Of a stretch of DNA of 34,008 nt, positions 1 to 34,008 are shown piece by piece. The stretch spans positions 1 to 34,008 of the IMG/VR virus record IMGVR_UViG_3300043444_000646; one strand, written 5' to 3'. The notes beneath the pieces are model-generated. The model made no database searches and had not been told where the DNA came from. It was given only the letters and a program-made list of their open reading frames with translations. The position numbers were made by a program, and so were the translations under genes. The stretch comes from a virus. Each line of letters opens with the position of its first letter. The first letter of the stretch is position 1.

Positions 1-776
1 AAAGCTTCCTTTTTGAACCCTAATGCTTTATAAGCTTTTAATCTAATTTCCCAATATTCATCTTTAAAAGCTTCTTCAGTGAATCCTAATGCTTCGTAAG
101 CTTCATATCTAATTAGAGTACACCTATCTTTAAAAGAATCCGGAGTGAACCCTAATACTCTGTAAGCTTCATATCTAATTAGATTATAACCATCTTTCAA
201 AGCTTCCGCAGTAAACCCTAATTCTCTGTAAGCTTCTAATCTAATATCGGATTTTCTATCTTTAAAAGCTTCTGGAGTAAACCCTAATGCTTTGTAAGCT
301 TCCAATCTGATTTTGGCATCTTTATCTTTAAAAGCTTCCGGTGTGAACCCTAATGCTTTGTAAGCTCTTAATCTAATCAACTTGTCTTCATCTTTTAAAG
401 CTTCTGAAGGGAACCCTAATTCTTCGTAAGTTTCTAATCTAATCTTCCAATATTTATCTTTTAAAGCTTCTAGAGTAAACCCTAACTTTCGGTAAGCTTC
501 TAATCTAATCCAACTGTCCTCATCTTTTAAAGCTTCAGGAGTAAACCCTAATACTCTGTAAGCTTTTAATCTAATGTAAGGATCTTTATCTTTGAAGGCT
601 TCTGGAGTAAATCCTAACAATTCGTAAGCTTTTAATCTGATAGAAAAAGGCTTATCCTTAAAACCCCATCTAATAAGCCCAAACTTCCTTTTAACAGCCA
701 ATCTAATTTCATCCCATTTATTTTGAATGTAATATTTTAACCTTTCTTTATAATCTTCTGGTAATTCATTGTTCAT
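1..776 (-). CDS. 22-residue helical-repeat protein, N-terminal part (runs off window start)
   Basis: This gene is open from an ATG at 774-776 to the window edge (258 codons plus two bases) with no stop. It begins MNNELPED, like its paralogues, then has about ten copies of a 22-residue unit with consensus IRLEAYKALGFTPEALKD plus four variable residues. The pattern of two short amphipathic helices per unit suggests a HEAT-like alpha-solenoid, used in many families for protein binding; no catalytic residues are visible. A ribosome site (AGGAAAAATA) precedes the ATG. If the window ends are joined with 12 bases (rebuilt from the identical copy at 983-1224), the frame continues into 33816-34008 and ends normally, giving 326 residues. 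The function is unknown. Confidence 0.85.
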   Translation of the reverse strand, partial: MNNELPEDYKERLKYYIQNKWDEIRLAVKRKFGLIRWGFKDKPFSIRLKAYELLGFTPEAFKDKDPYIRLKAYRVLGFTPEALKDEDSWIRLEAYRKLGFTLEALKDKYWKIRLETYEELGFPSEALKDEDKLIRLRAYKALGFTPEAFKDKDAKIRLEAYKALGFTPEAFKDRKSDIRLEAYRELGFTAEALKDGYNLIRYEAYRVLGFTPDSFKDRCTLIRYEAYEALGFTEEAFKDEYWEIRLKAYKALGFKKEA

Positions 777-814
777 TATTTTTCCTATTCGCAAAGTATT
801 CTTGAGCTAAATTT
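777..814 (-). pseudogene. Relic of a repeat-gene 3' end between two paralogues
   Basis: Read on the minus strand, this short gap translates in one frame as IRNLAQEYFANRKNNEQ followed by a stop that overlaps the next start. That matches the normal C-terminus of the paralogue ending at 33816 (IRNLAQEYFENRKNNEQ). The gene at 815-2353 enters the stretch in another frame and stops early. The gap is therefore a leftover C-terminal coding end. It also still supplies the ribosome site for the gene starting at 776. Confidence 0.55.
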
Positions 815-2353
815 CTAATTTAATATTTTAGCCTTTTCCCACAATGTTTTTGTAATTTTAAGTAAACGATTCTTTTTAGAATTTTTGTGAGCTTCATATC
901 TATTTCTCCAATATGGATATTTTAAAACCTCTTCAGGGAACCCTAACACTTTGTAAGCTTCTAATCTAACGTCCGGATCGCTATCTTTCAAAGCTTCTTC
1001 AGTAAATCCTAATGATTTGTAAGCTTTTAATCTAATATCAGAATCTATATCTCTCAAAGCTTTTTGAGTAAATCCAAACTTTTTGTAGGCCAAGAGTCTA
1101 ATGTCGGGATTTTCATCTTCTAAAGCTTCCTTTTTGAACCCTAATGCTTTATAAGCTTTTAATCTAATTTCCCAATATTCATCTTTAAAAGCTTCTTCAG
1201 TGAATCCTAATGCTTCGTAAGCTTGTAATCTAAAGCGATCACATTTCTCTTTAAAAGCTTCTGGAGTGAACCCTAATACTCTGTAAGCTTCATATCTAAT
1301 TAGATTAGAACTATCTTTAAAAGCTTCCGCAGTAAATCCTAATGATTGATAAGCATTATATCTAACGTAGAAACTTTTATCTTTAAAAGCTTTTTTAGTA
1401 AACCCTAATTCTCTGTAAGCTTGTAATCTAATATCGGATTTTCTATCTTTAAAAGCTTCCGGAGTAAACCCTAATTTTTTGTAAGCTTCTAATCTAATTA
1501 TCCAACATTTATCTTTTAAAGCTTCTTCATTGAAGCCTAATGCTTCGTAAGCTTCTAATCTAACGTTCCAATTTTTATCTTTTAATGCTTCTTTAGTAAG
1601 CCCTAATTCTTTGTAAGCTTGTAATCTAATTTTCCAATATCTATCTTTTAAAGCTTCTTCAGTAAACCCTAAGCTTTGGTAAGCTTCTAATCTAATTGTC
1701 CGATTACTATCTTTTAAAGCTTCCAACGTAAACCCTAATGCTCTGTAAGCTTCTAATCTGACATACCAAGATTTATCCTTAAAAGCCTTTTCAGTAAACC
1801 CTAATTCTTTGTAAGCTTGTAATCTAATTTTCCAATATCTATCTTTTAAAGCTTTTTCAGTAAACCCATTTGTAGAGTAAAAATCAAGCCTATCCCAATC
1901 ACTTATTGGCAATACAATTTTTTTATTTTTATTTTCAAAATATTTATTTGCTATATACCTAATACAACTTTCTTCATCTTTCAAAGCTTCGTCAGTAAAG
2001 CCCAAAGCTTCGTAAGCCCTTAATCTAATTTCCCAATGAGCATCCTTAAAAGCTTCTTGAGTAAATCCAAATTTTTTGTAAGCCTCAAGCCTAACGCCAT
2101 AATATTCATCTTTAAGATGATCTATAGTAAGGCCGATTTCTTTTAATTTTAATAACCTTCTTTCAAAGAAATTTTTTGCTTGTACTTGTATTTTAAATTC
2201 TTCATCTTTCAAAGCTTCCGGAGTAAACCCTAATGCTTCGTAAGCTTGTAATCTAATTCTCCAATATGGGTCTTTAAAAGCTTCAAGAGTAAAGCCATTT
2301 TTCCTGTAATAAAGAAGCCTTTCCAAATCATTTTCAGGCAATTCATTGTTCAC
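815..2353 (-). CDS. Large 22-residue helical-repeat protein (512 aa), apparent fusion of paralogues
   Basis: The start is a GTG at 2351-2353 that overlaps the stop of the upstream gene (GTGA), giving MNNELPEND like the other family members. About twenty 22-residue units follow (IRLQAYxxLGFTxEALKDxxxx). Residues 131-165 break the pattern: a C-terminus-like stretch (IRYIANKYFENKNKK) runs straight into an N-terminus-like one (LPISDWDRLDFYSTNGF). This looks like the scar of two ancestral genes fused end to end. Residues 55-82 are also degenerate. The C-terminus (KTLWEKAKILN) is out of frame with the usual family ending. The protein is probably a cytoplasmic alpha-solenoid that binds a host or phage partner; the target is unknown. 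It belongs to the leftward operon that also carries the recombination genes. Confidence 0.85.
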   Translation of the reverse strand: MNNELPENDLERLLYYRKNGFTLEAFKDPYWRIRLQAYEALGFTPEALKDEEFKIQVQAKNFFERRLLKLKEIGLTIDHLKDEYYGVRLEAYKKFGFTQEAFKDAHWEIRLRAYEALGFTDEALKDEESCIRYIANKYFENKNKKIVLPISDWDRLDFYSTNGFTEKALKDRYWKIRLQAYKELGFTEKAFKDKSWYVRLEAYRALGFTLEALKDSNRTIRLEAYQSLGFTEEALKDRYWKIRLQAYKELGLTKEALKDKNWNVRLEAYEALGFNEEALKDKCWIIRLEAYKKLGFTPEAFKDRKSDIRLQAYRELGFTKKAFKDKSFYVRYNAYQSLGFTAEAFKDSSNLIRYEAYRVLGFTPEAFKEKCDRFRLQAYEALGFTEEAFKDEYWEIRLKAYKALGFKKEALEDENPDIRLLAYKKFGFTQKALRDIDSDIRLKAYKSLGFTEEALKDSDPDVRLEAYKVLGFPEEVLKYPYWRNRYEAHKNSKKNRLLKITKTLWEKAKILN

Positions 2354-3093
2354 GCAAGAGCTCCCATAAAATATTTTTTTGCTTCTATTCTAATTTCTTC
2401 CGATCTGTCTTTAATTGCGTCAAACCAATAATCTTTATTATTAAAATGATTTAAAGCATCCAATCTAATTTTCCAATATTCATCTTTCAAGGCCTCTTCA
2501 GTAAACCCTAATACTTTGTAAGCGTCATATCTAATGCCCCAATTTTCATCTTTAAAAGCTTCTGTAGTGAAACCTAAATTTTGGTAAGCTTGCGACCTAA
2601 TCATTTGATCTTTATCTTTAAAAGCTTCCGGAGTAAATCCTAATGCTTCGTAAGCATTAAGCCTAATTTCCCAATACTCATCTTTTAAAGCTTCTGGTGT
2701 AAACCCTAATTTTTTGTAAGCTTCTAATCTAATTAAAAAGTTTTCATCTTTAAAGTCATCTTTAATAAAGCCAAATTTCCTTTTGGCCCCTAATCTAATT
2801 TCAGAATATTTATTATTAACATCTTCTTCTATAAATCCAAACTCCTCGAATAACAAAAGATTCAATGAAGAAATAAATTTGCCAATAAAATCTTTAAGCT
2901 TATCATCATCAACACCATTAAACCAGTCGCCCATATAATAAAAATCATTTATTCTGAATTTACCAATATTTAAATTCACGAATGCAATCAATCTAATTAT
3001 CAATGATGCATCTTTTAAAGCCTCTTTAGCAAACCCATTTTTTATGTAATATCTTATCCTTTGTTTTTCATCTTCTGGCAATTCATTGTTCAT
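2350..3093 (-). CDS. 22-residue helical-repeat protein (247 aa)
   Basis: The chosen start is the ATG at 3091-3093, preceded by a clear AAGGAGATAAA ribosome site and giving MNNELPEDEKQR. An upstream in-frame ATG at 3121-3123 gives MGNKLPEGDK and looks like a degenerate second copy of the same start cassette. Residues 1-45 carry a first unit; the next 40 residues (FYYMGDWFNGVDDDKLKD onward) are non-repeat. Six to seven regular units then follow. The first part is closely related to the short gene at 3751-4011. The stop overlaps the next gene's GTG, so translation is probably coupled. The function is unknown; it is probably a binding scaffold. Confidence 0.8.
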   Translation of the reverse strand: MNNELPEDEKQRIRYYIKNGFAKEALKDASLIIRLIAFVNLNIGKFRINDFYYMGDWFNGVDDDKLKDFIGKFISSLNLLLFEEFGFIEEDVNNKYSEIRLGAKRKFGFIKDDFKDENFLIRLEAYKKLGFTPEALKDEYWEIRLNAYEALGFTPEAFKDKDQMIRSQAYQNLGFTTEAFKDENWGIRYDAYKVLGFTEEALKDEYWKIRLDALNHFNNKDYWFDAIKDRSEEIRIEAKKYFMGALA

Positions 3094-3112
3094 TTTATCT
3101 CCTTCTGGCAAT

Positions 3113-3724
3113 TTATTTCCCATTTTCTTTCCTATTTGCAAGGTATTCTTGAGCTCCATTTCTAATCTTCCAATATGTATCTTCTAAAGCTTCTTCAGTA
3201 AATCCTAATGCTTTGTAAGCTTGAAATCTGACTTCGTTATCTTCATCTTTCAAAGCTTCCGGAGTGGATCCTAATGCTTTGTAAGCAAGTAGTCTAATTT
3301 CCCCGAACGGGTCTTTAAAAGCTTCTTCAGTAAACCCTAATTTTTTGTAAGCCTCTAATCTAATTCTCCAATATTTATCTTTAAAAGCTTGTTTTGTAAA
3401 CCCTTCTTTTAACCAAGATTGCAATCTAAGTAAGCCCGATTGGTATTCATCATCGTCTTGTAAAAAAAGAATTGTGGCATCATTAGCTAATGATGCGATC
3501 AATTCATCTTTATCGTTTAAAGCTTCTTTAGTAAACCCGAATTGCAAATAAGCTTCCAATCTAATTAATCTATGCTTATGTTTAAGAGCTTTTTTAGTGA
3601 ATTTTACGACCCCGTAAAAGCCTTTTTCAACTGTCCAATATTTACACGAAAATCCTTCAGGAAACCCATTTTTTCTGTAATAAATAAGCCTGTCCCAATC
3701 ATCTTCTGGCAATTCATTGTTCAT
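3113..3724 (-). CDS. 22-residue helical-repeat protein (203 aa)
   Basis: The start is the ATG at 3722-3724 (MNNELPEDDWDRL) after GGAAGATAAA; other ATGs lie 12-18 bases upstream without a better ribosome site. After the shared N-terminal cassette there is a less regular stretch, then units such as YWRIRLEAYKKLGFTEEAFKD. It ends IRNGAQEYLANRKENGK, the usual family terminus. The 3' end overlaps the degenerate start cassette of the downstream gene. It is a member of the six-gene family transcribed leftward. No enzyme motif is visible. Confidence 0.8.
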   Translation of the reverse strand: MNNELPEDDWDRLIYYRKNGFPEGFSCKYWTVEKGFYGVVKFTKKALKHKHRLIRLEAYLQFGFTKEALNDKDELIASLANDATILFLQDDDEYQSGLLRLQSWLKEGFTKQAFKDKYWRIRLEAYKKLGFTEEAFKDPFGEIRLLAYKALGSTPEALKDEDNEVRFQAYKALGFTEEALEDTYWKIRNGAQEYLANRKENGK

Positions 3725-3750
3725 TTTATCTTCCATCATCAAATTACTCT

Positions 3751-4011
3751 TTATTCATCTAATACTAAAAGATTTAATTTAGAAATAAATTTGTCAATAA
3801 ATTTTTTAAACTTATCATCATCAATACCCTCATAGTAGTAACCTCCCAAATAAAAATCATCTATATCTAAGTGTAATTTACCAATATTTAAATTCACAAA
3901 TGCAATTAATCTAATTACCAGTGATTTATCTTTTAAAGATTTCTTAGTAAACCCATTTTGGATGTAATACCTTAGCCTTTCTTTTTCATCTTCCGGTAAT
4001 TCAGCGACCAT
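3751..4011 (-). CDS. Truncated helical-repeat paralogue (86 aa)
   Basis: It starts at the ATG at 4009-4011 with the variant N-terminus MVAELPEDEKER and a GAAGGAC ribosome site somewhat upstream. It matches the first about 85 residues of the protein at 2350-3093 (shared blocks IRLIAFVNLNIGK and DDFY, then DDDKxKxFIxKFIS) but stops at LNLLVLDE, where the longer copy goes on into regular units. It therefore keeps the N-terminal and non-repeat parts but loses the solenoid. It may be a stand-alone cap, a decaying copy, or a modulator of the longer proteins. It is the first of the family genes after the ssDNA-binding protein gene. Confidence 0.7.
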   Translation of the reverse strand: MVAELPEDEKERLRYYIQNGFTKKSLKDKSLVIRLIAFVNLNIGKLHLDIDDFYLGGYYYEGIDDDKFKKFIDKFISKLNLLVLDE

Positions 4012-4054
4012 TTTCTTTTTTGTCCTTCGTTGGTAATTTATAGCTTATTGTTTT

Positions 4055-4474
4055 TTAAAATGGTATTTCGTCATCTACTACTTCATTTTTATCAGTAGAT
4101 TTGTCTTCAATCGGTATGTATTTCTTGACTTTTAAAAGAGTTCCTTTTTCAGTTGCTTCATTTACTAATTCAACGGTACCTCTTTTGCCTTTTAGGTCAT
4201 AAGCGGTTAATGACCCTTGTTTCAACTTTGATATAACTTCTTCTCCAATTGATTTTGCCAATTGCGAAAGCTTCCATCTAACTGTTGAAACAATATAATC
4301 TCTTATTTCTAAAGAAGACCCAGATTCATCTTCTATTAAAAGAAAGAGCAAAAACATATCATTTCCACTGCTTGACTTTTTCTCTATAGATTCTGTTATT
4401 GAAAACCTATATATGCCAGGGGAAAAGCTTTTGTCTTTTTTAATTTCTTCTTCAGTAAACGGTGGAAAATACAT
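4055..4474 (-). CDS. DUF669-like single-stranded DNA-binding protein
   Basis: This 139-residue protein begins MYFPPFTEEEI and has the layout of phage DUF669 proteins, which sit next to RecA-like ATPases and act as ssDNA-binding proteins. Its C-terminus is DDEIPF, an acidic tip nearly identical to the bacterial SSB tail that recruits replication and repair proteins. The gene follows the ATPase gene by a single base after the stop, with a GAAGGAC ribosome site. It probably coats ssDNA during replication and recombination and loads the neighbouring ATPase or host enzymes. The family call rests on context, size and the tail rather than a strong sequence signature. Confidence 0.65.
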   Translation of the reverse strand: MYFPPFTEEEIKKDKSFSPGIYRFSITESIEKKSSSGNDMFLLFLLIEDESGSSLEIRDYIVSTVRWKLSQLAKSIGEEVISKLKQGSLTAYDLKGKRGTVELVNEATEKGTLLKVKKYIPIEDKSTDKNEVVDDEIPF

Positions 4475-4475
4475 G

Positions 4476-5336
4476 TTATTGTCCTTCTATGGTTGGTGGA
4501 GTCATTTTTTCTTTTAATTTTTCTATTATATTTTGGATCAATGTTGAGTCCAGATCTTCAAATTTGTCTACGTCGTATTTCTTTAGGCACTTAGACTTGT
4601 TTTCTTCTGATATGTTAAACATTTTAAAATAATTATTTAATTCAAGCAATTGATCTTTAGTTGCTAATTCTATGTTTAAAGTGTCTTTGTCAAGAGTCCC
4701 ATTGTTGTATCTTTTTGATATCTCTTTGTAGGAAAATGGGATCTCCTCAAATTGAACAAATGATTCTATTCTAGACTTGACAACCAATGCTTTTCTTTCT
4801 TTACCTATGGCCTTTACCTCAAGGCAAAGGTCAAAAAGATAGGGGAGGTCTTTGTACCCAGAAAACGTTTGCCCGATTGTTGCCATATTTGGCAAGTATT
4901 CATTTTTAGAGTAAGCGGTCAAAATGACGTTCATATCTACTTTTAGCAGCCAACTTATCAAGTATTTCATCTTTTTGTTAGCAGCGCCCAGGTGTTTTCC
5001 AAAGCCAGACCCCTTTTCTTCTTCCATTTCAATAAGCAAGTTATCATAAACTATCGTTATAGGGTCTATGATCAATGTTTTGTAATGGTGCTTTTCAGTG
5101 GCTAACGCTTTAACTTCTTTTAAGATTTCTTCAAAGTTTGAAGTATTGAATACAGCTCCGTTGCCTTTTTTTATCATGTCGACGTATTGGTCATTTTCTG
5201 CACCTTTCTCACAGTCTATTAAGTAGGGCGCCGGAAATTGAATAGAGGCAAATGTTTTGCCTACCCCAGCCTTCCCGTAAAGAAACGCCTTAAATCGCTT
5301 CTCTGTCTTGCTTGGCGTCTTTCCTCTTAATGCCAT
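4476..5336 (-). CDS. RecA/Sak4-like phage ATPase (AAA_24 type)
   Basis: The start is the ATG at 5334-5336 (MALRGKTPSK), directly after AAGGAGAAAACT; an upstream in-frame extension lacks a ribosome site. The Walker A motif GKAGVGKT is at residues 21-28 and Walker B (TLIIDP, Asp91) follows, with further conserved Asp and Glu residues. At 286 residues it fits the phage AAA_24 nucleotide-binding family, related to RecA/Rad51-like single-strand annealing proteins (Sak4). Known relatives pair with a DUF669 ssDNA-binding protein, which is the next gene here. The likely role is ATP-driven annealing or strand exchange in phage DNA replication and recombination. Confidence 0.8.
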   Translation of the reverse strand: MALRGKTPSKTEKRFKAFLYGKAGVGKTFASIQFPAPYLIDCEKGAENDQYVDMIKKGNGAVFNTSNFEEILKEVKALATEKHHYKTLIIDPITIVYDNLLIEMEEEKGSGFGKHLGAANKKMKYLISWLLKVDMNVILTAYSKNEYLPNMATIGQTFSGYKDLPYLFDLCLEVKAIGKERKALVVKSRIESFVQFEEIPFSYKEISKRYNNGTLDKDTLNIELATKDQLLELNNYFKMFNISEENKSKCLKKYDVDKFEDLDSTLIQNIIEKLKEKMTPPTIEGQ

Positions 5337-5347
5337 AGTTTTCTCCT

Positions 5348-5530
5348 TTATGATATTATTAATACAATGAACATGATTGCTATAAACACAATAGCGCATC
5401 CTATCTTTTCCGCTAAACTTTCCTTTTCTTCTTTGTCTTCAATTTCCCCTAGGTTGTTTTCCGAAAACTGTAATGCATCTTGCATCCAGTTGTTTCTTAT
5501 TTTCACTTCTTTGTAAATGCTATTTTTCAT
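5348..5530 (-). CDS. Small single-pass membrane protein
   Basis: This 60-residue protein starts at the ATG at 5528-5530 after AAGGAAG. The first about 40 residues are charged (NNLGEIEDKEEKESLAEK). The rest is one hydrophobic segment (CAIVFIAIMFIVLIIS) that runs to the end, giving a C-terminal membrane anchor with the charged part probably in the cytoplasm. It lies between the unknown 114-residue gene and the ATPase gene in the leftward early operon. The function is unknown; small tail-anchored early proteins in phages often modify the host envelope. Confidence 0.65.
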   Translation of the reverse strand: MKNSIYKEVKIRNNWMQDALQFSENNLGEIEDKEEKESLAEKIGCAIVFIAIMFIVLIIS

Positions 5531-5551
5531 TTTTACTTCCTTGTTTTTGGT

Positions 5552-5896
5552 TTAAAAAGGGATATGTAAATACTTTTGAGGTATTTCTTGATCTTCAAAT
5601 GACTTTTGATATCTATCTTCCATCATTTTTGAGATCATAGGCTCAAAATAAGTGATTAGTTTAGATTCTATTTCTTCTTTTAAATTGGATTTTTTATCGT
5701 TGTTAAGGTGCATTCTTATAATTTCTGGTATATTAATGCCTTCAAGATAAGTTTCATAATCGTCAAATGAAGGGGATTCTAAGGCGTAAAGAACCATGTT
5801 CTTTTGTTCTTTATAGGATAGGTCGTCGAAATTTATGTTCCCTCTGGTTTCAACTAGCTCTTCTATGACATCCGATATTTTGAATTGATAATACAT
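5552..5896 (-). CDS. Hypothetical early protein (114 aa)
   Basis: This is the first gene after the strong leftward promoter; its ATG at 5894-5896 lies about 25 bases from the predicted transcript start. It is acidic and apparently soluble, with a helical middle and a C-terminus ending YLHIPF. Its IPF end recalls the DDEIPF tip of the ssDNA-binding protein two genes downstream, but with no acidic run, so the match may be chance. No family was recognised. Its first position in an operon with an operator-bearing promoter suggests an early regulatory or host-takeover role. Confidence 0.65.
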   Translation of the reverse strand: MYYQFKISDVIEELVETRGNINFDDLSYKEQKNMVLYALESPSFDDYETYLEGINIPEIIRMHLNNDKKSNLKEEIESKLITYFEPMISKMMEDRYQKSFEDQEIPQKYLHIPF

Positions 5897-5928
5897 GTTA
5901 AAATCCTTTTTTTGTTTATCCTAAGATA

Positions 5929-5957
5929 ATAGTAAGGCATCCATGCCTTAGTGTCAA
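5929..5957 (-). promoter_or_regulatory. Strong sigma70 promoter for the leftward operon
   Basis: On the minus strand the -35 is TTGACA (5952-5957), the spacer is 17 bases and the -10 is TACTAT (5929-5934). The spacer contains the operator palindrome. It lies just upstream of the first leftward operon gene and should transcribe toward the repeat-protein genes. Confidence 0.8.
5933..5950. promoter_or_regulatory. Operator palindrome TAAGGCATCCATGCCTTA
   Basis: This is a perfect 18-bp dyad with core AGGCA-N4-TGCCT, placed between the -35 and -10 of the leftward promoter, where a bound repressor would block RNA polymerase. The same core recurs at 6274-6287. The neighbouring helix-turn-helix protein is the natural candidate to bind it. 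Confidence 0.7.
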
Positions 5958-5962
5958 CAAGT

Positions 5963-6223
5963 TTATTCAAAGTATTTCCCAAGATCTGGCCTTAACATTT
6001 TCATGGAAACCCATTCTAGTTTTTCGTTTATCTTTTGGGCTTCTAAAAGGGTCATTTTTCGCCTCATCTTTCCAGTTTTTTCATTATAGTTTGAAGAGGA
6101 CACCCATTTGTAAAGGTAATCCCTATGCCTGCCAAGTAAATTGGCTGTATTGGTAATTCCTCCGAGTTCCTCATAGATTTTCATTAACAATTCCCTATAG
6201 GATTGCCATTCTTCTGGGTTCAT
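5963..6223 (-). CDS. Helix-turn-helix DNA-binding regulator (86 aa)
   Basis: The start is chosen at the ATG at 6221-6223 (MNPEEWQSYRELL): a GAGGTG ribosome site lies just upstream, and a possible GTG start six bases earlier falls inside that site. A helix-turn-helix is likely in GGITNTANLLGRHRDYLYKW, followed by a basic stretch (KTGKMRRK) and a second helix. The size and divergent position match phage Cro- or CI-like control proteins. It sits between two promoters that share the operator core AGGCA-N4-TGCCT. By inference it represses the leftward operon, the replication operon and itself. No peptidase or dimerisation domain of a full CI protein is present. Confidence 0.7.
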   Translation of the reverse strand: MNPEEWQSYRELLMKIYEELGGITNTANLLGRHRDYLYKWVSSSNYNEKTGKMRRKMTLLEAQKINEKLEWVSMKMLRPDLGKYFE

Positions 6224-6251
6224 TTTCACCTCTTACTGTAGGAAATTCCCC

Positions 6252-6279
6252 ATTGTAGCATACCTGTATTGATAGGCAA
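6252..6279 (-). promoter_or_regulatory. Promoter for the helix-turn-helix gene
   Basis: On the minus strand, TTGCCT (6274-6279), a 16-base spacer and an extended -10 TGCTACAAT (TACAAT at 6252-6257) lie 29 bases upstream of the ATG. The -35 box is half of the operator palindrome, so binding there would shut off this gene (autoregulation). Confidence 0.6.
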
Positions 6280-6297
6280 TAATGCCTGAAGTATATT
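6269..6297 (+). promoter_or_regulatory. Rightward early promoter
   Basis: TTGATA (6269-6274), a 17-base spacer and TATATT (6292-6297) lie upstream of the replication initiator gene. The operator at 6274-6287 fills most of the spacer. It is divergent to and overlaps the promoter of the regulator gene. Confidence 0.7.
6274..6287. promoter_or_regulatory. Operator AGGCAATAATGCCT in the divergent promoter region
   Basis: This 14-bp dyad AGGCA-N4-TGCCT has the same half-sites and spacing as the operator at 5933-5950. It covers the -35 of the leftward regulator promoter and the spacer of the rightward promoter, so one bound dimer could control both. Confidence 0.7.
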
Positions 6298-6327
6298 GGT
6301 TCTTTATAAACTTTTACGGAGGAAAGT

Positions 6328-7245
6328 ATGGAATATAGTTTTGATATCAAGCTGGCAAAGGAATTAGGGGTATACGAGGCGATTTTTCTAAAGAACATGC
6401 AGTTCTGGATCATTCACAACAAAGCTCACAATAAACACTTTAAAAACGATAGAACGTGGACCTATACGTCCTTAGAGGCTTTGATCAAGTTATTTCCTTT
6501 TTGGACAAAAGACCAAATCTATTACATTGTGCAAAAATTGGTCAAGAAGTCTATTATTTTGACTGAAAAATTCAGCAAGCAAGCCCTGAACCATTGCAAT
6601 TGGTATGCCTTCGTTGACGAAAGTAGGTTTTTATGTGGGTTTAATGGCAAAAATGAGGTGAAAAATATTGAGGAAAATAAAGAAGAAAAAACAAATACTT
6701 ATGATACGGTAGGTGAGGTTTACCCCTATAATTATCGATTTTGGAATTTTCCAAAATCGATGTTGGAAAATTCCAAAATCACACTTATATATACAGATAC
6801 TAATATTAATATTAATAATGTAAAGCCGTCGAAACGTACAGAATCCCAGGTCAAAGACAGCGATCTGAATCTGGCGGCACTAAAATTTCTTTTTAAAGAT
6901 TTTAAAGAAAAGATGGAGAAAAAGGAGGTAAGCGGGAAAGACATCCACAAGCTAGATTTAGAATCCCAATCAGCGGCTCTATTAGCGTTTATGAGCGTTA
7001 AAATGGGAAAGGTAATACTACCGGTGCGGTCTAACATAAAACCCATCCTATCGCGCTTAAAAGAGGGTATAAACGAGAATGATATTCGATGTGTCATGAT
7101 GATGAAATTTCAGGAATGGAAAGATGATCCAAAAATGAGCAAATACATCCGGGTTGAGACCATTTTTAGACCATCCAAGTTTTATGATTACCTTAGCAAC
7201 CTTCATCCTGTTGAAGTTATCCCCCCCAATACCTTAGGAGTTTAA
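6328..7245 (+). CDS. Phage replication initiator (winged-helix plus Phg_2220_C-like)
   Basis: This 305-residue protein starts at the ATG at 6328 after ACGGAGGAAAGT. Residues 1-90 resemble the winged-helix part of phage replisome organisers (LGVYEAIFLKNMQFWI, then TWTYTSLEAL). The C-terminal part (FQEWKDDPKMSKYIRVETIF then KFYDYL) matches the phage Phg_2220_C domain that follows such initiators. The middle, which carries the origin sequence, is Asn-rich and poorly structured, as in lambda O. It probably binds the origin inside its own gene and loads host helicase and primase. It is the first gene of the rightward early operon. There is no phage helicase or polymerase, so it must recruit host factors. 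Confidence 0.8.
   Translation: MEYSFDIKLAKELGVYEAIFLKNMQFWIIHNKAHNKHFKNDRTWTYTSLEALIKLFPFWTKDQIYYIVQKLVKKSIILTEKFSKQALNHCNWYAFVDESRFLCGFNGKNEVKNIEENKEEKTNTYDTVGEVYPYNYRFWNFPKSMLENSKITLIYTDTNININNVKPSKRTESQVKDSDLNLAALKFLFKDFKEKMEKKEVSGKDIHKLDLESQSAALLAFMSVKMGKVILPVRSNIKPILSRLKEGINENDIRCVMMMKFQEWKDDPKMSKYIRVETIFRPSKFYDYLSNLHPVEVIPPNTLGV
6737..6825. other. Candidate replication origin inside the initiator gene
   Basis: Two abutting 22-bp dyads occur at 6737-6758 and 6759-6780. The half-site is GATTTTGGAA with its inverse TTCCAAAATC, separated by two bases. The first dyad is perfect and the second has one mismatch in its left arm. Directly downstream is an AT-rich stretch (6781-6825, with repeated TAATATTAAT) that could melt easily. 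The layout of iterons with internal symmetry, an AT-rich side and a location within the initiator gene is that of the lambda O origin. Confidence 0.7.
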
Positions 7246-7247
7246 GC

Positions 7248-7538
7248 ATGGATTGCTCAGTATGTGATTCTGTGATAAAAGATGATCAACTTTTATGCAG
7301 ATGTGGATTTAAATTGAAGCCTCATTATAAGAAAAAGAAAGTACAGCATTGTTCAATTTGGCCTTGTCAAAAAGAAGGCAGATTTGCCGGACTGCTTGCA
7401 AATGGTCAACAAGGCATTTATTGCACCGAGCATTACGAGAAATGGAGGCCAAAAACTGACATTGAAAAAGAGCTTGAAAAAAGAATGCAAGAGTATAAAT
7501 CTTCTGATAAATCAACAATTAAAAAAAATGACTTATGA
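7248..7538 (+). CDS. Small zinc-binding protein (96 aa)
   Basis: Its ATG follows AGGAGTTTAAGC, whose TAA is the previous stop. Two potential metal sites are visible: Cys3-x2-Cys6 with Cys17-x-Cys19, and Cys35-x4-Cys40 with Cys59-x2-His62. The C-terminal 30 residues are a charged helix rich in Lys and Glu. It probably binds nucleic acid or a protein partner in DNA replication, given its place directly after the initiator gene. No exact family was recognised. Confidence 0.75.
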   Translation: MDCSVCDSVIKDDQLLCRCGFKLKPHYKKKKVQHCSIWPCQKEGRFAGLLANGQQGIYCTEHYEKWRPKTDIEKELEKRMQEYKSSDKSTIKKNDL

Positions 7539-7663
7539 AAGAAACATTAATAATGGATCTTGCAGACCAATGGATAAAAGCTCATCCCAACTATCAGGCC
7601 TTTCAGATGCAAGCTATTCTAGATTTTGTGGAATGGTTAGAACAGTTAGACGCAATCGATTGA
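7535..7663 (+). CDS. Small hypothetical protein (42 aa)
   Basis: This is a short open frame of 42 codons whose ATG overlaps the upstream stop (TTATGA). The sequence is acidic and helix-prone (MDLADQWIKAHPNYQAFQ and AILDFVEWLEQLDAID), unlike random translation. It fills the space that a longer, weakly supported upstream extension of the nuclease gene would otherwise occupy in another frame. The overlap suggests coupled translation. The function is unknown. Confidence 0.6.
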   Translation: MKETLIMDLADQWIKAHPNYQAFQMQAILDFVEWLEQLDAID

Positions 7664-7674
7664 AGGAGTTTGCC

Positions 7675-8007
7675 ATCTTAAAAAGCTCATTAGAATTTCA
7701 ATTTGAAATGCAATTGGTTTACAATAAGACAAATGTGCCAGCATTTGAGAAACAGCTTAGGTTCAATCCTTCTCGTAAATGGAAATCTGATTTTGGGTGG
7801 AAAGATTATAAGCTGTTGGTCGAGATAGAGGGTGGCGTCTACACTAATGGGCGTCATGTTCGAGGATCTGGTTTTGAAAAAGATTGTGAAAAGTATAACT
7901 CTGCTGTACTTGATGGATGGAAAATCCTTAGGTTTGGTCCTAACCATGTTAAAAATGGGTCCGCCATAGCTACAGTGGTTAAATTTTTCTCAAATAACAA
8001 CAAATAA
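7675..8007 (+). CDS. PD-(D/E)XK-type endonuclease, possible AUC start
   Basis: The core KSDFGWKDYKLLVEIEGG contains Asp, then Glu-x-Glu in the spacing of the PD-(D/E)XK fold. The later GFEKDCEKYNSAVLDGWK and ILRFGPNHV are typical of small phage nucleases (VSR/DUF559-like) that cut branched or damaged DNA. The likely N-terminus is LKSSLEFQFEMQL. An AAGGAG site (7663-7668) lies six bases before an ATC codon at 7675, and no ATG fits; the alternatives are TTG at 7660, which has no ribosome site, or ATG at 7708, which would cut the domain. The ATC start is an inference. The gene lies in the replication operon and probably resolves or processes DNA. Confidence 0.7.
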   Translation: MLKSSLEFQFEMQLVYNKTNVPAFEKQLRFNPSRKWKSDFGWKDYKLLVEIEGGVYTNGRHVRGSGFEKDCEKYNSAVLDGWKILRFGPNHVKNGSAIATVVKFFSNNNK

Positions 8008-8017
8008 GGCAATAATC

Positions 8018-8266
8018 ATGAGACCATGTGACAAAATTTGTACAGTCTGCAGAGGATTAAAATTTGTAATAGGTGTTGGATATATGAGGGAAAAGTGCCA
8101 TAATTGTGATGGATTAGGCTATTTGATTGTATCCCCCCGACTTGAAGCTTTGGAAAAAGCTATCGAATCTGAAAAGCCTAAGAAGAGAATGGGGCGTCCT
8201 CCAAAAGTTCGCCCAGTAGAAGGAGGGGATGAAAATGGCAAAATTGAAAGCAAAATCTCGGAATAA
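8018..8266 (+). CDS. Zinc-knuckle protein with AT-hook-like tail
   Basis: This 82-residue protein starts at the ATG at 8018 (AAGG nearby). The pair CTVCRG and CHNCDGLG is the CxxCxG(xG) zinc motif of the DnaJ central region, here as one minimal finger in the first 35 residues. The C-terminal half is basic and includes KRMGRPPK, similar to an AT-hook that binds AT-rich minor grooves. A role in binding DNA or in protein folding during replication is likely but not shown. The end of the gene overlaps the next coding region. Confidence 0.7.
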   Translation: MRPCDKICTVCRGLKFVIGVGYMREKCHNCDGLGYLIVSPRLEALEKAIESEKPKKRMGRPPKVRPVEGGDENGKIESKISE

Positions 8267-8459
8267 AATTCCATCTTCTGAGTTTGGTTTACCTAAAGAA
8301 AGAAAATATCCCATGGAAGACAAAGCCCATGCTAGGAACGCAAAAGCTAGGGCTTCTCAAATGAAAAATGAAGGGAAGCTGTCTTCAGCGCAAAAGTCTA
8401 AGATAGACGCAAAAGCTAACAGGGTCCTTGGGAAGAGTAAAGCAAGGAAGAAGTCGTGA
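8235..8459 (+). CDS. Small basic phage protein (74 aa)
   Basis: The start is set at the ATG at 8235 (MAKLKAKSRNKIP) because the AAGGAGG site is eight bases away; the in-frame ATG at 8229 is only two bases from it. The sequence PSSEFGLPKERKYP, then DKAHARNAKARAS, matches a small family common in phages in which this acidic-to-basic pattern precedes a Lys-rich tail. It is highly basic overall and probably contacts DNA or a head protein. It overlaps the zinc-knuckle gene by 32 bases. Confidence 0.7.
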   Translation: MAKLKAKSRNKIPSSEFGLPKERKYPMEDKAHARNAKARASQMKNEGKLSSAQKSKIDAKANRVLGKSKARKKS

Positions 8460-8480
8460 TTGTAAAAGGGAGTTACAATC
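8458..8480 (+). promoter_or_regulatory. Hairpin presenting the ribosome site of the next gene
   Basis: GATTGTAA (8458-8465) and TTACAATC (8473-8480) are perfect inverse arms around the seven-base loop AAGGGAG, which is the ribosome site. The ATG of the next gene follows at once. The element either exposes the site in the loop or lets a protein mask it. Confidence 0.6.
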
Positions 8481-9518
8481 ATGATCCCAGAAAAGAAAAA
8501 GAAGACCAAAAAGTCTATCGTCAAGCCTGTTAGCACCTCAATTCCTAAGCAGTTAAAGAATTTCATGGATGTTGAGTTTTTTAACATGTGGAGGACATTA
8601 TCTAATTCGAATCAAATAACCTCTTTTTTAAGATTTTTGATTCAAATGAATAACTTCTGTATAAACTTTGAACAGAATTCTCCAAAGAATATTGATAAAT
8701 CTTCACTATTATTTGAGTCTGTTGCTGAAAAGCTTTCCTTGTTAAGCCTTTCAGACTACTCATCGTGCCTTATTACGCTTACCGTGATAAACTTTAAGCG
8801 ATTCGTTGAAAGACAAGATTTTTATAAAAAAGAGCTGATAGAGCTTTTTAAATTGTCCGAATTTTATACAAGGTGGGATGAAAAGATCAAATTCATGGAC
8901 CTCATCATTATGGAACTTGATAGGTTTGCTCCTACACAAGGAGGATATGAGCAGATCATAGAGTGGGAAGAGACTTTTAAAAAGCATGTTCATCATTCTG
9001 TTGAAGTCATATATTTAAGACAAATATGCCTAAATACTATCTCCCCACGGAAAAGAAAAAATGAGGAAATATTTAACGTGGACGTTACTAAAATAGATTA
9101 TACCTATGAAGTAAGAGCTAACAAAGAATACAAAGAGTATTGCGATTATGCCGACCTTCTCTACAAAAGGATCTTTAAGCCATTCATAGTCCACATCGCC
9201 AAAAGCAATTGTGGAGCTATCAGGCCCCTTATTCACTCTACGAGCTTTACTGACTTTGTAAAGAACTCTTTTACCAATAGGCGTATCCCAGAACGAAAAA
9301 GATTCCTTTTAGACATTGAGAACGCTAGAGATAGCCTCCTTGAAGCAAAAGACAAATCTTCCGATAAAAAGCTTTTGGCGATTATTAAATTTAGAGAAGA
9401 AATTGAAAATCTGTTAAGAGTAGAAAATGAGCAGAATTTTTGTTCATTTTTTAAGCCAAAAAGCAAAATGTCTGAATGCATCCAAAATGCGCTTAACTTT
9501 ATGCCTTCTAGACGATAA
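8481..9518 (+). CDS. Hypothetical protein (345 aa)
   Basis: Its start at the ATG at 8481 is fixed by the hairpin-borne ribosome site. The N-terminus is very basic (EKKKKTKKSIVK). The rest is predicted mainly helical, with no membrane segment and no motif recognised. Being the last gene before the accessory promoter, and long for this region, it may be a replication or host-takeover protein. The last codons reach to within about 20 bases of the next promoter. Confidence 0.7.
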   Translation: MIPEKKKKTKKSIVKPVSTSIPKQLKNFMDVEFFNMWRTLSNSNQITSFLRFLIQMNNFCINFEQNSPKNIDKSSLLFESVAEKLSLLSLSDYSSCLITLTVINFKRFVERQDFYKKELIELFKLSEFYTRWDEKIKFMDLIIMELDRFAPTQGGYEQIIEWEETFKKHVHHSVEVIYLRQICLNTISPRKRKNEEIFNVDVTKIDYTYEVRANKEYKEYCDYADLLYKRIFKPFIVHIAKSNCGAIRPLIHSTSFTDFVKNSFTNRRIPERKRFLLDIENARDSLLEAKDKSSDKKLLAIIKFREEIENLLRVENEQNFCSFFKPKSKMSECIQNALNFMPSRR

Positions 9519-9534
9519 ATATTTCAAATAGCAC

Positions 9535-9563
9535 TTTACATTAAGTCCATTATGCCTTAACAT
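9535..9563 (+). promoter_or_regulatory. Promoter for the accessory block, with operator half-site
   Basis: TTTACA (9535-9540), a 17-base spacer and TAACAT (9558-9563). The sequence ATGCCTTAACATTATCTTAG resembles the leftward promoter (ATGCCTTACTATTATCTTAG) in 18 of 20 positions. The right operator half TGCCT (9553-9557) is kept in the same place, while the left half is degenerate (AGTCC). Confidence 0.7.
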
Positions 9564-9570
9564 TATCTTA

Positions 9571-9638
9571 GTGGGGTTCAACGCCAGCACGGTTTAAGAA
9601 AAAGACTCCTTTAAACTGTTGAGCCCCACAACCTTTTT
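9571..9638 (+). ncRNA. 5'-terminal leader hairpin, possible small RNA or attenuator
   Basis: The predicted transcript starts at about 9570. GTGGGGTTCAAC (9571-9582) pairs with GTTGAGCCCCAC (9618-9629) over 12 base pairs with a single G-U. Inside, GTTTAA and TTAAAC can form a second short stem. A five-T run follows at 9634-9638. The element could protect the 5' end, act as an attenuator, or be released as a short RNA. No known RNA family was recognised. Confidence 0.5.
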
Positions 9639-9661
9639 AACGATTTTCAAAAGGAATTAAA

Positions 9662-10015
9662 ATGTGCAAATACCAAGATAAATATGATGTCCCACTCAAT
9701 TTCCCAGAAATGGATAATGAAATGATTGAGAAAATTGCTCATCTTATACACATTCAATTTAAAGAATGGTGCGTATCCTATATTAGAAGACTAATAGAAG
9801 ATGATTTAATTTGTTTAAAAAGAGAAGACCAAGGAAAGAGTCCTTCTGATTTGGCTGACGACTTTTATTCAAAAATAGTCCTTAACAGACATTTGAAAAA
9901 TTATGGACCAAGACCAACGCGCACCTTCTCTGATTCGATAATAGAAGAAATACATTTAACTCAAAATGAGGGCAAAAGGTTTAGAAAAGCATTGGAAGAT
10001 TATTTAAAAAAATAA
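9662..10015 (+). CDS. Accessory family A protein, copy 1 (117 aa)
   Basis: It starts at the ATG at 9662 after AAGGAATTAAA. It shares a pattern with the proteins at 10241-10660 and 10990-11403: N-terminal LNFPEMDNEMIEKIA, a middle R-x2-I (YIRRLIED), an Asp-Phe-Tyr block (ADDFYSKIV) and a C-terminal EGKRFRKALEDYLKK. It is a helical, charged protein with no enzyme motif. The family was not recognised. Repeated copies beside another small family suggest an accessory or host-interaction role rather than virion structure. Confidence 0.7.
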   Translation: MCKYQDKYDVPLNFPEMDNEMIEKIAHLIHIQFKEWCVSYIRRLIEDDLICLKREDQGKSPSDLADDFYSKIVLNRHLKNYGPRPTRTFSDSIIEEIHLTQNEGKRFRKALEDYLKK

Positions 10016-10024
10016 GGAATTAAA

Positions 10025-10222
10025 ATGCAAAAAGAAAACATTTGCATTCAATCAACGAATGTCAAACCAAATTCGTGGGGAACACTGGAACCCGGTGATG
10101 TTCATTTTTGCTTCCCGGTTGAGTATCGTACAGGACATAAAAAAATGGAGAAAAATATTTGTACGGACATTCCCAATTATAATAGGAATAAATTCGTTCT
10201 CTTCAATAAAAAAGTAAAATAA
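10025..10222 (+). CDS. Small hypothetical protein (65 aa)
   Basis: This short gene starts at the ATG at 10025 with the same AAGGAATTAAA leader as its neighbours. It contains three Cys residues (Cys7, Cys29, Cys45) and two aromatic-rich stretches (VHFCFPVEY and RNKFVLFNKK). No family was recognised, and it shows no clear similarity to either paralogous set. The leader supports it being translated. It may be a stray third component of the accessory block. Confidence 0.5.
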   Translation: MQKENICIQSTNVKPNSWGTLEPGDVHFCFPVEYRTGHKKMEKNICTDIPNYNRNKFVLFNKKVK

Positions 10223-10240
10223 AAAAAATAAGGGATTAAA

Positions 10241-10660
10241 ATGAATCAAAATAATGTAAGTGATGAAGTCAAATTAGATATAACAAAAAATGAAATACTT
10301 AATTTTCCAGAAATTGATGATGAAATGATTGATAAAATTTCTGATATAATAGAAGCTCATAGCAAAAAAGTTATTAAGAAATTTATAAGATTAGTTATCG
10401 ACCCTGAAATTTTACAACAATTAAAAAATAAAGGAATTAAAAAATGCGACGAATGTGAAAATCTTTATGACTTGGCAGAAAAATATTTTCATGAACTATA
10501 TTACTTCCGAGCATTTGGAACAAATGACACAAACATGAAACTCAGAGCTACTGAAGCATTGGAGTTGGTGAGGAGAGAAGGAAGAATGTTTAGAAAGTCT
10601 TTAGCTGATTATTCAAAGAAATCTAACGGCTGTATGTTTAATACAGCAGATGAAGTTTAA
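10241..10660 (+). CDS. Accessory family A protein, copy 2 (139 aa)
   Basis: Its start at the ATG at 10241 follows AAGGGATTAAA. It has the family pattern: LNFPEIDDEMIDKIS near residue 22, KKFIRLVIDP, AEKYFHELY and EGRMFRKSLADYSKK. Compared with copy 1 it carries an N-terminal extension of about 15 residues and an insert with CDEC, a possible metal pair. The 3' end overlaps the ribosome site of family B copy 1. The function is unknown. Confidence 0.7.
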   Translation: MNQNNVSDEVKLDITKNEILNFPEIDDEMIDKISDIIEAHSKKVIKKFIRLVIDPEILQQLKNKGIKKCDECENLYDLAEKYFHELYYFRAFGTNDTNMKLRATEALELVRREGRMFRKSLADYSKKSNGCMFNTADEV

Positions 10661-10670
10661 GGAGGAGCAA

Positions 10671-10973
10671 ATGGAAAAAGATAAAAGATATAAGTACTTT
10701 ATTAGTTCTGATTATGATATATCCAACTTAGTTGAGTTTATAAACAGCTCAGACATTCAATCTTATATTTTTCTGCATGTAGAAAAAGAAAATAGAGATA
10801 TTTTAGGATGCTCTGAGAATTTAAAAATTTACGATGTTGTAAGAATCTTGCTTAACTTAAAGGAAGAAACAATTGGCCAGATTAATCAACAATTTGAAGT
10901 GGATGAAACAATTGAGAAAATTAAAGGGTTCATTAGATCTGCTGGCGACGGTCGTGATGGAGTTTTGCATTAG
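10671..10973 (+). CDS. Accessory family B protein, copy 1 (100 aa)
   Basis: The start is placed at the ATG at 10671 (MEKDKRYKYFISSD), with AAGGAGGAGCAA just before; an upstream extension would overlap family A copy 2. It shares with 11400-11645 and 11626-11862 a pattern of a short beta strand, a helix (LVEFINSSD), a strand (IQSYIFLHVEKE) and an LxxxLxxL helix. No catalytic residues are visible. Its alternation with family A genes suggests that the two products act together or are traded as pairs. Confidence 0.65.
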   Translation: MEKDKRYKYFISSDYDISNLVEFINSSDIQSYIFLHVEKENRDILGCSENLKIYDVVRILLNLKEETIGQINQQFEVDETIEKIKGFIRSAGDGRDGVLH

Positions 10974-10989
10974 TAAATAAGGATTAAAA

Positions 10990-11403
10990 ATGGATTATAG
11001 GTACTATATTGATATGTTTTATCCTTTTCCGTATAAAAAGGTTAATAATTTTAAAAAAATGAATTTTCCAAAGATGGATGAAGAAATGGTTGCTAAAATT
11101 TCAGCAGGTATGACTGAAATATTAGTGAGCTATTCTAGATGGATGATCGCTGAGCTAATAGTGTCAGGGCAGATCCTTCCAAAAAAACAATACAAGAAAT
11201 TATCTAATGATGAATTGATTAACCAAATATATTATGATTTTTGTTTAAGGGTTGTTAAAGCTGATAATAATAATTTGTCAGATTATGCACATTTTGGATA
11301 TATATTTTTTCAAAACTTAACAAGAGATTTTAAGCATTTATTTAAATCATTTGTAAGGGAAGGAGAAAATTTTAGAAAATCTAACAAAAAGGTTGAAGAA
11401 TGA
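10990..11403 (+). CDS. Accessory family A protein, copy 3 (137 aa)
   Basis: It starts at the ATG at 10990 after AAGGATTAAAA. Family blocks are MNFPKMDEEMVAKIS, then RWMIAELIVSG, the YYDFCLRVVK region and EGENFRKSNKKVEE. It is the most divergent copy in the middle but has the same start and end signature. The stop overlaps the ATG of family B copy 2 (ATGA), so translation of the two is probably coupled. It is helical and soluble by appearance, with unknown function. Confidence 0.7.
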   Translation: MDYRYYIDMFYPFPYKKVNNFKKMNFPKMDEEMVAKISAGMTEILVSYSRWMIAELIVSGQILPKKQYKKLSNDELINQIYYDFCLRVVKADNNNLSDYAHFGYIFFQNLTRDFKHLFKSFVREGENFRKSNKKVEE

Positions 11404-11645
11404 ACAAAAACAATAAAAAGAACGTTTACAAGGTTGAGTCAAAAGCCAACCTACAAGCACTTATAGACATATTAAATGAAGGAACCGTGTGCTCCTTCAT
11501 TTTTATGTGCGATTTGGAAGAAGATTTGGAGAAAGGTAGAGTTGTTTCTTGTAATCTTGATAAAGAAACACTTATAAAATCGCTTAGAAATTTTGCAGAT
11601 TATTTGGAAAAAGAAGGTAAAGAAGATGGAAAAGAAAAAATCTAA
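11400..11645 (+). CDS. Accessory family B protein, copy 2 (81 aa)
   Basis: The ATG at 11400 overlaps the end of family A copy 3. The sequence NVYKVESKANLQALIDILNE, then SFIFMCDLEE, VVSCNLDK and LIKSLRNFADYLEKE, follows the strand-helix-strand-helix layout of copy 1. It ends in a Lys/Glu-rich tail. It is probably a small soluble partner protein; no known domain was recognised. The next family member starts inside its 3' end. Confidence 0.65.
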   Translation: MNKNNKKNVYKVESKANLQALIDILNEGTVCSFIFMCDLEEDLEKGRVVSCNLDKETLIKSLRNFADYLEKEGKEDGKEKI

Positions 11646-11862
11646 TTTGGATTCGGAAAACAAACCTATTTTTATTGAAATATTAAACGAAAAAAAAGTG
11701 TACGGCCATGTTCTTATATACCAAGTAATAGGAGATTTGGACAAATATCTAGAAAAAGAAAATGAAGAAGATGTAGTTATTCATTGTGAACTCAATGGAG
11801 ATCCAAGTAATCTTGAAAAAATAATTGCCAATGAAATAAAGAAAAAAAGAAAAAAGGTATAA
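11626..11862 (+). CDS. Accessory family B protein, copy 3 (78 aa)
   Basis: The start is the ATG at 11626 (MEKKKSNLDSENK), with AAGG and AAAGAAG upstream, overlapping the previous gene by 20 bases in a different frame. The shared pattern is FIEILNEKKVYGHVLIYQV, an acidic loop, a strand (DVVIHCELNG) and a final helix with a basic tail (KKKRKKV). It is the last of the small-protein array before the terminase small subunit, and its stop lies four bases from that gene. The function is unknown. Confidence 0.6.
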   Translation: MEKKKSNLDSENKPIFIEILNEKKVYGHVLIYQVIGDLDKYLEKENEEDVVIHCELNGDPSNLEKIIANEIKKKRKKV

Positions 11863-11865
11863 AAG

Positions 11866-12339
11866 ATGCAAAAGAGAAAATTTAATCCCGATATTGCAAA
11901 CAAGCCTCTTACTATGAGGCAGGAGAAGTTTGTACGATTCTATATTGAGAATGGAGGCAACGGAGAGAAGGCTGCAATTGATGCTGGGTATGAGAGACGA
12001 AGTGCTATTGTAATTGCTGCAGAGAACCTCACGAAGCCTAATATTGCTCAAAAATTGAACAGCTTGAAGGAGAAGATACTTTTACCGATAGAAGAAAGGA
12101 CTGGTCTTACTCTAGAGTACAAGATGAACTCGATTGTAAAGGGCATAGAAGCTTGTTTAAGCGGGGAAGCTAAAGGCAATGGTAAGGTAGATGCCAAGGG
12201 CTTAGCGTCTCTTATAGCTGAAGCAAACAAGATGCAGGGGCATTATGCACCAGAGAAGCACGTGAACGCAAATGTGACCTCTACGGTTGACCAAGAGGTG
12301 ATGAGTGATCTGATCAAAAAGTATACAAAGGAGTATTAG
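11866..12339 (+). CDS. terS: Terminase small subunit
   Basis: This 157-residue protein has the Terminase_2 layout: LTMRQEKFVRFYIENGGN, then EKAAIDAGY and the helix-turn-helix-like block AENLTKPNIAQKLN. A central oligomerisation helix and a flexible C-terminus follow. Known members recognise the packaging site on phage DNA as a ring and hand the DNA to the large subunit. It is separated from the large subunit gene by two accessory genes, an unusual gap, and shares the transcript of the accessory block. Confidence 0.85.
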   Translation: MQKRKFNPDIANKPLTMRQEKFVRFYIENGGNGEKAAIDAGYERRSAIVIAAENLTKPNIAQKLNSLKEKILLPIEERTGLTLEYKMNSIVKGIEACLSGEAKGNGKVDAKGLASLIAEANKMQGHYAPEKHVNANVTSTVDQEVMSDLIKKYTKEY

Positions 12340-12340
12340 A

Positions 12341-12634
12341 GTGAAAATGAATAAATTTTTTGGCTTTCTTTCAAAAATTGCCCTTCCTTCATATTGTTTT
12401 TCCGTTTTTATAACACTTGTTATGGATATTTTGAATGAAAATTTACATACTTTTCTATATTGCTGGGCAGCGCTTGGGTTTATGTTTTTTCTTATTGTAA
12501 TGCAGTCTATTAAAGTCCGTAATCTTAAGAAAGAAATGGAACTAAGAAAATTAATGTTTGATACTTATTTGGCTGGTAAAGACGGTAGGATGAATGAGGT
12601 AGACTCTATTTATGATAGAAAGGAAAGGTATTAA
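12341..12634 (+). CDS. Small two-pass membrane protein next to the Panacea gene
   Basis: The start is the GTG at 12341, seven bases after AAGGAG; the in-frame ATG at 12347 is 13 bases from it. Two hydrophobic segments (SYCFSVFITLVMDI and FLYCWAALGFMFFLIVM) are followed by a charged helix (RNLKKEMELRKL). It ends one base before the gene for a Panacea-domain protein. In toxin-antitoxin systems with Panacea antitoxins the adjacent gene can be a membrane-acting toxin, which makes this protein a candidate partner. It could equally be an unrelated phage membrane protein. Confidence 0.65.
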   Translation: MKMNKFFGFLSKIALPSYCFSVFITLVMDILNENLHTFLYCWAALGFMFFLIVMQSIKVRNLKKEMELRKLMFDTYLAGKDGRMNEVDSIYDRKERY

Positions 12635-12635
12635 T

Positions 12636-13106
12636 ATGCTTTCTTGTTTTGATGTATCCAAGATTATCCTTGGTTACAGGAAAAGGATTTCAAAAGCTTG
12701 GTTACAAAGTCTTCTTTATTATTGCCAGGCCTGTCATCTATGCACAATGAAAGAGCCTCTCTTTATTGAGAAAATAGAAGCTTGGATTAGTGGGCCAATC
12801 ATAAAAGAGTTGTATGAATTTCTTTTTCCTATTGGAAGAAATCTAATAACTAAGTCAGATTTTGATTGCTTTGATAATTCATCTTTGGAAAAAGAAGAAA
12901 ACATAAAGATTAAAAAACAAATGATTAAGGAAATTGTTCACGTTTATACACATACGCCTTTAAAGACAGATCTTGATATTAGGAATATATTAAGATATGA
13001 AAGGCCTTGGAATGATGCTAGAAAAGGGTTGCTGGATAGCGAGCGTGGTAGTAATGAGATAAGCCATCAATCCCTTATTGATTTTTATAGTAGATTTTAT
13101 AGTTGA
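12636..13106 (+). CDS. Panacea (DUF4065/GepA-like) domain protein
   Basis: The start is the ATG at 12636 (MLSCFDVSK), directly after the upstream stop, with AAAGG. The motif LQSLLYYCQACHLCT, then EAWISGPIIKELYEF, and the late ERPWNDAR are typical of the DUF4065/Panacea fold. It is known both as a mobile-element protein (GepA, SocA) and as an antitoxin domain that neutralises diverse toxins. At 156 residues it is a stand-alone domain. The upstream membrane protein is a possible toxin partner. It ends just before the late promoter. Confidence 0.8.
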   Translation: MLSCFDVSKIILGYRKRISKAWLQSLLYYCQACHLCTMKEPLFIEKIEAWISGPIIKELYEFLFPIGRNLITKSDFDCFDNSSLEKEENIKIKKQMIKEIVHVYTHTPLKTDLDIRNILRYERPWNDARKGLLDSERGSNEISHQSLIDFYSRFYS

Positions 13107-13124
13107 CCATGAATGCCTTATTGT
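13096..13124 (+). promoter_or_regulatory. Late promoter candidate with operator half-site
   Basis: TTTATA (13096-13101), a 17-base spacer and TATTGT (13119-13124). The sequence ATGCCTTATTGTCTAAGA keeps the TGCCT half-site (13114-13118) right before the -10, as in the other two promoters. The boxes are weak, so an activator may be needed. It lies just upstream of the terminase large subunit and the structural genes. Confidence 0.5.
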
Positions 13125-13161
13125 CTAAGATTAGACCAATTGTCAACTTTGGTGATCTTAG
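13125..13161 (+). promoter_or_regulatory. Leader hairpin directly before the terL start
   Basis: CTAAGAT (13125-13131) pairs with ATCTTAG (13155-13161), with inner ACCA/TGGT pairs. The weak ribosome site GGTGATC lies in the 3' arm, and the ATG follows immediately. Folding would mask the site and reduce terminase translation. Confidence 0.55.
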
Positions 13162-14715
13162 ATGATTGATGAAAATGTAAGTTTTTTGCCCATAGAGGAG
13201 ATAAGGGCTCGCTTACTCGGATCGTTCATTTTGTTTACAAAGTTCTTCTACAAGCTTCGTACGGGCCGAGAGTTCCAAGTGTATGAGGGCGAGTCACGAG
13301 AGTCCCACATAATCACGATATCAAAAGCTTTCACAAGCATCTTTAACGGTGAAGATGATAGAGTCATTATAAATATCCCCCCTCGTTATGGAAAGACAGA
13401 GTGCGCTATTCATTTTATAGCATGGTCTTTGGCTAGATACCCAGATAGCAATTTCATGTATGTGTCCTACTCTCATACATTAGCATCATGGCAAACAAAT
13501 ACGATAAGGCATATAATCCAACTTCCTCAGTACAGAGAGATATTTGGTGTTGAGTTAAGCAAAGACACTAGCGCTAAAGATAATTTCACCACTACTTCAG
13601 GGGGTTCTGTTTATGGAGTCGGCGCTGGCGGCACTATCACCGGTAGAGGTGCTGGAATTTTCGGTTGCGACCGTTTTGGCGGTTGTATCGTTGTTGATGA
13701 TATTCATAAACCTGATGAAGTGACATCAGACCTAATTCGAGAGAGTATTAACAATTGGTGGAAGAATACTCTTTTATCTAGGCTTAACTATCCTGAGAAG
13801 ACACCAATTTGCTTCATTGGTCAAAGATTGCACGAATCAGACTTGCCGGCTAACTTGATAAAAGGGTTTGATGGGTCTAATTGGAAGAAGATTATACTTC
13901 CAGCGTTAGATGGAGCAGGTAATGCTCTATGCCCAGCTATTCATACCAAAGAAAAGCTCCTAAAAATGAAGGAGTTCATGAAGTATGATTTTTCAGCCCA
14001 ATACATGCAAGATCCATTGCCAGCCGGTGGAGGACTCTTTTCTCCTAATGACTTCATCCTGGTCGACATCCCTCCTGAGATATTATCCACCTTTATAACA
14101 ATTGATACCGCCGAGACCGATCGAACACAAGGGGATGCTTCTGTTTTCTCTTTGTGGGGTATCCATCGTATAAAGCACTTTGGCATAGACACAGAGATGT
14201 ATGGTTTATACTGGATGGATTGCCTTGAATGCTGGGTAGAGCCTAAGGACCTTGTTACCACCTTCATGCAGTTCTATAGAGAATCCTCTATGCACCCTAT
14301 AAAGCCATCCTTAGCTGCCATTGAAAAGAAGTCTACAGGGACTATGCTGATATCTATTTTAAAAGACATTCAGGGTTTAAGGATTATGGACATTGAAAGG
14401 ACAAAGAAGAGTGGCAGCAAGACTGACAGGTTTCTAAAGATGCAGCCCTACATTGCTCAAAAAATGATCTCTATACCAAGGAATGGAAAGCACACTACAA
14501 AATGCTTGGAACACATGGGGAAGATCACCGCTAACAACAGCCATCGGTATGATGATATTGCTGATACAGTATCAGATGCTATCCAGTTGGCTCTAATTGA
14601 CAAGATATTGTATATTCCTCATACTGATCAAAAAAGATCCGATGTTGTGTTGGATCAAATGGCTTCGCTCATGCAAAAATACTTACCAACTGGCGGACAA
14701 AGATGGCAAATATAG
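13162..14715 (+). CDS. terL: Terminase large subunit
   Basis: This is the ATPase and nuclease that pumps DNA into the prohead. Walker A is PPRYGKTE (residues 73-80) and Walker B is IVVDD (176-180). The RNase H-like nuclease has Asp315 (ITIDTAETD), Glu388 (LAAIEKKS) and the final acidic block HRYDDIAD (Asp464, Asp465, Asp468). The length of 517 residues is normal for the family. The start ATG directly follows a hairpin with the weak ribosome site. The 3' end overlaps the portal gene by 13 bases. Packaging by headful is suggested by the P22-like module and the circular permutation, but not proven. Confidence 0.93.
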   Translation: MIDENVSFLPIEEIRARLLGSFILFTKFFYKLRTGREFQVYEGESRESHIITISKAFTSIFNGEDDRVIINIPPRYGKTECAIHFIAWSLARYPDSNFMYVSYSHTLASWQTNTIRHIIQLPQYREIFGVELSKDTSAKDNFTTTSGGSVYGVGAGGTITGRGAGIFGCDRFGGCIVVDDIHKPDEVTSDLIRESINNWWKNTLLSRLNYPEKTPICFIGQRLHESDLPANLIKGFDGSNWKKIILPALDGAGNALCPAIHTKEKLLKMKEFMKYDFSAQYMQDPLPAGGGLFSPNDFILVDIPPEILSTFITIDTAETDRTQGDASVFSLWGIHRIKHFGIDTEMYGLYWMDCLECWVEPKDLVTTFMQFYRESSMHPIKPSLAAIEKKSTGTMLISILKDIQGLRIMDIERTKKSGSKTDRFLKMQPYIAQKMISIPRNGKHTTKCLEHMGKITANNSHRYDDIADTVSDAIQLALIDKILYIPHTDQKRSDVVLDQMASLMQKYLPTGGQRWQI

Positions 14716-16778
14716 AATATCTTTCAAAGGAAGAGCGGGACCGTATTAGAAATAATATAGAAAATGCGTCTGATTATTTCCTACAGAATAACAGAAATTT
14801 CCATAAGTTTAAAAGATTCATTTACAAGTCAAACTTAACTAACACAGAAGTTAATGATCTTGCCAAGATTGATAAGCCAGATCTTCAGTTTAATGTGCTA
14901 GAGGCTTATGTATCTAGGTTAAAGGGTGAGTTTTCAAAACAAGAGCCTTCTATCAACGTATCGCCGTTAAACGAATCCATATCTCCTTTGTTGGTAGAAG
15001 TGGTTCAAGCGCATATAGCCTATCTATTAAAAGAAGCGAACTCAGATAAATTTCAGACTAGAGCTTATGACGACTGCTTAAGCGGCGGCTTTAGTGTGTT
15101 CGAAGTTTGGACAGAGTACAAGAATAAGAAGTCTCTTCAACAAAATTTACGAGTTGGAAAGCTACCTGATCCAACTTTGGCCATTTTTGACCCTCTTGCA
15201 AGAGCCTCTCATAAAGGAGACGGTAATTTTTGTGCAAAATTTTATCCTCTAGCAAAAGAACAGTTTGAAAAAGAATACCCAGGTATAGATATCAATACCA
15301 TCCCTAAAGTAAATGCCCTAGGGACTGGTTTTAGATGGGTTTATGAGTCTGTTAAGCAAAAGATCATTATGGTTTGCGACTATTATGAAAAGGTAGAGAA
15401 GAAATACGAGATAGTAATGCTCAGCTCTGGTCAAGAAATGTCCACATCCGAATATAACAAAATGGTCAACAATTGGTCAGATATAAAGCAGCCGCCCGTT
15501 ATTGTAAACCGAAGAAAGTCTTTCTCTTATGACATTGTAAGGTACAAGATAGTGGGCGATCAGCTATTAGAGAAGCCAGAAAAGACGGACTTTGAGGAAT
15601 TGCCATTAGTGTTTGTGGACGGTAACTCTACCATGATTTGTGACACTGAAAACTCCATGGCACGTCAGTTTACGAGGCCTTATTTCTATCAGGCGATTGA
15701 CGCACAAAGGTTTAAGAACTTTGCTGGTCAAACCTTGGCATCTGAAATTTCGAACATGGTTAGTGCTAAATTCTTGGTGGAGGCAAACTCTATACCTGCC
15801 AACCAAGCTCAATTTTGGGCAAATCCTTCTCGAGTCACTGCTCTTGTTTACAACTCTAGAGATTTGAATGGGAATGAATTGCCCCCTCCTTCTGCTATTC
15901 CCAGATCTCCTATTCCTGCTGAGATATACCAAGCGTTTGAGGGGTCAGACCGAGCTATCCAGGGGATACTCGGCTCTTATGATGCTTCTGTTGGTAAAAC
16001 AGAAAAAGATCTTTCTGGCAGGGCATTGATTGAATCTGCATCTCAATCTAATGCAGCTGCTATGCCTTATATTTATAACTTCATGGCCGCAATTGAGCAG
16101 GTTGGAAGAATATTGCTAAATCTTATACCAAAATACTATGTTACACCGAGGACAATACCCATCCTTCTTGGAGACGGTAAGCGAGAATACGTAGAGATAA
16201 ACAAAGATATTCCTTCGCTTCCATCTTTAATGATGGACTTTGACCCCGATGACTTGAACTTGACGGTGGAAGCTTCTGCTAATTTTAGGGTGCAACAAAG
16301 TCAAGACCTTGAGACGCTTATATCTCTCAGCCAAATCAATCCTAAACTTGGTCAATTTATGGCCGATGAAGGCTTGCCGTTTATTTTAAGAAACGTAGAT
16401 GTAAAAGGAATAGACGAGCTACGGCAAAAATTCCAGGAGTGGTCTCAAGAGAAACAGTCTCAGCCTCCTCAGCCTGATCCCATGATCGCTTTAAAGCAGC
16501 AAAGTTTATCGCTACAACAGCAAAAACAATCTCAAGATTACCAGCTTAAGATGTTAGAAATGCAGCAAAATGAGAAAGAACTCGAGGAAGCTCGGCTTCG
16601 ATTGATCCTAGATGCTAGCCAATCTTCAGCGGGGCACAAGGTTCAGCTTACAAAGGCTGAAACAGAAAGGCAGGCCAAGGCAGCTGAATTCTTGATGAAG
16701 CAAGCTGAATTGTCTGCTAAGCACGAAGAACTTCAATTCAAAAAAGGGGAAAAAAATGAAGAAGTCTCACGCCACTAA
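14703..16778 (+). CDS. Portal protein (P22 gp1-like)
   Basis: This 691-residue protein starts at the ATG at 14703 within the terL end. Its position after terL and before scaffold and coat, the size close to P22 portal (725), the N-terminal block and the long Gln/Glu/Lys-rich C-terminal coiled coil (from about residue 585, LKQQSLSLQQQKQ) all fit a P22-type portal. In P22 this C-terminal barrel reaches into the capsid. The twelve-subunit ring forms the DNA channel at the capsid vertex and binds terminase and the tail adaptor gp4. Confidence 0.88.
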   Translation: MANIEYLSKEERDRIRNNIENASDYFLQNNRNFHKFKRFIYKSNLTNTEVNDLAKIDKPDLQFNVLEAYVSRLKGEFSKQEPSINVSPLNESISPLLVEVVQAHIAYLLKEANSDKFQTRAYDDCLSGGFSVFEVWTEYKNKKSLQQNLRVGKLPDPTLAIFDPLARASHKGDGNFCAKFYPLAKEQFEKEYPGIDINTIPKVNALGTGFRWVYESVKQKIIMVCDYYEKVEKKYEIVMLSSGQEMSTSEYNKMVNNWSDIKQPPVIVNRRKSFSYDIVRYKIVGDQLLEKPEKTDFEELPLVFVDGNSTMICDTENSMARQFTRPYFYQAIDAQRFKNFAGQTLASEISNMVSAKFLVEANSIPANQAQFWANPSRVTALVYNSRDLNGNELPPPSAIPRSPIPAEIYQAFEGSDRAIQGILGSYDASVGKTEKDLSGRALIESASQSNAAAMPYIYNFMAAIEQVGRILLNLIPKYYVTPRTIPILLGDGKREYVEINKDIPSLPSLMMDFDPDDLNLTVEASANFRVQQSQDLETLISLSQINPKLGQFMADEGLPFILRNVDVKGIDELRQKFQEWSQEKQSQPPQPDPMIALKQQSLSLQQQKQSQDYQLKMLEMQQNEKELEEARLRLILDASQSSAGHKVQLTKAETERQAKAAEFLMKQAELSAKHEELQFKKGEKNEEVSRH

Positions 16779-16950
16779 AAAAGAGCATCATAAGATGCAC
16801 GAAGAGAAAAAGATGAAGCATGCAGAGAAGCGCGAAAGCGAAAGCATGAAGAAAGAAAGTAAAGGCAAGCCTGCTGAAAAGCAATTCGCAACTCGAGGCA
16901 AAGGGGGCGCAGCTAACGGAAAGGCTGCTGCGACTTTTCGAAGAGTTTAA
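16756..16950 (+). CDS. Small Lys/Glu-rich basic protein (64 aa)
   Basis: It starts at the ATG at 16756, overlapping the portal end by 23 bases, after AAAAGGGGAAAAA. It is nearly all Lys, His, Glu and Met in the first half, then Gly/Ala rich (KGGAANGKAAATFRRV). Such proteins next to portals are common in phages of this type and may be internal or DNA-binding, but no role is established. In the +1 frame the coding-like tail RLFEEFNDSVRKMFGLEW runs past its stop to about 16987. Confidence 0.6.
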   Translation: MKKSHATKKEHHKMHEEKKMKHAEKRESESMKKESKGKPAEKQFATRGKGGAANGKAAATFRRV

Positions 16951-17034
16951 CGATTCCGTAAGGAAAATGTTTGGCTTAGAGTGGTAATTTACTTGTCGTC
17001 GACTGCTCTAAGTCCACTTTGAATAAAAAAAGTG
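16951..17034 (+). terminator. Stem-loops before the internal late promoter, possible weak terminator
   Basis: CTTAGAG (16975-16981) can pair with CTCTAAG (17006-17012). Then CACTTT (17015-17020) pairs with AAAGTG (17029-17034), followed by TTGTTTTTG. The second stem is short and AT-rich, so termination may be partial. It would separate the portal transcript from the scaffold-coat transcript. The stretch 16951-16987 may also be coding in an alternative frame. Confidence 0.35.
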
Positions 17035-17062
17035 TTGTTTTTGTACAGTTGTAGTATATAAT
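17035..17062 (+). promoter_or_regulatory. Promoter for structured RNA, scaffold and coat genes
   Basis: TTGTTT (17035-17040), a 16-base spacer and a perfect TATAAT (17057-17062) in a non-coding stretch. Transcription from about 17069 would produce the structured leader and the scaffold and coat genes, which are needed in high amounts. No operator half-site is visible here. Confidence 0.6.
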
Positions 17063-17068
17063 TAAATC

Positions 17069-17278
17069 AGTTGTTTACCATTTGTTTGCCAACCTAAAAG
17101 CCGGTCTGGCCAATGGTTTACTTCTAGGAAGTTGGCCCAGGTTGTGATAGCGCCTGGGTTGACAGCTAAAATGGCTACCGCTCCATTAAGCGGGGTATGA
17201 ATCTCACAGTAAAGAGATCCGAGACGAGATCGGCAATCCTCGGAATCCGTGACTGGGTAAATCGTCAAGAGGAAAATT
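17069..17278 (+). ncRNA. Candidate structured leader RNA upstream of the scaffold gene
   Basis: The about 210-base stretch has no convincing coding frame on the plus strand and holds a chain of stems. These are ACCATT/AATGGT (17077/17112), GCC/GGC within it, ACTTC/GAAGT (17119-17131), CCCAGG/CCTGGG (17135/17152), CCGCT/AGCGG (about 17179-17194), ATCTC/GAGAT (17201/17214) and CCGAG/CTCGG (17219/17239). It is more GC-rich than its surroundings. No tRNA, riboswitch or intron signature was recognised. It could be a stability or translation element, a packaged RNA, or an RNA released from the leader. Confidence 0.5.
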
Positions 17279-17992
17279 ATGACTGACGTAAATGATAGTG
17301 TAGATTTCACTAACGAAGCGCTCGCCCCTGTTCAGGAAAAAATGATTCCTGTTAGCGAGGCAAGCAAGCATATTGCTGGCGCCAAGATGAAAGCTTATGA
17401 GAAAGCCAAAAATGAATTTGATGACAGAATTAGAGCTTTGGAAGAGAAGATTTCGCAGAACAATTTGTCTTCTGCTAGTAATCAACCTCAGCAAAGCCAA
17501 GCGGTTTTTTCAAAAGATCTTTTAAGAGAGGAACTCCAATCGTTAATTCGAGAGGAACAATCTCATTTGGCACAAGCCAGGCAACAGGAAGAAGCTAATA
17601 AAATCGTTAGAGAGCTATCGGAGAAATTTAAAAAAGCTGAAGAGCGCTTACCAGATTTCAAAGATACTATTACTTCATTTAAGTTTGAGAATACTCCGGA
17701 AATTTTGAGAGCAGCCAACCAGTTCGATAATGGTGGTGAAATCTTGTACGATTTAGCAAAAAATCCAAGCAAGATTGGCGCATTGTTAGCATTAGCGGAT
17801 AGAGACCCAGATGCGATGATTCGTCAGATGAGAGATTTATCATCTTCTATCCAAAAGAACGAGCAGGCGAAGAACACTAAATTCCCGCAGGATCCCATTC
17901 AGTCCATAAGGCCCTCTGTTTTAGGTACTGATAATGGTGATTTATCTCCTGCGGAGCTTTTAAGACAAGCAAAGCTCAAATACAGAGGATAA
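17279..17992 (+). CDS. Scaffold protein
   Basis: This 237-residue protein sits between portal and coat and is strongly charged and helical, with a coiled coil at about residues 30-60 (AKMKAYEKAKNEFDDRIRAL) and a Gln-rich linker. It ends in a short basic stretch (LLRQAKLKYRG) like the coat-binding C-terminus of P22 scaffold. Scaffolds of this type guide coat assembly and leave the prohead. The start at the ATG at 17279 has GAGGAAAATT before it. The call rests on position and composition, as scaffold sequences diverge quickly. Confidence 0.75.
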   Translation: MTDVNDSVDFTNEALAPVQEKMIPVSEASKHIAGAKMKAYEKAKNEFDDRIRALEEKISQNNLSSASNQPQQSQAVFSKDLLREELQSLIREEQSHLAQARQQEEANKIVRELSEKFKKAEERLPDFKDTITSFKFENTPEILRAANQFDNGGEILYDLAKNPSKIGALLALADRDPDAMIRQMRDLSSSIQKNEQAKNTKFPQDPIQSIRPSVLGTDNGDLSPAELLRQAKLKYRG

Positions 17993-18000
17993 AGCTCAAA

Positions 18001-18047
18001 TTTTAACCATTGTCAGTAAAGATTTCTTTTTACTGGAGTGGTTAAAA
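18001..18047 (+). promoter_or_regulatory. Two-part hairpin around the coat gene ribosome site
   Basis: TTTTAACCA (18001-18009) and TGGTTAAAA (18039-18047) form a perfect outer stem of nine pairs. CAGTAAA (18014-18020) and TTTACTG (18029-18035) form an inner stem of seven. The GGAG ribosome site (18035-18038) lies at the junction, and the last base of the outer stem is the A of the coat ATG. Folding would restrict ribosome entry. Confidence 0.65.
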
Positions 18048-19258
18048 TGTCGAATATTTTTCAACAGGTCATTACTTACCAAGCATCTCAGCTTGGCCTA
18101 TTGCAGAACAGTTTTTGTTTACTTAGCAACGCAAATAAAAAATACAGAAACTTTGATACTCTTACTGCCAACTTAGGCGATACCGTTTCGTTTGTTATTC
18201 CTCCTAGGATGACGACTGTCCCAAGTTTGGTTGCAACGTACCAAAATACACAACAACTTGTTCAATATTTGACCGTTGACCAGCCTGCTAGTTCTTCTTA
18301 TTCATTTACTAGCCAAGAATTTATATTCAACGCAGATCAATTTATGGAAAGCTATGGCCAAGGCGCTGTTGCCAGCTTGGGTACGCAAGTTGAATCAAAT
18401 ATTGCCTTAAACGCTATTAACAATACTTATCGTTTTTATGGTAATGGTGTGGACCCAATTAATTCATACCAACAATTATCTCAAGCTTTGGCAAATTTTC
18501 GTGATTACGGTGCGGCAAACTATAGTATGAAAGGCTATTTGCCTTTAACAGATGTCCCTGCAATTATCGGTTCTGGATTAAATCAATTTGCTTTAGACCG
18601 AAACAACAAAATCGCAAATAGTTGGGAACTTGGTCAATTTTCTCAATGCGACTGGTATCAATCAAACTTATTGCAAGTCCATACTGCCGGTACCATTGGA
18701 GAATCTGGTGTTACTCTTACTTTTGTAAGCATCAACCCAACGGGCGACCAAATAACATTTTCTGGCGCTCCTGCAAGTGATGCAAATGCTGTTAAAAAGG
18801 GAGATTTATTCCAATTTTTGACGCCATTATTTTTTAGAACTTATGTCGGGTACAGTATTACTAGTCAAAAAGTTCAATTTGCAGCGACTGCAGATGCGGC
18901 TTCTGACGGTTCAGGAAACGTAACGATTTCTATTACACAGCCTCTTATTGCAACTTCCGGCGTTAGCAATCAAAGCATTAGTCGTCCTATTACAACTTCA
19001 GATACCGTTAAAGGTGTTCCTTCTCATAGAGCGGGTATGATTGTTAGTGGGGATGCTTTGTATCTTGCGATGCCTAAGCTTCCTGTAGAGCATCCTTATG
19101 CTTCTGTTTCAGAAATGGATCCAGACTCTGGTGCTTCTTTAAGGTTGACTTATGGTGCAGTTTTAGGACAAAACCAAATAGGTTTTATCAACAGTGTTAT
19201 TTGGGGAAGTACACTGGTTCCGCAATACGCAATGCGTCTTGTGTTTCCTTTGCAGTGA
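18047..19258 (+). CDS. Major coat protein (P22 gp5-like)
   Basis: The start is the ATG at 18047 (MSNIFQQVITYQASQLGLL), after GGAG at the usual distance; an upstream GTG falls on that site. This 403-residue protein follows the scaffold gene and has the pattern of the P22 coat family. That includes an inserted beta-rich domain at about residues 220-310 (VTLTFVSINPTGDQITF, KKGDLFQFL, VTISITQPL), comparable to the P22 I-domain. It forms the icosahedral shell in an HK97 fold. High expression is expected, in line with its own promoter and leader structure. Confidence 0.88.
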   Translation: MSNIFQQVITYQASQLGLLQNSFCLLSNANKKYRNFDTLTANLGDTVSFVIPPRMTTVPSLVATYQNTQQLVQYLTVDQPASSSYSFTSQEFIFNADQFMESYGQGAVASLGTQVESNIALNAINNTYRFYGNGVDPINSYQQLSQALANFRDYGAANYSMKGYLPLTDVPAIIGSGLNQFALDRNNKIANSWELGQFSQCDWYQSNLLQVHTAGTIGESGVTLTFVSINPTGDQITFSGAPASDANAVKKGDLFQFLTPLFFRTYVGYSITSQKVQFAATADAASDGSGNVTISITQPLIATSGVSNQSISRPITTSDTVKGVPSHRAGMIVSGDALYLAMPKLPVEHPYASVSEMDPDSGASLRLTYGAVLGQNQIGFINSVIWGSTLVPQYAMRLVFPLQ

Positions 19259-19278
19259 TCTTTATAACAATATATTTA

Positions 19279-19304
19279 GCCCTCAAGGGGGGATACTTGG
19301 GGGC
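19279..19304 (+). terminator. Stable hairpin after the coat gene
   Basis: GCCCTCAAG (19279-19287) pairs with CTTGGGGGC (19296-19304), nine pairs with one G-U, around an eight-base loop. No T-run follows, so a pause, an mRNA end barrier against nucleases, or a weak terminator is more likely than a strong terminator. Confidence 0.45.
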
Positions 19305-19324
19305 GAGATATAGCTGGAGAATAA

Positions 19325-20026
19325 ATGTTAGTAAGAGAACTGATAACTAACAGTTGGTACTTGTCTGGTATTGTTGGTAGGGAGCTTCAAGTTGTAGATG
19401 GCTCTCAAATTACAGACGGATTAGAACTGTTAAATGGTTTTTTAGCTGAAAAATCTGCTACAGGCGATGCCATACCATACTATTCTCATTACGCTCAAAT
19501 ACCGATCACGGGCCAAGAATCTTATTTTATACCAAATCTTATAAGTATTGATGAGATCACATTTTTTATGGGTCCTGTGCGGTTTCCGATGTATCGACAG
19601 ACTCGGTATGAATATTGGGGAACTGGCCGTGTAAACAACATTAATAGTCTTCCTTATAGCTATTATGCTGAAAAAGCTTTGGGCGGAACTAAGATATATG
19701 TGTATTTCTCTCCTAACCCAAGCATTGATTCTTTTCAGATTACTGGAAGATTTGCGTTATCAAGTCTTGAGTTAGATGATGTTGTTGAGGAATTTATAGA
19801 CAACTATTACAGGCAATACGTTTTCTATTCTTTAGCAAGACGGTTGTGCGATTGGTATGGACACTCTTGGGACCCACAAAAAGAGTTTACTAGGCTGCAA
19901 CTAGAAAGGTCCGTTACAAATGTTAACCCGATAGATATGACGCGAACGACTATTAATCCGCTTCGCAAGCTTTCCAATTTCAGTTATGTGGATGCAAACC
20001 TAGGTAAAGGGTGGCAACCTTTATGA
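19325..20026 (+). CDS. Head-to-tail adaptor (P22 gp4-like)
   Basis: This 233-residue protein begins MLVRELITNSWYLSGIVGRE, the start typical of the P22 gp4 family of tail accessory factors, which bind beneath the portal ring and start the tail. A mostly helical N-terminus and beta-rich middle are compatible. It directly follows the coat gene, as in P22. The stop overlaps the ATG of the gp10-like gene. A muramidase activity exists in P22 gp4; the residues for it cannot be confirmed here. Confidence 0.8.
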   Translation: MLVRELITNSWYLSGIVGRELQVVDGSQITDGLELLNGFLAEKSATGDAIPYYSHYAQIPITGQESYFIPNLISIDEITFFMGPVRFPMYRQTRYEYWGTGRVNNINSLPYSYYAEKALGGTKIYVYFSPNPSIDSFQITGRFALSSLELDDVVEEFIDNYYRQYVFYSLARRLCDWYGHSWDPQKEFTRLQLERSVTNVNPIDMTRTTINPLRKLSNFSYVDANLGKGWQPL

Positions 20027-21480
20027 GGTCTGTAGATTCTCTTCAAAAGAAACAGGTCCCATTAGACATCGTTGGAAGTATTGGTTTCCAAAGATTTACA
20101 AAGATGTCAAGCGAAAACACCTATAATATGGTTGTTATAGGCGATTTTTTAGTCCCAGCTCCTGGTTATGAATTAGCCACTAAAATATTAGTTGGAAGTT
20201 CTGTTGAGGGAAGGGCTATTTTTAGAAGTGTTTCAGCCAACCTTCTGGTTGTGGTTGAAAACTCTCAAGTGTACACAATTTCTACAGCCTTGGGTAAATC
20301 ATTCAGGGGAAACTTAGATACATCTACTGGACCTGTTTTCATCAGCGAAAACAACAATCGTGAAATAGCCATTGTGGATGGTCTTTTGTTGTACGTTTTA
20401 AGAACAGATACTTTTTCATTTACTAGGGTGACTTTAGATTTTACTCCGGTCTACATTGATTACCAAGACGGTTACTTTATAGCCGCCACTGGAATTACTA
20501 ATCAGTGGAGACTTTCTGACCTAAACAATGCTATGAGTTGGCCAGCAGATGTAAATGGTGTTGGTCTTTTGCAGTCAAAGCCTGCCGATGTCACTGTAGC
20601 AACGGTTGCTTTTAACCGGCAGTTGTTTGTCTTTGGTAAGACTGTGACAGAAATATGGCATGACGTTGGAAATACTTTGTTCCCTTACCAGCGCGACAAT
20701 ACTAGTGAGATAAACGTTGGTCTTTATGCTGTTGAAAGCTTATCTGCCAACTTTAACTATGTGGTGTGGTTAGCTTCTAATGAGAGCGGAAGCCCTACTT
20801 TGGTTTATTCCACGGGAGGCGCACCTATTACATTTTCGGATGACGGTATTCAATTCAAAATAAGCCAGCTTACAAACCCTCAAAATTGCAGTGGGTTCTT
20901 GTATTCAGAATCGGGTCATATTTATTACCAAATCACGTTTTACGATGACAATGTCTCTTGGATATACGATTTTGATGAAAAGCGATTTTCTACGGTTACC
21001 GATAATGCTTTGAACCATCATATAGCTAGGAAAGGTGCTTTTTTTGACAACCACAATTTTTTTATATCAAAGAATAACGGAAATTTGTACAAATTTAGCT
21101 CAAGCATTACGACTTATGATAGAGAATCCATTCCTTATATTCGAATCACAAAGAATTATAGACATGCAAATGCTGCAAGAACAATTGTATCCAGATTGAC
21201 ACTTAATATGGAGCAGGGAGCTTCTGATCAAGTGCAAGTGGTAGAGCTTAGCGTGTCTAGGAATGGAGGTTACTCTTATGGAAATGTTGCAACAAGAACT
21301 TTAAATACGTTGGGTAACTATTCAAATAGATTAGACTTTTGGAATTTGGGAAGCGCTAATGATTGGGTTTTTCAGTTTAGATTCTATGCTGGTAACACGT
21401 CTCCGAGAGATATGATTCCTAGCAGGAATGCTACTGAACGTTTTGTCATAGTGGGTGGAATGATGGAGATGTATACATGA
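20023..21480 (+). CDS. Tail hub / packaged-DNA stabilisation protein (P22 gp10-like)
   Basis: The start is the ATG at 20023 (MRSVDSLQKKQ), which overlaps the previous stop (ATGA). The 485-residue length is close to P22 gp10 (472), and the order gp4-gp10 is kept. The sequence is beta-rich with repeated strand-turn motifs (for example VFGKTVTEIWHDVGN), as expected of the propeller in gp10. This ring closes the portal and anchors tailspikes and needle. The downstream ATG is again coupled by ATGA. Confidence 0.8.
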   Translation: MRSVDSLQKKQVPLDIVGSIGFQRFTKMSSENTYNMVVIGDFLVPAPGYELATKILVGSSVEGRAIFRSVSANLLVVVENSQVYTISTALGKSFRGNLDTSTGPVFISENNNREIAIVDGLLLYVLRTDTFSFTRVTLDFTPVYIDYQDGYFIAATGITNQWRLSDLNNAMSWPADVNGVGLLQSKPADVTVATVAFNRQLFVFGKTVTEIWHDVGNTLFPYQRDNTSEINVGLYAVESLSANFNYVVWLASNESGSPTLVYSTGGAPITFSDDGIQFKISQLTNPQNCSGFLYSESGHIYYQITFYDDNVSWIYDFDEKRFSTVTDNALNHHIARKGAFFDNHNFFISKNNGNLYKFSSSITTYDRESIPYIRITKNYRHANAARTIVSRLTLNMEQGASDQVQVVELSVSRNGGYSYGNVATRTLNTLGNYSNRLDFWNLGSANDWVFQFRFYAGNTSPRDMIPSRNATERFVIVGGMMEMYT

Positions 21481-21902
21481 ACATTACAAACTTTCCGGTT
21501 GCTCCTATTATAAATAAAGATGGAGATCTTCATCATACTTGGAAGAACTGGTTTAACCAGTTAACCAACCAGGTTCAGACTTTTTTGAGTGATGAGCATT
21601 ATGTTTTGCCGCGGCAGCCAGTTAAAGTCGGCACTTCTGTGCAAGATTTAAACGTTCGTAAATCTGAGGGCGGAATATTATATGACAACGATACAAAAAG
21701 TGGTAAAATAAACACAGAAGATGGGTATAGTAACGATCCCCCGAACAAAACCTATTCATTCAAAACCGTTGTCACCTATGAAGAAGCAACTAGCGCTAAA
21801 GTTGCTGCTATTCCTTCTGGGCAACGTAACGGTCGTATCATTTATCAAACTGACTTGCATACTACAGTCATCGGGATAAATGACGCCTTTGTGAATTTGT
21901 AG
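21477..21902 (+). CDS. Hypothetical tail or virion protein (141 aa)
   Basis: It starts at the ATG at 21477, overlapping the gp10-like stop. The first 45 residues (FPVAPIINKDGDLHHTWKNW, then FNQLTNQVQTFL) resemble the short helical tail-attachment starts of phage fibre proteins. The rest is beta-rich, with a final strand pattern (GRIIYQTDLHTTVIGINDAF) often seen in phage tail proteins. It may fill the place of the P22 needle or a fibre adaptor. The exact role is unknown. Confidence 0.65.
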   Translation: MNITNFPVAPIINKDGDLHHTWKNWFNQLTNQVQTFLSDEHYVLPRQPVKVGTSVQDLNVRKSEGGILYDNDTKSGKINTEDGYSNDPPNKTYSFKTVVTYEEATSAKVAAIPSGQRNGRIIYQTDLHTTVIGINDAFVNL

Positions 21903-21910
21903 GGGTTAAT

Positions 21911-22540
21911 ATGTTCGGTGCAAATTTTTCTCCTGAAGAAGGGTTGGCTGGGGGATCTTCCTTGGGTGGCTGGATTGCTTCGTTATTCGGGCATGATCCC
22001 TTTTCAGCAGCCGGTAAATATTTTGATCAAATACCTGGTGTATACAACAAAGCTTTTTCTCCTTATATGCATGAAGGCGAGCAAGACCTTCCTTATTTGC
22101 ATTCCCAATACCAGCAAATGCTTGAGGATCCTAGCGGGTTTTTGGCTAAGATAGGGGCTGGTTATAAAGCAAGTCCTGGTTATCAATACAAAGTGAATGA
22201 GGCTACCCGTGCAGCTAATCAAGCGGCCGCTGCTGGCGGGATGTTGGGATCTCCAGCTGAGCAAGCATCCTTGGCCAGTCGGGTTAACGGGATAGCCTCC
22301 CAAGATTACAACGATTATCTAGATAGGGCGCTTGGAGTTAACAAAACAGGTCTTGGTGGCGTCCAAGGTTTAGAAAACCAAGGATTTGGGGCCACCCAAG
22401 ATTACGCAAGAAGTTTAGCGGATTATTTGCAATCTAGGGCAAGCATGGCTGGGGCCCAAACTGGATATCAAAATCAGCAGCTTCAAAATGCTGGCGGTAT
22501 GTTAGGAGGTTTAGCTGGCATCTTTGGGAGCTTCCTATAA
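21911..22540 (+). CDS. Putative ejection/DNA-transfer protein (209 aa)
   Basis: Its ATG at 21911 follows AGGGGTTAAT. The sequence is Gly/Ala/Gln rich with a helical middle (EATRAANQAAAAGGMLGSPA, then SQDYNDYLDRAL) and a hydrophobic Gly-rich end (GGLAGIFGSFL). The composition and position after the gp10-like gene match the internal virion proteins (P22 gp7, gp20, gp16) that leave the head first and form the channel for DNA entry into the cell. No exact family was recognised. Confidence 0.65.
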   Translation: MFGANFSPEEGLAGGSSLGGWIASLFGHDPFSAAGKYFDQIPGVYNKAFSPYMHEGEQDLPYLHSQYQQMLEDPSGFLAKIGAGYKASPGYQYKVNEATRAANQAAAAGGMLGSPAEQASLASRVNGIASQDYNDYLDRALGVNKTGLGGVQGLENQGFGATQDYARSLADYLQSRASMAGAQTGYQNQQLQNAGGMLGGLAGIFGSFL

Positions 22541-23763
22541 TGCCAATTACCTTTAGCCCTGACATGTTTGGTAACCCTCAAGCGTATTTAGATACTGCTA
22601 AAGCGTTGCAAAACCTTATGGGTACAGCTGAGGAGCAAACTCGGGCATCTAGGATGGCTCCTTATGATTTACAGCTAGCTCAGTTAAAAATACCTTATTT
22701 ACAAAATCAGATTTCTCAACAAGCCCAGGATTTACAACAGTCCCAGCAGATGGCTCCTTATAAACTTGATCAGTTAAGGTTAGCAAATCAAGAAACTCGA
22801 AATTTAGCTCCTTATAGATTAGCTAAAGAAAAAGCACTTTCCGACATTGCGGCCATGAAAGCCAGATATCCGCTTTTGCAATCATCCGGGGATGAAAGAA
22901 CCATTGGAGCTGTAAATTATTTGCGCAATAATGGAATGGGTCAGTTAGCGGATAAGCTTCTACAAGGTTTGGATATTAGCCAACAAGAGAAGCAATCATT
23001 AGGTAATTTAGCCAGTGAACGCTCTAAAAACTACGTATTCTCAAAGTTAACTCCTGACGAAAAAGCGAATGCATTTGCTTATGCTAGAAGTGCCAATATA
23101 CCTACAAGCGAGCTCATGCAAGGATACGCTCAGGGAAGAGATATAAAGCAGCAGTTAGCAGACCGTGGTTTTGATATATCAAATGTAAATCCCTCTTATG
23201 CTCCTAAAGGACAAATTGTGGCTCAGCAGCAAAAAAGAGAAGCCGCTAAGAATGAAATGGATTCTATTTCTAACGATGTTACGAATGCTATTGCTCCTTA
23301 TAGTCGTCAATTTGGGGACGATAATCCAAAATTAGTAATAGACAGTTTACAAGGTAAAAATAATGATGCTTTAGGCAAGTATTTGGCTGCTAGAGCTTTA
23401 AATCCTGAACTTTCAGCAATGCGGTTAAATGCATTTGGCGGAAATGTTGGCATAGAAGCTATCAAGCATATTGGAGCTGTCACTTTTGGAAATCTGGCAG
23501 CCTATAGGTCATTGATTACCCCAGAAGTATTTAAAAGATCTCAACAATATCTAGATGATTGGATAGCAAGGGGAGTTGAAGCTGCCGGTAAAACTGCTTT
23601 AAATCCTTACGCAAAACAAAGTTCTTCCACTTCTTCTCCAGATGTTTCACGTAGAACAAATTCTTATTTCATGAAAGGTCCAGATGGACGAGTTTTTGAA
23701 GTTTCTGGAAATAAGCGTGGTTTATTTGAGCAAAATGGATACAAGGTTATCAACAATGGCTAA
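22540..23763 (+). CDS. Putative ejection protein (407 aa)
   Basis: The ATG at 22540 overlaps the previous stop (TAATG). Residues 30-110 are strongly helical and Gln rich with a repeated APY-L motif (MAPYDLQLAQLK, MAPYKLDQLRLA, LAPYRLAKEKAL), which looks like an internal repeat of about 40 residues. The rest is helical, with a short beta-rich end (FMKGPDGRVFEVSGNK). As the second of three consecutive proteins after the tail hub, it is likely to be an internal head protein ejected with DNA. It overlaps the next gene by eight bases. Confidence 0.65.
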   Translation: MPITFSPDMFGNPQAYLDTAKALQNLMGTAEEQTRASRMAPYDLQLAQLKIPYLQNQISQQAQDLQQSQQMAPYKLDQLRLANQETRNLAPYRLAKEKALSDIAAMKARYPLLQSSGDERTIGAVNYLRNNGMGQLADKLLQGLDISQQEKQSLGNLASERSKNYVFSKLTPDEKANAFAYARSANIPTSELMQGYAQGRDIKQQLADRGFDISNVNPSYAPKGQIVAQQQKREAAKNEMDSISNDVTNAIAPYSRQFGDDNPKLVIDSLQGKNNDALGKYLAARALNPELSAMRLNAFGGNVGIEAIKHIGAVTFGNLAAYRSLITPEVFKRSQQYLDDWIARGVEAAGKTALNPYAKQSSSTSSPDVSRRTNSYFMKGPDGRVFEVSGNKRGLFEQNGYKVINNG

Positions 23764-25669
23764 TTTTGATCCAGAAAAAGAATCTATTAGAGAAGTCAAG
23801 TTTGATCCAACATCAAATGCGGTAAGAGAAATCTCTAAACCTAATAAGAAAAAGCCCTCATTAGGTTCTTTAAAGCTTTCTGATGTTCTGCCAGAGTTTG
23901 GAAGTTTTGCAAAAGGGGTCGGACAAGGCGCTGCTCAAACATTTTACCCGAAGGCTAATTTCTTAAACCCTGAAGAATCTTCTACCACACCTGCTGAAAT
24001 TGGGAAGGGAATAGGATCTATTTTACCTTACGTAGGTGCAGACATAGCTGGTCCTGCGTTATTAGCTAGAATGGCTCCCTCATTAGCTGCAAGAGCAGTC
24101 CCTTCAGCAATTTCCTCTCTTGTGCCTCAAGCGGGAGTCGGAGCGCTACAGAATAGAGATTACCCAATAATGGGCGCTTTGCTTGCTGGATTAACGGGAG
24201 CTACTGGCCATGCGGCGGCTCATGCTCTTTCAAAGATACCTGGCGCTTTTTCTAGGTTTGTCAGCGGTAAAAATGCAAGTGGCGCTCCAATGAGTGCAGA
24301 TCAATATGCTGCTGAAATGGCGTCTCAGCCAAAAGAATTGTCTGAAATTGGGATGCCACTTGGCGAAGAAGCTAGAAGCGGCCATTTGAATACTCTATAT
24401 AACACTTTGGGCGCCGTTCCTTTTAGTGGAGCTCGTGAACCTTATCAAAAATTGAGCGATATTCTCAGTAAAAATAAGTCTGACATCCTTGAGTCAACTG
24501 GAAGTCACCCAGAAGCTGACAACGCCTTTTATGAAAAGCTTAAAGAAGGTTATTTAAACCAAGTAAGCAACACGAGGGATGCATATAAAAAAGTCGATGA
24601 ACTTGCATCTTCGAAAGAAATCCCTTTTAAGAATGATGCTTATAAAGAAGCTTATTCTAATGTTATAGAAGATCTAAAAGATAAGATGAGTGGCCCAGGA
24701 GGGAAGTCAACTTGGAAATCTATAACTGATCTTGTAAAGGATTATTCTCCAAAAAAGGGATCACTAGATTCATTTTCTTCAGCTCGGCAGGTAGAAGCTA
24801 ACTTGAATGAGAAGCTTCGACAAATGCCTGCTCCGGAAGCTCAGCAATTTTCAAGATACGTCAAGATGTTAAAGAAAGGCCTTAATCAGTCCATGGAAGA
24901 TAGTTCTGAAGGCGGCGGAAAGGAAATAAATGACGCTATCAAATATGCTAACAACCAAAGAAAAATACAGGGAAGCTTTGAGAAAGGTGATAAAAATAGC
25001 AAAACACCTTTCTTTGACGTCTATTGGAACAATAAAGATCCAGCTGGAATTATTTCAAAATACATAAAGCCTTCTCAATATGGGAAAGATTATTCTGGAT
25101 ATCTTTCTGATGTCTTAAGCAAAGTAAAGCCCGGTGAAGAAGATGCTACTAGACAGATAATGGCGTCTCAATACCTATCTCCTAAAAACGAAGGTGAAGA
25201 ATTAAGCCTTGGCGATTTGCACAAAAAGTTATCAAGTTTGAATGGTAAGCAAAGACAAATCTTGTTTTCCGATAAAAAAGGTGACGTAGACAAATTTGTA
25301 GAAATGTTGAACAAACACCCAAGGGCGAAGAGTGCTGATTATGTTCCACAGACAGGGTTAACAGCTGGGAAAGTTCTAGGAGGACTAGGTGCCATAGGGG
25401 CAGCTGGTGCAGGTTATGAAGCTGGAGAGAAAGCTAATAGTCCGTTGCTTCAGTATGGTGCTGTTCCATTGGCTCTTCTTGGAGCTCGAGGAGGTGTCAA
25501 TCTATTGAGGTCCAATTTTTTAAAAAATGCTTATTTGAATTCCTTAAGAAACCAAGGAAGAGGAGCAGGATCGGCAAACAGATTACTGCAAGCACTCTTA
25601 TCATCTGGCGCTCCAGCAGCAGGGGCATCAACTGCAAATTACTTTGGGGGCGCAAACAATGGCTCTTGA
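23756..25669 (+). CDS. Putative large ejection protein (637 aa)
   Basis: The start is the ATG at 23756 (MANFDPEKES), overlapping the previous stop; an upstream extension would duplicate coding already used by that gene. It has Gly/Ala-rich hydrophobic segments at about residues 95-165 (ADIAGPALLARMAPSLAARA and MGALLAGLTGATGHAA) and near the end (LGGLGAIGAAGAGYEAG). A long helical, charged middle separates them. The design suits a protein that inserts in or crosses the host membrane during DNA entry, as P22 gp16/gp20. The exact homologue was not recognised. Confidence 0.65.
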   Translation: MANFDPEKESIREVKFDPTSNAVREISKPNKKKPSLGSLKLSDVLPEFGSFAKGVGQGAAQTFYPKANFLNPEESSTTPAEIGKGIGSILPYVGADIAGPALLARMAPSLAARAVPSAISSLVPQAGVGALQNRDYPIMGALLAGLTGATGHAAAHALSKIPGAFSRFVSGKNASGAPMSADQYAAEMASQPKELSEIGMPLGEEARSGHLNTLYNTLGAVPFSGAREPYQKLSDILSKNKSDILESTGSHPEADNAFYEKLKEGYLNQVSNTRDAYKKVDELASSKEIPFKNDAYKEAYSNVIEDLKDKMSGPGGKSTWKSITDLVKDYSPKKGSLDSFSSARQVEANLNEKLRQMPAPEAQQFSRYVKMLKKGLNQSMEDSSEGGGKEINDAIKYANNQRKIQGSFEKGDKNSKTPFFDVYWNNKDPAGIISKYIKPSQYGKDYSGYLSDVLSKVKPGEEDATRQIMASQYLSPKNEGEELSLGDLHKKLSSLNGKQRQILFSDKKGDVDKFVEMLNKHPRAKSADYVPQTGLTAGKVLGGLGAIGAAGAGYEAGEKANSPLLQYGAVPLALLGARGGVNLLRSNFLKNAYLNSLRNQGRGAGSANRLLQALLSSGAPAAGASTANYFGGANNGS

Positions 25670-28049
25670 TTCTCGCTATGTTATTTTGGGATCAGACATC
25701 CAGCAGCTGTTTAGAGACAAAGATACTGGATTGCCATTGTCTTCGGGTAAAATTTATTTTTACAAAGACAACTCACGGACTGTTCCAAAGCCTGTTTACC
25801 AATTGATGGGTTCCCCTCCAAATTACACCTATGTAGCTTTGCCAAATCCTTTAATATTAAATAGTGTAGGCGCATTTGACCAAAATGTGTACATGCTACC
25901 TTATAATGATATTACCGGAAATTTGGAGCTTTATTTTATAGAGGTGTACAGCTCTGATAATGTTTTTCAATTTTCAGTAGAAGCTATTCCAAATTTAACT
26001 ACTTCAGAAGTTCCAGAGCAACAAGACCAAAGTTTTGTCAGCAATGGTCAGTTTTTGGCCCATAACAACATTACGGCCAATGGATCAAATCCGGCAGGAA
26101 AGATTGTTGATGACATTACTCCGATAGCTTATGGCGGATGGTATTACGTTACTGACACCGCTGCCGGCGCAGTAGACAACATAACTTTTACTAGATTTGA
26201 TTCATATACGACCAATCCAGAACAGGATCCTCGTTATGCTATCAATGTTAAGTGTACGACCAACGTCCCAGTAAGCCCAAAGGATCTTAGGCTTCGATTT
26301 GATAACGTTAATAGGTTTTCTTCAGACACTCAATATTTCACGTTTGGGTTTTCGGGTATTGATAATAACGGTGGGAATGCCCCGTTAGAGATCCACGTTA
26401 TAAAGAATTATGGTACGGGCGGCACTCCACATGGTGAAGAAGATTTCACTGTTGGGACTATAACGCTTAGCCCATCGTATGTTAACTCAAGTATTTCGTT
26501 TGTTTTTGGATCAAATGCGGGTAAAACCTTGGGTACCAACAATGACGACTATGTAGACATTGCTATACGATTCCCAGAAAACAATCTTTTTAATATCTCG
26601 ATCACAGATGTTTACTTAGTGGTTGGTCAAAAAACGAACGTAAGTTATCCGATTACTACCAATAGCCAAGACAAATATCGATCCATATCAGGGGGCCTTA
26701 AATTACCTGACTATGATGGAGCTGACGTTGGATTGCCTTTAGTTCTTACGAAGACAGGCATAGATTATGACCGATCCTCAATTGGGTCTGTTTTGATGTC
26801 TTCTTATACAACAGGTGGTATTTTTGGTTATCTCAAAGCGGATGGTTCCCAATACTTAACATCTGGCATCGATTTTGAAGATAACATTCCATACTCAAGG
26901 CTCCAAAGCCTTTATTTTGATGACAATCTTGGATTTCCTATTTACGGAACTGGATCTGAATATCAAACAATGATCCAAGATGGAAATACAAACAGCGCTT
27001 ATTTGACCTCAAACAATGCAGCTGCTTTGACTGCAGTAGATCCTGGGACAAGTGGATTTACCGTCAATCAAATACATATTGGTCTACCTGCTCCAGCTTA
27101 CAGTGTTTCATGCCATTTAGTCGGAACTAACACATTTCAAATAATAAACAAAGAGATAGGAGCAGTTCCTCAAGCATCTGTTAATACTAGTACTTTTACT
27201 ATTGATCACATAAGAATGGGTTTGAATCCCAGTACAAACACCCATGCTGCTTACATTATAAGCAATGTTGCTGGAGCTCAAGAAATAACCAATTTTACTA
27301 CGGTTGCAGCTGCAACTTTAGCAGGAAAATACATTACTTTTTCAAGTTCAGTTATGGGGTCTCCAGTTGCTTATTATGTTTGGTTTAAAGTTGGTGGTGT
27401 TGGAACGGATCCGATGGTTGCTGGTACAGCTATATTAGTAAACCTAGAGACCGCAGATAATGCTGGTGTAGTAGCTCAAAAAATAGTCATATCCTTAAAT
27501 GGATTCGAAGCTTCTAACATAATCTTTACGGCAGCTACCGGATTAGATGGAAAATATCTTACATGTAGCACAACGACTGCTAACTATTATGTTTGGTACA
27601 AAGTTGACAATGTCGGCACCGATCCTGCGCTTCCTGGTAAAACAGGAATTCCTGTCTCTTTATTGGGAGCAGACATGGATTTTGATGTCGCAAAAAAAAC
27701 AATGTTTGCGATAAATTCACTTTATTTTGCGGTCCCTGATTGGAGAGGTTTGACTCCAAGAGGATGGAGCAATTTTAGTGGGGTAGATCCAGATGCTTCA
27801 TCTCGATTTAGTAGTGTTCCAAGTTACTTTGGTGACGTTATGGGAACTTATCAACTTGATTCTCATATAGTTCATCGACATCCACCTTTCAGAGCTAGTA
27901 GTACTCCTGGATTTTTATATTTTTTTCTTGGTGGGACAAGTATGGGAGGTGGTCCTGACGGCATTGGAAGTTATACAGCCACAGGAGATGACGGATTTTC
28001 TGAAACTAGATCTAAAAACTTTTACGTAGACTTTTTTATAAAGTTCTAA
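25659..28049 (+). CDS. Tail fibre / receptor-binding protein with collar-like end
   Basis: The start is the ATG at 25659 (MALDSRYVIL), overlapping the previous stop. This 796-residue beta-rich protein opens with a module common to phage fibres (DKDTGLPLSSGKIYFYKDNS, LNSVGAFDQNVYM). Two related blocks occur near residues 550-690 with the pattern GKYITFSS, YYVWFKV, GVGTDP and GKYLTCST, YYVWYKV, NVGTDP. The C-terminal region (PDWRGLTPRGWSNF, HIVHRHPPF) is typical of a tail collar domain. It probably attaches the virion to its host receptor. Confidence 0.75.
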   Translation: MALDSRYVILGSDIQQLFRDKDTGLPLSSGKIYFYKDNSRTVPKPVYQLMGSPPNYTYVALPNPLILNSVGAFDQNVYMLPYNDITGNLELYFIEVYSSDNVFQFSVEAIPNLTTSEVPEQQDQSFVSNGQFLAHNNITANGSNPAGKIVDDITPIAYGGWYYVTDTAAGAVDNITFTRFDSYTTNPEQDPRYAINVKCTTNVPVSPKDLRLRFDNVNRFSSDTQYFTFGFSGIDNNGGNAPLEIHVIKNYGTGGTPHGEEDFTVGTITLSPSYVNSSISFVFGSNAGKTLGTNNDDYVDIAIRFPENNLFNISITDVYLVVGQKTNVSYPITTNSQDKYRSISGGLKLPDYDGADVGLPLVLTKTGIDYDRSSIGSVLMSSYTTGGIFGYLKADGSQYLTSGIDFEDNIPYSRLQSLYFDDNLGFPIYGTGSEYQTMIQDGNTNSAYLTSNNAAALTAVDPGTSGFTVNQIHIGLPAPAYSVSCHLVGTNTFQIINKEIGAVPQASVNTSTFTIDHIRMGLNPSTNTHAAYIISNVAGAQEITNFTTVAAATLAGKYITFSSSVMGSPVAYYVWFKVGGVGTDPMVAGTAILVNLETADNAGVVAQKIVISLNGFEASNIIFTAATGLDGKYLTCSTTTANYYVWYKVDNVGTDPALPGKTGIPVSLLGADMDFDVAKKTMFAINSLYFAVPDWRGLTPRGWSNFSGVDPDASSRFSSVPSYFGDVMGTYQLDSHIVHRHPPFRASSTPGFLYFFLGGTSMGGGPDGIGSYTATGDDGFSETRSKNFYVDFFIKF

Positions 28050-28058
28050 GGAGAAAAA

Positions 28059-28409
28059 ATGGGCGCTGTACCAAGCTTTTCTATCACGAAAGACGTCAAT
28101 GGATTGAATGCTTATGGAACAAGATTTGTTCCTAATGAATATCAGTATCAAGTGGGTTTGGCAGCAGCAGCTGAGCAAACTTTGACCGTTCCAAATAACG
28201 TCGATACCGCTATTTTCTCTTATACATCTCCTACGGTTTGGGTTGGTACGGGATCAACTCCCATAAACCTACCCACTCTTGGATTTACTCAAACTCCAGC
28301 TGTTTTGAATCATGCTGTAAAAGAAGTTGTACCAGGAGAAACCTTGAGGTTTATAAGCAGTGTGGTGGCTGAAGTTGGCGTTGTATTTTTCAACAGGTCT
28401 TCTCAATGA
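28059..28409 (+). CDS. Hypothetical virion-associated protein (116 aa)
   Basis: It starts at the ATG at 28059 after AAGGAGAAAAA. The sequence is beta-rich (QTLTVPNNVDTAIFSYTSPT, ETLRFISSVVAEVGVVFFN) and has the shape of a small jelly-roll or decoration protein. It lies between the large fibre and the repeat protein, overlapping the latter by ATGA, so it probably belongs to the fibre complex. No family was recognised. Confidence 0.65.
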   Translation: MGAVPSFSITKDVNGLNAYGTRFVPNEYQYQVGLAAAAEQTLTVPNNVDTAIFSYTSPTVWVGTGSTPINLPTLGFTQTPAVLNHAVKEVVPGETLRFISSVVAEVGVVFFNRSSQ

Positions 28410-29371
28410 GTAAGAACTGGTATACGGGTGGTCATCCGATACATGGGATTCTTACGAAAGGCCCATTTACAGATGTAAGCGGTGAAATCCCGGTTATACC
28501 ACCACCCGTTATTAACAATGCTTTATTGCAAGAAGATGGATTCTTTTGGTTGCAAGAAGATGGCAGCTACTTGTTGCTTGAAAATGGGATGCCATCGATT
28601 AATAACGCATTGCTTCAAGAGAATGGATTCTTTTGGCTTCAAGAAGATGGAAGTTATCTATTGCAAGAAGATGGGATGCCATCTATTGATAATGCTTTGC
28701 TTCAAGAAGATGGATTCTTCTGGTTACAAGAAGATGGCAGCTATCTTTTAAGAGAAAATGGATTGCCATCTATTGATAACGCTCTTTTACAAGAAGACGG
28801 CTATTTTTGGCTACAAGAGGATGGAAGTTATCTATTAAGAGAGAATGGCGCTCCAACTGTTGATAACGCTTTATTGCAAGAAGATGGGTTCTTCTGGCTG
28901 CAAGAGGACGGGAGTTATCTATTAAGAGAAAGCGGCACTCCGACTGTTGATAACGCTCTTTTACAAGAAAACGGATTCTTTTGGCTCCAAGAAGATGGAA
29001 GTTACTTGTTAAGAGAGAGCGGCGCTCCGACTGTTGATAACGCTTTGCTTCAGGAAAATGGATTCTTCTGGTTGCAAGAAGACGGTAGCTACTTATTAAG
29101 AGAATCTGGAACTCCAACTATTGATAACGCATTACTTCAAGAGAACGGATTCTTTTGGCTTCAAGAAGATGGAAGCTACTTATTGAAAGAATCTGGCACT
29201 CCTTCTATTGATAATGCTTTGTTGCAAGAAAACGGTTCTTTCTGGCTTCAAGAAGATGGGAATTATCTATTAAAAGAAGATGGATCTCCTTCTATTACCA
29301 ATGCTTTATTGCAAGAAAATGGTTCTTTTTTGCTCCAGGAAAATGGCAACTACCTACTTATGGAAGTTTAA
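28406..29371 (+). CDS. Tandem 29-residue repeat virion protein
   Basis: The ATG at 28406 overlaps the previous stop. A 36-residue head (MSKNWYTGGHPIHGIL, then PVIPPPVI) is followed by nine full units and one partial unit of 29 residues, with consensus DNALLQEDGFFWLQEDGSYL then LRENGxPSI. Each unit has three short strands with the pattern LLQEDG or YLLRENG, suggesting a regular beta-solenoid or fibre. Units differ mainly at codon level and at a few positions. It could form a rod or bind sugar chains on the host surface. Its place among fibre genes supports a receptor role. Confidence 0.75.
   Translation: MSKNWYTGGHPIHGILTKGPFTDVSGEIPVIPPPVINNALLQEDGFFWLQEDGSYLLLENGMPSINNALLQENGFFWLQEDGSYLLQEDGMPSIDNALLQEDGFFWLQEDGSYLLRENGLPSIDNALLQEDGYFWLQEDGSYLLRENGAPTVDNALLQEDGFFWLQEDGSYLLRESGTPTVDNALLQENGFFWLQEDGSYLLRESGAPTVDNALLQENGFFWLQEDGSYLLRESGTPTIDNALLQENGFFWLQEDGSYLLKESGTPSIDNALLQENGSFWLQEDGNYLLKEDGSPSITNALLQENGSFLLQENGNYLLMEV
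28514..29368 (+). repeat. 87-bp tandem coding repeats
   Basis: There are nine full 87-bp units and one shortened unit, all in frame. Units are similar but carry many synonymous changes, so they are not a very recent expansion. Unit number could vary between related phages by recombination. Confidence 0.85.
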
Positions 29372-29398
29372 TTTTAAAAATTAAAAAATAGGGAAATT

Positions 29399-29857
29399 AT
29401 GACAGATACATTTTATAACACATCGGCTGGCAAAAAATTTATAACAACTTTTTTGCCAATAACTAGAACTGCAACAACTTCTAATTATGCTACTTTAAAC
29501 ATAACGACAAATGGTTCTTCTAACGTTACATTTGTTATTCCTTATAACTTTTTGTCTCTTACAAGCATTGGCCTTGTATTGTCTCCTGCCGCAGGTGCTG
29601 CAGGAACTGGGAAAAACATAGATTTAGCTTCTTCTTATGCGCAGCTTGGACAAAATATTAATACATTTTCATTTTCTGATACTACATCTACTTATGATCT
29701 TGGTTCAGTAAACGTATTCACAGAACTGCCTGTAACTCCTTTATTTCCATCTGTCTCTGCAAACACTATTTGTGGGTTAACAATTACACACAATGCAGTT
29801 GGTGGCACCGTTTCTTATTACAATATAAAACTTGTTTACTTGGGGAGCACAATATAA
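29399..29857 (+). CDS. Putative fibre/knob protein, family member 1 (152 aa)
   Basis: It starts at the ATG at 29399 after TAGGGAAATT. The N-terminus MTDTFYNTSAG matches the start of three later proteins (M-S/T-D-N/T-x-F/Y-S/N-S). The rest is beta-rich (YATLNITTNGSSNVTFVIPY and YYNIKLVYLGSTI), like a compact jelly-roll. The shared start may be an attachment tag for the tail. It is probably a receptor-binding or decoration protein; no family name is certain. Confidence 0.65.
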   Translation: MTDTFYNTSAGKKFITTFLPITRTATTSNYATLNITTNGSSNVTFVIPYNFLSLTSIGLVLSPAAGAAGTGKNIDLASSYAQLGQNINTFSFSDTTSTYDLGSVNVFTELPVTPLFPSVSANTICGLTITHNAVGGTVSYYNIKLVYLGSTI

Positions 29858-30204
29858 TGAAGAATTTTACTTTTGCGCGTACTTTTTCAGGTGAGAAATG
29901 GAACATCAATAATCCAAATGATGTTGATGCAAACGGAAAATCAGTAAGCTTAGATTCAAGAATACAAGAAAGTTTGCCTGGATTGACTTTTGATTTTTCA
30001 CTTGATGAAACAATGTGTTATGTAAATTTTGATGTAGATCTAACAGATCCTCAAATAGCTACATTAAACCAAACTGTACAGAATCATGAGCAAGCTAATG
30101 GAGTCATTAGCCAAGAAACAAGTATTACATTGATTTCTTACTCAGGGTATTCATTTGCAATTGCAGTTGCAGATGATGGAACTTTAAAAATAAACCAACA
30201 ATAA
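29857..30204 (+). CDS. Hypothetical tail-region protein (115 aa)
   Basis: The ATG at 29857 overlaps the upstream stop (TAATG). The protein is acidic, with alternating strands (GLTFDFSLDETMCYVNFDVD, SGYSFAIAVADDGTL) and a helix (IATLNQTVQNHEQAN). It has none of the shared N-terminal tag of its neighbours. It is probably a virion or fibre-associated component, or a folding helper for them. No family was recognised. Confidence 0.6.
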   Translation: MKNFTFARTFSGEKWNINNPNDVDANGKSVSLDSRIQESLPGLTFDFSLDETMCYVNFDVDLTDPQIATLNQTVQNHEQANGVISQETSITLISYSGYSFAIAVADDGTLKINQQ

Positions 30205-30215
30205 GGATATTAAAA

Positions 30216-30605
30216 ATGCCAAATTTACCTACGTCCGGCCTACCGCCCGCACCTAGTATTGACCCAGCAGGTTATATTGAGCTTTCTCAAGATGTTGGAT
30301 CAGGATTGACTTCGTATAAAATGACAGTGACTCAATTGTCTTCTGCTATTGTTCCTGCAACAACAGTTACTTTTGTGTCTCAAAGTTCAACCGGAGGACC
30401 AGTCACGTATAGTTTGCCTACGGCTTCTTCTGCAGCGGATAAATTGTACATTGTAAAAGATACTGGGGGCTCAGCGAACGTTAACAACATTACTGTAAAC
30501 GTTACTGGTGGTGGCAATATAGATAACGTAACAAGCATTCCCATAACGGCAGCTTATGGCGCTGGAAGATTCTATAGCAACTCTACCCAGTGGTGGTCTG
30601 TCTAA
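30216..30605 (+). CDS. Putative tail fibre protein with beta-solenoid-like motif (129 aa)
   Basis: It starts at the ATG at 30216 after AAGGATATTAAAA. The N-terminus is Pro-rich (LPTSGLPPAPSIDPAGYIEL). The pattern KLYIVKDTGGSANVNNITVN, then GGGNIDNVTSIPI and RFYSNSTQWWSV, is common in phage tail proteins. The last residues overlap the ribosome site region of the next gene. It probably belongs to the adhesion complex. Confidence 0.65.
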   Translation: MPNLPTSGLPPAPSIDPAGYIELSQDVGSGLTSYKMTVTQLSSAIVPATTVTFVSQSSTGGPVTYSLPTASSAADKLYIVKDTGGSANVNNITVNVTGGGNIDNVTSIPITAAYGAGRFYSNSTQWWSV

Positions 30606-30615
30606 GGAGTGTTTC

Positions 30616-31005
30616 ATGTCGGATAATTTCTATTCTTCTTCGAGTAGTGGTTATATTAGGACACATGTTACAAGCTGGGCTGGCACATTGCCAGCCACAG
30701 CAGGCAACATATCTTATATAAAGATGGGTAACCAAGTAACTTTACAATTTGTAAATGTTCAAGGCATGTCTTTAACTACTAACGTAATAATTGCAACTGT
30801 AAATTTACCAGCAGAAATTTTACCTAGGGTTTCATTGTTTTTACCATTTAAAGTATTTGTTAATGGTTTAGGAAATCTTGGCATGATAAATATTGATAAC
30901 ATTGCTGGGCAAATACAAGTTAATTCTGCACTGGCTGGAGGGAATTTTACACCCGGAGTTACAAATGGGTTCCCTCCCCAATATATAAGATACTTCACAA
31001 ATTAA
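30616..31005 (+). CDS. Putative fibre/knob protein, family member 2 (129 aa)
   Basis: The start is the ATG at 30616 (MSDNFYSSSSSG), with AAGGAG seven bases upstream. It has the shared tag and then a beta-rich knob: YIKMGNQVTLQFVNVQ, LPAEILPRVS, NGLGNLGMINID and a final FPPQYIRYFTN. The pattern (LP then P, NG, I-D, G) is typical of small trimeric fibre tips. It is close in layout to the next gene, which ends QYVSYFTN. It is likely receptor-binding or decoration. Confidence 0.7.
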   Translation: MSDNFYSSSSSGYIRTHVTSWAGTLPATAGNISYIKMGNQVTLQFVNVQGMSLTTNVIIATVNLPAEILPRVSLFLPFKVFVNGLGNLGMINIDNIAGQIQVNSALAGGNFTPGVTNGFPPQYIRYFTN

Positions 31006-31015
31006 GGATTATATA

Positions 31016-31408
31016 ATGTCAGACAATAGTTTTTCTTCTTCTGGACCTTCTGGGGTTCTTTCTCATGATACAAATTGGACTGGTAGTATTCCATCTACTG
31101 CTGGAAAAATATTTTATGTGAAAGTTGGGAATTTGGTTACATTACAATTTAGCCTTGTTCAAGCAATATCAACATCTACTGGTTCAATTAATATACAAAC
31201 AAATTTGCCTAATTTTTTATGGCCATCTGTAAATGCACCTCAAATATTGTTTGAGGTAATTAAAAACGGAATTTTTTCTCTAGGGCAATTACAAGTTGAT
31301 AATTCGGATGGATATATGTTTGTAACATCAGACTTGAATAATGGTAGCTTTACTACTGGACAATCAAATGGGTTCAATGCTCAATATGTAAGCTATTTTA
31401 CCAACTAA
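31016..31408 (+). CDS. Putative fibre/knob protein, family member 3 (130 aa)
   Basis: It starts at the ATG at 31016 after AAGGATTATATA. It is a clear paralogue of the previous protein: MSDNSFSSSGPSG, then W-G-S/T-P-A-T-AGK (TGSIPSTAGKIFYVKVGN), LVTLQFSLVQ and FNAQYVSYFTN at the same spacing. The surface-facing stretches differ most, as expected if the copies meet different targets. The function is inferred from the family and location. Confidence 0.7.
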   Translation: MSDNSFSSSGPSGVLSHDTNWTGSIPSTAGKIFYVKVGNLVTLQFSLVQAISTSTGSINIQTNLPNFLWPSVNAPQILFEVIKNGIFSLGQLQVDNSDGYMFVTSDLNNGSFTTGQSNGFNAQYVSYFTN

Positions 31409-31424
31409 AAATGAGGTATTTTAA

Positions 31425-31817
31425 ATGACCGATAACATGTATAACAGCGCTGTTGGAATCAGTACTGTTGAAACGGTGGTGAATACCACTACTACAGGCG
31501 GTATCACAGGTCCTTATACGTATTCGTATAAGAGCTATAATGGTATAGTCAATATACATTTTAACAATTCTGCTGGACAGAACCCTGGTGGAAATGATGT
31601 AGTTACCGTAACGGCTAAACTTCCCGTAGGGATAAGACCAACCACTTATGGTAACTTTTATCCTATTTCTGTTCAAAACAACAGCATTAACCAAATTGGA
31701 ATCTTGGAAATAGACCCAGACGGCTCGATCTATTTCTATGCATCCCCAGCGTTTGATGTTTTTGGTAACCTTGGGACGGCATTGGTTAGAAGCATGTCAG
31801 TGTCGTATATAATCTAA
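31425..31817 (+). CDS. Putative fibre/knob protein, family member 4 (130 aa)
   Basis: It starts at the ATG at 31425 with GAGG upstream. The tag MTDNMYNSAVG is shared. The knob contains YNGIVNIHFNNSAGQN, LPVGIRPTTYGNFYP, IGILEIDPDGSIYFYASP and a final MSVSYII, a pattern (LP-G-RP then G-L-I-x2-DG-I) found in phage fibre tips. The stop overlaps the endolysin ATG (TAATG). It is probably a tail receptor-binding or decoration protein. Confidence 0.7.
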   Translation: MTDNMYNSAVGISTVETVVNTTTTGGITGPYTYSYKSYNGIVNIHFNNSAGQNPGGNDVVTVTAKLPVGIRPTTYGNFYPISVQNNSINQIGILEIDPDGSIYFYASPAFDVFGNLGTALVRSMSVSYII

Positions 31818-32296
31818 TGGCAATTGATAAGAAACAACTTATAGAGTATGTAATAAAGCCCGTTTTGGTGAAATTCGGGCTATATTCCGAAAATGCGCTG
31901 GACCTATTGCTCGCCACATGTGCCCAGGAGTCTAACCTTGGTACATATTTAGTACAGCAAAATGGGCCTGCCTTAGGCATATACCAAATGGAACCTGCAA
32001 CTTATAACGATATAGTTAACAACGTTATTAACACGCATCCTTACTTTATAAGGACCATGGAAGAAGTATTTGGTAAATTATTGTACACATCTAAGTGCAA
32101 TGACTTAATATGGAATCTATCGTATGCCACTATTTTCTGTAGACTTCAGTATTGGAGATACCAAGAGCCTATTCCTAATAAAGGAGACGTAGGCGCAATG
32201 CACAAATACTGGAAGACCTATTATAACAGAAACCCTGAAACTGGCAGCATTGTACAATTTGTAGACAACTATAAGAAATACGTAGGAGATTATTGA
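31817..32296 (+). CDS. Endolysin (lysozyme/transglycosylase-like)
   Basis: The ATG at 31817 overlaps the previous stop. At 159 residues it is normal for a small lysozyme. The block ATCAQESNLG has Glu38 as the likely catalytic residue, followed by ALGIYQMEPATY, the G-x-x-Q pattern of goose-type/SLT lysozymes. It degrades peptidoglycan to release progeny. There is no signal peptide, so it needs the holin encoded next. The stop overlaps the holin start (TTGATGG). Confidence 0.8.
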   Translation: MAIDKKQLIEYVIKPVLVKFGLYSENALDLLLATCAQESNLGTYLVQQNGPALGIYQMEPATYNDIVNNVINTHPYFIRTMEEVFGKLLYTSKCNDLIWNLSYATIFCRLQYWRYQEPIPNKGDVGAMHKYWKTYYNRNPETGSIVQFVDNYKKYVGDY

Positions 32297-32718
32297 TGGA
32301 TCCAATAACTTCAATAGTGACTTTAGGAACTTCTATAATTGATAAAATCTTTCCCAATAAGGATGAAGCAGAGAAAGCAAAGCTCAAGTTAATTGAGCTC
32401 CAGCAGAATGGGGAACTTGAGAAGATAAAGATCTCTATGAGCGCTATCGTAGCAGAAGCTCAAAGCCAGGATAAGTGGACAAGTAGAGCTAGGCCTTCTT
32501 TTATGTATGTCATGTACATTATGATCCTATTTAGTCTTCCTATGGCTATTCTAGGGGTGTTCTCAATGGAGTCTGTTCTAAAGATAGAAACTGGGTTAAA
32601 GGGTTGGTTATCGGCTATTCCATTGCCTTTATGGGAGTTCTTTGGAGCGGGTTACCTAGGTTACTCTGCTTCTAGATCCTATGATAAAAAGCAGATACTA
32701 AACTCTAAGTCTCACTAA
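32296..32718 (+). CDS. Holin (GTA_holin_3TM-like)
   Basis: The start is the ATG at 32296 (MDPITSIVTLG), overlapping the endolysin stop. This 140-residue protein has an N-terminal helix with acidic/basic residues (DEAEKAKLKLIELQQ), then SRARPSFMYVMYIMILFSLPM and a final segment (PLWEFFGAGYLGYSASRS). The arrangement matches the three-segment holin family, where the SRARP motif before the membrane helices is typical. It forms the lesion through which the endolysin reaches the wall. It is the last gene before the terminator. Confidence 0.8.
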   Translation: MDPITSIVTLGTSIIDKIFPNKDEAEKAKLKLIELQQNGELEKIKISMSAIVAEAQSQDKWTSRARPSFMYVMYIMILFSLPMAILGVFSMESVLKIETGLKGWLSAIPLPLWEFFGAGYLGYSASRSYDKKQILNSKSH

Positions 32719-32726
32719 GATTTAAG

Positions 32727-32761
32727 AAATCGACATGACGGGGTTATCATGTCGATTTTTT
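32727..32761. terminator. Bidirectional terminator between convergent operons
   Basis: AAATCGACATGA (32727-32738) and TCATGTCGATTT (32747-32758) form a perfect 12-bp stem with an eight-base loop, followed by Ts (32756-32761). On the minus strand the stem is also followed by several Ts in a short AT-rich stretch. It separates the rightward lysis genes from the leftward operon. Confidence 0.85.
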
Positions 32762-32769
32762 GGCCATTT

Positions 32770-33330
32770 TTAAACAAGATAAGACAGTGAAACGCTAATG
32801 TTTACACTTTTGTTCTTTATCTCATAAGAAGAACCAGCCGTCATAAACACATTTTGGTTGAAAGCTTTTGTGATGGCAAGCCCTACTATCCTATTAGAGT
32901 TCACAAAATGATCACCATAGATGTCCAAAGAAGAGTCGGCTAGGATCTCGTTTGGGATCAAATAGTAAACACCTCCTCCTAGATCCAAATTTATGCTTTT
33001 TAATGAAAAGAACTTTTCATTTTGCCCATGGTACACGTCGAATGCCACATAAGGCGAAAAGTCACAGCTTTGGTATATTAACCTTGTCTGGGTAGCCCAT
33101 CCCAGCGTTCTGTTAGGATTCATGGTAAACTTTGCTGAAAAGTCTATATAAGGCGTGGGAGTCAGGTTAACGGCCACAAAAGGTAATATCGTGTAATCAG
33201 AAGTGTTGGTTTGAACCCCTCCTTCTATCGACATTAGACTATCTGCAAATGATTCTCCTGAGCATCCTAGTACTACAACCATAAACATGAACATAAAAAT
33301 CTGCATATTTTTTAAAAGTAACTTTTTCAT
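32770..33330 (-). CDS. Secreted outer-membrane-like protein or lipoprotein (186 aa)
   Basis: It starts at the ATG at 33328-33330, overlapping the csrA stop (TTATGA). A signal peptide is clear: KKLLLKN, a hydrophobic run of about 12, and VVVLGC with Cys23 in a plausible lipobox; a signal-peptidase I site (SFA) follows at about residue 29. The mature part has alternating strands ending in aromatic residues and a final SVSLSYLV, like a small outer-membrane beta-barrel with about eight strands. It could change the host surface, for example to block other phages, but this is inference. Confidence 0.7.
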   Translation of the reverse strand: MKKLLLKNMQIFMFMFMVVVLGCSGESFADSLMSIEGGVQTNTSDYTILPFVAVNLTPTPYIDFSAKFTMNPNRTLGWATQTRLIYQSCDFSPYVAFDVYHGQNEKFFSLKSINLDLGGGVYYLIPNEILADSSLDIYGDHFVNSNRIVGLAITKAFNQNVFMTAGSSYEIKNKSVNISVSLSYLV

Positions 33331-33524
33331 AAAACATCCTTATCTTTTTCTAAATTTGTTAATAATTCTGATCTAAAAATAGGTATAGATCTATCACATT
33401 CTATACCAATTTTTATTTGTTTTCCTACACTTCCTAAAAGTGTAATTTTAATATCCATATTATCTCCAATAGTAATAGACTGCCTAACTCGTCTTTTTAA
33501 TATTAGATTTCCTTTTAAAGTCAT
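33327..33524 (-). CDS. csrA: CsrA-family RNA-binding translational regulator
   Basis: The start is the ATG at 33522-33524 (MTLKGNLIL), with AAGGAG before it; an upstream TTG lacks a site. The 65-residue protein aligns to CsrA: LILKRRV (E. coli LILTRRV), then SITIGDNMDIKITLLG, VGKQIKIGIECD and IFRSEL, where Arg51 matches the critical Arg44 of CsrA. CsrA dimers bind GGA-bearing hairpins near ribosome sites and control translation or mRNA decay. Host CsrA controls carbon flow, motility and virulence, so a phage copy may reprogramme host mRNAs or control phage leaders that carry GGA hairpins. Confidence 0.85.
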   Translation of the reverse strand: MTLKGNLILKRRVRQSITIGDNMDIKITLLGSVGKQIKIGIECDRSIPIFRSELLTNLEKDKDVL

Positions 33525-33537
33525 TATTTTCTCCTTG

Positions 33538-33618
33538 TTATAATTTGTATAAATTTTTTGCTTCTTCAAGCACTTGACTGTCCATATTTTTTAAATAATT
33601 ATTTACATACTTATTCAT
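33538..33618 (-). CDS. Short open frame between repeat gene and csrA (26 aa)
   Basis: An ATG at 33616-33618 overlaps the upstream stop (ATGAATAA). The 26 residues end in a helical, acidic stretch (MDSQVLEEAKNLYKL). It fills the gap exactly between the last repeat gene and the csrA ribosome site. It may be a real small protein or a decayed end of a repeat gene. There is no strong ribosome site. Confidence 0.35.
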   Translation of the reverse strand: MNKYVNNYLKNMDSQVLEEAKNLYKL

Positions 33619-33826
33619 CTTCGCCTGTAAAAACTATTAATGCTTTACAAGCTTCTAACCTAATTTCCCAATCTTCATCTTTCAGGGCTTCTGCAGTAAA
33701 CCCTAATTTTTTGTAAGCTCTTAATCTAATCCAGCTATTTTTATCATTATAAGCTTCCTGGGTAAACCCATGTTCATTGTAATAACGTAGCCTTTCCAAA
33801 TCATTTTCAGGCAATTCATTGCTCAT
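33611..33826 (-). CDS. Short helical-repeat protein (71 aa)
   Basis: The start is the ATG at 33824-33826 (MSNELPENDLERL), with AGGAAAAATA before it; an upstream TTG start is less likely. It contains the family's N-terminal cap and only about two and a half units (YNDKNSWIRLRAYKKLGFTAEAL, shortened here to the core IRLRAYKKLGFT). It ends IVFTGEDE. It is a minimal member of the family, and its start overlaps the stop of the larger gene upstream. The function is unknown. Confidence 0.75.
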   Translation of the reverse strand: MSNELPENDLERLRYYNEHGFTQEAYNDKNSWIRLRAYKKLGFTAEALKDEDWEIRLEACKALIVFTGEDE

Positions 33827-34008
33827 TATTTTTCCTATTTTCAAAGTATTCTTGAGCTAAATTTCTAATGTAATAATTTTCATCTTTCAAAGCTTCTTCA
33901 GTAAATCCTAATGATTTGTAAGCTTTTAATCTAATATCAGAATCTATATCTCTCAAAGCTTTTTGAGTAAATCCAAACTTTTTGTAGGCCAAGAGTCTAA
34001 TGTCGGGA
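33816..34008 (-). CDS. 22-residue helical-repeat protein, C-terminal part (runs in from window end)
   Basis: It is open from the window edge to a TGA at 33816-33818, with 63 codons visible. It contains about two and a half units and the usual family terminus IRNLAQEYFENRKNNEQ. The last 127 bases of the window equal 983-1109. Joined to the 5' part at 1-776 through 12 missing bases it makes one gene of 326 residues. The stop overlaps the next start. A stand-alone gene starting outside the window is possible if the molecule is not circular. Confidence 0.8.
   Translation of the reverse strand, partial: PDIRLLAYKKFGFTQKALRDIDSDIRLKAYKSLGFTEEALKDENYYIRNLAQEYFENRKNNEQ

Follow-up and report, generated by a model that had tools for sequence, protein, structure and literature searches.

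A tandem array of small paralogous genes beside the terminase genes of a P22-like podovirus, apparently without known relatives

What is the crowded row of small genes that precedes the terminase genes of this phage, and on what might its products act? The DNA analysed, hereafter the window, is the whole of IMG/VR record IMGVR_UViG_3300043444_000646 (34,008 nt). By its backbone genes the phage is a P22-like podovirus: replication and recombination genes (single-strand binding, Sak4-like, replication initiator) occupy 4055-7245, and the genes for the terminase small subunit (TerS), terminase large subunit (TerL), portal, coat, head closure and DNA ejection start at 11866, 13162, 14703, 18038, 20011 and 21911, respectively. 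The P22-like head and packaging module (PHROG portal 156, coat 283, head closure 578) is thus the backbone around the array, whereas the array itself stands outside that module. No tRNA was found in the window, and no Rfam family matched it. Three other features were seen in passing. A CsrA-family protein is encoded at 33327-33527 on the minus strand (PF02599, E 6.8e-15), and a CsrA-like ORF is also present in relative L091 (897-1100, minus strand, match 4.9e-4). A run of minus-strand ORFs with HEAT-like repeats (FTxEALKDxxWxIRLxAYxxLG), the longest matching PF02985 (E 1.8e-31), extends over 815-4011 and has the look of a repeat-protein cluster that is split or in decay. Finally, a 321-aa protein built of near-identical repeats (NALLQEDGFFWLQEDGSYLL) adjoins the tail genes (28406-29368).

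Positions 9662-11862 are filled by seven forward ORFs, listed here with local-alignment z scores against shuffled sequences.

9662..10015, plus strand: A1, 117 aa, family A (z 21.8 with A2, 10.4 with A3); coding frame supported
10025..10222, plus strand: x, a 65-codon ORF with an A-type leader, AAGGAATTAAAATG
10241..10660, plus strand: A2, 139 aa, family A; paralogy and coding frame supported
10671..10973, plus strand: B1, 100 aa from the ATG at 10671 (B1/B2 z 4.3); coding frame supported
10990..11403, plus strand: A3, 137 aa, family A (found by the A1+A2 profile at E 6.8e-7; z 10.4 and 8.0)
11400..11645, plus strand: B2, 81 aa, start overlapping the A3 stop (ATGA); coding frame supported
11626..11862, plus strand: B3, 78 aa from the ATG at 11626; membership of family B tentative

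The original prediction described two alternating families with repeated leaders and overlapping genes. The ORF order A, x, A, B, A, B, B was borne out, but x lacks coding support and the B family is tentative. The leader AAGGRATTAAAATG recurs, exactly or nearly so, upstream of A1, x, A2 and A3, but is not found before the B genes. Genes do overlap at A3/B2 (4 nt, ATGA) and at B2/B3 (20 nt), but nowhere else in the array; a longer B1 ORF begins at 10650, and A2 and B1 are free of overlap once the B1 start is placed at the ATG at 10671, which is preceded by AAGGAGGAGCAA. From A1 to TerS the genes either overlap or are separated by 3 to 18 nt, and the array can be read as the units A1-(x), A2-B1 and A3-B2-B3. 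For all of A1-3 and B1-3 the codon signal is stronger in frame than in the shifted frames, the margin being about 0.4 per codon or greater. The GC content of the array is 0.29, compared with 0.39-0.40 in the head genes.

The relationship among the A copies is the firmest result. With 500 shuffles per pair, the z scores were 21.8 (A1/A2), 10.4 (A1/A3) and 8.0 (A2/A3), and no shuffle reached any of the three scores; A2 finds A1 at E 6.5e-13, and A3 is recovered by the profile of the other two. At the level of their sequences, A1, A2 and A3 are certainly true paralogs. As predicted, an N-terminal block (NFPxhDxEMhxKI) and a C-terminal block (EGxxFRK) are conserved across the three copies. Identity between copies reaches 60-73% in the N-terminal motif (9-11 of 15 aligned residues) and 58-67% at the C-terminal end, and is 15-20% in the 70 residues of the middle. 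In both end motifs dN is lower than dS (comparisons between paralogs of one genome), and by this measure the ends are under constraint. The AlphaFold model of A is all-helical, but its confidence (pLDDT 48, pTM 0.27) is too low for the model to be used.

The claim of two paralogous families holds for A but only tentatively for B. The B pairs gave z scores of 4.3 (B1/B2), 3.1 (B2/B3) and 1.7 (B1/B3), and family B is not secure because an unrelated control pair, B3/TerS, scores almost as high as B2/B3 (3.0). Profiles built from two B proteins find the third at E 5.5e-5 for B2, 0.0064 for B3, a weaker score than that of an antisense frame (0.0022), and 0.49 for B1; the BLASTP E value for B2/B3 is 0.001. 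Homology is therefore suggestive for B1/B2 and B2/B3 on these scores, and unsupported for B1/B3. The AlphaFold model of B, likewise too poor for use (pLDDT 57), has two helices and no reliable strands. As to x, its codon signal was −0.09 in frame and −0.17 in the +1 frame, and it is probably no gene, or a decayed one; the idea that it is a remnant of a B gene was rejected, as x resembles neither B nor A. Since B is tentative and x probably not a gene, the A-B pairs are weaker than first described.

Neither family had been recognised from the letters alone, and this stood: A and B gave no above-chance match in Pfam, PHROGs, NCBIfam, PADLOC or PDB sequences. The profile searches that the prediction had called for assigned neither family to a structural, lysis, replication or housekeeping family. 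No relatives of A or B were found in phage and plasmid records (for A by tblastn, with a best plasmid match of E 0.7), and none of B in phages or IMG/VR. For A, profile, single-protein and motif scans of IMG/VR and a scan of GTDB were also negative, the IMG/VR and GTDB scans being seeded on short exact peptide or DNA patterns that distant relatives could escape. A was likewise absent from about 385 Gammaproteobacteria genomes, 16 from the order and 369 from the class of a relative's host, the latter covered by a six-frame profile search. Four weak matches in the 16-genome set were rejected, the best of them (E 0.0068) lying out of frame within a glutaredoxin-like gene. The IMG/VR motif scan with NFPxhDxEM gave 10 loci, mostly 12- or 62-codon frames, none of which was taken as A; those of 85 aa and of 1350 residues were discarded because the EGxxFRK end was absent. 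A literature search on tandem paralog arrays beside terminase genes returned nothing specific. Family A has so far been seen in one genome, and the array is a real, apparently unique accessory gene cluster without known relatives.

An AT-rich array seen in a single genome, with an x that looks decayed, could consist of recent duplicates under little constraint, drifting without a selected function. We consider this unlikely, since all six A and B frames are open with a coding signal and since dN is well below dS at both conserved ends of the A proteins.

The surroundings of the array were compared with those of related phages. The terminase is common to about 50 relatives, and the head module to those of them that were read in more detail. 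They come from IMG/VR, a gammaproteobacterial MAG and prophages, with 43-59% TerL identity, and were recovered through alignments of distant TerLs; the window's TerL or portal alone as query found no backbone relatives. The prophages, which sit in genomes of 1.6-1.9 Mb from the same order as the MAG, have the gene order of the window from TerS through the head and ejection genes; in three, the collinear stretch reaches the tail gene. These backbone relatives suggest that the host is a small-genome gammaproteobacterium. Neither A nor B was found in the relatives' loci by tblastn or profile. Three genes define the site:

8018..8266, plus strand: CxxCxGxG zinc-finger protein, adjoining TerS in most relatives; left edge of the insertion
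8481..9518, plus strand: 345-aa basic orphan protein (pI 9.3), within the 3.6-kb insertion; no family or phage match
11866..12339, plus strand: terminase small subunit, TerS (PF03592, E 5e-14); right edge of the insertion

Because it usually abuts TerS in relatives, the zinc-finger gene marks the left edge of a 3.6-kb insertion. In the 10 relatives with both genes recognised (TerS went unrecognised in about half of the relatives), the gap between them was −52 to +52 nt in eight and 159 and 344 nt in the remaining pair (compare with 3,600 nt in the window, filled by the 345-aa ORF and the array). The TerS-TerL gap varies from −16 to 6,144 nt among relatives; TerS and TerL overlap or abut in prophages L117-L120, and the window carries a second insertion there, with genes for a small hydrophobic protein and a Panacea-domain protein.

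Cargo at the zinc finger-TerS site or in the TerS-TerL interval of relatives includes a C5 DNA methyltransferase (1e-80), Fic/Doc (7e-9) and RNA_pol_A_CTD (2.9e-15), together with ParB_N and GNAT domains and many orphans. The methyltransferase (PF00145) is encoded at 8314-9330 of the TerS-TerL island of L141. The alpha-CTD protein, of 132 aa (PF03118), lies at 1568-1966 in that of L168, and a part in the takeover of host transcription is possible. At least one pair of small paralogs, mostly adjacent, occurs upstream of TerL in 8 of 29 loci. The accessory (moron-type) islands flanking TerS in L139, L141, L156 and L168 share the neighbourhood of the array (zinc finger, TerS, TerL), its small AT-rich genes of no assigned function and its tandem small paralogs (in L139, those at 6660 and 7160 align with a z of 17.7); they differ from it in having wholly different protein families, arranged in pairs, without interleaved A and B. 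Like these islands, the array is variable cargo among the zinc-finger, TerS and TerL genes and is absent from relatives. Because the relatives' islands carry inserts and paralog pairs, the array is best seen as one example of a type of cargo that recurs in this phage group, and a richer example than most. The predicted multi-copy accessory module thus gains support from its AT-richness, the lack of a structural or housekeeping match, its absence from relatives and its place in a 3.6-kb variable-cargo insertion.

The array runs into TerS with a gap of 3 nt and has no convincing promoter, promoter-like matches being fewer than expected from shuffles. This arrangement would suit packaging- or virion-associated accessory proteins, expressed late from a position next to TerS and acting in assembly or DNA packaging. 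Such a role is nevertheless improbable: no relative that shares the packaging and head genes has the array, three diverged copies would be unusual for it, and structural families were not matched.

The location between replication and terminase genes also brings late-gene regulators to mind, Q being the antiterminator at the corresponding place in lambdoid phages. One structure lies between the 345-aa gene and A1:

9571..9629, plus strand: long, imperfect stem-loop with a 12-bp stem (GTGGGGTTCAAC/GTTGAGCCCCAC) and an inner stem

The region 9540-9660 folds with a z of −2.8, the stem-loop has no Rfam match, and it is a possible terminator or attenuator where the array operon begins. A Q-like factor acting on it, as antiterminator or attenuator, might be the 345-aa protein or A, and a stable stem-loop after a weak promoter-like site agrees with this. 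We find the proposal very doubtful, however, as no Q-type homology was found, the promoter match does not rise above chance and three A copies are hard to explain.

Small co-directional genes and the ATGA overlap of A3 with B2 recall toxin-antitoxin operons, and the diverged A-B copies might serve in addiction or in the exclusion of other phages. A Panacea antitoxin-domain gene follows a small hydrophobic protein just past TerS, and Fic/Doc occurs in one relative's island, both in line with this idea. It is nonetheless highly unlikely to be right: the array matched no toxin-antitoxin family in Pfam, NCBIfam or PADLOC, A1 lacks a B partner, and B homology is weak. The genes past TerS (12341-13106) encode a 97-aa protein with hydrophobic stretches and, overlapping it, a Panacea (SocA-like) protein (PF13274, E 3.9e-8). 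Small membrane toxins can be the partners of Panacea antitoxins (PMC8832971), so this could be a phage-borne PanAT pair.

The reading that we prefer, at slightly less than an even chance, is that the array is an accessory island that grew by tandem duplication and acts on the host cell or its defences. Together with the 345-aa orphan gene, the island forms an insertion between the conserved zinc-finger and TerS genes; it would have grown as an A gene, carrying a ribosome-binding leader of its own and in two cases coupled to a downstream B (A2-B1 and A3-B2-B3), was duplicated in tandem and the copies diverged strongly. The close-packed genes are probably transcribed together with the packaging and head genes. 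The likeliest targets of the A and B proteins would be the host cell or its defences, the conserved ends of A forming a shared fold or partner surface, its diverged middle setting the target of each copy, and B serving as a putative co-translated partner. The best argument for such host- or defence-directed roles, which remain hypothetical, comes from the genes carried in the islands of relatives (methyltransferase, Fic/Doc, alpha-CTD).

An anti-defence role is plausible and compatible with these island genes. Phage anti-defence gene clusters are small, orphan, fast-evolving, multi-gene accessory clusters, as is the array; the array showed no sequence match to them, and no known defence or anti-defence family in PADLOC, Pfam, NCBIfam or PHROG matched the array. 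Many anti-defence functions are expressed early, and the presumed late-operon position would fit a virion or lysis function no less than an anti-defence one. We give a small chance to the bolder idea that A is a new phage inhibitor family in which the ends stay constant and the middle is diversified; each copy, paired with a B protein or escorted by one, would hit a different host defence or host protein. If the copies do differ in target, a single phage would carry a ready set of related inhibitors with which to find host defences or weak points. At the least, the flanks of TerS in this phage group are places to look for accessory genes.
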